Positions 1 through 64,000 of a stretch of DNA of 64,000 nucleotides are shown here, one piece after another. The stretch's first letter is position 1. Every line of letters starts with the position of its first letter. Made by a program: the position numbers and the translations under genes. This DNA comes from Lentisphaeria bacterium (GTDB lineage Bacteria; Verrucomicrobiota; Lentisphaeria; Oligosphaerales; Oligosphaeraceae), in NCBI GenBank assembly GCA_024405215.1, contig JAKSPB010000010.1, positions 1 through 64,000 of the forward strand, given 5' to 3'. Under the pieces are notes generated by a model that saw only the letters and a program-made list of their open reading frames with translations, was not told the origin of the DNA and made no database searches.

Positions 1-79
1 CAGCGCGGCGGCCAGCAGTGGCAGCAGCGCGGCAGCCAGCAGTGGCAGCAGCGCGGCGGCCAGCAGTGGCAGCAGCGCG
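1..79 (+). repeat. 24-bp in-frame tandem repeat, just over 3 units
   Basis: The unit CAGCGCGGCGGCCAGCAGTG + GCAG is repeated from base 1 to 72 with a partial fourth unit. It encodes QRGGQQWQ. One unit differs by a single base (GGC to AGC). The array may extend left of the window. Its length being a multiple of three keeps the reading frame open when units are gained or lost. Confidence 0.85.
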
Positions 80-231
80 ACGGCAGCAACAACGGAAACA
101 ACGTCAACAACGACCAGCGCAACAGACAGATTCGTCAAAACATCGAGAATCGTGCAAGTCAACGTACCTTTGACAATTCCGGGAACACTGGAAACAACAA
201 TGGCGGGCAGCGCCGTCCTCCCATGCGCTAG
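1..231 (+). CDS. C-terminal end of a Q/N/R-rich low-complexity protein (5' truncated)
   Basis: An open frame runs from the first base of the window to a TAG at 229-231, so the start lies outside. The visible 76 residues are almost entirely Gln, Arg, Gly, Asn and Trp. They begin with three copies of an 8-residue unit QRGGQQWQ (one copy reads QRGSQQWQ), followed by an Asn-rich stretch and a basic end (RRPPMR). No domain can be recognised. Such tails occur in secreted or RNA-binding low-complexity proteins, but nothing here decides between these. The next gene, gspD, begins 79 bases downstream on the same strand, so co-transcription is possible. Confidence 0.6.
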   Translation, partial: QRGGQQWQQRGSQQWQQRGGQQWQQRDGSNNGNNVNNDQRNRQIRQNIENRASQRTFDNSGNTGNNNGGQRRPPMR

Positions 232-310
232 CGCATAGCTCTTTCGCCTGCAGAAGTTGAGCCGCACAAACCCTTTTCTGTAAAATCAACCTAAGCCCCC
301 AGACACCAAG

Positions 311-2602
311 ATGTCCAGAAACCTCAGAATTCTCTTCCAGTTCCTAGGCACTGCCGCCCTGTTGCTGGGCACTTCCTGTGCCCACAATGCGGCCAACGAG
401 AACCTGGCCACCGGCGAACCCAGGCCCCTCCCCTTTTCCCACAACACCGTCAGCCATGTCGTGGCGCAGCTGAAGACAGACCCGTTGCACGTGGACGACG
501 AATTGCAGGAGCAGTCCAACGCCATGACCCGCAACGTGACCCTCCCCAGCCGCACCTCCAACCGTCCTTCTGACGCGGAAATCACTTCGCCCTATCCCGA
601 CAACCTGATCAAGGGCCTGCCGAATCCCGAGACCGAAGTCAACGTCGTGCTGGCCTTCAATGCCGCCGACCTCTCCGAAGTGGTGGCCTCCTTCGCCAAT
701 CCAGAACTGCTGAACTTCAGCTACCTCGTTGACCCCGCAGTCAAAGGCGCCGTCACCCTCTCCGTGGACACCACCATGACCGCCAAGGAGGCCTGGGCGA
801 CCTTCGAGCACATCCTGTGGCTCTCCGGCGCCTACGCCTCCATGAACACCGGCTTCATCCACATCCTGCCCTTTGAGAAAATGCCTCAGGAGCGCAGGCT
901 TTTCGCCCATGACGGCCAGCCCAACGTGGTGGTGGATTTCGTGCCCATCCGCTACAAGAAGAGCGCCGAAATCGCCACGCTGATCAAACCCTTCATGACG
1001 GAAGGCGCCACCGCCACAGACCTGGTGGACTCCAATACCCTGGTCATCGTCGAAGCCCCTGCAAACATCGACAAGCTCCGGGAACTCATTGAACGCCTGG
1101 ACAACCGCGGCGAACGCGCGTGGCCCTGCAACACCTTCCAGTGCCGCGAAGTGGATGCCGCCACCGTCGCCGAAGAACTGAACACCTTGCTGCCCATCCT
1201 GGGCTTCCCCGTCTCCACGGCAGCCGGCACCTCCGGCGGCGCCATCAAGGTCGTCGCCCTGCCCCGCGTGGGATGCATTGTGGTCTCCGCCGCCCTTCCC
1301 GAAGTCGTGGAAGAGGTCGGGAAGTGGGTCAAGGCACTGGATCGCAGCGACCTGATGGACAAAGAGGAGATCTTCTTCTACAATGGCGTGCACAACACCG
1401 CGGAACGCCTGACGGAATCCCTGGACGCCTTCTTCAACACCACCACCACCATCAGCAGCACCACGGAGTCCAACAGCTCCAGTTCTCGTTCCTCCAGCAG
1501 TTCCCGGAACAACTCCGCCAACAGCCTCAACAGCTCTTCCAGCAGTTCCAACAACGGCCGGAACACCACCTCTACCCGAAACAATAACAACACCCGCCGG
1601 ACTGGCCAGGAGAACCAGGAGAACCAGCTGACGACCTCCGTCTTCGAAACACCGGTCACCGTCTTCGCCGACAAGGAGAGCAACCGCTTGACCGTAAAGA
1701 CCACGCCCCGCACCTGGACCCTCATCAAGGCCTTCCTAGAACGCCACGACGTGGCTCCCAGACAGGTCTCCATCAAAGCCATCATCGCCGACATTACCTT
1801 GGACAAGTCCACAGAGTTCGGCGTGACATACGCGGCCTCCCATATTCTCTCACATCAGGACTGGCTGGCCTCCGGCGGCATTGCCGGCGCGGGCGCAGCC
1901 ACAACCTTCAAGGAAATCGGCGGAACTGTCTCCGACGCCATCAGCAAATGGGATTCCAGCGGCCTGGGCCTCATCATCCAGCGCGCCAATGATCCCCTGG
2001 CCATGATCCGTGCCATTGCCGGCGAAGGAAAGACGAAGATCCTCTCCGAACCCCAGATCGTCGTCGCCTCCGGTGTCGAGGCGAAACTCCAGGCTGGCGA
2101 ACAGATCTCCGTCCCCTCGCAGTCCACCAGCTACACCAGTTCCAGCGGAAACACTTCCACCAACTACGAATACAAGGACATCGGTGTCATCATGACCGTT
2201 ACGCCCAATATCACGGCCGGAAACGAAGTCCGCCTGAACATCGAGCAGGAAGTCTCCGACGTCGCCGCCAGTTCCACCAACACCAACAACGTCACCGCCC
2301 CCAATTTCAACAAGAAGATCGTCTCCACCGTCATGACCGTCAACGACAACTCCACCCTTCTGCTGGGCGGCATGATCAAGAATACCGAGAGCATCACCAA
2401 GGCGGGAATCCCCTTCCTGCGGGACATCCCCTACCTGGGCGCCATCTTCGGTTTTGACAGACGGCAGAATGTCCGCACCGAGCTGGTCATCCTGGTCACG
2501 GTCAATGTCATTGACAACGACAACTTCCAGGAAGAGCTCATCCGCAGATACAAGGCCTCCCTTGAGGAAATCGCCAAGCACGAAGACGACGAACGGTATT
2601 AA
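311..2602 (+). CDS. gspD: type II secretion system secretin GspD (outer-membrane channel)
   Basis: 763 residues. Residues 10-23 are hydrophobic and end in GTSC, a possible lipoprotein signal (the -3 position is not ideal). An N0-like region near residues 105-185 is followed by N-domain repeats (DFVPIRYKKSAEIATLIKPF; later TVAEELNTLLP). A Ser/Asn/Thr-rich linker lies near residues 375-440. The C-terminal secretin core is clear: ILSEPQIVVASGVEAKLQAG, VTVTPNITAGNEVRLNIEQ, then LLLGGMIKN and GIPFLRDIPYLGAIFG. Secretins form the multimeric outer-membrane pore. The gspE ATPase begins 18 bases downstream, so this is the core of a T2SS operon. The pseudopilin-like proteins elsewhere in the window could be its substrates or components, but that is inference. 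Confidence 0.93.
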   Translation: MSRNLRILFQFLGTAALLLGTSCAHNAANENLATGEPRPLPFSHNTVSHVVAQLKTDPLHVDDELQEQSNAMTRNVTLPSRTSNRPSDAEITSPYPDNLIKGLPNPETEVNVVLAFNAADLSEVVASFANPELLNFSYLVDPAVKGAVTLSVDTTMTAKEAWATFEHILWLSGAYASMNTGFIHILPFEKMPQERRLFAHDGQPNVVVDFVPIRYKKSAEIATLIKPFMTEGATATDLVDSNTLVIVEAPANIDKLRELIERLDNRGERAWPCNTFQCREVDAATVAEELNTLLPILGFPVSTAAGTSGGAIKVVALPRVGCIVVSAALPEVVEEVGKWVKALDRSDLMDKEEIFFYNGVHNTAERLTESLDAFFNTTTTISSTTESNSSSSRSSSSSRNNSANSLNSSSSSSNNGRNTTSTRNNNNTRRTGQENQENQLTTSVFETPVTVFADKESNRLTVKTTPRTWTLIKAFLERHDVAPRQVSIKAIIADITLDKSTEFGVTYAASHILSHQDWLASGGIAGAGAATTFKEIGGTVSDAISKWDSSGLGLIIQRANDPLAMIRAIAGEGKTKILSEPQIVVASGVEAKLQAGEQISVPSQSTSYTSSSGNTSTNYEYKDIGVIMTVTPNITAGNEVRLNIEQEVSDVAASSTNTNNVTAPNFNKKIVSTVMTVNDNSTLLLGGMIKNTESITKAGIPFLRDIPYLGAIFGFDRRQNVRTELVILVTVNVIDNDNFQEELIRRYKASLEEIAKHEDDERY

Positions 2603-2620
2603 CGGCACCAGGGATGAACC

Positions 2621-4270
2621 ATGGCTGAAAACCACACCTTCTCCTACCTTCAGGGAAAGCCCCTGGCGGACAAAATCCGGGACCTCGTCTCACGGCATCT
2701 GAAAATCGCCGACCCCGCCACCCTCCAGCTGGGAACCGCGCTGCTGGACCAGGCGCTCGTGGATGACGGGAAGCTGGACGACCAGAGCCTGCTCCGCATC
2801 TATGCGCAGGCCTCCGGGATCCCGGCGTTGGATGAACAGGAATCCCGCGATGTGCCTTTCTATCCGGACGTCACCTACGACTTCCTGAACGCAGAGTCCT
2901 GCCTCCCGATCCTCTGGACCGCCGACAAGACCATCCTGGCGCTTTCCGCCCCCTACAACGCAGGACATTTGGCCCAGACTTGGCGCAATCTCTATGAAAC
3001 CGAAGTCGAGTTCATCCTCGCCCGGCGGTCTTACATCGACCGTTTCCTTTCATCGGTCTACGACCGCCCCGACGACGGCCTTGCCGGACTGGACGGCGAC
3101 TCCGAACAGGCGCTGCGGGATCTGGCAAAAGAGGCGCCTATCGTCCGCCTGGTCAACGACATCTTCACCCGCGCCCAGGAAACCGGCACCAGCGATATCC
3201 ACGTGGAACCCAACGAAAAGGATGTGCAGATCCGCTTCCGCATCGATGGTCTGCTCAAGACGGTCTTCCGTCCGCCCATCAGCCAGTTCCCCGCCATTTC
3301 CTCCCGTATCAAGCTGCTCAGCGGCATGAACATCGCCGAGCGCCGCCTGCCGCAGGACGGCCGTATCGAACTGACTGGCGGCGGCATGAACTCCATTGAC
3401 GTCCGTGTCTCCACCATCCCCACCATGCACGGCGAATCCATCGTCCTGCGACTCTTGCAGAAGGACTCGTCGGTCTTCGAACTGGACAAGGTGGGCCTGC
3501 TGCCCGATACCATGTCGCAGCTAAGCCAGCTCTACAACATGCCTCACGGCATGATCCTCATCGTAGGCCCCACAGGAAGCGGCAAGACCACTACGCTCTA
3601 CTGCATCATGAAGCAGCTGAACGCGGATTTCCGCAAGATCATCACCATCGAAGATCCTGTGGAATACCAGCTGGAGGGTCTACAGCAGATCCAGGTCCGG
3701 GCTAACATCGGCCTGACCTTCGCCAGCGGCCTGCGCGCCATCGTGCGTCAGGACCCCGATGTGGTGCTGGTCGGTGAAATCCGTGACCGCGAGACCGCCG
3801 AAATCGCCATCCACGCGTCTCTGACCGGTCACCTGGTGCTCTCCACCCTGCACACCAATGACGCCGCGGGCGCCATCTCCCGACTGATTGAAATGGGCGT
3901 GGAGGGATTCCTCATCTCCTCCGCATTGCTGGCCGTCGCCTCGCAACGACTGGTGAGACGCATCTGCCCGGAATGCCACGGAAAAGGCTGGCTCGGCGAA
4001 CCCACGCCGGAAGAACCCAGAGGAAAGCGCTGCCGTAATTGCATGGGTTCCGGATACCGCGGACGTATCGCCATCTTCGAATTGATGGTCATCAACGACG
4101 AACTCCGCGCTGCCATCAACTCCCGCCAGGATACTTCCGTCATCAATCAGATCGCCAAGAAGAACGGCATGCGTTCCCTGCGCGAGGATGGCACGCTGAA
4201 AGTCCAGAAGGGCCTGACCACCGAATCCGAGGTCATGCGTGTCTGCCAGCTGGACATCGGAGATATCTGA
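2621..4270 (+). CDS. gspE: type II secretion/type IV pilus assembly ATPase GspE
   Basis: 549 residues, typical for GspE/PilB. It is the cytoplasmic hexameric ATPase that powers pseudopilus assembly. An N-terminal MshEN-like domain (about 20-150) precedes the ATPase core. Visible are the Walker A motif GPTGSGKTTTLY (about residue 312), the Asp box IITIEDPVEYQLEG, the Walker B-like DPDVVLVGEIRD, the His box HLVLSTLHTNDA, and a zinc-binding CPECHGKGW...CRNCMGSGYRGR module near residues 450-480. The start at 2621 follows gspD closely. FHA or other GSP genes do not follow; the operon ends at the hairpin before the convergent fucO. Confidence 0.95.
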   Translation: MAENHTFSYLQGKPLADKIRDLVSRHLKIADPATLQLGTALLDQALVDDGKLDDQSLLRIYAQASGIPALDEQESRDVPFYPDVTYDFLNAESCLPILWTADKTILALSAPYNAGHLAQTWRNLYETEVEFILARRSYIDRFLSSVYDRPDDGLAGLDGDSEQALRDLAKEAPIVRLVNDIFTRAQETGTSDIHVEPNEKDVQIRFRIDGLLKTVFRPPISQFPAISSRIKLLSGMNIAERRLPQDGRIELTGGGMNSIDVRVSTIPTMHGESIVLRLLQKDSSVFELDKVGLLPDTMSQLSQLYNMPHGMILIVGPTGSGKTTTLYCIMKQLNADFRKIITIEDPVEYQLEGLQQIQVRANIGLTFASGLRAIVRQDPDVVLVGEIRDRETAEIAIHASLTGHLVLSTLHTNDAAGAISRLIEMGVEGFLISSALLAVASQRLVRRICPECHGKGWLGEPTPEEPRGKRCRNCMGSGYRGRIAIFELMVINDELRAAINSRQDTSVINQIAKKNGMRSLREDGTLKVQKGLTTESEVMRVCQLDIGDI

Positions 4271-4307
4271 GTTCTAATAGGATAGATAGTTTTGTGTATA
4301 GTGGGGA

Positions 4308-4375
4308 TAGTTTGTGTATAGCGATAGGGCAGGATAGTTACAAGATTCTATAGCCAGCCAACGATACACAAACTA
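4308..4375. terminator. inverted repeat between convergent gspE and fucO
   Basis: TAGTTTGTGTAT (4308-4319) pairs perfectly with ATACACAAACTA (4364-4375). A direct repeat of the left arm (AGTTTTGTGTATAG) lies just upstream at 4288-4301. The structure sits exactly between the 3' ends of two convergent genes, so a bidirectional terminator is the likely role. It lacks a long T-run. Confidence 0.5.
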
Positions 4376-4408
4376 ACCACCATCCCCCCCTCGTCATTCC
4401 TCTATCGC

Positions 4409-5560
4409 TTAGAGCATCTGCTTGTAGAGGGCAACGATATCCGCCTTGGAAGGATCCTTCGGATTTCCGGGAGTGCAGGCGTCGGCCATGGCGGAATCCG
4501 CCAGGAAGTCGATATCGGCCTCCTTGACGCCCACCTCAGACAGATGCTGCGGGATGCCTACGTCCTTGCCCAGCTGGCGGACAGCGTCCACGCAAGCCTT
4601 GCGATATTCGTCCTGGCTCATCTTCTCCACGCCCTGGACGCCCATGGCGATGGCGATGTCCTTGTACTTCTCGCCGGTGGCGGGAGCATTGTACTCCAGG
4701 ACGGTGGGCAGAATGGCCGCGCAGGCGACACCGTGCGGCGTGTCATAGACAGCGGAGAGCGGGTGTGCCATGGAGTGGACAATGCCCAGGCCGACGTTGG
4801 AGAAGCCCATGCCGGCGATATACTGGGCGATGGCCATCTTTTCGCGGGCAGTGGCGTCCTTGTTGACGGAGTCACGCAGATATTTCGCGATCATCTTGAT
4901 GGCGGTGATGTGGAGCATGTCGGTCAGATCCCAGGCAGCCTTGGTGATGTAGCCCTCGATGGCGTGGGTCAAGGCATCCATGCCGGTAGCGGCGCAGAGT
5001 CCCTTGGGCATGGACATGACCATGTCAGGATCGATGATGGAGACCACGGGGATGTCGTGGGGATCCACGCAAACGAACTTGCGATGCTTCTCCACATCGG
5101 TGATGACGTAGTTGATGGTGACTTCGGCCGCCGTGCCGCTGGTGGTGGAAACGGCGATGATAGGCAGAGAGGGCTTCTTGGTAGGAGCCACGCCTTCCAG
5201 GCTGCGAACATCGGCGAACTCGGGATTGGTCATGATGATGCCAATGGCTTTGGAGGTGTCGATGGCGCTGCCACCGCCTACCGCGACCAGGACATCCGCC
5301 GCCTCGGCCTTGCAAAAGGCCACGCCTTCCTGGACGTTGCCGATGGTGGGATTGGCCTTGATGCCGCTATAGACCTTATAGGCGATGCCGGCTTTGTCCA
5401 GCACATCAGTCACTTTAGTGGCCACGCCGAACTTCAGCAGGTCGGGGTCAGTGCAAAGCATGACCTTCTTGCATCCACGGGATTTGATCTCATTTGCGAT
5501 TTCTTGAATCGCGCCCTTGCCAAAGTAGGACGTCTCGTTCAAAATGATACGGCTAGCCAT
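4409..5560 (-). CDS. fucO: lactaldehyde reductase / 1,2-propanediol oxidoreductase (iron-dependent ADH)
   Basis: 383 residues, the length of FucO. It is a group III iron-dependent alcohol dehydrogenase reducing L-lactaldehyde from fucose or rhamnose breakdown to 1,2-propanediol with NADH. Diagnostic stretches shared with E. coli FucO are NPEFADVRSLEG, TAAEVTINYVITD, KFVCVDPHDIP, GMDALTHAIEGYI and GMGFSNVGLGIVHSMAHPL. The cofactor loop is AVGGGSAIDTSKAIG. Metal ligands Asp and His lie in GMDALTHAIE, and two further His in VHSMAHPLSAVYDTPHGVA. The start has a good Shine-Dalgarno (AGGAG, 8 bases before ATG). It stands alone on the minus strand. A GH29-like gene lies 35 kb away, so a fucose pathway link is only suggestive. 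Confidence 0.93.
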   Translation of the reverse strand: MASRIILNETSYFGKGAIQEIANEIKSRGCKKVMLCTDPDLLKFGVATKVTDVLDKAGIAYKVYSGIKANPTIGNVQEGVAFCKAEAADVLVAVGGGSAIDTSKAIGIIMTNPEFADVRSLEGVAPTKKPSLPIIAVSTTSGTAAEVTINYVITDVEKHRKFVCVDPHDIPVVSIIDPDMVMSMPKGLCAATGMDALTHAIEGYITKAAWDLTDMLHITAIKMIAKYLRDSVNKDATAREKMAIAQYIAGMGFSNVGLGIVHSMAHPLSAVYDTPHGVACAAILPTVLEYNAPATGEKYKDIAIAMGVQGVEKMSQDEYRKACVDAVRQLGKDVGIPQHLSEVGVKEADIDFLADSAMADACTPGNPKDPSKADIVALYKQML

Positions 5561-5631
5561 TGTTTACTCTCCTGAGAGTTTGTCTTTCAATTTTGGCTGC
5601 GGTTCCGCAACCGTGAAACAACCGAGGTAAG

Positions 5632-5774
5632 TGCAAAAATCGACTTGACCACCTTTTGCGCCTTTGGGGCATCTCGCTCAAAGTTTCTACCGTCGTAGCG
5701 ACTACAACTTGACGAACCTGAAGCAAACTGTCTCCCAAAATCCCTGAAAAGTGCCTTTAAATGAACTTTTGCAA
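5632..5774 (-). repeat. dispersed repeat family B, copy A (reverse orientation)
   Basis: Read on the minus strand it begins GCAAAAGTTCATTTAAAGG and continues with CTTTTCAGGGATTTTGGGAG, then ends in TTTTTGC. It matches copies at 8979-9150 and 14628-14799 and a fragment at 42345-42424. The two ends form imperfect terminal inverted repeats. It fills most of the 390-bp spacer between fucO and the downstream monooxygenase; the remaining 5775-5950 holds the presumed promoter of the latter. Confidence 0.75.
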
Positions 5775-5950
5775 CTACCCCTCCCTTAATGTAACCTGAA
5801 ATTCCAGGGCAAACGCCTCTTTTCGCTTTTCCCACAAAGAATTGCATCCCCCCCCGGGCGGCAACGCTTCCCCGAGATGATTCCCACCAATACCATTTTC
5901 CCCATGCTATATTAATTTTATTCCCGATTTTCAACCATAAGGAGTCACCA

Positions 5951-6250
5951 ATGATTCACGTCAACGCCCGCGCCGTCATCAAGCCCGAATGCATGGATGC
6001 CTATCTGGCAATTCTATCAGACATCGTTCCGAAAGTCCGCCAGGAACCCGGCTGCATCCAGTATGAACCCTGCCTGGACTGGACGGCGGACGGCACCCGC
6101 AAGCCCGTTGTCACCATGGTGGAGACCTGGACCTCCAAGGAAGCGCTGGACGCGCATCTGGCCGGCCCCAACATCGCCGACTTCCGCAAACGCAATGCCG
6201 GAATGCGGGAAAGCTCCACCTGCGACATCCTCTATCCCGCCCTCCCCTAG
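5951..6250 (+). CDS. antibiotic-biosynthesis-monooxygenase (ABM)/YgiN-type small protein
   Basis: 99 residues, a single ABM (dimeric alpha-beta barrel) domain. Seen are the start MIHVNARAVIKPECMDAYLA, the central RQEPGCIQYEP typical of YgiN/LsrG-like proteins, VETWTSKEALDAHLAGPNI, and a C-terminal beta strand. Family members act as quinol monooxygenases, heme-degrading enzymes or AI-2 isomerases, so the substrate cannot be read from sequence. An AAGGAG Shine-Dalgarno precedes the ATG. The RNase D gene begins 3 bases after its stop, implying co-transcription without an obvious functional link. Confidence 0.85.
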   Translation: MIHVNARAVIKPECMDAYLAILSDIVPKVRQEPGCIQYEPCLDWTADGTRKPVVTMVETWTSKEALDAHLAGPNIADFRKRNAGMRESSTCDILYPALP

Positions 6251-6253
6251 TTC

Positions 6254-7363
6254 ATGCATCCCTGGATTGACGACAACCAGAGTTTCAAGGAGTTCTGCCA
6301 GGGCATTCCCGCAGGACAGCCCGTGGCCTTGGACACGGAGTTCGCGTGGACCAAGACCTATTTCCCCGTTTTCGCCCTCCTGCAAATCGGGCTGGACCGG
6401 GAGCACGCGGCACTGGTGGACGCATTGGCCATCACCGACTGGTCGCCCCTGGCAGAAATCCTGACAGACGCCTCGCGCCGGAAAATCTGCTTCAGCGCCG
6501 GAAATGACCTGCCCATCCTCTGCCGGGCCTGCGGCGGGATCCTGCCAAACCATATCTTCGATGTGCAAATTGCGGCAGGATTTTGCGGGGAACCAAGCAC
6601 GCAAAGCCTGAAAGCGGTCATTGAAGGACACCTGAACATCTCCCTGGCCAAGTCGGAGACCCGCAGCGACTGGACAATTCGTCCGCTGACCCCCAAGCAG
6701 CTGGAATACGCGGCAGACGACGTGGTCCTCCTGCCGGAATTAGCGGAATTCTTCCAGCGGAAGCTGGAAGCAAACGGGAACCTGGCCTGGGTCCAGGAAG
6801 AGATGGACACTCTCTACTGCCAGGCGGAAGCCTATCGGCTGCCTCACCTGGAGGACGCCTGGAAGCGCCTGGGAGCGATTCGCCGCCTCACCAACGCAGC
6901 GGCGCGTCGCCGGGCCATCGCCCTGGCCATCTGGCGCGAAGCCACTGCGAGAGAAAGGAATCTGGCCCGCCCACGCCTTCTCTCCGACGAACAGCTCCTC
7001 TGGTGTGCCTACGAAGCGCCCGCCAGCAAGGAACAACTCTTCCTCATGCCGGACTGCTGGCCCAAGCGCATCCGTCCCATCGCGGAGGAACTCCTCGCCG
7101 TGATCGCCAATCCCCCGGCAGAACCGCAGCAGCAGAAAGAGGTCTTCCTTCCCCGGGAAAAGCTAAACGCCATGGTCAAGCGCATCCAGGGGCTCATCCA
7201 GAAACGCGCCCAGGAACGCGGCATTGACCCCGCCATGGTGGGTTCCCGGCATGACGCGGAGCATTCCGCAGCCTGCCGTCTGCAAGGCAAGCCCGATTCC
7301 GGTCGTTTGACCCAAGGCTGGCGTGGAAAACTCATGCAGGACGCCATGAAGCTCCTGGGCTGA
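6254..7363 (+). CDS. rnd: ribonuclease D
   Basis: 369 residues, the length of RNase D, a 3'-5' exonuclease acting on tRNA precursors. The DEDD exonuclease domain is clear: Exo I is VALDTEFAWTKTYFP, Exo II is ICFSAGNDLPIL, and Exo III is PKQLEYAADDVVLLPELAE (Tyr and Asp of DEDDy). Helical HRDC-like regions follow, near residues 205-285 and 290-360. It begins 3 bases after the ABM-type gene and appears to share its transcript. Its 3' flank is a 290-bp spacer with short direct repeats and a strong hairpin at 7601. Confidence 0.92.
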   Translation: MHPWIDDNQSFKEFCQGIPAGQPVALDTEFAWTKTYFPVFALLQIGLDREHAALVDALAITDWSPLAEILTDASRRKICFSAGNDLPILCRACGGILPNHIFDVQIAAGFCGEPSTQSLKAVIEGHLNISLAKSETRSDWTIRPLTPKQLEYAADDVVLLPELAEFFQRKLEANGNLAWVQEEMDTLYCQAEAYRLPHLEDAWKRLGAIRRLTNAAARRRAIALAIWREATARERNLARPRLLSDEQLLWCAYEAPASKEQLFLMPDCWPKRIRPIAEELLAVIANPPAEPQQQKEVFLPREKLNAMVKRIQGLIQKRAQERGIDPAMVGSRHDAEHSAACRLQGKPDSGRLTQGWRGKLMQDAMKLLG

Positions 7364-7374
7364 ACCTCCCGGGA

Positions 7375-7428
7375 GGCGCTTCGACCGACGCGAGACGGGG
7401 GACGAGGGGCGCTTCGACCGACGTGGGA
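7375..7428. repeat. direct repeat GGCGCTTCGACCGACG in the rnd 3' spacer
   Basis: Two 15-16-base copies (about 7375-7390 and 7413-7428) contain GCGCTTCGACCGACG, separated by a GACGGGGGACGAGG-like stretch. The spacer 7364-7600 shows no gene. A degraded hairpin resembling that of repeat family A (GGAGCGCAAGCGCCGAG near 7445) follows. Confidence 0.6.
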
Positions 7429-7600
7429 CGTTCGTCCTGCCCCCGGAGCGCAAGCGCCGAGACAACCAGCAAGGACGCGCGGGCGCCTGCCCCCTGGGAT
7501 TCACCATCTATCCACTATACCAAAACTATCCTGCCTATTTTGCCCTCCCGCCGAAGGCGGCCATTTCGCCGTCCAGAAAATATCGCATGGCAAGAAACGC

Positions 7601-7636
7601 AAAAGGCGGACAGGAATTTTCCCGTCCGCCCTTTTT
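7601..7636. terminator. bidirectional intrinsic terminator
   Basis: AAAAGGCGGAC (7601-7611) pairs with GTCCGCC(C)TTTT (7624-7635), flanked by A-run and T-run. It serves the rnd transcript on the plus strand and the convergent SorE-like gene, which stops at 7655, on the minus strand. Confidence 0.85.
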
Positions 7637-7654
7637 CATTCGTGTTCTAGCGAA

Positions 7655-8920
7655 CTACGCCAGCTTGGGCATCTTCTCCAGTACGATCTTCTCGGCTTCC
7701 AGGTTCCAAAGACCGTTGTGGCGCTTGCAGGCGGCGTCGAGTTCGGCGAAGACGGGATCGGTCTTGCCCTTCTCGGCGAAGTCGGCGATGGCGGTCAGCG
7801 GGAAGTCCTGGTGGGTGTAGATCAGCTTCTTGCCGCCCTTGATGTTGGGCAGGTTCAAGACGGCGTCCTTGGTGGCGGTCAGACCGCCCACGTGGGTGAT
7901 CATCATGGAAGGATTCAGGATGCCCTTGCTCATCAGGTCAAGGGCTTCGCGAATGTCATCGGTGTTGCCACCGCTGGTGCCCACGATGTGGGTGCCGGCA
8001 TAGTGGACGTTGTAGAAGTTGAACTTGGCGGAGAACTTGGGATCCATGGGGCCGGCGAAGAAGTTCAGGCAGCCGCCGCGACCGAGAATCGCGTCGCCCT
8101 GCTCGACCACGGGAGCCACGGGAGCCAGCACGAAGACATCGTCATAGCCGGTTCCGTCGGTCAGGGCCATCAGATCGGCCACTGCGGTGGGGGCGGCGGT
8201 ATTCTGGAAGACCAGTTTCACGCCATTCTTCGCGGCATCCTCGACGGTCAGCACGGAAGCGGCGCGAGCCAGGCGGGCCTGGTCGATATCGGTGACCACC
8301 ACCAGAGCGGGCTTCATGGGGCCATGGACCAGATAGTCCACAAGACCCAGGCCCATGGGGCCGGCGGAAGCCAGGCAGGCGCACTTGCCGCCCTTCTTCA
8401 CACCCATGGTATGCTCGTAATATCCGGCGTGCTCCAGACGATACTGTGCATGGCAGGCGCCGATCAGGCAGCTCATGGGCTCGGAGAGGGAAGCCATGAA
8501 GAATGCATCGCCGGTGTATTTCAGCAGGCAGTCCATTTCCATGACGCAAGAGGGGATGCGAATCAGGGTGGAGTCGCCGCCGATGGTCTGGAAGGAATAT
8601 CCGGGGGCGTCCAGGGAGCCCTTGTAGTTCAGCGCGGGCTGGATGCCGAAGCGCTCGCCGGGCTGGAACTTGTCCTGCCACTTCTTGCCGACCTGGCGGA
8701 TGATGCCGCAGAATTCATGCCCCACGATGACGGGGTTGGTGGCGCAGTCGTTGGGCACGCGCTTGTGGGCGGGACCCTGTTCGGCTGCCTTGAAAGTGGA
8801 CATGCAGATGGAGTCGCAGACCACCTCGGCGATAATGCCGTCATCACCGCACTCAGGCAGATCGAAGGATTCCAGACGGAGGTCGTTCACGCCATACAGG
8901 CGCAGAGCAGTAGTTTTCAT
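7655..8920 (-). CDS. zinc-type medium-chain dehydrogenase, L-sorbose-1-phosphate reductase (SorE)-like
   Basis: 421 residues of the MDR/alcohol dehydrogenase superfamily. The N-terminal GroES-like catalytic domain contains a Cys in CDSICMSTF, the catalytic-zinc motif GHEFCGIIRQVG and PGERFGIQPAL; the Rossmann fold begins at ACLASAGPMGLGLVDYL, followed by VVVTDIDQARLARAA. The opening KTTALRLYG.NDLRLESF and the insert ALNYKGSLDAPGYSFQ recall SorE, which reduces sorbose 1-phosphate to glucitol 6-phosphate. The four-Cys structural-zinc loop of classical ADHs is not evident. No PTS or other sugar genes are adjacent, so the substrate is uncertain. AGGAAAAGTC precedes the ATG. Confidence 0.8.
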   Translation of the reverse strand: MKTTALRLYGVNDLRLESFDLPECGDDGIIAEVVCDSICMSTFKAAEQGPAHKRVPNDCATNPVIVGHEFCGIIRQVGKKWQDKFQPGERFGIQPALNYKGSLDAPGYSFQTIGGDSTLIRIPSCVMEMDCLLKYTGDAFFMASLSEPMSCLIGACHAQYRLEHAGYYEHTMGVKKGGKCACLASAGPMGLGLVDYLVHGPMKPALVVVTDIDQARLARAASVLTVEDAAKNGVKLVFQNTAAPTAVADLMALTDGTGYDDVFVLAPVAPVVEQGDAILGRGGCLNFFAGPMDPKFSAKFNFYNVHYAGTHIVGTSGGNTDDIREALDLMSKGILNPSMMITHVGGLTATKDAVLNLPNIKGGKKLIYTHQDFPLTAIADFAEKGKTDPVFAELDAACKRHNGLWNLEAEKIVLEKMPKLA

Positions 8921-8978
8921 GACTTTTCCTTTTTTTGTGTGGGATTTCTGGGGGGAAAAAAGAATTTACGGAAATCAT

Positions 8979-9150
8979 TGCAAAAGTCCATTTGAAGGCG
9001 CTTTTCAGGGATTTCCGAGACAGTTTCCTTCAATTGCGACAAGACGCAGCCATCTACGGCACGAAGCATCCCCCGTTGCCAAGGTCACGAAGGGCAAGCA
9101 TGGAGCAAAATGGCCGGGAAGCGCGAAAAACGACCGAAACGACTTTTGCG
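8979..9150 (+). repeat. dispersed repeat family B, copy B (full length, forward)
   Basis: About 172 bp from TGCAAAAGTCCATTTGAAGG to CGACTTTTGCG. The ends are imperfect inverted repeats. An internal core CTACGGCACGAAGCATCC is shared with copy C. It lies between the 5' end of the SorE-like gene and the 3' end of the small lipoprotein gene. An open frame crosses it in several copies, but no start codon is conserved. Confidence 0.8.
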
Positions 9151-9173
9151 GTGATCTCTACGGACGACTCGAA

Positions 9174-9389
9174 CTACATGTCCTTCAGGGCGTCGTCCAG
9201 CTCCTTGTTATGCTGGGCGTTCATCTGAGGGATCTGCTGCTTGGCCTTGTTGAGGGTCTTGCCGAGAGTGACGCCATAGTCAAGGGTCTCGCTCACGCCG
9301 TCGGTAATGGGCTTGTCCTGCTTTTCGCAGGAAGTGAAGATGGGCATCGCCAACACGGCGACCAGAACGAAGAACGCGATTTTTTTCAT
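9174..9389 (-). CDS. small predicted lipoprotein, function unknown
   Basis: 71 residues: MKKIAFFVLVAVLAMPIF, then TSC at residues 19-21, a Bacteroidetes/Lentisphaerae-style lipobox with Cys21 as the likely lipidated residue. The mature part is short (about 50 residues), polar and probably helical (LDYGVTLGKTLNKAKQQIPQ). I chose the ATG at 9387-9389 over an in-frame ATG 30 codons upstream because AAGGAG stands 9 bases before it and the signal peptide starts there. It is divergent from proS. I do not recognise the family. Confidence 0.75.
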   Translation of the reverse strand: MKKIAFFVLVAVLAMPIFTSCEKQDKPITDGVSETLDYGVTLGKTLNKAKQQIPQMNAQHNKELDDALKDM

Positions 9390-9604
9390 GTCAGTCAACT
9401 CCTTCATGAGACGATTCGAAAAAAATAGACGCATAAAGATGAAGTTTCCGTAATTTAATCGCCTTTTGCCGTATTCCATGAAGTTCGGAGTTCTTTTCAG
9501 AAGATATATTTTACTTTATCCGTCGTCGTGGCATCCGCAGCCCTTTGCCGTCCACGAAACGACCACCTTTGTCTTTCCAACCTTTCCACGGATTTTCTGT
9601 TACC

Positions 9605-11344
9605 ATGAGACTCTCTCAGATGATCGGCCAGCGCCTTCGGGAAGCCCCCCGCGACGCCCAGACTATTAGCCATAAATTCCTGGCACGCGGCGGCTACTGC
9701 CTGCCCGTCTCCGCCGGCATCTTCACCCTGCTCCCCCTGGGCTACCGCATCACGCAGAAAATCGAGCAGATCATCCGCGAAGAAATGGACGCCATCGGCG
9801 GACAGGAGCTCCTGATGCCCGTGGCGCTGACCGCCGAGCTCTGGCAGCAAAGCGGGCGCTGGGAAAGCGTGGGCGCCGAGCTTCTGCGCTTCAAGGACCG
9901 CAACGGCAAGGACATGATGCTGGGCATGACCCACGAAGAGGCCTGCGTCCACGCCGTCCGCGCCAACGTGAGCAGCTACAAGCAGCTCCCGTTGATGGTC
10001 TACCAGATCCAGACCAAGTACCGCGACGAGGCCCGTCCCCGCGCCGGTCTGATCCGCACCCGCGAATTCACCATGAAAGACGCGTACAGCTTCCACACCA
10101 CCCAGGAAGACCTGGAGCGCTACTACGTCATCTGCCATCAGGCCTACACACGCATCTTCAAGCGCATCGGCTTCAAGAACTTCATCAGCATCCAGGCAGA
10201 CTCCGGAATCTTCGGCGGGAACCGTTCCGACGAGTTCATGGCGATTGCCGACTGCGGCGAGGACACCCTCTTCGTCTCCCCCAACGGCAACTACCAGGCG
10301 AACCGGGAAGTCGCCTGCGCCAACCTGACCTACACTCCCGAAGAGCCCGCCCCCATCGAGAAGGTGGCCACGCCCCACGCCAAGACCATCGCCGAAGTGG
10401 CGGAATTCCTGGGCGTCGATGCCGCGCACACCTGCAAGGCAGTCTTCTACAAGGACTCCCAGGGCAAGCTGGTCTTCGTCAACATCCGCGGCGACCTGGA
10501 GGTCAACGAAACCAAACTGGCCAAGGTGGTGAAGGACTCCAACCTGGCCTTCGCCGACGACGAGCTGATCCGCTCCGTGGGCGCAGTTCCCGGCTTCGCC
10601 TCCCTGTATGGCCTGGACTTCAGCCAGATCCGCGTGGTCGTGGACCCCTCCGTCGTCCACTCCAACAACCTGGTGGCCGGTGCCAACGAAGAGCAGTTCC
10701 ACCTGAAGAACTTCAACTACGACCGTGACGTGGCCGACAAGGAACGCGTGATCGTGGCCGACATCGCCTGCGTACGCGACGGCGATCCCTCCCCTGTGGA
10801 TGGCGCGCCCCTGAAGCTGCTCCACGGCATCGAGATCGGAAACATCTTCCAGTTGGGCACAAAGTACTCCAAGCCCATGGAATGCAACTATCTGGACATG
10901 GACGGAAAGGCCAAGCCCATGATCATGGGCTGCTACGGAATCGGCGTCGGCCGCTCCGTCGCCGCCATCGTGGAACAGTGCCATGACGACTACGGCCCCA
11001 TCTGGCCCATGTCCATCGCCCCCTACCAGGTGCACATCATCGGCCTCAAGTACTCCGAGGAAGCCGTCAAGAACGCCTGCGAGACCCTCTACGCCGACCT
11101 GCGGAAGGCCGGTGTGGAAGTCCTGCTGGACGACCGGGGCGAGAAGGCGGGAAGCGCCTTCGCCGACGCCGACCTCATGGGCATCCCGTTGCGCGTGGTC
11201 ATTTCCCCCAAGACCCTGGCCACTGGCGAAGTGGAGTTCAAGCACCGCGACTGGGGCAAGAACTCCCAGATGCTCCCCCTGCAGGGACTTGTGGAGAAAC
11301 TCCAGGAGGAAATCCGCCAGGCACTTGCCGAATTGAACGCCTGA
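9605..11344 (+). CDS. proS: prolyl-tRNA synthetase (bacterial type with editing insertion)
   Basis: 579 residues from ATG at 9605 (MRLSQMIGQRLREAP). This is the usual N-terminus of bacterial ProRS; an upstream in-frame ATG would add 20 residues not typical of the family. Class II motifs are visible: motif 1 around GYRITQKIEQIIREEMDAIGG with the invariant Pro in LLMPVALT, motif 2 YQIQTKYRDEARPRAGLIRT with REFTMKDAYSFH, and motif 3 MGCYGIGVGRSVAAIVEQ. The YbaK-like editing insertion spans about residues 225-385. The anticodon-binding domain is at the end. It charges tRNA-Pro and edits Ala-tRNA-Pro. Confidence 0.96.
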   Translation: MRLSQMIGQRLREAPRDAQTISHKFLARGGYCLPVSAGIFTLLPLGYRITQKIEQIIREEMDAIGGQELLMPVALTAELWQQSGRWESVGAELLRFKDRNGKDMMLGMTHEEACVHAVRANVSSYKQLPLMVYQIQTKYRDEARPRAGLIRTREFTMKDAYSFHTTQEDLERYYVICHQAYTRIFKRIGFKNFISIQADSGIFGGNRSDEFMAIADCGEDTLFVSPNGNYQANREVACANLTYTPEEPAPIEKVATPHAKTIAEVAEFLGVDAAHTCKAVFYKDSQGKLVFVNIRGDLEVNETKLAKVVKDSNLAFADDELIRSVGAVPGFASLYGLDFSQIRVVVDPSVVHSNNLVAGANEEQFHLKNFNYDRDVADKERVIVADIACVRDGDPSPVDGAPLKLLHGIEIGNIFQLGTKYSKPMECNYLDMDGKAKPMIMGCYGIGVGRSVAAIVEQCHDDYGPIWPMSIAPYQVHIIGLKYSEEAVKNACETLYADLRKAGVEVLLDDRGEKAGSAFADADLMGIPLRVVISPKTLATGEVEFKHRDWGKNSQMLPLQGLVEKLQEEIRQALAELNA

Positions 11345-11379
11345 TTCAACCTTTCACCCTGCCCAACGAGGAGAGAGCC

Positions 11380-12177
11380 ATGCCAGTCTGCCGAGTCTAC
11401 GATGCTACAGGGAAAGAACTGTCACAATGCAGTACCGATGCGTTCCTCCCATTCGCCAAGATCTTCTTCGGACGCTCGTCGCAGTGCGATGTCTCTCTGA
11501 AGGCCGTCGCCGACAGCAACATCTCGCGCCAGCACTTCTATGTCCAGGAGAGCATGACCAAGCAGTGGGGCATCTATGACAACGACTCCCGGGCCGGCAT
11601 CATCCTCAATGGACACAAGGTCAAGTCCGCAGACCTCTACGACGGAATCGTCGTCCGCTTCGGACAGCTCTTCTTCACCTTCGGCGACAAGGGCGTCCCA
11701 TCCCACTTCCGCCTGGCCTGGACGGACCGGAACGGCCAGATCCAGCGGGCGTTCCTCTGGGAAGGCGTCAACAGCATCGGCGCCTCCCACGACAACTACG
11801 TGACAATCCGCGAAGGAAATGTCTCCCGCTTCCATTGCAACATCGTCGTCCATGGCAACGAGGCGGAATTGAGGCAGACGAACTCCATGCTGGACTTGGA
11901 CGTCAATGGCGAATCCATCACCCAGGAAAGCGCCATACTGAAATCCGGCGACACCTTCACCATGGCCGGATTCCCCGTGGAGATCGAGTGGGTTGATACG
12001 GTGACGAAACGCGCCATCTTGGTTCGCTCCCCGGAGGAAATCGCCAAACGCGAGAAGAACTTCAAGACCCTCAAGAACAACAACCTGCTGATCAAATACT
12101 GTTTTCTGGGAACGGCGGTGCTTTTCCTGATCGCCTTGGCACTCTGGATGCTCAGCCTAATCCCCGGTATCCGATAG
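11380..12177 (+). CDS. FHA-domain protein with two FHA modules and a C-terminal membrane anchor
   Basis: 265 residues. The first FHA domain (about 25-95) has FFGRSSQCDVSL, SNISRQHFYV and the closing N in GIILNGHKV, all signature positions for phosphothreonine binding. A second, weaker FHA-like module (about 125-200) has NSIGASHDNYVTI, NVSRFHCNIV and LDVNGESI. A single transmembrane helix (about 238-258, YCFLGTAVLFLIALALWML) ends the protein, so the FHA domains face the cytoplasm. AGGAGAG precedes ATG. It sits 35 bases after proS and 49 before mgtE. No Ser/Thr kinase is in the window, so its partner is unknown. Confidence 0.85.
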   Translation: MPVCRVYDATGKELSQCSTDAFLPFAKIFFGRSSQCDVSLKAVADSNISRQHFYVQESMTKQWGIYDNDSRAGIILNGHKVKSADLYDGIVVRFGQLFFTFGDKGVPSHFRLAWTDRNGQIQRAFLWEGVNSIGASHDNYVTIREGNVSRFHCNIVVHGNEAELRQTNSMLDLDVNGESITQESAILKSGDTFTMAGFPVEIEWVDTVTKRAILVRSPEEIAKREKNFKTLKNNNLLIKYCFLGTAVLFLIALALWMLSLIPGIR

Positions 12178-12226
12178 GCGTCTCTCAAACCGATTGTGTC
12201 CTGCCTGTTTTTCGGAATGAAAGCCT

Positions 12227-13582
12227 ATGGGCAAGCTTGAAGAACTCTTGAAAACCAATAACTTCTCTATCGTCCAGCGCGAATTGCAGGAGATGAATCC
12301 TGTGGATATCGCGAACGAAATGGGAGAATTGGATACCACCGACATGATCCGGGTATTCCGGCTCATGTCCAAGGAACTGGCCGCGGAAGTCTTCGCCTAT
12401 CTGGATGAAAACGACCACCAGACCATCGCGCGTCAGCTCTCCACGGAAGAGGCGCAGCATCTGGTCGAGGACATGTCCTTGGACGATGCGGTCGACTTCC
12501 TGGACGAACTGCCCAGCGACATGGTCCGGAACATCCTGGCCAAAGCGGACCCCGACACCCGCAAGCTGATCAATACGTTCCTGAAGTATCCCGACAACTC
12601 CGCAGGCAGCCTGATGACCGTGGAGTTCGTCCGTCTCTATGAGACACAGACTTGCAAGGAAGCCATCGCCTACGTCCGAAGCAGCGGCATCGAGAAGGAG
12701 ACCATCTATACCTGCTACGTCACGGACCAGTCCACCCACCTGACCGGCATCGTCTCCCTCCGGGAAATCCTGACCAACAAGGACGAGACGCTGATCCGCG
12801 ACATCATGAGTACGGACTTCGTCTCCGCCACCACGCTGGAAGACCAGGAGCAGATTGCCCAGGACTTCAAGAAATACGACCTGATTGCCATGCCCGTGCT
12901 GGACATGGAACAACGAATCGTCGGCATCATCACCGTCGACGATATCATGGACGTCATCGAAGACGAGCAGACGGAGGACCTGGAGCGCATCGCCGGTATG
13001 CAGCACGCGGAAAAGGGCTATCTGGATTCCAGCGTCTGGGAACTGTCGAAGAATCGCATCATCTGGCTAATGGTGCTCATGGTTTCGGCGACCATAACGG
13101 CGAGTGTCATTACGCGCTTCAACAAATTGCTGGAAGGCATGATTGCCTTGACCGCATTCATCCCGATGCTGATGGACACGGGCGGCAACTCAGGAAGTCA
13201 GGCTTCCACGCTAATGGTGCGTGGTCTCGCGGTCGGCGAGGTCACTTTGCACGACTGGCGAAAGGTCATCTGGAAGGAACTGCGCGTAGGCTTCGTGTGC
13301 GCATCCATTCTTGGAACCGTCAATTTCCTGCGAATCATGGCGTTCAACCAAGCGACATGGCAAGTGAATCTCGTGGTCAATCTGACGCTGTTCTTCACGG
13401 TGATGGTTGCCAAGACGCTGGGAAGTTCCATGCCTATGGCGGCACGGCTTGCCCATCTTGATCCAGCCCTGATGGCCAGTCCCATGCTTACCACAATGGT
13501 TGACCTCTTTACGCTTCTCATCTACTTCACTATCGCCACGAAGCTTCTGCCCATGCTGGGCGTGGCGCTGACGGGAATGTGA
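12227..13582 (+). CDS. mgtE: magnesium transporter MgtE
   Basis: 451 residues, the standard MgtE size. The N-terminal superhelical domain (about 1-130) has MSKELAAEVFAYLDENDHQ and LSLDDAVDFLDELP-type repeats. Two CBS domains (about 135-255) include MSTDFVSATTLEDQEQIAQDF and VDDIMDVIEDEQTED. The plug helix leads to five membrane helices (about 280-450) with the conserved LTAFIPMLMDTGGNSGSQAS that lines the ion pore. MgtE is a gated Mg2+ channel whose cytoplasmic domains sense internal Mg2+. Dihydroorotase begins 16 bases after the stop, so transcription is probably continuous. Confidence 0.95.
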   Translation: MGKLEELLKTNNFSIVQRELQEMNPVDIANEMGELDTTDMIRVFRLMSKELAAEVFAYLDENDHQTIARQLSTEEAQHLVEDMSLDDAVDFLDELPSDMVRNILAKADPDTRKLINTFLKYPDNSAGSLMTVEFVRLYETQTCKEAIAYVRSSGIEKETIYTCYVTDQSTHLTGIVSLREILTNKDETLIRDIMSTDFVSATTLEDQEQIAQDFKKYDLIAMPVLDMEQRIVGIITVDDIMDVIEDEQTEDLERIAGMQHAEKGYLDSSVWELSKNRIIWLMVLMVSATITASVITRFNKLLEGMIALTAFIPMLMDTGGNSGSQASTLMVRGLAVGEVTLHDWRKVIWKELRVGFVCASILGTVNFLRIMAFNQATWQVNLVVNLTLFFTVMVAKTLGSSMPMAARLAHLDPALMASPMLTTMVDLFTLLIYFTIATKLLPMLGVALTGM

Positions 13583-13598
13583 TGTTCGCACGAATCAA

Positions 13599-14609
13599 AT
13601 GTTGACTGTTCCTGCATTCATAGATTTGCATGTCCATCTCCGGGAGCCAGGCCAGACCCACAAGGGAGACATCGCGCACGAGACCCGCGCTGCCGTCGCC
13701 GGCGGCTTCCGGACTGTCGTAGCCATGCCGAACACCACGCCCCCCGTGGATACGCCGAAGCGCTTTAAAATGGTCCAGGAGCTTCTGGAAAAGAATGCCG
13801 CCTGCCGCGTCATCCAATGCGCCTGCATGACAAAAGAACGGGCAGGGAAGGAACCTACGGATGCCCAGGCGCTCAAAGAAGCGGGCGTCATCGCCCTCTC
13901 CGACGATGGCTCCACCACGCAGGACGCAGGCGTCATGCGGGAAGTCGCCTACCGGGCGGCCGAAGCAGGCCTGCCGCTCATCGACCACTGCGAAGACGGC
14001 CCGTCCACCCGCCGCGGCGAAATCGCCATGGTAGAGCGTGATCTGGAAATTTGCCGCGAAACAGGCGCCCGTTTCCACCTTCAACACCTCTCTGCCAGAG
14101 AAGCGGTGGAACTCCTGGGCGCCGCGCTTTCCAGCGGGCTGCCGGTCTCCGGGGAAGCCACGCCGCATCATCTGGCGCTCACCCAGGAAGCCGTCGCCCG
14201 CTGGGGCACCAGCGCAAAGATGGCGCCGCCGCTCCGCGAGGAAGCCGACCGGCAGGCGCTACTGTCCGCGGTGGCCAGCGGCATCATCAGCGTCATCGCC
14301 ACTGACCACGCGCCTCATTCCGCAGAAGAAAAAGCCAAGCCTTTCGACGAAGCGCCCAACGGCATCATCGGCCTGGAGGCTGCCTTCTCCGTCTGCAACC
14401 GCGTCCTGGTCCATAGCGGCCTCATGACGCTGGATGCCTTGATCGAGCGCCTGACCACCGGCCCTGCCAAAGTCCTGGGCATCCCTCTCCCCCCGGAAAC
14501 CATCGTCATCGAGCCCGAAGGCGACTGGCTTCTGCCGCAGCCGGCCTTCTCAAAGGCCTCCAACTGCCCCTGGAACGGCTATCCCGGCTGGGGACGCGTC
14601 CTCGCCTAA
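13599..14609 (+). CDS. pyrC: dihydroorotase, short form
   Basis: 336 residues with clear amidohydrolase motifs: FIDLHVHLREPGQTHKGDI (first metal His pair and substrate Arg), AMPNTTPPVD, LIDHCEDG, FHLQHLSA, GEATPHHLALT and the metal Asp in VIATDHAPHS. It forms N-carbamoyl-aspartate/dihydroorotate in pyrimidine synthesis. Class I enzymes usually have about 420 residues; this one starts almost directly at HVH and stops early, so the flanking beta-sandwich composed of both termini is largely missing. The frame is closed by a stop at 13569 with no other ATG, so the short start is forced. It could be a genuine short lineage variant or a trimmed gene. No other pyr gene is adjacent. Confidence 0.85.
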   Translation: MLTVPAFIDLHVHLREPGQTHKGDIAHETRAAVAGGFRTVVAMPNTTPPVDTPKRFKMVQELLEKNAACRVIQCACMTKERAGKEPTDAQALKEAGVIALSDDGSTTQDAGVMREVAYRAAEAGLPLIDHCEDGPSTRRGEIAMVERDLEICRETGARFHLQHLSAREAVELLGAALSSGLPVSGEATPHHLALTQEAVARWGTSAKMAPPLREEADRQALLSAVASGIISVIATDHAPHSAEEKAKPFDEAPNGIIGLEAAFSVCNRVLVHSGLMTLDALIERLTTGPAKVLGIPLPPETIVIEPEGDWLLPQPAFSKASNCPWNGYPGWGRVLA

Positions 14610-14627
14610 CGAAAATCTCGAGGAATT

Positions 14628-14799
14628 CGCAAAAGTCGCCTTGGACGCTTTCCGCGATTTCAGGGCATTTTTCTCCAAGCCTGTCCTCCGCAGCCATGAC
14701 GAAGGAGGATGCTTCGCGTCGTAGCGGTCTACGCCTTGGCGCACTGGAAGCGAACTGCCTCCGAAATCCCTGGACAGCGCCTTCAAATGGACTTTTTCC
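14628..14799 (-). repeat. dispersed repeat family B, copy C (full length, reverse)
   Basis: Reading the minus strand: GGAAAAAGTCCATTTGAAGG, GGGATTTCGGAGGCAGTT, core CTACGACGCGAAGCATCCTC, ending GCGACTTTTGCG. Both ends align as imperfect inverted repeats (GCAAAAGTCxxxTTgxAcGCTTT...GATTTC). It fills the spacer between pyrC and the glycyl-tRNA synthetase gene. Confidence 0.8.
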
Positions 14800-14857
14800 A
14801 TTCCCTCTCCTTTTTGTCTTTTATCCCCCCCACCCTGAAATAAGGAAACACACGATT

Positions 14858-16222
14858 ATGGCCAACGAAGAAAACGCCGCGGCGACCGCGGTCAATTCCA
14901 CTGAATTCATGAACAAGCTGACCTCCCTGTGCAAGCGCCGGGGAATGATCTTCCAGAGTTCGGAGATCTATGGCGGCTTCAACGGCTTCTGGGACTACGG
15001 CCCCAATGGCGCCCCCCTGAAGCGCTCCGTCGAGCGTGCCTGGTGGAAGTACATGGTCGAAGACCGCGACAACGTGGTGGGTCTGGACTCCACCATCATC
15101 TGCCATCCTGAAGTCTGGCGGGCCTCCGGCCACGTGGACCACTTCTCCGACCTGATGACCGACTGCAAGGACTGCAAGAAGCGCTGGCGCTACGACCAGC
15201 TCCCCGAGCCCGGCGTCTGCCCTGCCTGCGGCAGCCACAACATGACCGAGCCCCGCGAGTTCAACCTGATGATGAAGACTTTCGTGGGCCCGGTCTTCGA
15301 CGAGGACCACAAAGCCTATCTCCGCGCCGAGACCTGCCAGCCTATCTTCGTGGACTTCAACACCATCCGCATCGCCACCCGCAAGGCCCTGCCCTTCGGC
15401 ATCGCCCAGACCGGAAAGGCCTTCCGCAACGAGATCAATCCCCGCAATTTCACCTTCCGCTCCCGCGAATTCATGCAGATGGAGATGGAATTCTTCTGCG
15501 AGGACGACGGCTCCCTCGACTGGTTCGAATACTGGCGCAAAGAGCGCTGGAATTTCTACACCAAGGTCCTGCGCATCCCCGAAAACAAGCTCCGCTGGCA
15601 CTGGCACGACAAGCTGGCGCACTACGCCAAGCAGGCCGTCGACATCGAGTTCCTCTTCCCCTTCGGATGGGATGAAATCGAAGGCATCCACCACCGCGGC
15701 ACTTGGGATATGTCCCAGCACGCAAAGTTCTCCGGCGAAAACGCCGCCTGCTCCGTCTTCGACGCCGAGACCAAGACGACCCACTTCCCCACCGTCGTCG
15801 AGACTTCCTGCGGTCTGGATCGCATCTGCCTAATGCTCCTCTGCAACGCCTACGAGGAAGACACCGCCGCCACCAAGAAGACCGACAAGGATGAAGACAT
15901 CCGCGTGGTCCTCCACCTGCCGGCCCTCGTCGCCCCCGTCCAGGCGGCCGTCCTGCCGCTCTCCAAGAAGCTGGAGGGTCCCGCCAAGGAGCTCCAGGCC
16001 GTTCTCCGCGCCAACGACATCCGCACCGATTACGATGACACCGGCTCCATCGGCAAGCGCTATCGCCGCCAGGACGAAATCGGCACGCCTTTCTGCGTGA
16101 CCTACGACTTCGACTCCGAGAACGACCACGCTGTCACCGTCCGCAACCGCGACACCATGCAGCAGGAGCGCATCGCCATCGCGGATCTCCCCGCGAAACT
16201 CTTCACCTTGATCCGCGCCTAA
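14858..16222 (+). CDS. glyQS: glycyl-tRNA synthetase, dimeric single-chain type
   Basis: 454 residues from ATG at 14858 (MANEENAAATAV). An upstream in-frame ATG would translate through repeat copy C and is rejected. Typical alpha2-GlyRS motifs are present: LCKRRGMIFQSSEIYGGFNG, YGPNGAPLKRSVERAWWK, GHVDHFSDLMTDC, a zinc-knuckle-like CKDCKK...CPACGSHN, RNEINPRNFTFRSREFMQME (motif 2) and VETSCGLDRICLMLL (motif 3). The anticodon-binding domain ends at DLPAKLFTLI. It charges tRNA-Gly. Confidence 0.95.
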   Translation: MANEENAAATAVNSTEFMNKLTSLCKRRGMIFQSSEIYGGFNGFWDYGPNGAPLKRSVERAWWKYMVEDRDNVVGLDSTIICHPEVWRASGHVDHFSDLMTDCKDCKKRWRYDQLPEPGVCPACGSHNMTEPREFNLMMKTFVGPVFDEDHKAYLRAETCQPIFVDFNTIRIATRKALPFGIAQTGKAFRNEINPRNFTFRSREFMQMEMEFFCEDDGSLDWFEYWRKERWNFYTKVLRIPENKLRWHWHDKLAHYAKQAVDIEFLFPFGWDEIEGIHHRGTWDMSQHAKFSGENAACSVFDAETKTTHFPTVVETSCGLDRICLMLLCNAYEEDTAATKKTDKDEDIRVVLHLPALVAPVQAAVLPLSKKLEGPAKELQAVLRANDIRTDYDDTGSIGKRYRRQDEIGTPFCVTYDFDSENDHAVTVRNRDTMQQERIAIADLPAKLFTLIRA

Positions 16223-16246
16223 GGCGCCATCTCCCGACCTCCCAGC

Positions 16247-16330
16247 CCCGGAGCGCAGGCTCCGGGCACTGGGCAGGACGCCCCGCGTCAATCGGCGCGT
16301 CCCACGTCAATCGGCGCGTCCCGCGTCAAA
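16247..16330 (+). repeat. hairpin plus direct repeat in the glyQS-ctp spacer
   Basis: CCCGGAGC (16247-16254), loop GCAG, GCTCCGGG (16259-16266) makes a perfect 8-bp hairpin, a possible terminator without T-run. It is followed by two copies of CGTCAATCGGCGCGTCCC (about 16286-16303 and 16305-16322) and a third partial CGTCAA. The loop and stem resemble the central hairpin of repeat family A. Confidence 0.6.
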
Positions 16331-16377
16331 GCTAGTTATCCAACGGGTCGGACAACTATCCCCTTCCCTTATCCCCT

Positions 16378-17757
16378 ATGAAAAATCTCCTCTACGTCAT
16401 TGTCGCCGCATTGCTGATCGGCAATGCCGCCTTCGGTTATCGCGTCTATTGCAAGGAAACGCCGAAGGACAGCAAGGAGGTCATGGAAAAGCTGGAACTC
16501 TTCATGGAGGTTTTCCAGCAAGTCCGCGCCAACTACGTTGACGCAGAAGATATCAAAATCGACGACCTTTTCAACAATGCCATCAAGGGCATGGTCTATT
16601 CCCTGGATCCCTTCAGCGAATATATGACGCCCTCTGAATTCAAGGACTTCCAGGAACAGGAGCAGGACTCCTTCGGCGGCATCGGCGTCCAGGTCCAGAT
16701 GCGCGATAGCTACCTGACCGTCAGTTCCCCCATGAAGGGCACTCCCGCCGCCCAGGCAGGCATACTCTCCGGCGACCAGATCATCGCCATTGACGGCGAG
16801 GACCAGACCGGCAAGAGCACCGACGAGGTCATCCGCAAGCTCCGCGGCGAGCCTGGCAGCGCCGTCACCCTCACCATCAAGCGCCCCGAGGAACCCGAAC
16901 CGCTGGAAATCACGCTGAAGCGCATGAAGATCGAAAATCCCAGCATCAACGACATCCACGTCATCGAGGGCACCAAGACCGGCTATCTCCGAGTGGAATG
17001 GTTCGCCGAGCCCACCGCGAAGCAGTTCGAGAAAGCCTTGCAGACGCTGGAGGACGAGGGCATCGACAGCCTGGTCATCGACCTGCGAAACAATCCAGGC
17101 GGACGAGTGGATGTCTGCGTCGGAATCCTCAACTTCCTCCTGCCGCCAAACTCCCTGGTGGCCACGCTGGAAGGCCGGGATCCCAAGAACCAGACCTCCT
17201 ACAGCACCCGCGGGACCCCATACCACTTCCCGGATACCATCCCCATCGCCGTCCTGGGCAACAGGGGCACCGCCTCCGCAGCGGAAATCACCATCAGCAG
17301 CCTGCGCGACTACCACCGCGCCGTCTTCATCGGCGAACGCACCTTCGGAAAAGCCCTGGTCCAGGACGTCATGGATCTGGGCGGCGGACACGCCGTCAAA
17401 TTCACCGTGGCGAAATACTACACCAAGCTGCGCACCCCCATCCAGGGCCGTGGCATCCGTCCGGACATCCGCAGCAGACTCTCCCGGCATGACTTCATCG
17501 CCATCAACAACGCCGATGGCATGGCAGCCGCAGACAAGATCGACCCCAACATCCAGGCCGCGCTGAAATTCTTCGCGGAAGGTGCCCAATGGCCCGTCTA
17601 TGAAGGCGAAAAGGAAGGCGACTACGCGGATGTGCTGCCTCAATGGCAGCGTGACGAAAATCGTCATTACAGGCTCTACGACTACGACATCTACGGCACG
17701 GAGACGGTCGATCCCGCCGACAAGGCCGAAACCACCACTCCCCAGGAGAACATGTAA
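16378..17757 (+). CDS. ctpA: carboxyl-terminal processing protease (S41A)
   Basis: 459 residues. An N-terminal signal/anchor (about 1-22, LLYVIVAALLIGNAAFGY) sends it across the membrane. A PDZ domain (about 98-180) has FGGIGVQVQMRDSYLTVSSP and AGILSGDQIIAIDGE. The S41 protease domain has the catalytic Ser in NRGTASAAEI and Lys in GERTFGKALVQ, preceded by LVIDLRNNPGGRVD. These periplasmic proteases trim or degrade C-terminal tails of envelope proteins. dapB starts 2 bases after its stop, so the two are co-transcribed. Confidence 0.94.
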   Translation: MKNLLYVIVAALLIGNAAFGYRVYCKETPKDSKEVMEKLELFMEVFQQVRANYVDAEDIKIDDLFNNAIKGMVYSLDPFSEYMTPSEFKDFQEQEQDSFGGIGVQVQMRDSYLTVSSPMKGTPAAQAGILSGDQIIAIDGEDQTGKSTDEVIRKLRGEPGSAVTLTIKRPEEPEPLEITLKRMKIENPSINDIHVIEGTKTGYLRVEWFAEPTAKQFEKALQTLEDEGIDSLVIDLRNNPGGRVDVCVGILNFLLPPNSLVATLEGRDPKNQTSYSTRGTPYHFPDTIPIAVLGNRGTASAAEITISSLRDYHRAVFIGERTFGKALVQDVMDLGGGHAVKFTVAKYYTKLRTPIQGRGIRPDIRSRLSRHDFIAINNADGMAAADKIDPNIQAALKFFAEGAQWPVYEGEKEGDYADVLPQWQRDENRHYRLYDYDIYGTETVDPADKAETTTPQENM

Positions 17758-17759
17758 CC

Positions 17760-18563
17760 ATGATCAAGACTGTCATCAACGGCGCCGCCGGCCGCATGGG
17801 CCGTATGCTGGTCGCAGAAGTCCTCGCCACCCCCGAACTCCAGCTCACGGGAGCCCTGGAGAATCCACAGTGCCCCTTCCTGGGCGCAGACGCCGGCCAG
17901 CTGGCCGGACTGGATGCCTGCGGCGTCAAGATTACCGCGGATTTCGAGGAAGCGCTCAAGGACGCCGACTGCATCATCGATTTCACTTTCGCGGCCGTCA
18001 CTCGCGAACTGGCTCCCAAGGTCGCGGCAAAGGGCGTCGCCATGGTCATCGGTTCCACGGGACTCTCCCATGACGACCTGGCGTTGCTGGAGAAACTAGC
18101 GCAGAACGGCGCCCGCATCGTCCAGTCTCCCAATATGTCCGTCGGCGTCAACCTGCTCTTCGCCCTCTGCGAGCAAGTCGCGCCGCTCCTGGGCGAGGCA
18201 TACGACATCGAGGTCGTGGAAATGCATCACAACCAGAAGAAGGACGCCCCTTCCGGCACCGCCGAAAAGCTTGGGCAGATCCTGTCCAAGGCCCGCGGCC
18301 TCTCCTACGACACGGACACACGACACGGCCGACAAGGACTGGTGGGGGCGCGCACCAGGAACGAAATCGGCATGCACTCCCTGCGCGGCGGCGACGTCGT
18401 AGGCGACCACACGGTCATTTTCGCCACCAACGGCGAGCGCATTGAGCTGACCCACAAGGCCTCCAGCCGCCAGACCTTCGCCAAAGGCGCCATCCGGGCC
18501 GTCAAGTTCATCGCCGCAGCACAGCCCGGCAAATACGACATGCGCCAGGTGCTGGGCATCTAA
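17760..18563 (+). CDS. dapB: 4-hydroxy-tetrahydrodipicolinate reductase
   Basis: 267 residues, the normal size. It reduces HTPA to tetrahydrodipicolinate in the lysine/diaminopimelate pathway. The NAD(P)-binding start is VINGAAGRMGRMLVAEV. DFTFAAVTRE, GSTGLS, APNMSVGVNLLF-like QSPNMSVGVNLLF, the catalytic EMHHNQKKDAPSGTA and GRQGLVGAR/GMHSLRGGDVVGDH follow. It directly follows ctpA. A frameshifted ATPase gene begins 20 bases downstream. Confidence 0.96.
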   Translation: MIKTVINGAAGRMGRMLVAEVLATPELQLTGALENPQCPFLGADAGQLAGLDACGVKITADFEEALKDADCIIDFTFAAVTRELAPKVAAKGVAMVIGSTGLSHDDLALLEKLAQNGARIVQSPNMSVGVNLLFALCEQVAPLLGEAYDIEVVEMHHNQKKDAPSGTAEKLGQILSKARGLSYDTDTRHGRQGLVGARTRNEIGMHSLRGGDVVGDHTVIFATNGERIELTHKASSRQTFAKGAIRAVKFIAAAQPGKYDMRQVLGI

Positions 18564-18582
18564 ATCGCTTCCGCCAACTGGA

Positions 18583-19463
18583 ATGTCCACGCAGGTCTGC
18601 CACATCATCGCAGGGCCCAATGGCGTAGGAAAGACCACCTTCGCCATGCGCTTCCTGCCCCAAATGGTAGACTCGCGGACATTCCTCAACGCCTGACGAA
18701 ATCGCCCGGGGGCTCTCCCCGCTGGATATCGCAGCGGAAAACCGCCTGGCCGCCAGGCTCTTCTTGCAACAGCTGGAGGAAAACTCCGTCAGAAAAAGCC
18801 CTTCGCCTTTGAGACGACTCTCTCCGGAAAAGCTACCTGCCGCAGATTCCCCAGTGGCAACAGCAGGGCTGGCAAGTCGTCCTGCATTATCTCTGGGTTC
18901 CCGACAGCGATTTCTCCGCCCACCGGGTCCAGCAGCGTGTCGTCCAGGGAGGACATAATATCCCCCTGGAGGACATCCGCCGACGCTATCCGCGCAGCCT
19001 GGAAAATCTCTTCCTCTACGCAGAACTCTGTGACCAGACATACCGCCACGACAACTCCGAAAACAGCCCCAGGCTGATTTTCTCCTATCGCAACGGCATA
19101 GAAAGCATCATTGGCACTCAACTTTACAAAACCTTGAAGGACATGGCGACAATGTCGCGGGCACAATCGAATCATCTTTTCCAGGAAGCTTCTGAACCAT
19201 ATCGAGGAAACACCGCCCTTCAGGAAAGTTCTTCCGTCAACCTGGATGACGACGACTTCGGCCAGAAGTGCCTGGAATGCCTCCGGGAGGCCGTCCGAGA
19301 GGAACTGGAACGCAAGGCCAAGCTCGGCCAGATCGCCGTCGTCGCCGACAAGAACCACAAGGCCATGATCGTTCCCGCCAAGCTCCTGGTGCGCAAGATG
19401 CGCCAGCGGGAACGCGCCGCGGCCCGACACGCCGCAGCCAAACAAGCAGCTGAGAACGCATGA
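18583..19463 (+). pseudogene. frameshifted zeta-toxin-like (COG4185-type) P-loop ATPase
   Basis: ATG at 18583 opens HIIAGPNGVGKTTFAMRFLP, a zeta-toxin-type Walker A, but stops at a TGA (18694-18696) after 37 codons. The protein continues in other frames: DEIARGLSPLDIAAENRLAA, then FAFETTLSG, then a long intact stretch from about 18843 (YLPQIPQWQQQGWQVVLHYL, RVVQGGHNIPLEDIRRRYPR). Three frame changes are needed: near 18692, 18797 and 18834. The last 109 codons (19134-19463) remain open; their end (LREAVREELERKAKLGQIAV...) resembles the small proteins often encoded next to such kinases, so a fused or overlapping partner is possible. The stop overlaps the next ATG (ATGA). Zeta-type kinases are often toxins, so decay may reflect loss of the antitoxin pair. 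Confidence 0.8.
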
Positions 19464-20332
19464 AGACCTGTTTTCCCTATCTTCCCCCGCAGAACATCGC
19501 CATTCCCTCGGAGCACGCCACCCTGGAAATCCTACAGGCGGCATACTTCGAAGGAATCAGCAAAGTGCGTCTGCGCCGGGAGAAGGCGCCTTTCTGGAGA
19601 CTCTACTATTCTTTCGGCTCCAACATCATCCCCCTCTGGAACCAGGGAAAATACTTCGCCCTGCTTCCCCATAGAATCTATCTGATCTCCCCGGATTCCA
19701 CTCTCTACTCCGAGGAAAACCCCATCCGCGTCGGACTCTTCTGGATGCACTTCCAGATCGCCGGTTCCTTCACAGGCTGCCGAAATTTCTATCATGCGTT
19801 GCCGCAAAGCGATCTGGCCGACCTCATGCTTCAGGAAATCCGGGAGAAGTTTGAGAAGAATGCCCCCATGGACTACAAGTTCAGCCTGTTGCTGACCTCT
19901 GTCGTCTCCTACGCACTCTCCCTGGTCCCTCTCCCAAAGAAATCCCAGAACACCAACAAGCTGGAAGGAAACGACCTGCTAAACATCTGGAAGAAAATGT
20001 CACAGCATCCGGAGCGAAACTACACCAACCAGGAACTGGCGACGGAGGCCTGCATGAGCGTCAATACCTTCCTGCGACGCTTCCAATGGAACTTCGGACA
20101 GACCCCGCAGAACTTCCTGATCCACCAACGCGTAAAGCTGGCCAAGAAGATGCTCCGCGAAAAAGACGCCACGCAGGCGGAAATCGCCGCAGCCTGCGGA
20201 TTCGCCAATCAATTCTACTTCTCCCGCATCTTCCGGAAATACACCGGCTGGACTCCGGGAAACTACCGCAATGCCTGCAAGACCTCCCCGGACAGCATTG
20301 TGGACTTCCCCCAGGAAGAGGACAAGAAGTAA
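19460..20332 (+). CDS. AraC-family transcriptional regulator
   Basis: 290 residues. The N-terminal half is a sensor region of cupin-like character (LRREKAPFWRLYYS, HRIYLISPDSTLYS). The C-terminal 100 residues hold two helix-turn-helix motifs: NQELATEACMSVNTFLRRF and AEIAAACGFANQFYFSRIFRK, followed by GWTPGNYR, the AraC signature. Its ATG overlaps the stop of the upstream zeta-like frame by four bases, so it is read from that transcript. Neighbouring sugar genes that would tell the effector are absent. Confidence 0.9.
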   Translation: MKTCFPYLPPQNIAIPSEHATLEILQAAYFEGISKVRLRREKAPFWRLYYSFGSNIIPLWNQGKYFALLPHRIYLISPDSTLYSEENPIRVGLFWMHFQIAGSFTGCRNFYHALPQSDLADLMLQEIREKFEKNAPMDYKFSLLLTSVVSYALSLVPLPKKSQNTNKLEGNDLLNIWKKMSQHPERNYTNQELATEACMSVNTFLRRFQWNFGQTPQNFLIHQRVKLAKKMLREKDATQAEIAAACGFANQFYFSRIFRKYTGWTPGNYRNACKTSPDSIVDFPQEEDKK

Positions 20333-20429
20333 ACTAGAAAGGGGCCTTGTCCTTTGCACGAAGCGCAAGCCTTGGGAAATCACCGGACTTTCCCCATGCC
20401 TGGCAGAATTTCATTCCCCCATAAAAAAA

Positions 20430-20552
20430 GGGAACCATATACCTAAGTCGCCAGAAATCATTGGCGATACAGTACTTGTCCTGTGCACGAGGCGAAGACC
20501 TCGGGAAAACGCGGCATCGGAACACGCAGGAAACTTAAGTATGTAATTCCCC
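20430..20552 (+). repeat. dispersed repeat family A, copy 1
   Basis: GGGAACCATATACCTAAG at the left and CTTAAGTATGTAATTCCC at the right are imperfect inverted repeats. The interior holds TTGTCCTGTGCACGAGGCGAAGACCTCG and CGGCATCGGAACACGCAGG. A degenerate partial copy (CTTGTCCTTTGCACGAAGCGCAAGCC...) lies immediately upstream at about 20345-20422. Confidence 0.8.
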
Positions 20553-20609
20553 CAAAAATGACTGTTGCCACCTCAGGCAGAGGTTATGCAACAGCCCTGC
20601 TTTTTGGGG
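20550..20609 (-). terminator. terminator of argS
   Basis: CCCCCAAAAA at the left and TTTTTGGGG at the right enclose CTGTTGC (20562-20568) pairing with GCAACAG (20588-20594), with an inner CCTC/GAGG. On the minus strand it is a stem followed by a T-run just after the argS stop (20617). Confidence 0.75.
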
Positions 20610-20616
20610 AGGATTC

Positions 20617-22401
20617 CTACATGGACTCCAAGGTATCGATGGTCAGCGTATGGAGACCATCGCCGATGATATCCCGGACAACGCCGCAGAGCGCCACACG
20701 GGCGGCCTTGACGGCGGGATCCTCGGCGTTCTTCACGGAGCACTTGTTATAGAAGCTGCTGAAGTCCTTCGCCAAATCCAGCAGATAGCTGGCCAGCGCG
20801 GAGGAATCCAGCTCGCGAGCGGCCTTGGCCAGCGCATCGGGATACTTGCTGCAACGCAACGCAAGCCGCTTCTCTGCGGCCTCGGAAAGCGCCGCCCAAT
20901 CCACCTTGGCACCCACCAGCTCCGCCACACCAGGCTGGCGAAGCATGGAGGACAGACGCGCGTAGGCGTAGAGCACGTAGGGACCAGTATCGCCCTCGAA
21001 CTTGATGGCGGCGTTGGGATCGAAGGTGATGGTGGTGCGGGGATTGACCTTCAGAAGCATGAACTTCAAGGCCGCCATGCTGATGATGGCCGCGCGTTCG
21101 TCCAGGTCGGCTGGTGGCTCCTGACCTTCGGGAACGCGTTCCAGCGTAGCCTTCCTGGCCAGCTCGGCCATTTCGTCAAAGAGATCGTCGGCGTCCACCA
21201 CGGTGCCTTCGCGGGACTTCATCTTGCCGCTGGGCAGGTTGACCATTCCGTATGCCATGTGGGTAAGACGGTCGGCCCAGGTATATCCCAGGGCCTTCAG
21301 GATGCTGAAAAGGACCTTGAAGTGATAGATCTGCTCGTCGCCAACCACCCAAATCTGCTGGTCTGGACCGAAATTCTCCTGCTTGAGGAGAGTGGTGCCG
21401 ATATCCTGGGTGATATAGACGCTGGTGCCATCGCTGCGGAGGACCACCTTGGTGCCCAGGGAGGGATCATGGAAGTCGATGATGACCGCGCCGTCCGCCC
21501 GGCGTTCGAAGACGCCCTTCTCCAGTCCCTGCTGGATGATGTCTTTTCCCAGCTTGTAGGTCTGGCTCTCCAAGTAGAGTTTGTCGAAGTGGATTCCCAT
21601 GCGCTCGTAGGTTTGGTTGAAGCCCGCGAAAACCCAGGAGTTCATCTTCTCCCACAGGGCGCGGACGGCGGGATCGGCGGCCTCCCAGTCCTGAAGCATC
21701 TTCGCGGTGGCCTGGCCGATTTCCGTCTTCAGGAAGAGCGCCTCGTCCTCTTCGTTGGCCAGCTCGGGCTGCGCGGCCTTGAGTTCCAGGATCTGCCGTT
21801 TCAGCTCCTTGTTATATTGGACATAGAAATCGCCCACCAGGTGGTCGCCCTTCTTGCCCGTGCTCTCCGGCGTGCAGCCCTCGCCAAAGCGCTGGTAGGC
21901 GATCATGGACTTGCAGATGTGGATGCCGCGGTCGTTCACCAGATTCACCTGGGTGACCGTATGGCCGGCGCGCTTCAGAATGGCCGCCGTGGACATGCCG
22001 ATGGTGTTGTTGCGCACGTGCCCCAGGTGCTGGGGCTTGTTGGTGTTGGGCGCACTGAACTCAATGAGGATCTTGCGACGTTCCGCCTCGGGAAGCTGCG
22101 CGTTCCCCAGGATGCCGGCGGCCACGGTGTCCCGCATCAGCGCGGCGGGCTTCAAGGTGATGTTCAGGAAAGCCTTCGCCACATCGCATTTGGCGATGTC
22201 CGCGTGGCTGGCCAGGAAAGCGCCGGCTTTTGCGGCCAGGGCCATGGGATTGGTGCGGAGGGCCTTGGCCAGCGGGAAGCAGGAGACGGTCACATCGCCG
22301 TCAAAGCCCTCCGGGCACAGCTCCACGGACAGCTCGGGGATTTCGGCATTCAGCTCCTTCGCCAGGAAGGAACGCAAATCGTTCTGAAACTGGAAAGTCA
22401 T
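20617..22401 (-). CDS. argS: arginyl-tRNA synthetase
   Basis: 594 residues. The N-terminal Add-1 tRNA-binding domain (about 1-110) precedes the class I core: the HIGH box is NTNKPQHLGHVRNNTIG near residue 122, followed by VNDRGIHICKSM. MAYGMVNLPSGKMKSREGTVV occupies the KMSKS position. The C-terminal DALR anticodon-binding domain ends the protein, with a typical YAYARLSSMLRQ region. It charges tRNA-Arg. Transcribed alone on the minus strand, with its own terminator. Confidence 0.96.
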   Translation of the reverse strand: MTFQFQNDLRSFLAKELNAEIPELSVELCPEGFDGDVTVSCFPLAKALRTNPMALAAKAGAFLASHADIAKCDVAKAFLNITLKPAALMRDTVAAGILGNAQLPEAERRKILIEFSAPNTNKPQHLGHVRNNTIGMSTAAILKRAGHTVTQVNLVNDRGIHICKSMIAYQRFGEGCTPESTGKKGDHLVGDFYVQYNKELKRQILELKAAQPELANEEDEALFLKTEIGQATAKMLQDWEAADPAVRALWEKMNSWVFAGFNQTYERMGIHFDKLYLESQTYKLGKDIIQQGLEKGVFERRADGAVIIDFHDPSLGTKVVLRSDGTSVYITQDIGTTLLKQENFGPDQQIWVVGDEQIYHFKVLFSILKALGYTWADRLTHMAYGMVNLPSGKMKSREGTVVDADDLFDEMAELARKATLERVPEGQEPPADLDERAAIISMAALKFMLLKVNPRTTITFDPNAAIKFEGDTGPYVLYAYARLSSMLRQPGVAELVGAKVDWAALSEAAEKRLALRCSKYPDALAKAARELDSSALASYLLDLAKDFSSFYNKCSVKNAEDPAVKAARVALCGVVRDIIGDGLHTLTIDTLESM

Positions 22402-22652
22402 GATGATGAAAATGGCAATTATAGGATTTTAAACAGGCAAGCTCTTATAATTTAATGGTCAGAAGACGCTTTGGCAGGCAATCCGAGCAAATCGGCAAAA
22501 GGAACGATGATGTCAATTCACCGAAATCCATTTTTTATGCTTTTCGTGCCATAAATTATTGCTGAATATTTGGCACGAATTTTCTTTTTTGTGATATCTA
22601 TTCAAGACGCCCCCCTTGCCGCATCCTCCCCCCCCCTAAAAAGGCCATCTTG

Positions 22653-22710
22653 TTTTTATCCTGTCGATTGGATAAAAAACTTCCATTTTTGTCCCGCCGA
22701 CTGGATAAAA
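22653..22710. promoter_or_regulatory. pair of TTTTATCC...GGATAAAA palindromic sites upstream of argS
   Basis: Site 1: TTTTTATCC (22653-22661) pairs with GGATAAAAA (22670-22678). Site 2, 32-33 bases further: TTTTTGTCC (22686-22694) and GGATAAAA (22703-22710). The two also form a direct repeat. They lie in the 362-bp spacer between the argS start (22401) and the hisD stop (22764), which otherwise shows no gene. A regulator-binding pair or a weak hisD terminator are both possible. Confidence 0.4.
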
Positions 22711-22763
22711 CAAGAATTTTGCACGTTGGCAGATACGCCTCGGCCTCCGTTTGAGCACGCGTG

Positions 22764-24050
22764 TCACTTCCGGATGGCGGCGGAGGCGCCGTGGGCGTCC
22801 AGGCCTTCGGCCGCGGTCAGGCGGGCGATGGCGGGCTGTTCGGCCAGAAGCGCCTCCCGGTTGTAGTGAAGCAGGCTGGTGCGGCGGAAGAAGGCTTCAC
22901 CCGTAAGGCCATTGAAGAACTTGGCCGTGCCGCCGGTAGGCAGCACATGGCTGGGGCCGGCTACGTAGTCGCCCACGGGTTCTGGCGTATAGAGTCCCAT
23001 GAAGATGGCGCCGGCCGCGGTGATCTTGGGAGCCAGTGCCTCAGGATCCTCCACCAGGAGTTCCAGATGTTCGGGAGCGTAGAGGCTGGCGATTTCCGCC
23101 GCCTCGTCCAGATCCTTCGCCTCAATCAGGAAAACGCCATTCTCCAGCACCTGTTGCACACAGGCCTGGCGCTTCAGTAGCGCTGCCTGGCGCTCGATCT
23201 CCGACGCCACGCCCTGCAGGAACGCCTTGTCCGTGGCAACCAGGACAGCCTGCTCGCGCCCGGAACCGTGTTCGGCCTGGGAAAGCACATCCGCCGCCAC
23301 GTATGCGGGATTGGCGCTCTTGTCCGCCAATACCAGAATCTCGGAAGGTCCTGCCACCAGATCCAGCGCAACCGTTCCGTAGAGACGGCGCTTGGCCGCC
23401 GCCACAAAGGCGTTGCCGGGGCCGCAGATCTTCTGCACGGCAGGGACCGTGGCAGTACCGTAGGCCATGGCCGCGACGCCGTAGACGCCGCCCAGGCGAT
23501 AGACAGCCGTGGCGCCGGCCGCCTTGCAGGCGTAGAGCAACGCGGGATGGATGCCCTTCTCGCCGCCCGGAGGCGTGCAGACCACAATCTGCTTCACGCC
23601 GGCGGTCTTTGCGATGGCCACCGTATGGCACACGGTGGAGACGAGCGGCGCGGTGCCGCCGGGAATGTAGCATCCCACGCTGTCCAGAGGATGGAACTGC
23701 TCACCCAAAGTCACGCCGGGCCGAGGAGAGTAGCTCCAGTTCTTGGGCAAGGTATGGCTGTAGAAATCCTGGATGTGCGCCACGGCCATGTCGATGGCGG
23801 CCTTGTCCTCGGCGGGGACCGTAGCAATGGCGGCGGCGATTTCGTCCTCGGTCACCAGGAAACGGTCCGGCGTCAAAGTCGTGCGGTCGAACTTTGCGGC
23901 GTATTCGCAGAGGGCCTGGTCGCCCCGGGCGCGGACGTCGTCAATGATGGCGGCGACCGCCGTTTCCACATCGTTGGTGAAGGCATCCCGCTTCAGCATT
24001 TCAACGAGACGGGAACGAAAATCAGGAGTATCACGAAAGAGGTATTTCAT
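22764..24050 (-). CDS. hisD: histidinol dehydrogenase
   Basis: 428 residues, the family norm. It carries out the last two oxidation steps of histidine synthesis. Signature stretches: GCYIPGGTAPLVSTVCHTVAIAK, ICGPGNAFVAAAKRRLYG, DLVAGPSEILVLAD, and the catalytic Zn-binding SQAEHGSGREQAVLV, and LPTGGTAKFFNGLTG (family SHVLPTGG). The start is 12 bases after the stop of the His/Cys-tailed gene, so both share one minus-strand transcript. No other his genes are nearby, so histidine genes appear dispersed. Confidence 0.95.
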   Translation of the reverse strand: MKYLFRDTPDFRSRLVEMLKRDAFTNDVETAVAAIIDDVRARGDQALCEYAAKFDRTTLTPDRFLVTEDEIAAAIATVPAEDKAAIDMAVAHIQDFYSHTLPKNWSYSPRPGVTLGEQFHPLDSVGCYIPGGTAPLVSTVCHTVAIAKTAGVKQIVVCTPPGGEKGIHPALLYACKAAGATAVYRLGGVYGVAAMAYGTATVPAVQKICGPGNAFVAAAKRRLYGTVALDLVAGPSEILVLADKSANPAYVAADVLSQAEHGSGREQAVLVATDKAFLQGVASEIERQAALLKRQACVQQVLENGVFLIEAKDLDEAAEIASLYAPEHLELLVEDPEALAPKITAAGAIFMGLYTPEPVGDYVAGPSHVLPTGGTAKFFNGLTGEAFFRRTSLLHYNREALLAEQPAIARLTAAEGLDAHGASAAIRK

Positions 24051-24062
24051 GGCAGGAAAAAG

Positions 24063-24458
24063 TTAGTAGATTACAGGGAAAATGTCATCGTCGTCATGAT
24101 GGCGCCCACAAGAGCAACCGTCGCCGTGCTCGTGGTGGTGGCCGCAAGAGCAGCCGTCGCCGTGCTCGTGGTGGTGACTGTCGCCACCGTGTTCAATATC
24201 AATATTCGGATCCACCTTCACCAGGCAGAAATAGTCCGCGTCGCCCAGCAGCTTTGTGCCGTCATTGGGCGCAACCGTAGGATAGGCGGAGGAAGGAACC
24301 GTGAAGATGGCGCCCTTTGCCGTCATCACATCCAGATGCCCCTGGTTGATGGATGCCCGTCCGCGCAGCGCCCGGCACTGGACCTTCCCGAGAGAGGAAT
24401 CCAGGACCTTTACGAAGACCACGCAGAGTTTCTTGCCTTCCAGATAATTCAGGTTCAT
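24063..24458 (-). CDS. unknown protein with duplicated His/Cys metal-binding tail
   Basis: 131 residues. The first 90 residues look like a compact beta-rich domain (KLCVVFVKVLDSSLGKVQCR, ADYFCLVKVDPNID) that I cannot assign. The tail contains two tandem copies of HHHEHGDGCSCG followed by RHHDDDD, reminiscent of the Ni/Zn-binding tails of SlyD, HypB or metal chaperones. The repeat is a 36-bp tandem duplication in DNA. It lies 12 bases upstream of hisD, whose product needs Zn2+, so a metal-delivery role is an attractive but unproven inference. The Shine-Dalgarno is weak. Confidence 0.75.
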   Translation of the reverse strand: MNLNYLEGKKLCVVFVKVLDSSLGKVQCRALRGRASINQGHLDVMTAKGAIFTVPSSAYPTVAPNDGTKLLGDADYFCLVKVDPNIDIEHGGDSHHHEHGDGCSCGHHHEHGDGCSCGRHHDDDDIFPVIY

Positions 24459-24484
24459 GGTTAAAAATAAAAAGGAAAAACAGA

Positions 24485-24527
24485 AAAAGCCGGCCTGCGG
24501 GATTGTGAATCCTGCAGACCGGCCTTT
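24485..24527 (-). terminator. intrinsic terminator of pckG
   Basis: AAAGCCGGCCTGCGGGATT and AATCCTGCAGACCGGCCTTT form a near-perfect long stem with a GTG loop. On the minus strand it is followed by TTTTTC. It lies just after the pckG stop and before the next minus-strand gene. Confidence 0.85.
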
Positions 24528-24558
24528 GCGTTGTCAGCTATGCCGACCGGTCAGGCGA

Positions 24559-26382
24559 CTAGCCGAGACGGGCCTTCAGCTGAGCCAGCTGATCGCGGAT
24601 CTCGGCGGGGAGAGGATGACCCTGGGCAGCGTACTTGTCCAGCTTGTTCAGCCAATCCTCGAACTGAGGCAGAGTGGCCTTCCAGCCTTCGTTGTCAACG
24701 GAGGTCAGGACTTCCAGATCCTCGGCGGAGACATTCAGACCGGAGAGATCCAGGTCTTCCTTCTTGGGCAGGTTGCCGATGGCGGTCTCGTTGCAGCCGA
24801 CCTTGCCGTCGCAACGCTCGAAGATCCACTTCAGGACGCGGCTGTTGTCACCGTAGCCGGGCCACAGGAAGTGACCGTCCGCGCCACGGCGGAACCAGTT
24901 CACGTAGTAGATCTTGGGCAACTTGGCACCGGCGTGCTTGCCGATCTCCAGCCAGTGCTGCAGATAGTCGGTGACGTTGTAGCCGATGAAGGGCAGCATG
25001 GCCATGGGGTCGAAACGGAGCTGGCCAGCACCACCCAGGGTGGCGGCGGTCATCTCAGAGGACATGGTGGCGCCCATGAAGACACCGTGCTCCCAGCTGC
25101 GGGACTCGTTCACCAGCGGAACGACAGTCTTGCGGCGGCCGCCGAAGAGGATGGCGGAGATTGGCACGCCTTCGGGATCTTCCCACTCGGGAGCGATGAC
25201 GGGGCACTGCTTGGCAGGAGTGGTGAAGCGGGAGTTCTTGTGAGCGGCAGGGCCGGCGGGGTTCCAAGCCTTGTTCCAGGGGCGGCGCAGCCAGTCGACC
25301 ACGGTGCCGGGATCCTTCACATCGCCGTCTTCCCACCAGTAGCTGTAGTCCTCGGTGAGGGCCACGTTGGTGAAGATGGTGTTACCGCCATTGATGGTCT
25401 TCATGGCGTTGGGGTTGGACTTCATGGAGGTGCCGGGGGCGACGCCGAAGAAACCAGCCTCGGGATTGATGGCATGGAGCATGCCGTCCTTCTCGTTGAA
25501 GCGCATCCAGGCGATGTCGTCGCCGATGGTCTCGACCTTCCAGCCGGGCAGGGTGGGGGTCAGCATGGCCAGGTTGGTCTTGCCGCAAGCGCTGGGGAAG
25601 GCGCCGGTGACATACTTGACCTCGCCCTGGGGGTTGGTCAGCTTCAGGATCAGCATGTGCTCGGCCATCCAGCCCTCTTCGCGGGCCAGGACGGAAGCGA
25701 TACGCAGGGCGAAGCACTTCTTGCCCAGCAGAGCGTTGCCACCGTAACCGGAACCGAAGGAGATGATTTCGCGGGTGTCGGGGAACTGGGTGATGTACTT
25801 CTTCTCAACGGGGGCGCAGGGCCACGGAACGTCGGCCTGGCCATCGGCCAGAGGAGCGCCATTGGAGTGCACGGCGTGGATGTACTCGCGGCCGGCGTCA
25901 ACACGCTGCAGGATGATCTCGCTGACGCGGGTCATGATCATCATGTTGACCACGACGTAGGCGGAATCAGTGATTTCAATGCCGTACTTCGCCAGAGGGG
26001 ACTCGGGGTTGCCCATGGAGAAGGGGATGACATACATGGTACGACCGGCCATGCAGCCGTCGAAGATCTGCTGGAACTCGGCCTTCATCTCGGCAGGGGC
26101 CTTCCAGTGGTTGGTGACACCGGCGCCGGCCTCGTCCTTGGCGCAGATGAAAGTGCGCTCCTCGACACGGGCGACATCGCTCTTGTCGGAGCGGGCCAGG
26201 TAGGAGTTCTCGGGGTACTTCATCTTGATGAAGGTACCGGTCTTGACCATCAGGTCGCACAGCGCGTCATAATGCTTCTGGGAACCATCGCAGAACTCAA
26301 CCTGTGCGGGCTTGCACAGATCAATCCAGCCCTGGAGCCAACCCTTCAGCTCGGCATTCTTCAGATCATTCAGAGTGATCAT
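24559..26382 (-). CDS. pckG: phosphoenolpyruvate carboxykinase (GTP)
   Basis: 607 residues, typical of the GTP-dependent family. It interconverts oxaloacetate + GTP and PEP + CO2 + GDP; in anaerobes it often runs toward oxaloacetate for succinate formation. Visible motifs: FPSACGKTNLAMLTP (P-loop with catalytic Cys), VETIGDDIAWMRF (metal site), PEAGFFGVAPGTSMKSNPNA, the GTP-binding FGGRRK and EHGVFMGATMSSE. AAGGAG precedes the ATG by 5 bases. A 338-bp spacer separates it from a divergent oxidoreductase gene. Confidence 0.96.
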   Translation of the reverse strand: MITLNDLKNAELKGWLQGWIDLCKPAQVEFCDGSQKHYDALCDLMVKTGTFIKMKYPENSYLARSDKSDVARVEERTFICAKDEAGAGVTNHWKAPAEMKAEFQQIFDGCMAGRTMYVIPFSMGNPESPLAKYGIEITDSAYVVVNMMIMTRVSEIILQRVDAGREYIHAVHSNGAPLADGQADVPWPCAPVEKKYITQFPDTREIISFGSGYGGNALLGKKCFALRIASVLAREEGWMAEHMLILKLTNPQGEVKYVTGAFPSACGKTNLAMLTPTLPGWKVETIGDDIAWMRFNEKDGMLHAINPEAGFFGVAPGTSMKSNPNAMKTINGGNTIFTNVALTEDYSYWWEDGDVKDPGTVVDWLRRPWNKAWNPAGPAAHKNSRFTTPAKQCPVIAPEWEDPEGVPISAILFGGRRKTVVPLVNESRSWEHGVFMGATMSSEMTAATLGGAGQLRFDPMAMLPFIGYNVTDYLQHWLEIGKHAGAKLPKIYYVNWFRRGADGHFLWPGYGDNSRVLKWIFERCDGKVGCNETAIGNLPKKEDLDLSGLNVSAEDLEVLTSVDNEGWKATLPQFEDWLNKLDKYAAQGHPLPAEIRDQLAQLKARLG

Positions 26383-26720
26383 GGGATCTCCTTAATCCAA
26401 TCTAACTTAAACTAGGGCATACGCCCGACGAAAAAAACAATCAGAGGAAAATCGCCGTAATATAAGGCCTATCCGTTGTACCACCCGCATTTGGGAAAAA
26501 TATCACTCCTCTGAAGCAATTGCAACGCGCCGTGCCGCTCCATGGGCAATCTTGACGAAAAGTTGCGAAAGGTTGATAAAAATTGCTTTTTTCGGGAATC
26601 CATCGGGCAGTACTCCTAAAAGGGAATACCTTACCCTAAATTACTTTTGTGCAAGAAGTCTGCTTTTCGCAAGCAGTCTGTTTTTCACCCACCCCAACAA
26701 CAACAACAAGGGAAACCCAA
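26383..26720. other. 338-bp divergent promoter region, no gene seen
   Basis: It lies between the starts of pckG (minus) and the Gfo/Idh/MocA gene (plus), and so must hold both promoters. The only local structure is a short repeat AGTCTGCTTTTCGC/AGCAGTCTG near 26657-26685. An open frame extends the downstream protein 24 codons leftward, but it lacks a Shine-Dalgarno and is not used here. Confidence 0.5.
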
Positions 26721-27899
26721 ATGAATCCTGTTAAAATTGGTATCGTCGGTATTGGCAACATGGGTTCCGACCACGCCGCCAGCATCACCAAGAATCTGCC
26801 GAACGCCAAGGTCACCGCCGTCTGCGACCTGAATCCCAAGGCCTTCGACCGGCTGCCGGCCCAGTTGCAGAACTCCGTCCAGAAGTTCACGACGGACGAG
26901 GAGTTCTTCGCGAAGGGCGACATGGACCTGGTCATGGTGGAAGTCCCCCACTTCCAGCACGCAAAGCTGTCCATCGACGCCATGAACGCCGGCAAGCACG
27001 TCATCGTGGAGAAGCCCCTGTGCGTCCACAAGGCCGATGCGGAAATCCTCTTGGCGGAATGCGCGAAGCATCCCGACCTGGTAAAGGGCATCATGCTGAA
27101 CCAGCGCACCCGTGACGCCCACGTCAAGATCAAGAACCTGATCGATTCCGGCGACCTGGGCGAAATCCGCCGCGTGAACTGGATCATCACCGACTGGTAT
27201 CGCACCCAGCAGTACTACGATTCCGGCGACTGGCGTGCCTCATGGCGCGGCGAAGGCGGCGGCGTCCTGACCAACCAGTGCCCTCACCAGCTGGACCTGA
27301 TGCAGTGGTTCTTCGGCATGCCGAAACTGGTTGACGCACACATCTTCCTGGGCAAGTACCACGACATCGAAGTCGAGGACGAAGTCAACGCCTATCTGGA
27401 ATACCCCAACGGCGCCACCGGGAACTTCATCACCACCACTGGCGAAGCCCCCGGAACCAACCGTCTGGAAATCGCCGGCGAACACGGCCGCATCGTCTTT
27501 GAGAACAACAAGCTCTGCTACAAGCGCCATGCCATGGCCACCAGCGAGCATATCAAGACCGCCAAGTCCGGGTTCCAGCCCCCCGAGACCTGGGATTGCG
27601 AAATCCACTTCGCTTCCGACAACGAAGGCCTCCCCCAGCACATGCGCGTGGTCGCCAACGTAATCGATGCCATCCAGAACGGCGCGGCCCTGAAGGCTCC
27701 CATGGAAGAAGGCATCCGCGGCCTGGAACTGTCCAACGCCATGATGCTCTCCGGCTTCCTCAAGAAGGCCGTGGAACTGCCCCTGGACTCCAGCATCTAC
27801 GCCGCCAAGCTGGAAGAGCTCATCGCCACCAGCCGCTATCCCAAGAAGACCGTCGCCGCCAATGCCGGTAACAGCAGCGACTTCTCCCAGTCCTTCTAA
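26721..27899 (+). CDS. Gfo/Idh/MocA-family NAD(P)-dependent oxidoreductase
   Basis: 392 residues from ATG at 26721, chosen because the Rossmann fold starts at once (KIGIVGIGNMGSDHAASI) and AAGGGAAA lies upstream. The N-terminal dinucleotide domain includes EVPHFQHAKLSIDAMNAGKH and the conserved VEKPLCVH. The catalytic domain has GGGVLTNQCPHQLDLMQWFFG, where the His/Asp typical of sugar dehydrogenases are seen. Family members oxidise inositols, hexosaminyl or deoxy sugars; the substrate cannot be inferred. It is a single-gene unit ended by a strong terminator. Confidence 0.9.
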   Translation: MNPVKIGIVGIGNMGSDHAASITKNLPNAKVTAVCDLNPKAFDRLPAQLQNSVQKFTTDEEFFAKGDMDLVMVEVPHFQHAKLSIDAMNAGKHVIVEKPLCVHKADAEILLAECAKHPDLVKGIMLNQRTRDAHVKIKNLIDSGDLGEIRRVNWIITDWYRTQQYYDSGDWRASWRGEGGGVLTNQCPHQLDLMQWFFGMPKLVDAHIFLGKYHDIEVEDEVNAYLEYPNGATGNFITTTGEAPGTNRLEIAGEHGRIVFENNKLCYKRHAMATSEHIKTAKSGFQPPETWDCEIHFASDNEGLPQHMRVVANVIDAIQNGAALKAPMEEGIRGLELSNAMMLSGFLKKAVELPLDSSIYAAKLEELIATSRYPKKTVAANAGNSSDFSQSF

Positions 27900-27918
27900 A
27901 GCTATTCCTGCATAATAC

Positions 27919-27965
27919 AAGGCTGCCGCTTCCTCGACCTGAGGCAAGACGGCAGCCTTTTTTTT
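27919..27965 (+). terminator. intrinsic terminator after the Gfo/Idh/MocA gene
   Basis: AAGGCTGCCG (27919-27928) pairs with CGGCAGCCTT, followed by a run of T. The loop itself contains CCTC/GAGG. It is 20 bases after the stop codon. Confidence 0.9.
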
Positions 27966-27966
27966 G

Positions 27967-28090
27967 GGGGGAAATAGCATGCGTATGTTGCCTGCGTGTT
28001 CTGATGCCGCGTTTTCCCGAGGCTTGCGCCTCGGGCGCAGGTCAAGCCCGTATCGCCAAGCAATAACGGCAACCTATGTATATAGTTTCC
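27967..28090 (-). repeat. dispersed repeat family A, copy 2 (first of a tandem pair)
   Basis: Reverse orientation. GGGAAATAGCATGCGTATGTTGCC at the left end and GGCAACCTATGTATATAGTTTCC at the right are imperfect inverted repeats. The interior holds the perfect hairpin CCCGAGGC-TTGC-GCCTCGGG (GCAA loop on the minus strand). Confidence 0.9.
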
Positions 28091-28097
28091 TTTTTTT

Positions 28098-28237
28098 GGG
28101 GGAAATAGCATGCGTATGTTGCCTGCGTGTTCTGATGCCGCGTTTTCCCGAGGCTTGCGCCTCGGGCGCAGGCCAAGCCCGTATCGTCGCTCAATAACGG
28201 CAACTACTCTACTCTCTACTTCGGTATATAGTTTCCT
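28098..28237 (-). repeat. dispersed repeat family A, copy 3 (second of a tandem pair)
   Basis: Nearly identical to copy 2 for its first 90 bases and separated from it by 7 bases. A 20-base ACTCTACTCTCTACTTCGG insertion interrupts the right end before TATATAGTTTCC. The tandem arrangement suggests local duplication or insertion of one copy beside another. Confidence 0.9.
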
Positions 28238-28293
28238 TCTTTTTGCCTAGAAAACCAGAAGACTAGGAGTCTGGGAGTCTAGAAACCAGAAAA

Positions 28294-28331
28294 GGGCTGC
28301 CGCAACCTCAATGGAGGAATTGCAGCAGCCC
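28294..28331 (-). terminator. terminator of the pseudopilin-like gene
   Basis: GGGCTGCCGCAA pairs with TTGCAGCAGCCC around a CCTC/GAGG inner stem. On the minus strand TTTTC follows. It lies 30 bases after the stop of the gene at 28362. Confidence 0.8.
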
Positions 28332-28361
28332 CGGGTCCGCGTTCAGCAGGAGCCGTTCAGG

Positions 28362-29168
28362 CTAGCGCTTTTCGCCGCCCCAGCCGTTGTAGCCGGGGAA
28401 CCAGTAGTAGTCGTCCACGATGGGATAGCCGCTCTTGCCATTGTTGACCCAGATGGACTTGGTGGAGCGGGCGTTTTCCACGTGGCCATCGCCAAAGGAC
28501 ATGTTGACGTGCATGTCATGGGGATAGCACACCAGGGCGCGGGCACTGCCTTTCAGGTTGTCGGCATCCAAGGCGAGGGCATTCTTCCAGAGATCATTCA
28601 CGCCGTCCAGATAATTGACAAAGAGGGAAGGCAGGGTGATGCTGCTGATACGGTGCCAGACGGCAGTCGCGCGCCAGGCTCCGGACATAGCCTGCACACC
28701 ACCACACTGACCGGCGCAGTCATTGATGTGGTAGTTGATGTTGCCGCGGACGCGGTTGGCGCCAGAGCCGCCGGACGGGCAGAGGAAGAGCTTGTGCCAG
28801 CTGTCATTGCCGTTGGCATGGTCCTCGGCATCCGCGCCGGGCTCCTTCTCCAGATATTTCTGCCAGTTCATGGGGGCGCCGGGAAGCATGGGGTTCACCG
28901 TGATCCAGTTGAAGACGTCCACACCTGCAGCCTGGTTCCAGACGCTCTGTTCCTTCCAATTGCTTGCATAGCTGACGGGAGGCAGGAAGTCGTCGCAGTC
29001 GTTGGTGTACAGCAGGGCGCCCAGCATGATCTGCTTCAGGTTGTTGACGCAGCTGATGTCACGGGCCTTGTTGCGGGCCTTGGAAAGGGCGGGAAGAAGC
29101 ATGGAGGCCAGGATCGCGATGATCGCGATCACGACCAGCAGTTCAATCAGGGTAAATGATTTTTTCAT
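28362..29168 (-). CDS. prepilin-leader (type II pseudopilin-like) protein, DUF1559/GspG-like architecture
   Basis: 268 residues. A class III signal of prepilins starts it: MKKS then [20 protein letters not shown], with cleavage expected before Phe5 and Glu at mature position 5. [31 protein letters not shown] follows. The C-terminal half has the family's [18 protein letters not shown] motif. Such proteins are exported by the T2SS/T4P machinery and exist in dozens of paralogues in Lentisphaerae; individual roles are unknown. Alone on the minus strand. The spacer 29169-29362 is AT-rich and presumably its promoter. Confidence 0.88.
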
Positions 29169-29362
29169 GTTTTCTCCAGAATGTTTTGATGATAGATAAG
29201 GAAACTACAAACGCAGCGTCTTTTTTGGCTGTCGTTCATAGTATAAGCAAAAAAAAGATAAAACTCAAGACTTTCCCCACAAAACAAGGGGCTCCACCCG
29301 ACACTCTGTAGTTTTTAGATAAAAATCCATAAAAAAAGACAATCCCCCCCATCACAAACCTC

Positions 29363-30745
29363 CTACTTTCTCGTAAGATTACGCATCCAGTTGTAGCTAT
29401 TGATTTTAACTACAGCCACAAAGCACTTCGTGATCTGATCGGAGAGCAGCGCGGCGAAAACCATCCATGGCGCGGCATGGAAATGCAGCGCGAGGAAGGA
29501 AATGGGAATGATCCAGCAGAAAACCCAGAAAGAATCGTTTTTGAAGACGAATGCGGTATCGCCGCCCGCCTTGACCAGTCCATAGAGGGATGGCGCCTGA
29601 TAGCATCTGCCGACGATGATGACGGCAAGCACCATCATGAATTGCCGCGCCATGGCAATGGCGTCAGGAGACAACTCGTAGAAGGAGAGAAAGCTGTCGC
29701 ATCCACAGAGAACCGTCAACGCACTCAGAAGTCCGATGCCGAAGAAGATGGTCTGCATGGTCCTGGCCATCTGCTTGACGCGACCGAATTGCTCTGCTCC
29801 GATGGCCTTTCCCACCAGGATCGCGGTAGCGGCCGCCACGCCCCAGGTGCCCATCCAAAGGAAGCGGTCGAACATTCCGGTAATGCTTGCTGCGGTGCTG
29901 GCCGCCGCGTCCAAGTGCCCGATTGTCCAATTTTGCCAGACGTTGTTGAAGGCCCAGACCACCTGCCCCAGCAGCACTGGCGTACCGTATTTCACGAAAT
30001 CGTGGAAGATTTCTTTGTTCCAGCGCAGGAAATCTCCAAGACGCAGGCGGAGATTCTTATCCACCTTCAAAACGAAATAAAGCACGATGGAAAACTCAAT
30101 GACGCGTGACGCCACGGTGGCCAGTGCGGCCCCCCTCACGCCCAACGCGGGCAGGCCGCATTTGCCGAAAATCAGCAGATAGTTCAGCAGGACGTTCACC
30201 ACAAAGGCCACCATGGAATTGATGAGCCCGATACGGACAATCTCCACAGAGCGCATGGCGACAATGAGAATCTCCGACATGGAGAAGAAGAGGTAGGAAA
30301 TGCCCACCCACTGCAAATAGGACGCTCCGGCCTCGATGATTCCCGGATGAGGCGTCAGAAAGGCAATGATGCTTCGCGGAAAAAGCATCACGGCAAGAGC
30401 CAGCAGCGCCGTGCCGCCCAATGTCAGGCGCATTCCGATGGAGACCACCTCCTTGATGCGCTCGCAGTCATGCCGTCCCCAATACTGCGCGGAAAGAATC
30501 AGCGCCGCGCTTTCCATGCCGAAGACCACAATCTGAAGGACCGTGTTCAGCAACGTCCCCATGTAGAGTCCGGAGATCGCATCATCGCCCAGACGCCCCA
30601 CCATCAGATTGTCGGCAAAGATCACGCCGAAAGTGATGATATTCTGCAGAACAATCGGTATCGCCAACAGGAAAAGAGACTTGTAGAACGATGCGTCGTT
30701 GACGAAAAATGGTTCTTTTGAAAGATCTTTCTCAAGCATGGTCAT
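29363..30745 (-). CDS. MATE-family multidrug/cation exporter
   Basis: 460 residues with about 12 predicted membrane segments. The N-terminal half starts with SLFLLAIPIVLQNIITFGV and contains DNLMVGRLGDDAISGLYMG, a typical MATE helix 1-2 region; ILVGKAIGAEQFGRVKQMA marks the second half. MATE proteins export drugs or metabolites using Na+ or H+ gradients. The start ATG follows directly after the TGA of the AAA-ATPase gene (TGAATG), implying translational coupling. No separate terminator is evident downstream. Confidence 0.93.
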   Translation of the reverse strand: MTMLEKDLSKEPFFVNDASFYKSLFLLAIPIVLQNIITFGVIFADNLMVGRLGDDAISGLYMGTLLNTVLQIVVFGMESAALILSAQYWGRHDCERIKEVVSIGMRLTLGGTALLALAVMLFPRSIIAFLTPHPGIIEAGASYLQWVGISYLFFSMSEILIVAMRSVEIVRIGLINSMVAFVVNVLLNYLLIFGKCGLPALGVRGAALATVASRVIEFSIVLYFVLKVDKNLRLRLGDFLRWNKEIFHDFVKYGTPVLLGQVVWAFNNVWQNWTIGHLDAAASTAASITGMFDRFLWMGTWGVAAATAILVGKAIGAEQFGRVKQMARTMQTIFFGIGLLSALTVLCGCDSFLSFYELSPDAIAMARQFMMVLAVIIVGRCYQAPSLYGLVKAGGDTAFVFKNDSFWVFCWIIPISFLALHFHAAPWMVFAALLSDQITKCFVAVVKINSYNWMRNLTRK

Positions 30746-32311
30746 TCAAGAATGATATTCCTCCGCCTGCCAGGAGGCGATGCGCCCCGTTTCGGCGGAG
30801 AAGCTGCAGCCCACCAGGAAGATGCGCTTCTCCGTGGCCAGCCAGGACTGGTAATACGTCTTTTCGTAGATCTGCGCCAGGGCGCTGGTATCGCCATTCA
30901 GCTTGAACTCGAAGACATAGACGGCCCCGGGGACCTCCACGGCTGCGTCGATGCGGCCGTCGCTGGTCCGGGCCTCCGCGTGGATGATGTATCCCAGCAT
31001 CCGGAAGATGGTGTAGAAGATGTTCTGGAAGTTGGCTTCGCTCTTGTGGTGCACGTCGTATCCGATGCCGGCGCAGACGGCCTCCAGGACCCGCTGCAGT
31101 GCGGGAAGGTCGCAGGCCTCCAGCGCATCCGCCAGCCTGTCTCGGAAGTCCGGCGCCTCCTGGCGGCTTCTGCCGATGTAGGCGTTCAGCAGGTACGTGG
31201 TGAAGGACTCGCCCACCTCCAGGTTGGGGAAGTCCAGGCGGAAGCAGGTCTGCCCGCGCTTCTGCTCCGCCGAGCGGATGGTGAGGTATCCCGTCTGGAG
31301 CAGCAGCGGAAGCGGCTCGATCCTGTCGAGTTCGAAGGCCTCGAAGGCAATCTGCGGCACAAGCTGGGAAAGGGTCTTTCCGAAACTGAAGTCCCTGCCC
31401 ATGACCAGCTTCAGCAGGAAGCTGGGCGTCCCCGTGGAGAACCAGTAGTTGTTGAACTCCCCGCGATGGATAAGGAACTTGGCGATGGAGACGGGATTGT
31501 AGACCGTTTCGGCCGAGCTGTGGAAGCGGAAGCCGTCGTACCATTCCTTGACCTTCGCCAGGAAGGCGTCGTGGGAGAGCTCCAGCCGCGCCTCGATTTC
31601 CTCCAGCCAGGGGGCGAAATTCTCCTCCAGCTCCTTCTGCGTGTAGCCCTGCATGGTGGCGAAGCGCGCGTCCATGGTGAGGTCCTGCAGGTTGTTCAGG
31701 TCCGAGAAAAGGGAGACGTGGCAGAACTTGCTGACGCCCGTGATGAAGGCGAAGCGGATGCCGTTCGCGCGACTCTTGATGACCGAATAGAAGGACTTCA
31801 GAATGCCGAGGAACTCCCGGACGTTCTCCTTTTCCACATTGTTCAGGATCGGCTTGTCATATTCGTCAATCAGCACGACAACGGGTGCGCGTTCGGCAAG
31901 AATGGAGATGAGATCCTGCAAGAGCGCCGTGGCGTTTTCCCCCTCCAGGGTGACACGGTGCACCCTGGCTGCACTGCGGACGATATGGCAGAGGCTTTGG
32001 CGCAACTCCGCAGGGGTGCCGAAGTCCCATCCGTTCATATCCAGGTGGATGACGGGATAGGCCTTCCAATCGTATGGCTTGTCATAAATGGCCAGACCAT
32101 CGAAAAGCTCCTTCTTCCCCTCGAAGACCGCCTTCAGCGTGGTCAGCGTCAGGGACTTGCCGAAACGGCGCGGACGGGAAAGGAAGTACTCCGCAGGCGC
32201 GGACTGCACCAGCTCCCAGATGTACTCCGTCTTGTCCACGTAGAGTTTGTCCGAAGTGCGAAGCTGCTCGAAGGAAGAGAGATCCGGTGCAATTGTCTTT
32301 CTGGTCGTCAT
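30746..32311 (-). CDS. AAA-ATPase_like / PD-(D/E)XK nuclease-domain protein (PF09820 + DUF1703 type)
   Basis: 521 residues from ATG at 32311 (MTTRKTIAPDL, GGAG 6 bases upstream); a longer frame to 32401 is less likely. The N-terminal half is an AAA-like ATPase: FEQLRTSDKLYVDKTEYIWEL, the P-loop variant FLSRPRRFGKSLTLTTL, and Walker B VVVLIDEYDKPI. The C-terminal DUF1703 nuclease-like domain has DGRIDAAVEVPGAVYVFEFK (D...E-x-K pattern). These proteins are multicopy in gut anaerobes; their role (possibly defence or mobile-element biology) is unsettled. Coupled to the MATE gene. Confidence 0.9.
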   Translation of the reverse strand: MTTRKTIAPDLSSFEQLRTSDKLYVDKTEYIWELVQSAPAEYFLSRPRRFGKSLTLTTLKAVFEGKKELFDGLAIYDKPYDWKAYPVIHLDMNGWDFGTPAELRQSLCHIVRSAARVHRVTLEGENATALLQDLISILAERAPVVVLIDEYDKPILNNVEKENVREFLGILKSFYSVIKSRANGIRFAFITGVSKFCHVSLFSDLNNLQDLTMDARFATMQGYTQKELEENFAPWLEEIEARLELSHDAFLAKVKEWYDGFRFHSSAETVYNPVSIAKFLIHRGEFNNYWFSTGTPSFLLKLVMGRDFSFGKTLSQLVPQIAFEAFELDRIEPLPLLLQTGYLTIRSAEQKRGQTCFRLDFPNLEVGESFTTYLLNAYIGRSRQEAPDFRDRLADALEACDLPALQRVLEAVCAGIGYDVHHKSEANFQNIFYTIFRMLGYIIHAEARTSDGRIDAAVEVPGAVYVFEFKLNGDTSALAQIYEKTYYQSWLATEKRIFLVGCSFSAETGRIASWQAEEYHS

Positions 32312-32584
32312 GTCTTGCTCCATGAAATATGATATTTTTTCTGCCACCAAGGATAATATACTCTTTTCCCTTGAATGCAACGCCAGGACCACCAACACCA
32401 CGTATCAGCACAGGCAACGGAACAGCTCCTTCCCGCAATGCTGTTTGAGAGGATACAACCGAAGATTGACGGGTAAAAATCGCGGCTCTCTGAATATGGA
32501 AAATGCGCGGATGACGGAAGGCGGGAATTTCGTGGCTTTTTGAAAGTCATGAAAATCTCTGGGAATCCATAACTTCTGTTGATA

Positions 32585-32624
32585 GTGCCTCCCATTAATG
32601 GCAACAGTGCATCCCATCAATGGC
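32585..32624. promoter_or_regulatory. two CCAT-AATGG palindromic sites 22 bp apart
   Basis: GTGCCTCCCATTAATGGC (32585-32602) and GTGCATCCCATCAATGGC (32607-32624) match at 16 of 18 bases. The first contains the perfect palindrome CCATTAATGG. The 22-base spacing puts both on one DNA face. They lie in the 490-bp spacer 32312-32802, upstream of the AAA-ATPase gene, where no gene is seen. Confidence 0.4.
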
Positions 32625-32694
32625 GGGAGTTTTCCAGACCAATATGTTTAACTGGGTGGAGGGAGGGGGTGGAACCTTCCCTATTTAAAGAGAA

Positions 32695-32736
32695 AAGGCT
32701 GTGGCATCACCTCCCATGGAGATTTTGCCACAGCCC
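32695..32736 (-). terminator. terminator of the second pseudopilin-like gene
   Basis: AAGGCTGTGGC pairs with GCCACAGCC around a CCTCCCATGGAGA inner region. On the minus strand the stem is followed by TTTTC. It is 67 bases after the stop at 32803. Confidence 0.8.
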
Positions 32737-32802
32737 GGCCGTCATTCTTTGCAGAAAATCAACCGAAGAACCTTTTACAAAGAGCCCTGAAAGTTTTCCC
32801 GA

Positions 32803-33609
32803 TTAGTTCATTTCTGCGTAATCAGGGGTTGCAAAGGAGACCCAGACGCGGTCCACTTCAACGTATGTAACTGCGGATTGGCAGCCCTTGGAGAAGATTT
32901 CCGCCGCCTTCGCAGGTTCTGTGGTCTCGACGTGGCCGTCCCAGAAAGCCATGTTGATCTTGCGGTCGTGACGAGCCGTGGGACGTTCGCCGGAAGCGGG
33001 ATCGGAGGGAGCAATGCGGTAATCACCAACATCGTAGCTGTTGCTAATGCCGGAACTGGCGAAACTGACGTTAGGACCATAGCAGGAATCCGTAATCACA
33101 AAACAACGGCTCGCCGCAAGTTTGCTATTGTCGAAACGGAACAGGTAGTCCTTGGTGCTGGTGCCAACCAATGCGTCTGGCAACGCGCAGAAAGTACGCT
33201 GGTTGCTGTTGAGATAGCAACCCTGGGGAGTTGCGTATGCCCAGTTCTGCTTTGTGTCCGAAACCGTGAGAGGGCAGGTCATCAGCTTGTCTTCCAGGTA
33301 ACCGAGACTGAATTTTCCTTTGGTGGCCTCGCCGACCCAGCTCTTGTATATCTGGTTTGTGCTCAAAACCGCCTTGGGGCCGAAATATGCGGTGCCGGCA
33401 TTCGCAGTATTGGCGCAAGTCATGATGTAACCGTCGTAATCAAGTGCGTAGAGTTGGAAAGACAAGTCGAACTGCTTCTGGTTATTGACGCAGGAAATGG
33501 TACGTGCCTTGTTACGCGCCTTGGAAAGGGCGGGCAGAAGCATGCTGGCCAGGATGGCGATGATGGCGATCACGACGAGAAGTTCAATCAGAGTGAAGGA
33601 TTTCTTCAT
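32803..33609 (-). CDS. prepilin-leader (type II pseudopilin-like) protein
   Basis: 268 residues from ATG at 33609 ([13 protein letters not shown]). It shares the first 35 residues almost exactly with the protein at 28362, including [20 protein letters not shown] and LSKARNKAR. The body then differs ([28 protein letters not shown]) and ends with the shared [18 protein letters not shown] motif. A longer frame to 33696 is not used since the leader peptide must be short and basic. It is divergent from an AraC regulator across a 287-bp AT-rich region, which may control it. Confidence 0.88.
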
Positions 33610-33896
33610 GGTTGTGTCTCTTGGTTGGTTAGGAATTTCTGTCAGGAAGCGGAAAGGCTTCCGACGGCTTGGAACGAAAAAGAACCGACGCACCATCCTC
33701 TGCGGGGGAAAAAGGTCACGCCTGGTGCCAACGTGGCTCTTCTTTTCAATTTGTTCAGAATAGATGAAACATTTGGAATTTCATTTTCTCTGACATTGAC
33801 AGAATTTAACCTATTCTCTAGATATCCTATTATTTTTCGGCTATATTAACATTCTTAAAGCAACATAAAACATTTGTAAAATCAAAGAATAGAATC

Positions 33897-34790
33897 ATGA
33901 AACCACTGGATGACCTCAAACTCTTCGACCGGGAGGAATCACCCTTCCTGTTCCAGACAGGACGCGCCGTCGTCTGGGAAAACATCTCGATCCTACAGCA
34001 ATACGAACGGTATGGCCTCAGCTATGATCCTGCCCTGTTCGTCAACCTCTTCTGCCATTCCTATACCTCGAATCACATCTACTACCAGCATCGTCTCCAT
34101 CAACTGCCCGTCACCTTCGACTACATCATCAGCGGATCCTGCTACTTCCGCAGCGGAAAGAAGGCATTCCTGGCGGAAGCCGGCGAAATGGTCATCCTCC
34201 CCCAGGACGGCGACAACGCGATCCTATACCTTCCCTCCAGCGGCCATTGCGAAAGATATGGCATGCTCATCGACGGCACGCTCTTCCACACCCTCCTGAA
34301 ATTCTACCACCTGGACGGCTTTCTCAACATCCCCTTCGCCAATCCCCAGGTGATTCTCTCCTACTTTGAAAGCCTGAAAACGGCATTGAAGGACGGCAGT
34401 GCTTCTGAATACATCGCCGCCCTCCTCTTTGAATTTCTCTGCATCCTGGGGAAATACCACTCCCACAACGCCCTGCCGCCACTGCTGGTGGAGATTATCA
34501 GCTATCTGGACGCACATCTTTCCGACAAAATCCGCATCAACGCCGTCGCCCAGCGCTTCCACATCTCCGTCCAGGGCCTGAATGACCTGTTCCGGAAACA
34601 CATGCAGACCACGGCGTACCAATACCTGATTTCCAAGCGGATGACACGCGCAAAGGAACTCCTGGCCCGCATGGAAAATTTCCGCATCAACGAAATCGCC
34701 TTCCTCTGCGGATACGAAAATCCCCTGCACTTCTCCACCGAGTTCCGGCGATACTTCGGAAAATCCCCCCGGGCATTCCGAAAAGACTGA
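33897..34790 (+). CDS. AraC-family transcriptional regulator
   Basis: 297 residues. The N-terminal cupin-type sensor spans about 60-150 (YQHRLHQLPVTFDYIISG, GEMVILPQDGD). The C-terminal DNA-binding domain has INAVAQRFHISVQGLNDLFRK and INEIAFLCGYENPLHFSTEFRR, ending GKSPRAFRK. This is the standard AraC arrangement, and differs in sequence from the regulator at 19460. It may govern the divergent pseudopilin-like gene or the downstream isomerase; neither can be shown here. Confidence 0.9.
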   Translation: MKPLDDLKLFDREESPFLFQTGRAVVWENISILQQYERYGLSYDPALFVNLFCHSYTSNHIYYQHRLHQLPVTFDYIISGSCYFRSGKKAFLAEAGEMVILPQDGDNAILYLPSSGHCERYGMLIDGTLFHTLLKFYHLDGFLNIPFANPQVILSYFESLKTALKDGSASEYIAALLFEFLCILGKYHSHNALPPLLVEIISYLDAHLSDKIRINAVAQRFHISVQGLNDLFRKHMQTTAYQYLISKRMTRAKELLARMENFRINEIAFLCGYENPLHFSTEFRRYFGKSPRAFRKD

Positions 34791-34868
34791 CGACCGTGGC
34801 AATCGCAAAACACGCCAGACGCAACAATTCCGAACGGAAAACGGGAACGATGTGCTTGAGTCGCCTTT

Positions 34869-34967
34869 GGGAATTGACGAAAAGCGCTTGTCCTGTGCCC
34901 GAAGCGAAAGCCTCCGAAAAATACCAAGTCCGAGTAGGCAGGAAACATTTAGGATATACTATTCCAC
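34869..34967 (+). repeat. dispersed repeat family A, diverged copy 4
   Basis: GGGAATTGACGAAAAGCGCTTGTCCTGTGCCCGAAGCGAAAGCCTCCG, then AGGCAGGAAACATTTAGGATATACTATTCC. Loop and stem are partly mismatched, and the left end is trimmed. Best seen as an old, decayed copy. It occupies the spacer between the AraC gene and the isomerase gene. Confidence 0.6.
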
Positions 34968-35066
34968 AAAAATCCATCCGAACCAAAAGAAAAGAAGTAT
35001 TTTACAGAATTGTCTCTGGAATTTCCCTCATTCTCAATCCCAAATCCTCTGCCTTTCATCCACGCC

Positions 35067-35957
35067 ATGCAACCCACTACCTACCTTTTCGACTTTGAAC
35101 ACACCGACGACAAGACCCGCCCGTACATCATGCAGGAGTTCGCCAGAAACGGCGCAGGGCATCTTGTCCTCACGGACACCCTGATCCGCCAGATCATGTT
35201 CGATACTGATCTCGTACAAAAACTTCGCAAGAACCTGGCCGATACCGGACTGGACTTCGTGGACGCGCACGCGCCATTCAATAACTGGAATGACGACCTG
35301 GACCTGGTGGATACGGCCATGCGCCCCACCATGATCGCCCGGAAAAAGGTGGCCATGCACATCGCGGCGGACTTCGGAGTAAACACCATCACCATCCACG
35401 TGGGAAACGCCTTGCTGGCCACCAGAAACCAGGGACACACCATCCAGGAATGCGACGAGAACATCAAACGCGCCCTGGAAGAACTGCTCCCCCTCGCCGA
35501 ACAACTGAAGATAGTCATCTGCATCGAAAACATCTGGGCCCCCACCAACACCACCGACAAACTCCTGGCCATCATTGACTTCTTCCAATCCGAAAATCTC
35601 GGTATCTGCTATGACGCAGGACACGCCAACCTGATGAAGGCGCCGCAGGAAGGAAAAAACTCCGCTCCCATCGAGTATTTCGGCGCCTTCGACGACTTCA
35701 ACGAAAAGCCAGTCCCCTACGATCCACAGATGCTGGAACATCTCCTGCCGCATGTCGTAAACTGCCACCTCCACGACAACAACGGACTCTTTGACTTCCA
35801 CCGCCTCCCCGGAACCGGAACCGTGGACTGGCCGCACATCATCGGACTCCTGAAGCAGGCGCCTAGGCTCCGCTCCTTCCAAAGCGAGGTCATCCCCGTA
35901 CGCGAAAACGTCAGCATTCGGACTCTCGTCGAGACTTTCGAAACGCTGCTTAAGTAG
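35067..35957 (+). CDS. sugar phosphate isomerase/epimerase-like TIM-barrel protein
   Basis: 296 residues from ATG at 35067 (MQPTTYLFDFEH); an in-frame ATG 19 codons upstream is possible but adds an uncharacteristic leader. AP endonuclease-2/xylose-isomerase-like fold: DFVDAHAPFNNW, FGVNTITIHVGN, and the metal ligands Glu in IVICIENIW, Asp/His in GICYDAGHANL, His in NCHLHDNNG and Glu in RSFQSEV. Members isomerise or epimerise sugars and inosose; the exact substrate is unknown. It stands alone between AraC and purM. Confidence 0.8.
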   Translation: MQPTTYLFDFEHTDDKTRPYIMQEFARNGAGHLVLTDTLIRQIMFDTDLVQKLRKNLADTGLDFVDAHAPFNNWNDDLDLVDTAMRPTMIARKKVAMHIAADFGVNTITIHVGNALLATRNQGHTIQECDENIKRALEELLPLAEQLKIVICIENIWAPTNTTDKLLAIIDFFQSENLGICYDAGHANLMKAPQEGKNSAPIEYFGAFDDFNEKPVPYDPQMLEHLLPHVVNCHLHDNNGLFDFHRLPGTGTVDWPHIIGLLKQAPRLRSFQSEVIPVRENVSIRTLVETFETLLK

Positions 35958-36079
35958 TTGAGCCATCACACGAAAAGTCCGCATCTGTCGTATTCTGTCA
36001 ACGTCCAGAGTAGCGGCGAAAGACTATATTAATAAAGAATCCGTAATTTCTTGTCAAACACCTCTTTTTTACGACTGCA

Positions 36080-37135
36080 ATGAGCAAAATGGAAGGCAAA
36101 AGCGAGGCCTACAAGGCCGCCGGCGTGGACATCGATCTGGCAACCCAGCTGCTGAAGAACGTCAAAGGACGCATCTCCGCCACCCGCACTCCCCAGGTGC
36201 TGGCCCCCATCGGCGGCTTCGGCGGCCTCTACCGCATCGACCTGGCCAAGTGGAAGCACCCCGTCATGGTCGTTTCCGTGGACGGCGTCGGCACCAAGCT
36301 GATGATCGCCAACATGATGCAGAAATACGACACCGTGGGCCACGATATCGTGAACCACTGCATCAACGACATCGCCGTCCAAGGCGCCACGCCGGTCTAC
36401 TTCATGGACTACATCGGCATCGGCAAGATGCGCAGCCCCCTCTACGAAGACGTGCTCTCCGGTTGCGCCGACGCCTGCAAGGCGGAAGGCGTCTGCCTCA
36501 TCGGCGGCGAATCCGCGGAGATGCCCGGAATGTACGGCAATGACTTCGACCTGGTGGGATGCATCACCGGCATCGTGGAAGAGGACAAGATCATCACCGG
36601 CGAAAAGCTCAAGCCCGGCTACGCCGCCCTCGGCATCACCTCCAAGGGACTCCAGACCAACGGCTTCTCCCTGGCCCGCAAGGTCCTCTTCGAGAAGGCC
36701 GGATACAAGGTCGACGACCGTCCCGCCGAATTGGAAGGCAAAAGCATCGGCGAAGCCCTCATCGAACCCCACCAGTGCTTCTGGAAGGCCGTCAAGGCCG
36801 CGCTGGACGCCGACTTCCCCCTGGACGGCATCGCCCACATCACGGGCGGCGGCCTCTACGACAACGTCCCCCGCATCCTGCCCGAAGGGACCGGCGTCCG
36901 CTTCGACGCCTCCAAGATCCAGAATGTCCCCCCGATTTTCCGCCTGATCCAGAAGGCCGGCGACATTGACCCCTACGAGATGTACCGCGTCTTCAACATG
37001 GGCGTGGGCATGGTCTGGTTCGTGCCCGCCGACCGCGCAGACGAAGGCCTCTCCATCATCCGCAACGCCGGCTTCCTGGCCAACCGCATCGGCGAAATCA
37101 CCGAAGGCGACCGCAAAGTCGTTGTCACGCTGTAA
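36080..37135 (+). CDS. purM: phosphoribosylformylglycinamidine cyclo-ligase (AIR synthetase)
   Basis: 351 residues, the usual length. It closes the imidazole ring in purine synthesis using ATP. Characteristic stretches: YKAAGVDIDLATQLLKNVKG, SVDGVGTKLMIANMMQKYDTVGHD, NDIAVQGATPVYFMDYI, GGESAEMPGMY, GLQTNGFSLARK, HITGGGLYDNVPRILPEG and MGVGMVWFVPA. It runs into a UDG gene 14 bases downstream, so the two share a transcript. Confidence 0.96.
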   Translation: MSKMEGKSEAYKAAGVDIDLATQLLKNVKGRISATRTPQVLAPIGGFGGLYRIDLAKWKHPVMVVSVDGVGTKLMIANMMQKYDTVGHDIVNHCINDIAVQGATPVYFMDYIGIGKMRSPLYEDVLSGCADACKAEGVCLIGGESAEMPGMYGNDFDLVGCITGIVEEDKIITGEKLKPGYAALGITSKGLQTNGFSLARKVLFEKAGYKVDDRPAELEGKSIGEALIEPHQCFWKAVKAALDADFPLDGIAHITGGGLYDNVPRILPEGTGVRFDASKIQNVPPIFRLIQKAGDIDPYEMYRVFNMGVGMVWFVPADRADEGLSIIRNAGFLANRIGEITEGDRKVVVTL

Positions 37136-37149
37136 CCATCTTCCTCCCC

Positions 37150-38061
37150 ATGACGGTTGCCGAAGAACTCATCCGAATCATCCGCCTGCGCCAGCAACGC
37201 GGACAGATGACGGCCGAGTTGTCTGACGCGAACCGCCAAGTGCTGGGCCGGCGCCCCCAGCCGCGCCAGATTGCAGACGCGCCTGTCGCCATGCCCCCCC
37301 AGGCAGAACGGCAGACCGCAACCACACGCTTCGCGCAGGCGACAACGCCTGCGCCCGTCGCAGACGCGCCTGCGCGGACCGCGCAACCGGCGGCGCAGCA
37401 GCGCATGGTTCTCAACCGCTGGACCAGCCGGCCGCCGCAGGACGGGCCCTTCCCGCCCGCGCCGGACATGACCTGCGCCTCCTGGGAACAGCTCCAGGAT
37501 TGCTGCCTACACTGCGCCTGCTGCCGTCTCGCCTCCACACGCACCAACGTGGTCATTGAGGACGGATGCCGCGCCGCGCCCCTGATGTTCATCGGCGAAG
37601 GCCCCGGCGCAGATGAAGATGCCCAGGGAAAGCCCTTCGTCGGACGAGCGGGACAGCTCCTGACCGCCATGATCAAGGCCATGGGACGCGACCGCACAAG
37701 TTCCGACCCCGCCAAGGCGGTCTACATCGCCAACGTGGTCAAGTGCCGTCCGCCCCGCAACCGCAACCCCTTTCCGGACGAACAGCGCGCCTGCGTAGGC
37801 TACCTGCGGCGCCAGATCGCCCTGGTCCGCCCGAAAGTCATTGTCCTGCTGGGGAACATCGCCCTGGAAGGCCTCTTCGGCAAAGGCGGAATCACCCGCG
37901 CCAGAGGCATCTGGCGCGAACTGGACGGCATCCCCGTCATGCCCACTTTCCATCCTGCCTATCTTCTCCGCTTCGAAGCCTTTCCACAGGACTTCGTCGC
38001 CCAGAAGCGCCTGGTCTGGCAAGACCTCCAGCAAGTCATGGCAAAATTGCAGGAAGGCTAG
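37150..38061 (+). CDS. family 4 (iron-sulfur) uracil-DNA glycosylase with long N-terminal extension
   Basis: 303 residues. Residues 1-110 are Gln/Arg/Ala/Pro-rich low complexity. The UDG core follows: four Fe-S cysteines appear in CCLHCACCRLAS and later VVKCRPP plus RACVGYL, and motif A GEGPGADEDAQGKPFVGRAGQLL is diagnostic of family 4. Motif B is PTFHPAYLLR. It removes uracil from DNA. A phage SPO1 polymerase-like fusion often seen in annotation refers to the same family. Short spacing after purM suggests one operon; the extension has no known function. Confidence 0.9.
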   Translation: MTVAEELIRIIRLRQQRGQMTAELSDANRQVLGRRPQPRQIADAPVAMPPQAERQTATTRFAQATTPAPVADAPARTAQPAAQQRMVLNRWTSRPPQDGPFPPAPDMTCASWEQLQDCCLHCACCRLASTRTNVVIEDGCRAAPLMFIGEGPGADEDAQGKPFVGRAGQLLTAMIKAMGRDRTSSDPAKAVYIANVVKCRPPRNRNPFPDEQRACVGYLRRQIALVRPKVIVLLGNIALEGLFGKGGITRARGIWRELDGIPVMPTFHPAYLLRFEAFPQDFVAQKRLVWQDLQQVMAKLQEG

Positions 38062-38143
38062 GGGGTGATTGATGAATTGCCCCGCTGATTTTTCTGTTGT
38101 TTTTCTCCCCCATACATTCCCCTCTTTTTAAGGAACCACTCCT

Positions 38144-39865
38144 ATGTTCTCTGACTGGCGGGCAAAATCCGGCGCCCTGAAAATCGGTCTCGCTTCTGAT
38201 CACGGCGGCTTTGCAAAGAAGAACCTCATCGCCAATTTTCTGAAGGAACAAGGCTACGTCCCCGTGGACTTCGGCCCCTTCGCTCTAGACCCCGCCGATG
38301 ACTATCCGGATTTCGCCGCCCCTCTGTGCATCGCCCTCCGCGACAAGCAAATTGACGCCGGCATCCTCGTCTGCCGCAGCGGCATCGGAATGTCCATCAT
38401 CGCCAACCGCTTCCACGGCCTCCGCGCAGCCCTGGCCACCAAGCCCTCCTGCGCCCAGGTCAGCCGCAACCACAACAACAGCAACATCCTGGTGACAGGC
38501 GGCGACAACCTGACCGACGACGAGCTCTTCGAGATTGTCAAGACCTGGCTCGGCACCCCCTTCTCCAATGACCCGCGCCATGTGCGCCGCCTGACCAAGC
38601 TGGAATGCGGCACCTACGACGAGATCGCCGCCCTGCGCACGGCGGATCCCGAATTGGCCGCCATGATCGACAACGAAGCCGCCCGCCAGTCCGAAGGCCT
38701 GGAGCTCATCGCCAGCGAGAACTTCACCAGTCCCGCCGTCCGCGCAGCCCAAGGTTCCATCCTGACCAACAAATACGCCGAAGGCCTTCCGGGCAAGCGC
38801 TACTACAACGGCTGCGTCAACGTGGACCAGATCGAGACTCTGGCCATTGAGCGCGCAAAGGCCCTCTTCGGCGCCGAAGCCGCCAACGTGCAGCCCCACT
38901 CCGGAAGCCAGGCCAACCAGGAAGTCTACTTCGCCCTGCTGCAGCCCGGCGACACCGTCCTGGGCATGAGCCTGGATGCAGGCGGCCACCTTTCCCACGG
39001 CTACAAGATCAACTTCAGCGGCAGGACCTACAACTTCGTCGGCTACGGCGTGGATCCCAAGACCGAGACCATCAACTACGACGAGCTGGAAAAGACCGCC
39101 ATGGAAATCAAGCCCAAGCTGATCCTGGCCGGCGCCTCCGCCTATCCCCGCATCATCGACTTCCCCCGTCTGCGTCAGATCGCCGACAAGGTCGGATGCC
39201 TTCTGATGGTGGACATGGCCCACATCGCGGGCCTGGTCGCCGCCGGCGCCCATCCCAGCCCCGTGCCCTACTGCGACGTAGTGACCACCACCACCCACAA
39301 GACCCTCCGCGGCCCACGTGGCGGACTCATCCTCTGCAAGGAGAAATACATCAAGCAGATCAACTCCGCCGTCTTCCCCGGCATCCAGGGCGGTCCTCTG
39401 GAGCATGTCATCGCCGCCAAGGCCGTCTGCCTCAAAGAAGCCATGAGCCCCGAGTTCAAGGCCTACGGCGCACAGGTCGTCAAGAACTGCAAGACCCTGG
39501 CCGATGAACTGGCCAAACGCGGCTTCCGCATCGTCTCCGGCGGCACCGACAACCACTGCATGCTGGTTGACCTCCGCCCGAAAGGTGTCACCGGCAGAGA
39601 TACCGCCGATGCGCTGGACAAGGTCGGCATCACCGCCAACAAGAACATGATCCCCTTCGATCCTGCCAAGCCTGCCGTCACCAGCGGCGTCCGCATCGGC
39701 ACCGCCGCCGTCACCACCCGCGGCATGAAGGAACCCGAAATGGTGAAGATCGCCGACTTCATCACTCGCGTCGTGGAAAATCTCGGCAACGAGGAAGTCT
39801 ACGAGCAAGTCCACAAGGAAGTCAAGGCCCTGGCCGCTGAATTCCCCATGCCCCAGTTCATCTAG
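38144..39865 (+). CDS. natural fusion of ribose-5-phosphate isomerase B and serine hydroxymethyltransferase
   Basis: 573 residues, no stop or frameshift at the junction. Residues 1-150 are Rpi[25 protein letters not shown], the catalytic Cys in [17 protein letters not shown], and [10 protein letters not shown]. Residues 155-573 are a full-length Gly[46 protein letters not shown], the PLP lysine in [14 protein letters not shown], and [14 protein letters not shown]. RpiB interconverts ribose and ribulose 5-phosphate; GlyA moves the serine hydroxymethyl group to tetrahydrofolate. Both feed nucleotide synthesis, matching upstream purM. The fusion may be lineage-specific. Confidence 0.94.
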
Positions 39866-39874
39866 CACTCCTCT

Positions 39875-40882
39875 ATGGCACTGACGGTCAACTACAATGA
39901 CGAAGGGATGCCCGACGGCGTCCCGACCTACCTTTTCGATCAGGCGGAGACCTATCGGGAAAATCCCATGGACGCGGCGCTGGAGTGGTTCACCGCCGCG
40001 CACCTGGGAATCTCCCTGCATTTCGGGCTCTCCGCACTCCTCGGAAAGGGTGAATCGCCCAAAGGCGTACTGACCGCGGAGCAATATCAGGAACTGCCGA
40101 AGCGCTTCCGCTGCGAGCATTTCGATGCCATCGACATCGTGGAAATGACCATCGCGGCGGGGGCGCGCTATCTCTCCTTCCCCGCCGTCCTGCCCGATGG
40201 ATTCTGCCTCTACAACACGGCGGAGTCCTCTTTCAATTCCATCAACAGCGCTGCACAGCGGGACTTGGTGGGCGAACTCGCCTCCACCTGCGAATATCAC
40301 GGCATCGGACTCTTCCTGGAGTATCCCTTCGCCGAAAACCAAAACCGCTATCCCGACGGCATCGCCCAGGGCCTCATGCCCCAGACGGAATACGCCGAAT
40401 TCGCCAAAAGCCAGCTCCACGAACTGCTGATCAGCTATGGCCCCATCGCGGGAATCCGCTTCACCGGCCTTAAGAACCAGGCCGGCAGGAATCCCGCATT
40501 CGACATGGCGGACATCTATCAGATGATCCATTTCCTCCAGCCAAACGCACTCATCTCCTTCCAGGAGGGATGCAATGGCCATGAAGACTTCTTCAGCGCC
40601 ACAAAACTGGATGCCAAGGAGGGATTCCTGGCGCAGAACGCCACCCAGCCCGTGGAAATCTGGCGTTGCCTCTCCGGTGACGACGACCGCGGCTTCCGTC
40701 CGGAAATCGCAGGAAAGCACATCAAGGCCGACGATACCTGGAAGGTCCTCAAGGCCGCCCATGGCGAAAACGCGAACCTCATGCTCAACACCGCCCTGAT
40801 GCCCGATGGATCCTTGGATCTGGAAGATATCCAGACCCTCCTGGCCCTCGGAGAACGCATGGAAAGACAAGGACTGGCATAA
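39875..40882 (+). CDS. divergent GH29 (alpha-L-fucosidase)-like protein lacking the usual nucleophile
   Basis: 335 residues. GH29-like features: WFTAAHLGISLHFGLSA at about 38, PKRFRCEHFDAIDIVEM, AGARYLSFPAVLPDGFCLYNT, SFNSIN, and the domain end NLMLNTALMPDGSLDLEDIQ. In active GH29 enzymes the nucleophile Asp lies in a WFDG-like strand; the corresponding stretch here appears to be GIRFTGLKN, with no Asp. No signal peptide is present, so it seems cytoplasmic. It starts 9 bases after rpiB-glyA. Substrate and activity are unclear. Confidence 0.7.
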   Translation: MALTVNYNDEGMPDGVPTYLFDQAETYRENPMDAALEWFTAAHLGISLHFGLSALLGKGESPKGVLTAEQYQELPKRFRCEHFDAIDIVEMTIAAGARYLSFPAVLPDGFCLYNTAESSFNSINSAAQRDLVGELASTCEYHGIGLFLEYPFAENQNRYPDGIAQGLMPQTEYAEFAKSQLHELLISYGPIAGIRFTGLKNQAGRNPAFDMADIYQMIHFLQPNALISFQEGCNGHEDFFSATKLDAKEGFLAQNATQPVEIWRCLSGDDDRGFRPEIAGKHIKADDTWKVLKAAHGENANLMLNTALMPDGSLDLEDIQTLLALGERMERQGLA

Positions 40883-40926
40883 CGTCCCTCAGTAGCCCTG
40901 CCAGGAGCGTCCAGCGTCGGTCAAAG

Positions 40927-40985
40927 CGTCCCACGTCCCACGTCCCACGTCCCACGTCCCACGTCCCACGTCCCACGTCCCACGT
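40927..40985 (+). repeat. 7-bp tandem repeat CGTCCCA, eight units
   Basis: Eight head-to-tail copies of CGTCCCA end in CGTCAG. They lie in the 131-bp spacer between two plus-strand genes. Related CGTCCC motifs occur singly at about 40984-41010 and in the glyQS-ctp spacer (16300). Confidence 0.95.
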
Positions 40986-41013
40986 CAGTAGAAGCGTCCC
41001 TCCGTCCCGCGCA

Positions 41014-42153
41014 ATGCCCTCCTACCTCGGCAAATTATCCACCCTTTTGCCCAAGCCCATCAACCTGGATCAAGCGGCCGGGCATGCCACAAAGGAAAGG
41101 TATGGGAAGCAATATGCGGAACTTATCCGACACTATCCCTACAACCCCCATGGCCTCACCTGCTATGCGGAAGAATCCCGTCGGGCGTTGAATCTCGCAA
41201 AGCGCACCATCCTGCGCCTCGTCGGCGCATCGGAAACCGACACCGCACTCGTCTGGTGCGCCAATGGCACCGAGGCCCTGAATCTCGCCCTGCGCGGATT
41301 CCCCTTCGATTCCCTTGACGATCTCCTCGCCGTGGATCTTGGCGGACACCACGCCCTCACCGAAACCGCCAGCGTCCTCGCCTGCCCGCAACACGGCTTT
41401 CTTTTGGACAACACCGGCGCCGTTCCCTCGCCCCTTCCCCCGAAGACACGCCTCGTCGCCCTGTCCCTGGTCAACAACGAAACCGGCCTCATCTGGAATG
41501 GAGACAGGAAAGCCCTTCCCCCCAATACCTCCCTATTAGTGGACGCCTGCCAAGCCTTCGGCAAGCATCCCATCCCTTGGGAAGAAGCCCATATCGACCT
41601 GCTGGTCCTCTCCAGCCGAAACCTCGGCGGCCCCGCGACTGGCGCCTGTCTTCTCTATCGACGGGACCTCCGCTTGAAGCCACTGCTTACCGGTGGTGGA
41701 CAGCAGGATGGCCTCCTCAGCGGGACCCTGGACACTGCCAGTTGCCTCCTCTTCGCCGCAGCCGCCGAAGAGGCCTGCGAGAATGCCACGGCCGCCCTGA
41801 CGCACGTCACCGTCCTGAATGCCCGCCTGCGCGAAGGCCTGCAACGTATCGGGAACGGCTCCTGGCCGATCTTCTCTCCGGAAGACGCCTCGCCGTATAT
41901 CCTCTATTTCGCCATTCCGGGCTACCAGGGCGCCCTTGTGGCACGTCTGTTGGCAGCAGAACATCAAATTCTCGTGGGAACCGGCAGCGCCTGCACTGCG
42001 GAATCCGGTGACACCAGCGCACTCCTCCGCGCAAAAGGCATCGCCGACGACCTGGCACGCTCCGCCATCCGCATCAGCTTCGCCCCGGAAAACACCCTTG
42101 ACGATATTGACCGTCTTCTTTACGCCCTCCCGGAAATTCTGGAAAACTACTGA
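41014..42153 (+). CDS. cysteine desulfurase-like (NifS/IscS) class V aminotransferase-fold protein without the PLP lysine
   Basis: 379 residues, aligned along its length with NifS/IscS: NLDQAAGHATKE, WCANGTEALNLALRG, GGHHALTETAS (His that stacks on PLP), SLVNNETGLIWN, LLVDACQAFGKHPI (PLP Asp and Gln), and the catalytic Cys in VGTGSACTAESGDTSALLRAKG. At the lysine site, where family members read SGHK.GGPKG, this one reads SSRNLGGPATG: Arg-Asn replaces His-Lys (codons CGA AAC). PLP could not form the usual internal aldimine, so classic desulfurase activity is doubtful. The gene is otherwise intact. It precedes tRNA-Tyr; MnmA is encoded 0.7 kb away on the other strand. Confidence 0.85.
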   Translation: MPSYLGKLSTLLPKPINLDQAAGHATKERYGKQYAELIRHYPYNPHGLTCYAEESRRALNLAKRTILRLVGASETDTALVWCANGTEALNLALRGFPFDSLDDLLAVDLGGHHALTETASVLACPQHGFLLDNTGAVPSPLPPKTRLVALSLVNNETGLIWNGDRKALPPNTSLLVDACQAFGKHPIPWEEAHIDLLVLSSRNLGGPATGACLLYRRDLRLKPLLTGGGQQDGLLSGTLDTASCLLFAAAAEEACENATAALTHVTVLNARLREGLQRIGNGSWPIFSPEDASPYILYFAIPGYQGALVARLLAAEHQILVGTGSACTAESGDTSALLRAKGIADDLARSAIRISFAPENTLDDIDRLLYALPEILENY

Positions 42154-42344
42154 AAACGGGACGGTTATTGTTCGGAACGGAATTGCAGGACCACCTATCC
42201 ACACCAGTGAACACCAATCTCCCCCTTGTCCATTCAGGCTGGTGACGCAGAAGGACCGCCAGCCTGGACGACATAGGCGTCCATTCATGTCCCTTCGTGG
42301 TTCAAGGCATTCCTTCTGAACAGTTCCACGAAATGACCTAAAAC

Positions 42345-42424
42345 AAGAAGGCCATGCAGAAACGACTCCATACAGAACGAACGGCCTCTGAGCTCTCCGA
42401 AAATGCCTTCAAATGGACTTTTGC
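42345..42424 (-). repeat. dispersed repeat family B, copy D (5' fragment)
   Basis: On the minus strand: GGCAAAAGTCCATTTGAAGG, CATTTTCGGAGAGCTC, then the similarity fades. Only the first half of the element is recognisable. It lies in the 381-bp spacer 42154-42534, which shows no gene. Confidence 0.65.
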
Positions 42425-42534
42425 CAAAAAACGGCTTTTTTCTAAAAAATACGTCGGATTCATTTGCAAATCTCCGTAATCGGATTATTGTACGTCCCGC
42501 GCCAGGCAAGTATGCCAACGCAAAAAAATAACCC

Positions 42535-42619
42535 GGTGGGTTACCCAAGCGGTCAACGGGGGCAGACTGTAAATCTGCTAGCTTTGCTTTCCATGGTCCG
42601 AATCCATGACCCACCACCA
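42535..42619 (+). tRNA. tRNA-Tyr (GTA)
   Basis: 85 nt including encoded CCA. The acceptor stem GGTGGGT pairs with ACCCACC, with discriminator A. The anticodon arm GCAGACTGTAAATCTGC gives anticodon GTA. A long variable arm (CTAGCTTTGCTTTC) makes it class II, as expected for bacterial tRNA-Tyr. The T arm is CATGG-TCCGAAT-CCATG; the usual TTC is TCC here. Confidence 0.95.
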
Positions 42620-42628
42620 CTTCAGAAT

Positions 42629-42667
42629 AAGGCAGTTACGACAAAATCGCGACTGCCTTATTTTTTT
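42629..42667 (+). terminator. intrinsic terminator of tRNA-Tyr
   Basis: AAGGCAGT (42629-42636) pairs with ACTGCCTT, with inner CGA/TCG pairing around AAAA, followed by a T-run at 42661-42667. Confidence 0.9.
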
Positions 42668-42693
42668 GCCTATAAGCAAAAAAACTATTTTTA

Positions 42694-42813
42694 GGAAACT
42701 ATTACATAGCTTGCCGTTATTGCTTGACGATGCGGACTAGTCTTGTGCCCGAAGCGCAAGCCTCGGGAAAACGCAGCATCAAAACACGCAGGCAACTTAA
42801 GTATGTAATTCCC
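42694..42813 (+). repeat. dispersed repeat family A, copy 5
   Basis: GGAAACTATTACATAGCTTGCC at the left, GGCAACTTAAGTATGTAATTCCC at the right. Interior TTGACGATGCGGACTAGTCTTGTG, hairpin CCCGAAGC-GCAA-GCCTCGGG (one mismatch), and CGCAGCATCAAAACACGCA. It ends 18 bases before the mnmA stop on the opposite strand. Confidence 0.9.
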
Positions 42814-42830
42814 TTTTTCCCGCCAGTTCG

Positions 42831-43871
42831 TTATTTTGCTTCCTTGACGATGCCGCCCCCAAGCAGTTCCTCGCCACGGTATAGCACTGCGGACTGCCCA
42901 CGTGCGACGGCAAAAACGCCATCAGGGAAAAACAACTTTCGATCTTGATAGACTGCCGGATAAAGTTTTGAAACAGAACGAATCTTTGCCAGAACTGGCC
43001 CGTCTGGTTCTTCGGAAATCCACGAAACGTCGTCCAACAGCAATTCGTGCTGAATCGTATGCTCTTTCTTCCCCACAACCACCTCGTTCCGACATGCATT
43101 TACCTCAAGCACATACAAGGGCTCCCCTGCAGAAATCCCCAACCCCTTGCGTTGTCCGACAGTATAGTTCCAAAATCCCTGGTGGCTACCTAGCATTTTT
43201 CCTGACACATCGACTATTTTTCCTGGACGTGCAGACGTATTCAGTAGTTCCGCATATTCTCCGCTGTAGAAATCCTGGCTGTCGGGCTTGTCCTGGACCT
43301 CCAAACCGAATTTCACGGCAAGTTTCCGTACTTCCGTCTTCTGATATGTTCCAAGAGGAAAGAGTAGATTCTTCAACTGGTCCTGCTTCAGTCGGTAAAG
43401 GAAATATGACTGGTCCTTTGCAGCATCGAGTCCGCGGAACAACCGACAGATTCCGTTTTCCTTCTGAATCCTGACATAGTGCCCTGTCGCAAAGTTATCA
43501 AAACGTATTCCCGACTTGCAGGCCAAATGCGGCAATACACCAAATTTCATGAATGCGTTGCATCGCACGCACGGATTCGGCGTCCTGCCGGAAAGATATT
43601 CACCCCGAAAATAGCCCAGGACAATTTTCTCATATTCATCCGAGACATCGAAAACATGATAAGGAATCGAAAGTTGGCGACATAGTCTCTCCGACCTGGC
43701 GATATCCTCTGCTTCCCCTGGGCCAAAGCAGGCATCCTTGCAACCTCCACGATATCGCCCTTCCTGCCAGAGTTTCATCGTGACGCCAACCACGGCATGC
43801 CCCTGTTCCTTTAGCAACGCAGCAGTTACCGCGGAATCCACGCCGCCAGACAGACCGACTGCGACAATCAC
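42831..43871 (-). CDS. mnmA: tRNA 2-thiouridine(34) synthase, divergent MnmA subfamily
   Basis: 346 residues. It adenylates and thiolates U34 of Lys/Glu/Gln tRNAs. The PP-loop is AVGLSGGVDSAVTAALL; NPCVRCNAFMKFG holds the conserved Cys pair, and FATGHYVRI, DQSYFLYRL, GQRKGLGIS follow. Two oddities: CKDACFGPGEAEDIA replaces the usual short loop, and where canonical MnmA has the second catalytic Cys (DSQEICF) this reads KPDSQDFYSGEY, with no Cys. I recall a known MnmA subfamily with these features in spirochaetes and others, likely Fe-S dependent. Its ATG overlaps the nadA stop by 4 bases; it is the last gene of cysK-metY-nadA-mnmA. Confidence 0.9.
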   Translation of the reverse strand: MIVAVGLSGGVDSAVTAALLKEQGHAVVGVTMKLWQEGRYRGGCKDACFGPGEAEDIARSERLCRQLSIPYHVFDVSDEYEKIVLGYFRGEYLSGRTPNPCVRCNAFMKFGVLPHLACKSGIRFDNFATGHYVRIQKENGICRLFRGLDAAKDQSYFLYRLKQDQLKNLLFPLGTYQKTEVRKLAVKFGLEVQDKPDSQDFYSGEYAELLNTSARPGKIVDVSGKMLGSHQGFWNYTVGQRKGLGISAGEPLYVLEVNACRNEVVVGKKEHTIQHELLLDDVSWISEEPDGPVLAKIRSVSKLYPAVYQDRKLFFPDGVFAVARGQSAVLYRGEELLGGGIVKEAK

Positions 43872-44782
43872 GGCAAAACCTCCAGCATTCGTCCAATCGG
43901 TTCCCTAGCCCTGAGGCGCAATGATTCATCCAATTTGATTTCCGGGGATAAATCGCGTAGCGCAAGAAAGACATCCTCAATGGTTATACACTTCATATTG
44001 GGACAAATCACAGCAGGTTCCAGCGGATAAAAGGCTTTTCCAGGATTTTCCTTGCACATCCGGTGCAAAATCCCGCACTCCGTCCCGATAATGAATTCAC
44101 GATTCTTGGAATTTCGGACAAAACTCAGCATCCCCCCGGTGGAAAGCGCCTGGTCAGCAAGGTCAACGACCTTTGGAGTGCATTCGGGATGAACCAGCAC
44201 AAACGCCTCCGGGTGTTTTGCCTTTGCTTCCAAGATATGCTCCGGGAGGATTTTGTTGTGCGTAGGACACCATCCTGGCCAAAGAGCCATCTTGCGGTCT
44301 AGTCTCCGATTCAGATTCGCCCCCAAATTGGCGTCAGGCAGAAACAAGACCTTCTTTTCTTCGGGAATGCTTTCAAGCACTTTTTCCGCATTGCCACTTG
44401 TGCAACAAATATCGACTTCCGTCTTAGCCGCGGCAGTCGTGTTCACGTACGCAACGATCAGTGTATCAGGATGATCTTTCCGATACGACGCAATTTCTTC
44501 CCGAGAGGCCATATCTGCCATTGGACACCCCGAGCGCGGATTTGGATGAAGGACTATCGCCTCAGGAGAAAGTATTTTCGCGGTTTCCGCCATGAAGCGC
44601 ACACCGCAAAAGACAATGACCGGTGCATGACACTCGGCGGCTTTACGGGAGAGTTCCAAGGAATCTCCCGTAAAATCCGCAATATCCTGGATTTCCGGAC
44701 GCGTATAGTTGTGCGCAAGGACGAGTGCCTTGCGCTCAACTTTCAGCCTTCTGATTTCCCGAGCAATATCCATAAGAATCAA
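43868..44782 (-). CDS. nadA: quinolinate synthase A (4Fe-4S)
   Basis: 304 residues. It condenses iminoaspartate and DHAP to quinolinate for NAD synthesis. Family stretches: LAHNYTRPEIQDIADFTGDSLEL, FCGVRFMAETAKIL, VAYVNTTAAAKTEVDICCTSGNA (first cluster Cys), FLPDANLGANL, LWPGWCPTH, VLVHPECTPKV (second), and PLEPAVICPNMKC (third). It overlaps metY upstream and mnmA downstream by 4 bases each (ATGA), a tightly coupled operon. Its partner nadB (L-aspartate oxidase) is not in the window. Confidence 0.95.
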   Translation of the reverse strand: MILMDIAREIRRLKVERKALVLAHNYTRPEIQDIADFTGDSLELSRKAAECHAPVIVFCGVRFMAETAKILSPEAIVLHPNPRSGCPMADMASREEIASYRKDHPDTLIVAYVNTTAAAKTEVDICCTSGNAEKVLESIPEEKKVLFLPDANLGANLNRRLDRKMALWPGWCPTHNKILPEHILEAKAKHPEAFVLVHPECTPKVVDLADQALSTGGMLSFVRNSKNREFIIGTECGILHRMCKENPGKAFYPLEPAVICPNMKCITIEDVFLALRDLSPEIKLDESLRLRAREPIGRMLEVLP

Positions 44783-46062
44783 ATTCGATTCAAAGCATCA
44801 TCCAATGCCCCGATGATGTCATCGATGTGTTCCAAGCCAATGGAAAGTCGAATCAATTCGGGAGCGATGCCGCCTTTGCGCAAATCTTCATCGGACAATT
44901 GCGAATGCGTAGTGCTGGCAGGATGGATAATGAGGCTCTTCGCATCTCCGACGTTGGCGAGAATGCTGAAGAGTTCAACGGAGTCCACAAGACGCCGGGC
45001 AGTCTCCGAACCGCCCTTGACCCCGAAGACCACCATTCCACCCGCCCCATTGGGAAGGTATTTGTCAGCCAATGTCCCGCCATTCAGACCTGGATATCTC
45101 ACCCATTCCACCTTCGGATGTCTAGCAAGGAACTTCGCAACGTTCAACGCGTTTTCGCTGTGCTTCGCCATACGAAGGGGCAACGATTCCGTCCCCAGCA
45201 GGAACATCCACGCGGAATCCGGTGAAAGGGTGGCTCCTTGATTCCGAAGTCCAACCGTGCGCAATCGCAGAATAAAGGCAAGGTGGTTGAGTTCTCCTAG
45301 ATCATGGGCAAAACGCAATCCGTGATACCCGCGGTCCGGCTCATTGTAAAGAGAGAACTTTTTGTCAGTCCAGTCAAAATTTCCGGCATCAATCACCACT
45401 CCCCCGATTCCCGTTCCATGTCCGCCAATCCACTTTGACAACGAGTGAATCACGATATTCGCGCCGTGTTCAATCGGACGCAACAAGGTCGGAGGCGTAA
45501 AAGTGGCATCCACAATCAAGGGAAGACGATGTTTTCTGGCCACGGCGGCATAGCCCTCAATGTCAGCAATATCCAAGGAGGGATTCCCCACACTCTCAAT
45601 GTAGATTGCGCGGGTCCTCTCATTGATTTGCGCTTCCGTGGCCACAAAGTCATTCAGCGGGGCGAAACGAACTTGGATACCGTTGTTGGGGAGAATTGCA
45701 TCGAACTGCGTAAAGGTCCCGCCATACAAATTGGGCGCAGACACGATTTCATCACCGTTTTTTGCCACATTGGTTATGGCAAAATAGATGGCAGCAGTCC
45801 CACTGGCAAATGTCAGTGCGGCGGCACCGCCATCCAAAACGGCAAGTCTTTTTTCCAGAACATCGTTGGTCGGATTCATCAACCTCGCATAGATGTTGCC
45901 TGGTTCTTTCAAGGCAAAGAGGTCCGCTCCATGTTGTGAATCGCGGAAGTTATAGGCAGTTGTTCGATAAACAGGAACAGCACGAGCATTCGTTGCCGGA
46001 TCAGGGAACTCCTGTCCTGAATGAATTGCTAGTGTCTCGATATGGAAGGTTTTCTTTGTCAT
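44779..46062 (-). CDS. metY: O-acetylhomoserine sulfhydrylase (aminocarboxypropyltransferase)
   Basis: 427 residues, the size of MetY-type enzymes. It uses PLP to exchange the acetyl group of O-acetylhomoserine for sulfide, giving homocysteine. Motifs: HIETLAIHSGQEFPDPATNARAVP, YARLMNPTNDVLEKRLA, GGAAALTFASGTAAIYFA, NLYGGTFTQFD, the PLP lysine in HSLSKWIGGHGTGIGG, and SLIIHPASTTHSQLSDEDL. It begins 12 bases after the cysK stop, in a sulfur-assimilation operon. Acetylserine use cannot be excluded. Confidence 0.94.
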   Translation of the reverse strand: MTKKTFHIETLAIHSGQEFPDPATNARAVPVYRTTAYNFRDSQHGADLFALKEPGNIYARLMNPTNDVLEKRLAVLDGGAAALTFASGTAAIYFAITNVAKNGDEIVSAPNLYGGTFTQFDAILPNNGIQVRFAPLNDFVATEAQINERTRAIYIESVGNPSLDIADIEGYAAVARKHRLPLIVDATFTPPTLLRPIEHGANIVIHSLSKWIGGHGTGIGGVVIDAGNFDWTDKKFSLYNEPDRGYHGLRFAHDLGELNHLAFILRLRTVGLRNQGATLSPDSAWMFLLGTESLPLRMAKHSENALNVAKFLARHPKVEWVRYPGLNGGTLADKYLPNGAGGMVVFGVKGGSETARRLVDSVELFSILANVGDAKSLIIHPASTTHSQLSDEDLRKGGIAPELIRLSIGLEHIDDIIGALDDALNRI

Positions 46063-46074
46063 GTCATTTATTCC

Positions 46075-46995
46075 TTATTCGCTGAATAACCAAGTCGACA
46101 GATAGCGCTCGCCTGTATCGGGAAGCAAGGCAACGATGCGCTTGCCCGCGAATTCCGGTTTCTTCGCAAGTTCCAATGCCGCATACAACGCCGCGCCAGA
46201 AGAAATTCCAATCAGGAGACCTTCCTGCCTTGCGGCTTCCCGGGCAGTCCGGCCAGCATTCTCGGAAGAAACAGGAATCACCTCGGAAATGATATCCCGA
46301 TTCAAGACCTTGGGCACAAAACCCGCGCCAATTCCCTGAATCTTATGCGGACCAGGACTGCCTCCAGAAAGAACCGGACTCGTATCAGGCTCAACTGCAT
46401 ATATCTTTACCGATGGATTCTGTGCCTTCAGATATTCCGCCACACCGGTCAAAGTGCCACCTGTGCCAACTCCCGCGACAAAAGCGTCTATCTTGCCCTC
46501 CGTGTCCGACCAAATCTCAGGACCAGTATGGGTCTTATGGTACAAGGGATTCGCTGGATTCTCAAACTGCTGCGGAATAAACGATCCGGGAATGGACGCC
46601 TGCAACTCAAAAGCTTTCTCAATCGCACCTTTCATCCCTTTCGAACCTTCTGTCAAAACAATCTTCGCACCATAGGCGGCAGCGAGTTTCCGACGCTCAA
46701 TGCTCATGGTTTCCGGCATGGTCAAAATCAAATGGTAACCATAGACGGCTGCAACCAAAGCCAAGCCTATACCAGTATTGCCACTCGTCGGCTCAATGAT
46801 GGTCGCGCCAGGTGTGAGCTTCCCCTCTCGCCGCGCGGCGTCTATCATCGCAAAGGCAATCCTGTCCTTTACCGAACTGCCAGGGTTGAAAGACTCAACC
46901 TTGACCAAGACTTCACCACTCCCATCGTTCAAACGGTTAATCCTAACCAACGGGGTTCCACCGATTCTCTCTAAGACTGTATTCGCAATTCCCAT
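46075..46995 (-). CDS. cysK: cysteine synthase A (O-acetylserine sulfhydrylase)
   Basis: 306 residues. It makes cysteine from O-acetylserine and sulfide. ERIGGTPLVRIN, PLP lysine in NPGSSVKDRIAFAMI, the asparagine/serine loop EPTSGNTGIGLALV, the phosphate cup VAGVGTGGTLTGV and GISSGAALYAAL are all present. First gene of the minus-strand operon. Its upstream region holds a strong promoter candidate and a 23-bp palindrome (47029-47051), divergent from an Rrf2 gene, so repression by that regulator is likely. Confidence 0.96.
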   Translation of the reverse strand: MGIANTVLERIGGTPLVRINRLNDGSGEVLVKVESFNPGSSVKDRIAFAMIDAARREGKLTPGATIIEPTSGNTGIGLALVAAVYGYHLILTMPETMSIERRKLAAAYGAKIVLTEGSKGMKGAIEKAFELQASIPGSFIPQQFENPANPLYHKTHTGPEIWSDTEGKIDAFVAGVGTGGTLTGVAEYLKAQNPSVKIYAVEPDTSPVLSGGSPGPHKIQGIGAGFVPKVLNRDIISEVIPVSSENAGRTAREAARQEGLLIGISSGAALYAALELAKKPEFAGKRIVALLPDTGERYLSTWLFSE

Positions 46996-47028
46996 CGTCG
47001 CATACCTCCTGCTGCCTTTGGACGCTTA

Positions 47029-47051
47029 TACACTACTAATCTAGTTGTGTA
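47029..47051. promoter_or_regulatory. 23-bp palindromic operator candidate upstream of cysK
   Basis: TACACTACTA (47029-47038), three-base centre, TAGTTGTGTA (47042-47051): the arms match at 9 of 10 positions. It stands 33 bases before the cysK ATG, in the spacer shared with the divergent Rrf2 regulator. Size and context suit an Rrf2 dimer site. Confidence 0.6.
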
Positions 47052-47094
47052 TCTGGACATAAGATATCATGCCTTTCCGAGACTTCAAGCCAAA

Positions 47095-47123
47095 ACTCTA
47101 CCATTTTTATTATCTTTTGTCAA
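47095..47123 (-). promoter_or_regulatory. sigma70-type promoter for the cysK operon
   Basis: On the minus strand: TTGACA (47123-47118), 17-base spacer, TAGAGT (47100-47095). The -35 is perfect, the -10 matches 4 of 6. The predicted transcript would carry the palindrome in its early leader. Confidence 0.6.
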
Positions 47124-47130
47124 CATCTTA

Positions 47131-47158
47131 TTGATATTCAGGTAAATCGTGGTATATT
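47131..47158 (+). promoter_or_regulatory. sigma70-type promoter for the Rrf2 gene
   Basis: TTGATA (47131-47136), 16-base spacer, TATATT (47153-47158), 40 bases before the ATG at 47199. Confidence 0.5.
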
Positions 47159-47198
47159 TCAAGAAAATTGCATCACTTCAAACACTAGGGAATAGCAA

Positions 47199-47645
47199 AT
47201 GAAAATTTCAACAAAGGGCCGATACGGTTTACGAATTCTGATTGACTTGGCACTTCACGATCCAGAGAAACCTCGGATGATTCGTGACATAGCCGTTTCC
47301 CAACAGATTTCGGAAAAATACATCAGCCGCCTCGTACTGGATTTACGTCGTGGCCAGCTGATTCGGTCAATGCGTGGTGTCACAGGCGGTTTTTTTCTTG
47401 CCAAGAAGCCATCGGAAATCACGCTTTTGGAAATCATCGAGACGATGGAAGGTCCCATTTCCGTTGTGGACTGCGTTCGTTTTCCGGCCAAATGCGGGCG
47501 TCAGTCCCTATGTCCTGCCCACGGGATTTGGAACGAACTAAATGAAGGGATACGCGAACAGATGCGTCAACATACATTGGACGACATATTGAAAGGCTTT
47601 CGAGAGCAAAATTTCGCAAGCGAATTTCCGGACTGCAATATCTGA
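47199..47645 (+). CDS. Rrf2-family transcriptional regulator (IscR/CymR-like)
   Basis: 148 residues. The winged helix-turn-helix covers the N-terminus: MKISTKGRYGLRILIDLALH, VSQQISEKYISRLVLDLRR, SMRGVTGGFFLAKKPSEITL, closely resembling IscR/CymR. Three cysteines DCVRFPAKCGRQSLCPAH (spaced C-x6-C-x5-C, near C-x5-C-x5/7-C of IscR) suggest an Fe-S or redox sensor; CymR itself lacks them. It is divergent from cysK-metY-nadA-mnmA; the four downstream functions use or make sulfur or Fe-S, so it likely controls that operon according to cysteine or Fe-S status. Confidence 0.9.
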   Translation: MKISTKGRYGLRILIDLALHDPEKPRMIRDIAVSQQISEKYISRLVLDLRRGQLIRSMRGVTGGFFLAKKPSEITLLEIIETMEGPISVVDCVRFPAKCGRQSLCPAHGIWNELNEGIREQMRQHTLDDILKGFREQNFASEFPDCNI

Positions 47646-47701
47646 CCCAACGGGAAACTGCATTTCCCTAGTAGTCTGCGACATCTAAGCCCCGCTTTTT
47701 T

Positions 47702-47808
47702 GGGGAAACTATATACCTTGACGATGCGGACTTGTCCTGTGCCCGAGGTGCAAGCCTCGGGAAAACGCAGCATCAGAACACGCAGGCAACTTAAGTATGT
47801 AATTCCCT
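47702..47808 (+). repeat. dispersed repeat family A, copy 6
   Basis: GGGGAAACTATATACCTTGACGATGCGGACTTGTCC..., hairpin CCCGAGGT-GCAA-GCCTCGGG, CGCAGCATCAGAACACGCAGG, and the right end CAACTTAAGTATGTAATTCCC. The left end lacks the GTTGCCGTTATTG part. It fills the spacer between the Rrf2 gene and the convergent protease gene. Confidence 0.85.
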
Positions 47809-47882
47809 TTTTTTGAGCCTTTTTCCCGGTCTGCTTCCTTACATAGTGCCTATACGCGGTCGCAGGCCGGGGAAAAAACTTC

Positions 47883-47931
47883 AAAAAAAAACCTGTCGTC
47901 GGAATAATTTCCAGGTGTTACAGACGACAGG
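47883..47931 (-). terminator. intrinsic terminator of the C10-RTX protease gene
   Basis: CCTGTCGTC (47892-47900) pairs with GACGACAGG (47923-47931). On the minus strand the stem is followed by nine T. Confidence 0.85.
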
Positions 47932-47995
47932 CGACAATAAAACATTCCTTATGAAATCTCAACCCCATGAAGCTGCACGCTCCTTTGACGGAATT

Positions 47996-50221
47996 CTATG
48001 CCAGCATGCCGTTTGAGAATGCGCCGGACGCCTTCAGTTTTCCATAAAGCTCCGAGCCGTCATCGCCGAAGTTCAAGGCCACCATGTCGCTGGAGACTCC
48101 GTCGACGCGGACGGAATTGCCATCCGCCGAGTATGTCAGGCTTGAGGCATCCCAGTTCTCCAGGCTTCCTGTGGCGAACCAGAGGGTGACCCTGCCCTCG
48201 GGCGTCTGGCTGATGCAATCGTTGCCCCAATTGTCGCAGAAGCAGAAAATGTCGTCGCCGCCCTGCCCAGCCATCGAGTCGTCTCCTACGCCTCCGACAA
48301 GCACGTCGTTGTCCGGGCCTCCGACCAGGCGGTCGTTTCCCGCATCGCCGAAGAGCATATTCCGATTCGGGCCGCCCCAGATGATGTCGTCGCCGTCATT
48401 GCCGTGAATGACGATATCGGCGGTCTGGACGCTAAATCTGGCGCTGGTCATGTCCACGATGTCATTTCCTGCGCCGGCGATGATTTCATGCAGATTGTCC
48501 AGCCTGGATTGCGTGCCGCCGAGATTGTCGCATGACGCGGAGAAGATGTCGTCGGCGAAGAGCGCATCTCCGCAGGCATCGTCCGTAAGGCGCAGGATGG
48601 CGGAATTGCCCGTTCCCTCGAAGATGTCGCAGATTTTGTTTTTGCCATTGAGGCAGGCGATCTCGTCCGTGCCTTTCCATCCATTGGCGCCGCCGGCATG
48701 GATGGCGAAGTATTGATTATCCCATGTGCCGCATGGCCTGGCGAGGAAGAGGTCCGCCAGTCCGTTCTCCTTTCCCTGCAGGAGAAGCGGCCCGTCGTCC
48801 GTTTCAAATGTCGCCAGAAGCTTCTGATTCTGCAACACAGGCGTTCCGTCCATGCATTCGCTGGTGAGCGTGGCATTCCGCGCAGACATGAAGACATTGA
48901 CGCCTTCCTGGGCAACTGTAAGCGAAAGCATTTCCATGGGGGTGGCAATCGTGACGTAGAATCCGTTGTCGACGACCATCTCCGGCGTAATCTTGTCCGA
49001 CCAGTCCACCACCGCGATGGCCTTCTTCGTCGGATCGTCTATCTCGTAGTTCGGATGGATGTCAAGCAAGAGGTACACGATGTCGAGGACGTTGATTTCC
49101 TCCGGTGAATACCATCCGGTGCCGGCCTCGAAATCCTTGTATTTCTTGTCGCTCTTATAGCCCTCGAACCCCCACCCGAAATTCAGATGGTACTGGTCGG
49201 TTTCAGCATTGTATCCATCGATAAGCAACGTATGCATGATGGACTTCATGCCTGCAAAGACAGGCTGTCCGAGAGCTATGTCCGCCTGGATGCGCTCCCA
49301 TGGAATCTCTGTGGAGCCAGAGTACGTGTGTCGCTCGAAATGGAAATCCGCGCGATCCAGCAACTTCTCTTCGGCGAACGATTTGGTACTCGTGGCCTCG
49401 TCGCCGATTTCGCTATTGAGGATGAACATGGAGGCCAGCGACAAGCCGGCGATATCGTCGTCCTCGTCCCAGTCCGGCGCATCGCAGGTTATGGTTTCGA
49501 TGATTTCGTTCAGGCCCTCCAGACTTACTCCGCAGCGCTCCTGCATGTTGGTGGTGTCGATAATCTCCTTTCTGCCGTTCGTGATCCTATACATCCAATC
49601 TTCATTGGACACCTGCAACTGAAGGCCATAGCCTTGCTCCACCCAATAGTAGAGGAGCTGGGCGACGGCGGTATTGGAGCATCCGACCCTCATGTCGTCC
49701 GGCACGAATTTACTGAAGGCGTACGCAGAAAGTCCGTTTCCGCGCTGGTCCCAGTGCGTATCCAGCAGATAGGTGCCAGGTTTGGTTTCGCCCTGCGTCA
49801 CCGTTATGATCACGGAATAATCGTTGTTCTTCTCATTCGATTCCTTGACCGTATCGTAATAGTCGCTCTTCACGGTCAGTATGTGCCTGCCTTTCGAAAG
49901 GCTGCCGAGATAGACGTCTCTTGCGATGACGCCCTGCCGGTAAGTCAGTCCGTTGTTGCATTCAAGCGAATATGCCGCCACGCCGTCCACGAAGAGCATT
50001 CCCGCAAAGCTGCCTGCGGCTCCTGCATCGTAATTCACCACGGCATACGAAATGAACAGCGTATCGTCGGTCGTCAGCGAATAGGCGGAGGTATAGACGC
50101 CCTTTTCATTGGACACGATGATCCCGTCCTCCCATTCCTTCCCTGTATAAAGATACAAATCCGGAAGCTGTTCGATCGCTCTCACGCTCGATCTCGATTG
50201 CATGTCGTCAAAATCGTTCAT
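47996..50221 (-). CDS. secreted C10 (streptopain-like) cysteine protease with CARDB-like domain and RTX repeats
   Basis: 741 residues from ATG at 50221 (AAGGA 11 bases upstream); a TTG three codons earlier is less likely. No signal peptide. A beta-rich CARDB-like domain (about 30-140) precedes a papain-fold C10 protease (about 155-395): catalytic Cys in MRVGCSNTAVAQLLYYW and His in SIMHTLLIDGYNAETDQYHL, followed by NFGWG, as in streptopain. The C-terminal third carries RTX nonapeptides: NDGDDIIWGG, GDAGNDRLVGG, GVGDDSMAGQGGDDIF. RTX repeats bind Ca2+ and mark type I secretion; that machinery is not in the window. Upstream on the same strand: a decayed gene, a 51-aa peptide and a giant repeat protein. 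Confidence 0.9.
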   Translation of the reverse strand: MNDFDDMQSRSSVRAIEQLPDLYLYTGKEWEDGIIVSNEKGVYTSAYSLTTDDTLFISYAVVNYDAGAAGSFAGMLFVDGVAAYSLECNNGLTYRQGVIARDVYLGSLSKGRHILTVKSDYYDTVKESNEKNNDYSVIITVTQGETKPGTYLLDTHWDQRGNGLSAYAFSKFVPDDMRVGCSNTAVAQLLYYWVEQGYGLQLQVSNEDWMYRITNGRKEIIDTTNMQERCGVSLEGLNEIIETITCDAPDWDEDDDIAGLSLASMFILNSEIGDEATSTKSFAEEKLLDRADFHFERHTYSGSTEIPWERIQADIALGQPVFAGMKSIMHTLLIDGYNAETDQYHLNFGWGFEGYKSDKKYKDFEAGTGWYSPEEINVLDIVYLLLDIHPNYEIDDPTKKAIAVVDWSDKITPEMVVDNGFYVTIATPMEMLSLTVAQEGVNVFMSARNATLTSECMDGTPVLQNQKLLATFETDDGPLLLQGKENGLADLFLARPCGTWDNQYFAIHAGGANGWKGTDEIACLNGKNKICDIFEGTGNSAILRLTDDACGDALFADDIFSASCDNLGGTQSRLDNLHEIIAGAGNDIVDMTSARFSVQTADIVIHGNDGDDIIWGGPNRNMLFGDAGNDRLVGGPDNDVLVGGVGDDSMAGQGGDDIFCFCDNWGNDCISQTPEGRVTLWFATGSLENWDASSLTYSADGNSVRVDGVSSDMVALNFGDDGSELYGKLKASGAFSNGMLA

Positions 50222-50239
50222 ATATGGCAAATTCCTTTT

Positions 50240-50884
50240 TTAGATTGTTCCGTTTCGGCTTATGGCGCCGATGGACTCAAGAGATTCCGGAAAGTTGTTC
50301 AGCCCAATTTCGGAGACCGGTTCCTCCGATTTGCAAAACTCCTTCATGCGTGCGAGCATTGCATTGGCATCCATCCCCTCGGCAAACATATTCCCATAGG
50401 GATTCCTCGCGCTCGCCTTCGGGATTCCGTCAAATCTACGGTCGAACTTGACCAACAGCGTCTCATTGTCGACATCGAGCCTAATATAATCGGTATTGAT
50501 TTTATAGCGCATCGCTTCAGTCCAGACGATTGCCCCCGACATCCGTCCTTCCCCCAAGGAGAACTTCTTCCTCACGCCGCACCCCAATTCCGACGTCTCT
50601 TCGTCGCCTTTGTTGTCGAGAAGCCACACGGGAGCGCTCTTCCCAATGGCCGACGGCATCCCGCCAGCCTTCACGACATTCTCCCCTGCCATGGCGTTGC
50701 CCGGGTGCACGCCGCCGGATGCTTTTCTCCCCAGCGGCGTGTGTCGTCCGTAATGACGTCCACGCGGATGCCGTCGCGATCGTCATGCCCGGCCAATGCC
50801 TGAAATAGATCCCGACCTCCCGACAATGCAGGGCGACGCTTTCCGGAAGCGCCCTGCCGCCTTCAAGTCGATCTCTTCAGGCAT
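50240..50884 (-). pseudogene. frameshifted gene of unknown function after the 51-aa peptide
   Basis: ATG at 50884 (MPEEIDLKAAG), 18 bases after the peptide stop. The frame drifts: RALPESVALHCREVG, then GHDDRDGIRVDVITDD, then a 155-codon stretch from about 50725 to 50240 that stays open (GENVVKAGGMPSAIGKSAPV, EAMRYKINTDYIRLDVDNET). Two to three single-base shifts are needed, one at the GAGAAAAGC run near 50726. Rejoined, about 210 residues. Codon third positions stay G/C-rich in each segment, indicating recent decay. I do not recognise the family. The end lies 18 bases before the protease start, so all are probably one transcript. Confidence 0.6.
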
Positions 50885-52257
50885 TGGCTTTGTCGTCCGC
50901 CGCTAGAACTCCACGATCTCGTGTTCCGCGTCGTCCCCGTCGTAGGACGCCGTAAATTCTGCGGTGGAGGCGTTTTCCCACGTGCCGCCTTCGCCCCGCA
51001 TCGGCAGGGCGGCGAGTTCAACCAGCTTCGGCTCTTCGTATTCCATTGTCTTTTCCATTTGACAGCACCTCCCTTCCATTACTTGCCATTGACCATGACG
51101 CGCTTCGCCTCGCCGAGGACCCGCGCGCCGCAGAGCGGCTTCCAATAGGGAGTCACGGTCACCCCGCCTTCGCCTTCGACGCCCGCGAGGACGAGGTCGA
51201 GGCACATCAGGGACGCGAAGCCGTCGGTGTCCCCGAAGAGCTCCTCGGCCGTGTAGCCGTCGACGCTGCCGTAGAAGTCGGAGGCCTGGATTTCACGCGT
51301 GCCGTTCACGTCCGTGACGACGAAGCCGCATTCGGACGCCAGGACCGTGTCGACCGCCGAGACCAGGCGGACGCGGACGGCGTCGGAGCCGTTCGCGGCG
51401 GGGAGTTCGGCGACCTTCAGGTAGCCGCCGCCCAGGAAGCCCGCGTAGATTTCCATGTCTTCGGCGACGCAGGAGAGGCTGGCGGGACGGGTGCACGCCT
51501 CGTCGCGGAACCATCCCGCGAAGACGCAGCCTTCGACCGACGGGTTGGTGACGCCGTCGGAGAGGTCGGCGCCGGACGGCACCGGCACCGTCGTGCAAAG
51601 GTCGCCGATGTTGATCGTGACGTTGACCGAAGTCCCCTCGTCTCCGCCGCCCAGGACGAAGGAGGGCGCGAGGATCATGGAGAGGCGCATCGTCTCGTCG
51701 TCATCGTCGGCGGCATAGTCGCCCATCTTCGCCGCGTACTTCACGCAGGGAAGACCGCTGTCCGAATCCGCAACGGTGGAACTGGCAGAGCTGGAATAGG
51801 CGAGCGAGCGGGTCTTCTTGCCGAAGACCTTCACGCTGTCCTTCGTCGCGTAGAAGGGGGTGAACGAAAGCTTCTGCTCCCCTTCGCCCTCGGGAGCGTC
51901 GTTGCAGATCATCTTGCCGGAAAGCCCCTTGAAGACGTCGTCGGCCGTGTATTCGCTGTCCGCCTTCTTCGGGTCCGCGTATTTGACCACGAGCTTCTCG
52001 AAGGCGGTGGTGGAAGTCCAGGACACCGCCTCGGCGTCGAAGCCGAAGCCGATGTAGTTGGCAGGATCGTCGATGGCGGAGACAAGCGCGCAGGAGTAGA
52101 CGCCCTTGATGCGGACCGTCAGCGTCCTCGGCGTCAGATAGCCGTCGCTGATCTCGCGCACGTAGTAGTGGTCGCCAGTCTTAGGCTGAAGCTCCACGCC
52201 GCAGACGTCCTCGCGCAAGGCGGAACCAGTCGCGTCGCTCCAAAGGCCGCCGTAGAG
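50867..52257 (-). repeat. 1391-bp duplicated block, copy 1
   Basis: Matches 56253-57643 with a constant offset of 5386 bases; no difference was seen in any stretch compared. It covers the first five or so codons of the decayed gene, the whole 51-aa gene, and the last 392 codons of the large repeat protein. Flanks diverge sharply on both sides (CGTAGAGATAGCC versus CGTAGAGGCAGCC at the right end). Confidence 0.95.
50903..51058 (-). CDS. 51-residue peptide, RiPP-precursor-like N-terminus (copy 1)
   Basis: ATG at 51058 with GGGAGG 9 bases upstream, 20 bases after the stop of the large repeat protein. The peptide begins MEKTMEYEEPKLVELAALP, followed by a Gly-rich GEGGTWENASTAEF and an acidic end DGDDAEHEIVEF. 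YxxPxLxxL is a common motif in leader peptides recognised by RiPP recognition elements, as in lasso peptides; the Thr at -2 of lasso leaders is not evident and there is no Cys. No modification enzyme is intact nearby. Identical to the peptide at 56289. Alternatives: small anchor, immunity or inhibitor peptide for the neighbour. Confidence 0.7.
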   Translation of the reverse strand: MEKTMEYEEPKLVELAALPMRGEGGTWENASTAEFTASYDGDDAEHEIVEF

Positions 52258-55200
52258 ATAGCCGGACGGAATGCCATTGTAAATCTCCTTGCCGTCGACG
52301 CCGAACAATTTAGCGGTGATGTCAAAGTCATTGCCGTCCAGCTGGCTGATGCGTATGTCCTCCTGCGGGACGTCGCTACCATCCGCGGTGCAGTGGTGGA
52401 CGTGGAAGATGCCGTCCCATTGCGCCGTATAGGTTGTGTTTTCCGTGACCTTGGTCGCGATTTCCTTGTCAAAGCCGGAGAAGATGTAGTCATCCTGCAA
52501 CTCCGTGACAGGATAAGTCGTATCGCCATCGTAGCTGGGCGTGGAATCGCCTTCGAGGACGCGCGTGATCTGCCAGGGCTCGCAACCGTCGACGCCAGTC
52601 GAATAGGTGACGGTGAAGACAGTTGGCTCGTAGTAGAGCTCGTAGGCGATGCCGACCTCCGTAAGCGTCTGCGTCGCGGAGGTGCTCTTCGAACTGTTCA
52701 GCGTGTAATGCTCGATGGCGGGAATGTCCCCCAGCGTGTATGTGGTCGTCTCATCGGGATTGAAGAGGACATACTCCGCTCTGGACAGCGTCGGCACCAG
52801 AACGTAATTTGCGTTGGCGGGATTGCCGCTGAGATCCTGGTTGACGAAGCAGTCCGCCGTGACGGCCACCTGCGTATCATTGCGGTCGTAGTAGAAGACG
52901 AGGACGTTCTCATCCGCCGACGGGTTGTCGCTTGTGGCGACGAGGTAGAGCATCTTGAACGGCTCGTCCACCACGTATTTCACGATGGGCTCGAAACGCT
53001 CCGTGACGACATCCTTTGTGTTGTCATTGACGATCTTGTCATTGCGCAAAGGCTCATTGTTCTTACGATCCAGGTAGCGGACAGTGTACGGAACGACTGG
53101 CGGCTGCCGGTAGATGAATGTGTAAACGTTCTTGGTTTCGTCAAGGTCGATGAAGAGCGATGTGCTATGAACACTGGGGAACCACGTCGGAATGGATTTT
53201 GCGACAACAGTGATGTTGCTGCCGCCAAGTGCAATATCCTGAACGGGTTCGGCCAGCGTATTGCCGGCAGCGTCCTCAAAGCGCACTTCGTAATTCACGT
53301 AGGTGTCGGTTTGCCACTTGCCATAGAGGACCAGATCGCTCTTCACGACCATCTGGGTGGCGTCAAAGACGTATTCCACGCCATTTTTGTCCTTGTAGAA
53401 CCAGTTGACGAAGTTGTATCCTTCCATTCCCTCCTGCATTTCGGGGGAATCCGGCGTGGGAAGCTCGTCGACGATGCTGTCGCCCCAAGTGATCTGGTCG
53501 CTGTAAACAAGATTTTGCAGAGTCGATGTCTGGTAGGCGGTGATGTTGTAGACTGGCGGAATCCATTTGGCGTAGAGGGCGAGATTCTTGTCTGGCATCG
53601 TGTATTCCGACAGGTCAATCAACTCTCCCAGCGTTTCGGGATCCAGCGTCCAGCCCGCGAACATATAGCTGGAAGGAACATCCGCAGGATGACCGGGAAC
53701 ATAGTCCACCATTTCTGGAGCCGTTTCGGAAAGAACGGTCTGGTATTTAACTGGATTGTATTCCTTAACGATATCTCCGCCATTGTAGAACTGCAATTTG
53801 AAGGTCGCGGTGTTGTAGTAGAAATTCAACACGGTGCCGCTGCTTTTCTTGGGATCGAAGTAATATTCGCCATCTTTGACTTCCGTGCCATTCCCCAGGG
53901 TGGCTTTTGTAAATTTGAATCCTTCAAAGTCCGGATGGTTAGCTGCGTTCAGCGTGAATCCTTTCGTTTTAGCCGGCATTGTCGTGATTAGGTCATAACC
54001 GCCAGAGCCATTCTCTTTGTAATAGTTGATCTCTATTTGAGTTCCTCCATTGTCTCCCATGTAGAATGTTAAATCGCCAAGTGGCATATAGATTGCCAAG
54101 AAAGTCCAAGGATAGTCGTCATTGGGGCCTAAACTTTTTGTAGCCCATTTGGAGTTGCCTGTTTTTTGGGTTGCGGCAATCCATTCATTCATAATGTTCT
54201 GCCCCCACTTTCCGTACACGTCTAGAAGATGTGTGGATTCGTTTCGGTCAAGCAGAATGAGATGGTAGGAATTTAGTGTGCAATAGACATTGACGATTGT
54301 GCTGCCATCCACCAGGATTTCGACATCGGTGTCACCGCTGACAATCGTGTATCCCTCGTGATTCGGGAAAGTCAAGTCGCTGGCTGTAATGTCTTGATAT
54401 GAAGCGTATGGAGTCATGGTTATGTCATAACTCCTGGGGATGGTGTCAAGATATTCGTATGTTATGACAGAATTGCCTTGTTCATCTTTGACGTCATCGT
54501 TTGTTTCGCCCCAGATGATATAGCGGACTTTGCCGATGTCTGTCGTGCGCGTCCACTGTGCGGTGCAGAGGACATTGTACGCTGGCATCGTCGTCTCATT
54601 CGTGCCTTCGGGTTCCCATAACCATCCAGTGAAATCGTAGCCGGGGCGTACTGGCTCGTCGATGCTGTCAAAATCGATGGGAGTTCCATAGCGCATAAAC
54701 AATGCGTTGGGGCAATCGATGGCGCCTGCGGGCGCGAAGGAAAGGATATAGTAGTTCCGGTCATAATAGATGTTGATGACAGTGCTGCCGTCTCCCGCGA
54801 TGAGGGTGGGGTTGTTGATGTCGAACGACAGCGGACGGCGCGTGAAGCCCTCGTAGTCATGGGCGTCGTCAAGGATTGCGTTCACATCCACGGGCGAACC
54901 AGTCTGGCCGTAGAGGATTCTGGAAGCGCCTCCTGCCAAGGAGTAGTCGTTGTCGCCAACGTTCTGCTGGTAGTAATTGATCGCGTACGGGACTTCGACT
55001 GGCGTGTACGTGACCAGCGCAGTCACGGATTCCCCTCCCGTCTGCGTGTCCAGAATCTCATAGGAGACGGAAGTCTCGCCGTTGAGGGTGATAATGCAGG
55101 TCTCCGTGGTGGGATTCGGATCCAGAACTGCCTTGTAGCCGGCGTGCGGGGGAAGGGCAATGGTCTTCTGGTAATGTTTTCCAGGCATGAACTCGCCCGC

Positions 55201-55350
55201 GTACAACTGCGTGACGGCGGTGCCGCCTGGCTGCTGCTGATTGATTGTGAGGGAGAAGATGTTTTCTGCCGCATTCAAGTTGCTCACTGCAAGGGCAGTA
55301 AGAAGGCAGAAGGAAAGCAAAGGAACAATTTTTTGTAGTATTTTGTTCAT
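51079..55350 (-). CDS. giant secreted InlB-repeat/MucBP-type protein, paralogue 1
   Basis: 1423 residues. Signal peptide about 1-27 (LLSFCLLTALAVSNLNA). Listeria-Bacteroides (InlB B) repeats are visible as GYDFTGWLW...LCTAQW (about 240), MFAGWTLD...ALYAKW (about 580), GYNFVNWFYKDKNG...LYGKW (about 660), YIFSGFDKEI...YTAQW (about 965) and CVFAGWFRDEAC...IYAGF (about 1290). A MucBP-like module near 770-850 has VPYTVRYLDRKNNEP. No LPXTG or membrane anchor at the end. Such proteins are surface or adhesion proteins in gut bacteria. The last 392 residues equal those of the paralogue at 56465. A weak Shine-Dalgarno. Confidence 0.88.
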   Translation of the reverse strand: MNKILQKIVPLLSFCLLTALAVSNLNAAENIFSLTINQQQPGGTAVTQLYAGEFMPGKHYQKTIALPPHAGYKAVLDPNPTTETCIITLNGETSVSYEILDTQTGGESVTALVTYTPVEVPYAINYYQQNVGDNDYSLAGGASRILYGQTGSPVDVNAILDDAHDYEGFTRRPLSFDINNPTLIAGDGSTVINIYYDRNYYILSFAPAGAIDCPNALFMRYGTPIDFDSIDEPVRPGYDFTGWLWEPEGTNETTMPAYNVLCTAQWTRTTDIGKVRYIIWGETNDDVKDEQGNSVITYEYLDTIPRSYDITMTPYASYQDITASDLTFPNHEGYTIVSGDTDVEILVDGSTIVNVYCTLNSYHLILLDRNESTHLLDVYGKWGQNIMNEWIAATQKTGNSKWATKSLGPNDDYPWTFLAIYMPLGDLTFYMGDNGGTQIEINYYKENGSGGYDLITTMPAKTKGFTLNAANHPDFEGFKFTKATLGNGTEVKDGEYYFDPKKSSGTVLNFYYNTATFKLQFYNGGDIVKEYNPVKYQTVLSETAPEMVDYVPGHPADVPSSYMFAGWTLDPETLGELIDLSEYTMPDKNLALYAKWIPPVYNITAYQTSTLQNLVYSDQITWGDSIVDELPTPDSPEMQEGMEGYNFVNWFYKDKNGVEYVFDATQMVVKSDLVLYGKWQTDTYVNYEVRFEDAAGNTLAEPVQDIALGGSNITVVAKSIPTWFPSVHSTSLFIDLDETKNVYTFIYRQPPVVPYTVRYLDRKNNEPLRNDKIVNDNTKDVVTERFEPIVKYVVDEPFKMLYLVATSDNPSADENVLVFYYDRNDTQVAVTADCFVNQDLSGNPANANYVLVPTLSRAEYVLFNPDETTTYTLGDIPAIEHYTLNSSKSTSATQTLTEVGIAYELYYEPTVFTVTYSTGVDGCEPWQITRVLEGDSTPSYDGDTTYPVTELQDDYIFSGFDKEIATKVTENTTYTAQWDGIFHVHHCTADGSDVPQEDIRISQLDGNDFDITAKLFGVDGKEIYNGIPSGYLYGGLWSDATGSALREDVCGVELQPKTGDHYYVREISDGYLTPRTLTVRIKGVYSCALVSAIDDPANYIGFGFDAEAVSWTSTTAFEKLVVKYADPKKADSEYTADDVFKGLSGKMICNDAPEGEGEQKLSFTPFYATKDSVKVFGKKTRSLAYSSSASSTVADSDSGLPCVKYAAKMGDYAADDDDETMRLSMILAPSFVLGGGDEGTSVNVTINIGDLCTTVPVPSGADLSDGVTNPSVEGCVFAGWFRDEACTRPASLSCVAEDMEIYAGFLGGGYLKVAELPAANGSDAVRVRLVSAVDTVLASECGFVVTDVNGTREIQASDFYGSVDGYTAEELFGDTDGFASLMCLDLVLAGVEGEGGVTVTPYWKPLCGARVLGEAKRVMVNGK

Positions 55351-55439
55351 TTTAGCGCCTATTTTCTTTTTGAATTAGTGAGTTTTGGATTGATGAAGTT
55401 CAAATTTGACAATGGCCGGGCAGATTCAAAAAAAGGATT

Positions 55440-55920
55440 TCCCCAGCCAAAGCATTTCCGGCCATCCGTCCTGAAGCCAGATGAAATGGAAGAAGTCCCC
55501 GATGGCCGGCAATCCATATTTCAGGCAGAAAATGGAATTGCCGATGTCCATGGGCAGATTCAAGCCACGCCCTCTTTGTGCGAAACGGGCACGTCAATAC
55601 CCAAATGAAAGGGAACGATATACCAAAGTTGCCGTTATTGATTGACGATACGGGCTTGTCCTGTGCCCGAGGCGCAAGCCTCGGGAAAACGCAGCGTCAG
55701 AACACGCAGGCAACTTAAGTATGTATTTTCCCTTTTCCTTTTTCCCGAAAGCGCCGACATGATCCTGCCGGCAGCAGCGTCCGTTACACAGCCGCCAGCC
55801 GGTTCAGATGCCGGCGGAAGGCAAAACCATTCAAGACACGTTCAAACAAGACGACGGAAGAGCAACAATGAAAAGTTATTGTCTTTGTAAACCGTTTAAT
55901 ATAAAACATATTTTTTAATT
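55440..55920 (-). other. upstream region of paralogue 1, homologous to 61140-61560, interrupted by repeat A copy 7
   Basis: GAAGCCAGATGAAATGGAAG, GATGGCCGGCAATCC, GGAATTGCCGATGTCCATGG and later TTCAGATGCCGGCGGAAGGC recur, with changes, upstream of paralogue 2. The homology begins about 90 bases before the start of the large gene. No gene seen in 55351-56202. Confidence 0.7.
55611..55732 (+). repeat. dispersed repeat family A, copy 7
   Basis: GGGAACGATATACCAAAGTTGCCGTTATTG at the left and CAACTTAAGTATGTATTTTCCC at the right; perfect hairpin CCCGAGGC-GCAA-GCCTCGGG. It interrupts the upstream homology block; the corresponding place near 61300 upstream of paralogue 2 lacks it. Confidence 0.9.
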
Positions 55921-56202
55921 TTCAATCACATTCGCCATTTAGCCGAAGTTGATTACAATGTGCATCCACAACGGGGAAAAACAATTCCAAACGCGCACGT
56001 CTAAGCGCGTGCCGGATGCAATAAATTCACAGGCGCGGGAGTGCGTTTTGCATATCTCGGGACGCGGCTTGCCTTTATGTTGAGAAAGGCAAAGTTATGG
56101 ATAAGCCGTCCCTTCTCTCCCCCCGGGGAGAAAAAGGGATTGCATTCGGGAAACGGCTCCTCCCCCCCCAAGGAAAGTCGCCATGTCACACCTGACGCTT
56201 GA

Positions 56203-56255
56203 GACAAAGGAGGCAGTCGCCGATATGTTCGATGGCGGCGACGGCCTCCTTTGTC
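56203..56255 (-). terminator. long hairpin ending the second peptide transcript
   Basis: GACAAAGGAGG (56203-56213) pairs perfectly with CCTCCTTTGTC (56245-56255), with an inner GTCGCC/GGCGAC stem. No T-run. The right end of its stem overlaps the left boundary of the duplicated block. Confidence 0.6.
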
Positions 56256-57643
56256 GATCTCTTCAGGCATTGGCTTTGTCGTCCGCCGCTAGAACTCCAC
56301 GATCTCGTGTTCCGCGTCGTCCCCGTCGTAGGACGCCGTAAATTCTGCGGTGGAGGCGTTTTCCCACGTGCCGCCTTCGCCCCGCATCGGCAGGGCGGCG
56401 AGTTCAACCAGCTTCGGCTCTTCGTATTCCATTGTCTTTTCCATTTGACAGCACCTCCCTTCCATTACTTGCCATTGACCATGACGCGCTTCGCCTCGCC
56501 GAGGACCCGCGCGCCGCAGAGCGGCTTCCAATAGGGAGTCACGGTCACCCCGCCTTCGCCTTCGACGCCCGCGAGGACGAGGTCGAGGCACATCAGGGAC
56601 GCGAAGCCGTCGGTGTCCCCGAAGAGCTCCTCGGCCGTGTAGCCGTCGACGCTGCCGTAGAAGTCGGAGGCCTGGATTTCACGCGTGCCGTTCACGTCCG
56701 TGACGACGAAGCCGCATTCGGACGCCAGGACCGTGTCGACCGCCGAGACCAGGCGGACGCGGACGGCGTCGGAGCCGTTCGCGGCGGGGAGTTCGGCGAC
56801 CTTCAGGTAGCCGCCGCCCAGGAAGCCCGCGTAGATTTCCATGTCTTCGGCGACGCAGGAGAGGCTGGCGGGACGGGTGCACGCCTCGTCGCGGAACCAT
56901 CCCGCGAAGACGCAGCCTTCGACCGACGGGTTGGTGACGCCGTCGGAGAGGTCGGCGCCGGACGGCACCGGCACCGTCGTGCAAAGGTCGCCGATGTTGA
57001 TCGTGACGTTGACCGAAGTCCCCTCGTCTCCGCCGCCCAGGACGAAGGAGGGCGCGAGGATCATGGAGAGGCGCATCGTCTCGTCGTCATCGTCGGCGGC
57101 ATAGTCGCCCATCTTCGCCGCGTACTTCACGCAGGGAAGACCGCTGTCCGAATCCGCAACGGTGGAACTGGCAGAGCTGGAATAGGCGAGCGAGCGGGTC
57201 TTCTTGCCGAAGACCTTCACGCTGTCCTTCGTCGCGTAGAAGGGGGTGAACGAAAGCTTCTGCTCCCCTTCGCCCTCGGGAGCGTCGTTGCAGATCATCT
57301 TGCCGGAAAGCCCCTTGAAGACGTCGTCGGCCGTGTATTCGCTGTCCGCCTTCTTCGGGTCCGCGTATTTGACCACGAGCTTCTCGAAGGCGGTGGTGGA
57401 AGTCCAGGACACCGCCTCGGCGTCGAAGCCGAAGCCGATGTAGTTGGCAGGATCGTCGATGGCGGAGACAAGCGCGCAGGAGTAGACGCCCTTGATGCGG
57501 ACCGTCAGCGTCCTCGGCGTCAGATAGCCGTCGCTGATCTCGCGCACGTAGTAGTGGTCGCCAGTCTTAGGCTGAAGCTCCACGCCGCAGACGTCCTCGC
57601 GCAAGGCGGAACCAGTCGCGTCGCTCCAAAGGCCGCCGTAGAG
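56253..57643 (-). repeat. 1391-bp duplicated block, copy 2
   Basis: See copy 1 at 50867-52257. Here the downstream gene stops being similar after MPEEID; the following DNA (AAAGGAGGCCGTCGCC) belongs to the hairpin. So the block ends inside the start of a gene that is absent here. Confidence 0.95.
56289..56444 (-). CDS. 51-residue peptide, RiPP-precursor-like N-terminus (copy 2)
   Basis: Identical to the peptide at 50903-51058, including the GGGAGG ribosome-binding site and the 20-base spacing from the stop of the large repeat protein. Unlike copy 1, no gene follows; a hairpin does. Retention of the intact short frame in both copies may reflect use or merely the recent age of the duplication. 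Confidence 0.7.
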   Translation of the reverse strand: MEKTMEYEEPKLVELAALPMRGEGGTWENASTAEFTASYDGDDAEHEIVEF

Positions 57644-60600
57644 GCAGCCGCTGGAGATGCCGTTGTAGAGCGCCTTGCCGCCTGCGGGGACCAGCGGCGC
57701 GGTGATGTCGAAAATGTTTTCTCCAACGGCATCCAATCTGATCTTCTCCTTGACGTCCTTTTCGGCGTTCGGCTTGTCGCCCGTGCAGTGGTGGACGTGG
57801 AAGACGCCGGCCCACTGGGCGTAGTAGTCGGTGTCTTCATTCACCGTCGCGGCGATTTCCTTGTCCCAGCCATTGAAGACGTAATTGTCAGGCTCTTCAG
57901 GATGCGATGGAGTTGCGCTGACGTACGCGGGGGTCCCGGAGCCGGGCAGCACTTTGTTCCGCTGCAGGACGCCCTGGTTGACGCCGTCGTAATAGGTGAC
58001 GGTCACGGTAACGGGATCGTAATAGAGCAAGAACGCCATATCCGCCTTGGGCGAAGGCATTGCCTGTGTAGTCGGCGAGCTAATCTCCGTATTCAGAGAG
58101 AAGTTTTCGATGGTCAGCGGGGTGATTTCAACGGTCTGACCCGCTTCGTACTTCATCTGCTTCTGCGTATAGCTGTCCAGACGGTATTTTTCCATACCCT
58201 CCACAGTGCCATTCAGGTCCGTATTGACGTAGTATTCGACCGTGACCAGGATGTCGTTGGGATTGTAGTCGTATTCGAAGACAATGACGTTTTCCGCCGG
58301 CTGCGGCGTATTGTTGGAGACGACCATATAGCGCGTCTTGTACGCCTCCCTGACGATGTAGTTGTCAACATGGACGTATTTCTCCGTCACGACATCCAGG
58401 GGATTTACATCCACGGTCTTGGCGGTGAAGATTTCGGTGCCCGTCGCCGCATCCACGTACTTGACCATATACGGGACATTGCTGACTTTGATGTACTCGA
58501 AGGTGGCGGAATTGTCGCCGCCCTCGGTCATCGTGATGCTCTTGTCGGCGACTGTCGGGAAGTATCCGCTAATCTGCTTCGGCGTGACAATGAAGCTGGT
58601 GTCGACCGTGGCGGTGCCCGTCTGGGGATCGGCGAGCGTCTTGGCAGAGTCTTCTTCGATTTCGATGAAATAGATCGTGTATTCCGCCGTGGCCAGATTG
58701 CGCCATTTGGCATGGAGATGCATGTCTTCGGTGACATACATCGTGTCGGGGTCGAATGCACGCGCGGCGCCGGTGTCGTCCGTGTAGAACCAGCCGAGGA
58801 ACTCGTGGTTTTCCTTGGTCGGGGTGGCAAGGCCGTAAATCTTGTTGCCGTAAATCGTCACGCCCTGGAAATAGGAGGAACTCTCGGCGTCCGATGTATA
58901 GGCGAGGACATTGCATTCCGGAGCCTTCCAGCGGGCGTAGAGGATCAAACTCGACGCGGGCATCGTGATTGTGCTGAGATCAAGCGGCGCCGAACCGCCA
59001 TCGGGAGACAGCGACCAGCCGTCGAAAAGATAGGCGGAGGGAATGGTGTCGGGAAGCGAGGGAGCCGTTGACAGGGAGCTGGCAGTATTCAGCGGCATCT
59101 CGAACTTAAGGCTTTCCGTTGACACGTTTTCCTTGCCGTTGTTCAGAACCAGATTGTAGCTGTTGCGCTTGTACTTGAGCTGCGCACCACCCCAGTTGCC
59201 TCTGTTTGTATAGCCATGGTAGTAAGCAAAGCCATCAATGTCAATCTTGTCTTCATCGGTCATGGTGACGCTGGATGTCTTCTGGATTGGAACAGCAGCA
59301 AGAAGTTCGTATTTGACACCTTCGTAGGTTATTATATTGGCCCCCGTAGCAGTTTGGTCCAGGCATTCGATGTAATAGCTGCCAGTGTACGTATTTCCGC
59401 CAGTCTGAGCCATGTAGTACGTTCTGTTTTCCTTGGGCATGATCTGAAGTAAACCCGTGTATGGAGAACCACCCCTAACGCTTCTTGACCATTTCGCATT
59501 CTTAGCCAGCTGGGTTATGTCGCTCCATCTGGAGGAAATGTTTTCATCCCATTTGGCAGTTATGGTTGATGTTTTTGTATAAGCGGATTCCTGCGATGGT
59601 TCTTGAGAAGTTGACGCATACTTCATCGTAATGGTGAATGTATTTCTGTCATAGAAGACATTCAGCACGGAGGTGCCGTCGGCCTTCACCACAACGCTGG
59701 TCTCTGTTTTGCCAGTGTTAATGTTATAAAGACTGGTGTTAAGCTTGCAGTCGTCGCTGTGGGTGTGTTCGGTCATACCGCAGGAATAGCATGCTGCGGT
59801 ATGGATATGGCTGCAGGTGTTTTTGGCGTTATAGACGTAATGGTAGGTGCCTGAAAACCTTTGGCGCACTCTATAATTGCCAGAGACATTATCACTACTG
59901 GATTTATACCATTTTCCATCATAATATAGCCAATAATCACTACTTCTTCTGTAAATGCTTCCGGAAGCAAGCGAACCTTCAAGATTTGTAAAATTGCTTA
60001 CATATGTGCTGTTTACGGTTTGTTGTGTTGTGCTGGTGGCTCCATAGCATGTCACGTCGTGGACGTGAGAGCAATTTAAACATTCATCCGTATGCTTATG
60101 CTCCTGCTTTCCGCAGGCGTAGATGGTAAGCGTCGACGGATCGATGGTGTATGTGGAATCGACGGGAGCTGAGACGATGCTGGTGGTCAGGTAGGCGTAG
60201 TTGGCGTCGTTGGCGTTCTCGCCCCAGACGACGATGGAGACGTTGGCGTTCGGGGCGGTCAGCGTCCACTGGGCGGTGCAGATGGTGTTTGCGGCGGGCA
60301 TGTTGGACGGGACGGCTGGCGACCATCCCGCGAAGGTATAGCCAGGCTTCCTCGGCGTCGATACGGTGCCGATCTCGGCGTCGAAGGGCAGATACTGCGA
60401 TGCCGTGGATTCGACGGCGCCCGCGGTGTCGAAGGAGAGCAAATAGTAGTTGCGGTCGTAGAAGACCTTGACGACCGTCGAGCCGTCGGCGGCGATGGTC
60501 ATTGCGTTGAAATCGCGCATCGTGAAGCCGGCGGCTACGGCGCTATGCCTGTTGACGATGGCCTCGGGGTCCACGGCGGAGCCGGTCATGCCGGAGAAGG

Positions 60601-61060
60601 TCTCGGTGGCGACTTTCTCGAATTGCGTGTTGTCAACAAGCGACTGATGGTAGTATTCCGCCTTGTAGACTTGGAGGATAGGCACGAACACGATGTCGAC
60701 CACGATGTCCCCTGCCTTCTGCGTGCCATCGAAGCTGTAGGTGAACTTGTAGTCGGCCGCCGAAAAATCGAATATCAGTCCTTCAGCCGTCGGCTTGACA
60801 GGCAGACTGGGCATATATCCCGAGTAGGTCGGGAAGCGCGGGATGGCGATGGTTACTGCCGGATACGCCTTCTGGGCTTCGAAATCGCCTGTATATGCGG
60901 TGGTGATTTCCGAACCGTTTTGAAGTTTGAAATTGACGGTCAGATGAGAGTACTCCGTCGACCCGTCGGCCATTGCAGGCAAACTGCCGATGAACATCAG
61001 CAAAATGCCGATGAGCCCAAAAACGGAGAATTTCCTTTTTTGATGATTATTTCTTTTCAT
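56465..61060 (-). CDS. giant secreted InlB-repeat/MucBP-type protein, paralogue 2, with His/Cys-rich insert
   Basis: 1531 residues. Signal peptide about 1-32 (FGLIGILLMFIGSLPAMA); AAGGG precedes ATG. The order of modules follows paralogue 1: YTFAGWSPAVPSN...CTAQW, YLFDGWSLSPDGG...LYARW, HEFLGWFYTDD...LHAKW, YMVKYVDAATGTEI (MucBP-like), YVFNGWDKEIA...YYAQW, and the shared 392-residue end. Between about residues 315 and 445 is an insert with CGKQEHKHTDECLNCSHVH and CSHIHTAACYSCGMTEHTH, a Cys/His pattern known from surface proteins of gut Firmicutes and probably metal binding. It lacks a sorting signal. Confidence 0.88.
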   Translation of the reverse strand: MKRNNHQKRKFSVFGLIGILLMFIGSLPAMADGSTEYSHLTVNFKLQNGSEITTAYTGDFEAQKAYPAVTIAIPRFPTYSGYMPSLPVKPTAEGLIFDFSAADYKFTYSFDGTQKAGDIVVDIVFVPILQVYKAEYYHQSLVDNTQFEKVATETFSGMTGSAVDPEAIVNRHSAVAAGFTMRDFNAMTIAADGSTVVKVFYDRNYYLLSFDTAGAVESTASQYLPFDAEIGTVSTPRKPGYTFAGWSPAVPSNMPAANTICTAQWTLTAPNANVSIVVWGENANDANYAYLTTSIVSAPVDSTYTIDPSTLTIYACGKQEHKHTDECLNCSHVHDVTCYGATSTTQQTVNSTYVSNFTNLEGSLASGSIYRRSSDYWLYYDGKWYKSSSDNVSGNYRVRQRFSGTYHYVYNAKNTCSHIHTAACYSCGMTEHTHSDDCKLNTSLYNINTGKTETSVVVKADGTSVLNVFYDRNTFTITMKYASTSQEPSQESAYTKTSTITAKWDENISSRWSDITQLAKNAKWSRSVRGGSPYTGLLQIMPKENRTYYMAQTGGNTYTGSYYIECLDQTATGANIITYEGVKYELLAAVPIQKTSSVTMTDEDKIDIDGFAYYHGYTNRGNWGGAQLKYKRNSYNLVLNNGKENVSTESLKFEMPLNTASSLSTAPSLPDTIPSAYLFDGWSLSPDGGSAPLDLSTITMPASSLILYARWKAPECNVLAYTSDAESSSYFQGVTIYGNKIYGLATPTKENHEFLGWFYTDDTGAARAFDPDTMYVTEDMHLHAKWRNLATAEYTIYFIEIEEDSAKTLADPQTGTATVDTSFIVTPKQISGYFPTVADKSITMTEGGDNSATFEYIKVSNVPYMVKYVDAATGTEIFTAKTVDVNPLDVVTEKYVHVDNYIVREAYKTRYMVVSNNTPQPAENVIVFEYDYNPNDILVTVEYYVNTDLNGTVEGMEKYRLDSYTQKQMKYEAGQTVEITPLTIENFSLNTEISSPTTQAMPSPKADMAFLLYYDPVTVTVTYYDGVNQGVLQRNKVLPGSGTPAYVSATPSHPEEPDNYVFNGWDKEIAATVNEDTDYYAQWAGVFHVHHCTGDKPNAEKDVKEKIRLDAVGENIFDITAPLVPAGGKALYNGISSGCLYGGLWSDATGSALREDVCGVELQPKTGDHYYVREISDGYLTPRTLTVRIKGVYSCALVSAIDDPANYIGFGFDAEAVSWTSTTAFEKLVVKYADPKKADSEYTADDVFKGLSGKMICNDAPEGEGEQKLSFTPFYATKDSVKVFGKKTRSLAYSSSASSTVADSDSGLPCVKYAAKMGDYAADDDDETMRLSMILAPSFVLGGGDEGTSVNVTINIGDLCTTVPVPSGADLSDGVTNPSVEGCVFAGWFRDEACTRPASLSCVAEDMEIYAGFLGGGYLKVAELPAANGSDAVRVRLVSAVDTVLASECGFVVTDVNGTREIQASDFYGSVDGYTAEELFGDTDGFASLMCLDLVLAGVEGEGGVTVTPYWKPLCGARVLGEAKRVMVNGK

Positions 61061-61139
61061 TTTTTTGTGCCCTTATGAAGTACAACTCACATTGGAAAGC
61101 TGCCTGAAATGATTCAGGCAGTGTGTTTTTCAAACAAAT

Positions 61140-61560
61140 TGTTTTCGGCCATCCGGCGTAAGACCAGATGAAATGGAAGAAAGTTCCCGATGGCCGGCAA
61201 CACCTATTCCATGCAAGAAACGGAATTGCCGATGCCCATGGTCAAAATCAGGACATCGCCCGTCAGAACACGACACCGCCTTCCTTGTGCGACATTCCGT
61301 CCTCAAGCACAGACCCGTTAGTCCCAACGGGAGACCTGCGCCCCGTACATGTTGGCACACCCCTGTTTTTTGCTTCTTTCCCGAGAAAGAAGCCGGACGA
61401 CCACTGCCAGCCGTGGCGTCCCTCCGTCGTCATCAACCGATTCAGACGCCGGCGGAAGTCAAAGCCATATCAGGTTTACATGCGAGAAACTCAAGGAGAC
61501 GGTGGCATCATGACTTGCCACTATCGTAAATCCATTAATATAATTTATTTCTTCTAATTT
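61140..61560 (-). other. upstream region of paralogue 2, homologous to 55440-55920
   Basis: AAGACCAGATGAAATGGAAG, GATGGCCGGCAACACC, GGAATTGCCGATGCCCATGG and TTCAGACGCCGGCGGAAGTC align with the region before paralogue 1. The shared control region suggests similar expression. The rest of 61061-62311 shows one repeat (copy 8) and no convincing gene. Confidence 0.7.
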
Positions 61561-61783
61561 TCAAGTCACTTTTAGCGCAGCGCATTTTTTCGTTAAATTT
61601 TTAACAAAAAAATCAATCTCCTATGAGAACAAGACATTTCTTGCCTCATGATGCGAAATCAATTTCAAATCGTCGCGTGACCTTGCCTCAAAAACCGAAA
61701 ATCCTCAAGTCTGTAAGTCCTCTAAAAACTTTCATCTCCCCCAAAAACGTTACCATTAAATTTTGGGACGGCAGTAAACCAAA

Positions 61784-61903
61784 GGGAACTATATACATAG
61801 GATGCCGTTATTGCTTGACGATACGGACTTTTCCTGTGCCCGGGGCGCAAGCCTCGGGAGAACGCAGCATCGGAACACGCAGGCAACATAAGTATGTCAT
61901 TCC
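61784..61903 (+). repeat. dispersed repeat family A, copy 8
   Basis: GGGAACTATATACATAGGATGCCGTTATTGC at the left, GGCAACATAAGTATGTCATTCC at the right; hairpin CCCGGGGC-GCAA-GCCTCGGG with one G-T type change; CGCAGCATCGGAACACGCA. Confidence 0.9.
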
Positions 61904-62311
61904 TATTTTTCGCACCTCCCCGCAGGAACGACACCATGCGGAAACCACGGAACACCAAGCATTCATCTGCGTAGTCCCGCAGAGGCGTCATCGTCCCGAC
62001 GGGACAGCGCAAATGGGTATGTGCCGCAACTCCGTTGACTTGACTTCTTGTCCCGCTTCTCTTTTCCCGTACGTTATGGTTCTCTCGCCTAGGGCAAGCT
62101 GCCAAGACAAGAATTTCCGAAAAAATCATAGTATCAAATGGAATTAAGAAAAAGGGAGTATATAGTATCAAACGTGTGGAAACCATTGTATCCAAGTTCC
62201 GTGGCCCTATCAGCCGCTCCCATGCCTTTTTCCACGGATTCCACATACGCAACCTTGGATTGCCTCGCAGTCCAATTCCTTCCTAACACCAACAACCCAA
62301 AGGAGAAAACA

Positions 62312-63076
62312 ATGAAGCGTTCTTCCTTCACTTTGATTGAATTGCTCGTGGTGATCGCCATCATCGCGATCCTGGCCTCCATGCTTCTTCCCGCGCTTTC
62401 CAAGGCCCGCGAAAAGGCCCGTACCATCACCTGCGTCAGCAACCACAAGCAGATTATTCTGGCCTCAATCATGTACTCGAATGACTACGACGACTTCATC
62501 CTGCCTGCCCAGATGACCTTCCTTGAGGCTCCCTCCGTGAAATGGGGATGGGAATTCGACGAGCGCGGCCGCGGCGGCGCCTGGTGGTATATGCTGGACA
62601 AACTTGGCTATGCCCAGAAGGGAAAGCTCTTCATGTGCCCCGCCGGCCCTCACGGAAGCGACATGGATTTTGCCTTCTCCTATGACATGTGCCTCGGCGT
62701 CAACCTGGCCGTCAACTATGACTACTCCAAGACCTGGAATGAAGTCACCGTTGTAAAGGGCCGTCGTCTGACCAGCCTGGCGAATCCCTCGGCCGCCATC
62801 TGGTCCGGCGATACCAGCAACAAGGCCCGTGAGTACCAGAACCACTACTTCTACCCCCGCTACTCCACCGCCCCCTACGACTACCAGCTTTACATCTGGC
62901 ACGGAAAAGAGTGCAGCCTGGGTTATCTTGACGGCCATGCCCTCGCCCTGAGCGTCAACAACATCCCCGTGACCAACAACGCGCCTGATCCCAGCAAGGC
63001 CGTCTACGAGAAGATCAAGGCCGAAAATCTCGGTTGGAATGACGTCAACCCCGCCGCTTACGAAAAGCGGAACTAG
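62312..63076 (+). CDS. prepilin-leader (type II pseudopilin-like) protein
   Basis: 254 residues from ATG at 62312, with AAAGGAG 6 bases upstream. MKRSS then [39 protein letters not shown]. The body has [32 protein letters not shown] and the late [10 protein letters not shown] in place of DGHVE. The third such protein in the window, alone on the plus strand with its own terminator. Its role is unknown. Confidence 0.88.
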
Positions 63077-63089
63077 TTGTTGAACTCTT

Positions 63090-63137
63090 TCCTGCGGAAA
63101 TTCATCCTTCCTTATAGCATGGAGAATTTCCGCAGGA
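63090..63137 (+). terminator. intrinsic terminator after the third pseudopilin-like gene
   Basis: TCCTGCGGAAATTC (63090-63103) pairs perfectly with GAATTTCCGCAGGA (63124-63137), followed by GATTTT. Confidence 0.85.
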
Positions 63138-63201
63138 GATTTTCCCCCGGAACGGCCTCGACTGTTCCGGAAGCGCAAAAGATTTTTGCTATTCATAAGG
63201 T

Positions 63202-64000
63202 ATGAAAATGACTTCCCTGCGGCATATCCTTCTGGGCTCTCTTCTGATGTGGAGCCTGTCCTTCTTCGCCTTTGACCGCATCACCCTGGTTGGCGACGTG
63301 AAGCTGGAAACCCAGAAACTGGGACTGATGGAAGTCCGGTTTGGTTTTGACGAGAAGCTGGTGGACCAGACCCATATCCGTGCCTGCGAGGCCATTGACA
63401 ACTCCATGATGGTGGTCTTCAGCGATATCATGCCCGCCGCCAGCCTGGAGGAATGGTTCGGCAACGAGGGAATCCGCAAGAGCCTTCATGAACTACTGCG
63501 CCGGAACGGCGTCATCTATTTCGGCGCGAATTCCTGGACCAACCTGAAAGAGCCCCTGGCCCGGACCCGCGCATTTTTCCGGGAACGCGGGATGGAATTC
63601 CCCGGCGCCGGAAACATCGGCGACTTCCCCCATCCGGTCATCAAGGATTTCCCCCAGGACAGCCAGCCTGTCCTGGAAAGCAAGGCGGCTTTCCTGAACG
63701 ATCCGTATGATTTCACCAAAGCCGGAAAAGACCCCAATGAAGTCCTGACCAGCATCCGCTATTTCAAGGACTGGAAGGCACCCGGCCTGGAGACCTTCTT
63801 CCAGACCGCCGAAGGAGAACCCACAATCATGGGATTCCGCCAGGCCGTGGAAGAAAAAGGAACTGTCATCTTCTGTTTCTGCTTTTCTCCGGTCCGCGCC
63901 AGACAGCATCATCTTTTTGAGAACCTGATCAAATATGCCTACGGGGAGCTGAAGATCCTCACCGACACGGAAGTGGCCGCGCAGAACGTGGCAAAACTTC
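63202..64000 (+). CDS. secreted protein of unknown function, 3' end outside the window
   Basis: An open frame from ATG at 63202 to the window end, 266 codons visible. Residues 1-24 are a signal peptide (MKMTSLRHILLGSLLMWSLS...). The body has MMVVFSDIMPAASLEEWFGN, RNGVIYFGANSWTNLKEP and GTVIFCFCFSPVRARQHHLF; this alternation of strands and helices recalls ThuA/glutamine-amidotransferase-like folds, but only weakly. Two Cys lie in FCFCF. AAGG 4 bases before ATG is a short Shine-Dalgarno. Confidence 0.75.
   Translation, partial: MKMTSLRHILLGSLLMWSLSFFAFDRITLVGDVKLETQKLGLMEVRFGFDEKLVDQTHIRACEAIDNSMMVVFSDIMPAASLEEWFGNEGIRKSLHELLRRNGVIYFGANSWTNLKEPLARTRAFFRERGMEFPGAGNIGDFPHPVIKDFPQDSQPVLESKAAFLNDPYDFTKAGKDPNEVLTSIRYFKDWKAPGLETFFQTAEGEPTIMGFRQAVEEKGTVIFCFCFSPVRARQHHLFENLIKYAYGELKILTDTEVAAQNVAKL

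Follow-up and report, generated by a model that had tools for sequence, protein, structure and literature searches.

Probable recent one-way transfer of a gene tail and its peptide gene between diverged tandem InlB-repeat paralogues in a Lentisphaeria bacterium

In a bacterium of the class Lentisphaeria, the 3' end of a gene for a large secreted protein has probably been copied, recently and in one direction, onto its diverged tandem paralogue, together with the small peptide gene that follows it. The window, i.e. the whole stretch of DNA analysed here, comprises the first 64 kb of the 73,351-bp contig C2 in an assembly of 2.98 Mb and 82 contigs. All relevant genes lie on the minus strand, with gene 2 transcribed first and gene 1 second. 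Base-by-base alignment of 50867-52257 (copy 1, the probable donor) with 56253-57643 (copy 2, the probable recipient) yielded 1391 bp with 0 mismatches at a constant offset of 5386 bases, in agreement with the identical block reported in the original prediction. This exact match cannot be extended by a single base at either end, it is the sole long exact repeat of the 64-kb window, and a chance origin is out of the question. At the same offset, identity is about 25% just below the block (lower coordinates), which is the random level, and 56% just above it (higher coordinates), before dropping to 30-40%. The block contains neither silent-site nor intergenic differences, and the divergence between its two copies has a 95% upper bound of 0.2%.

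Gene 1 (51079-55350, minus strand) encodes a 1423 amino acid long protein of the secreted or surface type with Listeria-Bacteroides (InlB-type) repeats (PF09479, E 1.2e-16; PF18998). Gene 2 (56465-61060, minus strand) encodes a 1531 amino acid long paralogue, of which the N-terminal part is about one third identical to gene 1 and the last 392 residues are identical. The PF09479 repeats were detected in both proteins, with 61 and 79.5 bits against a cut-off of 27 and with four stretches each. With its start at codon 1032 of gene 1, the block comprises the last 392 of 1423 codons in gene 1 and of 1531 codons in gene 2, which corresponds to about one quarter. Upstream of the block, protein identity between the two is about 30-36% in most 100-column stretches and increases to 50-57% over the last 90 codons; when codon-aligned, the 30 codons directly preceding the block share 57% of their nucleotides and 50% of their amino acids. 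The leaders of gene 1 (55455-55572, minus strand) and gene 2 (61142-61261, minus strand) are 81% identical and homologous as collinear pieces of 77-86%, and because of this homology the gene pair is considered an old tandem duplication. The leaders (about 81%) are more alike than the N-terminal coding parts, which, judged from the sequences, may reflect either diversification of the N-termini or conservation of a regulatory leader.

Behind the 392-codon tail, the block continues with a peptide gene, a short spacer and the first 22 nt of a hairpin. The peptide gene encodes 51 amino acids (MEKTMEYEEPKLVELA... in copy 1), is preceded by a GGAGG ribosome-binding site and is located at 50903-51058 in copy 1 and, in identical form, at 56289-56444 in copy 2, both on the minus strand; the peptide has no match in Pfam or NCBIfam. 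In copy 1, these 22 nt belong to a 97-bp hairpin (50792-50888, minus strand) between the peptide and protease genes, with its 5' arm inside and its 3' arm outside the block. Pairing of the terminal 22 nt of the block with the following 150 nt reaches -31.7 kcal/mol in copy 1, and 0 of 2000 dinucleotide shuffles were as low. The corresponding value in copy 2 is -18.5 kcal/mol, which is reached by 615 of 2000 shuffles and thus represents the chance level.

Only copy 1 is followed by a gene for a Peptidase C10 (streptopain-type) protein with CARDB and RTX repeats (47996-50221, minus strand), in which the C10 domain scores 46.1 bits against a Pfam cut-off of 26. This organisation suggests that the copy 1 locus produces a secreted protein, a companion peptide and an RTX-exported cysteine protease from one transcript, with the hairpin positioned between peptide and protease. 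A third locus on contig C3 shows the same gene order, i.e. big protein, YExPxL peptide, strong hairpin and C10-RTX protease, and because the full order is present there, copy 1 is regarded as the complete arrangement. The big protein of the C3 locus is 2203 amino acids long, contains DUF285/BspA-type and InlB-type repeats and has a tail that is 36% identical to that of the block. The two C10-RTX proteases are 43% identical, and the candidate catalytic residues C181 and H330 of the copy 1 enzyme are kept in the C3 homologue. Sequences related to parts of the C10-RTX protease occur throughout the class, unlike the tail family.

Several further features of these loci were observed. At both loci, a small acidic peptide with a YExPxL motif (50906-51058 in copy 1 and L007:6868-7071) is encoded between the genes for the big protein and the C10-RTX protease. 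The motif resembles leader sequences of some ribosomally made peptides, and no maturation gene was seen near the peptide genes; as an alternative guess, the peptide could be a partner or inhibitor of the protease. The peptide gene on C3 is followed by two strong hairpins in succession (L007:6740-6860), of which the second consists of repeated TTCTAGAA-like units. An open frame of about 100 amino acids (50240-50544), which has no Pfam or NCBIfam family match, lies between the hairpin and the C10 protease of copy 1 and is missing at the C3 locus. The stretch following the C10 domain (residues 440-590 of the C10 protease) recurs class-wide in numerous large open frames of the secreted type, with 40-57% identity, and apparently represents a common RTX-linked C-terminal domain. 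The third C10 peptidase domain of the genome is located within a 5202-amino-acid open frame (G000:C12:38938-39603, L009).

Beyond the downstream end of the block, the two flanks are unrelated, with the hairpin arm in copy 1 and the remnant of an IS30-like element in copy 2 (55976-56248, plus strand; 70% identical to G000:C78:18440-18721). The transposase of the remnant starts with an ATG at 56183 on the plus strand (MSHLTLETKEAVADMFDGGDGLL), remains in frame for 22-23 codons and is cut at the block edge; its DNA homology to the C78 relative ends at 56248, five bases short of this edge. At the protein level, the remnant matches the C78 homologue with 1e-4. The C78 homologue bears a transposase with an HTH_38 domain (PF13936, 1e-12), the N-terminal domain typical of IS30-type transposases, hence the designation IS30-like; a Pfam search with the window remnant itself gave no match, as it is too short. 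Because the window copy stops at codon 22-23 and lacks both the DDE catalytic domain and terminal inverted repeats, it is referred to as an IS30-like remnant and not as an IS30 element. The copy 2 joint (56203-56255) contains a 12-bp perfect inverted repeat (GACAAAGGAGGC/GCCTCCTTTGTC) and the four bases CTTT. The arms of the repeat occupy 56203-56214 and 56244-56255, and the last three bases (GTC) are the first of the block. CTTT can be assigned to neither the block nor the aligned IS relative, and the octamer CTTTGTCG at the joint recurs 17 nt deeper in the block. Copy 2 ends in an orphan hairpin arm, with neither a second arm nor a protease gene behind it.

A boundary within the fifth or sixth codon of a next gene, as originally proposed, was not recovered, because the ATG at 50884 or 56270 opens no credible gene. 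In copy 1 it starts a 33-codon frame within the hairpin, and the frame that it opens in copy 2 runs antisense to the truncated IS30-like transposase; a next gene at the block edge was consequently rejected.

The original prediction gave no direction of transfer, whereas the flanks indicate that it ran from copy 1 to copy 2. Since these flanks differ in kind, an intact hairpin on one side and a cut transposase on the other, the direction can be argued from one genome. Copy 1 appears to be native and the probable donor because only there does the hairpin arm find its partner beyond the block edge, and copy 2 would then carry the new joint; hairpin pairing and the cut transposase together mark the copy 2 edge as derived. 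The hairpin argument would be weaker if the hairpin arms had been nearly the same in both copies before the event. Relatives carrying the locus were not found among 48 genomes of the order and 388 of the phylum, and the pre-event form of gene 2 was not seen among them.

The proposed course would start from old tandem paralogues, both encoding large InlB-repeat proteins. In this scenario, the 1391 bp of copy 1, comprising the 392-codon tail, the peptide gene and the start of the hairpin, would have been copied one way and would have replaced the 3' part of gene 2. At its upstream end, the exchange could have been mediated by pairing, presumably of the RecA type, within diverged but homologous coding sequence. 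In a one-step course, the downstream end of the same event would have been joined illegitimately, or by template switching, into the IS remnant, as in homology-facilitated illegitimate recombination (HFIR). In a two-step course, a deletion associated with the IS would first have brought the hairpin arm and the cut transposase together, and an ordinary gene conversion would later have extended as far as this limit of homology; the direction would in this case be deduced from the hairpin pairing only. The one-step course is somewhat likelier. Either course would leave gene 2 with its own N-terminus, the tail of gene 1 and the peptide gene, with no protease gene behind.

Two other explanations are unlikely and still deserve consideration. 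The block could be an assembly effect, in which the assembler either collapsed two similar but non-identical tails or introduced the second block itself. The assembly is fragmented into 82 contigs, and an exact direct repeat of 1391 bp exceeds short-read inserts. On the other hand, the contig contains no N, and outside the block the copy 2 joint has no more than a few bases in common with copy 1, which leaves no k-mer for a false join. On the upstream side, no exact match between the two loci reaches 25 nt over about 950 bp, and the longest one is found at a considerable distance from the block. A collapse would moreover need both block ends in both loci, so that at most a few differences would have been lost. 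A wholly false second block is therefore unlikely, while a few real differences inside the block may have been lost.

It is similarly improbable that the tails are homogenised by ongoing two-way conversion without a single donor, or by conversion in the reverse direction. The rise in protein identity toward the block, from about 33% to 50-57% over the final 90 codons, could be produced by older conversion tracts, and GC3 peaks in the block, but the hairpin pairing and the cut transposase mark the edge of copy 2 as derived.

There is very little to recommend a mobile cassette of tail and peptide gene that inserts behind different N-termini. The block does form a neat functional unit with its peptide gene, it is GC-rich (GC3 0.89), and its end adjoins an IS remnant. 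Against this, the whole-genome assembly contains exactly two copies of the block, plus the relative with 36% amino acid identity on C3, and further copies were found neither in the 388 phylum genomes nor in viral contigs or plasmids. The tail family was likewise not detected in any other genome among 48 of the order and 388 of the phylum, and a scan of the genome contigs returned unrelated repeat proteins only. Neither a recombinase nor a target duplication nor terminal repeats flank the block, GC3 increases gradually without a step at its boundary, and the leftover IS part is a truncated transposase start that faces the block. The original prediction of a recent conversion or cassette transfer of the 3' third plus the peptide gene thus agrees with the data as regards the transfer into a diverged paralogue, with 392 codons or about one quarter, and is not supported as regards the cassette. 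That an old duplicate tail was kept identical by purifying selection because both tails do the same job is scarcely credible, since 1391 bp without a single silent or intergenic difference already contradict it and the tail tolerates change, the C3 paralogue's tail being only 36% identical.

GC content also provided no indication of foreign origin, which was rejected: GC3 climbs smoothly through gene 1 and gene 2 and reaches its peak of 0.89 in the block, and the C3 tail has a high GC3 as well. A single-sequence structure prediction of the tail reached a pLDDT of 36.8 and was discarded.

The preferred reading, a recent one-way transfer from copy 1 into gene 2, resembles several known processes. 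Ectopic (intragenic) gene conversion between tandem paralogues likewise produces a one-way, exact tract in diverged surroundings with an upstream end in homologous coding sequence. Gene conversion is characterised by a tract of near-perfect identity in paralogues whose remaining sequence has clearly diverged, and such a tract is present here. Both ends of such a tract should lie in homologous sequence, which applies to the upstream end, whereas the downstream flanks are unrelated and the present genome has no homology beyond the tract; the downstream end would conform only if an older deletion had made the present edge. HFIR is known from S. pneumoniae, A. baylyi, P. stutzeri and E. coli; in its known events about 1 kb is inserted, a deletion of similar size occurs, and the illegitimate joint usually shows 3-10 bp of microhomology (PMC3240628). 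The joint anatomy of the present case would fit one homologous and one illegitimate end, the insert is likewise of about 1 kb, and at most a few bases may be common to both sides of the joint, with GTC belonging to the block as well as to the 12-bp inverted repeat. However, HFIR is defined with incoming foreign DNA, while here the copied DNA would stem from the adjacent gene, and a history of two steps also fits.

Similar arrangements are found in the displacement of T6SS/Rhs effector modules (PMC5361080), where a shared anchor combined with non-homologous exchange replaces one end of a gene for a large secreted protein and, with it, the small gene that follows. Those loci combine a constant N-terminus with a variable toxic tip, whereas here the C-terminal tail and the peptide are shared and the N-termini differ; the likeness concerns the arrangement only and implies no toxin or immunity role. 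In Porphyromonas gingivalis rgpA/kgp (PMC5266723), large secreted proteins with differing N-terminal parts also share C-terminal modules that are shuffled by recombination, but these proteins and this phylum are unrelated to those described here, and the single genome considered here does not imply repeated exchange.

The class of recombination is already well known, and the process is an ordinary one that left an unusually informative scar within an old transposon fragment. The locus provides a clean, readable case in which a bacterium has probably copied the end of a gene for a large secreted protein onto another such gene. It also brings out a small module that is so far lineage-restricted and consists of a large InlB-repeat protein, a YExPxL peptide, a hairpin and a C10-RTX protease. 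There is a slim chance that the shared tail serves as a recombination handle or standing switch through direct-repeat crossing-over between the blocks. If so, crossing-over would delete 5386 bp and place the N-terminus of gene 2 before the tail, the peptide and the C10 protease, and a surface protein linked to a protease would change its exposed part in a single step.

An Rfam search of the window returned no matches, including for a dispersed element of about 115-130 nt that occurs at 20423, 27968, 28099, 42685, 47679, 55603 and 61776. This element has at least 44 matches genome-wide with 76-100% identity, and its consensus contains an inner hairpin, CCCGAGGC-TTGC-GCCTCGGG, and the near-terminal inverted repeats AGTTGCC...GGCAACT. 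By these features, it is a candidate for a MITE-like element or an undescribed RNA. One copy is located upstream of each paralogue, at positions that do not match.
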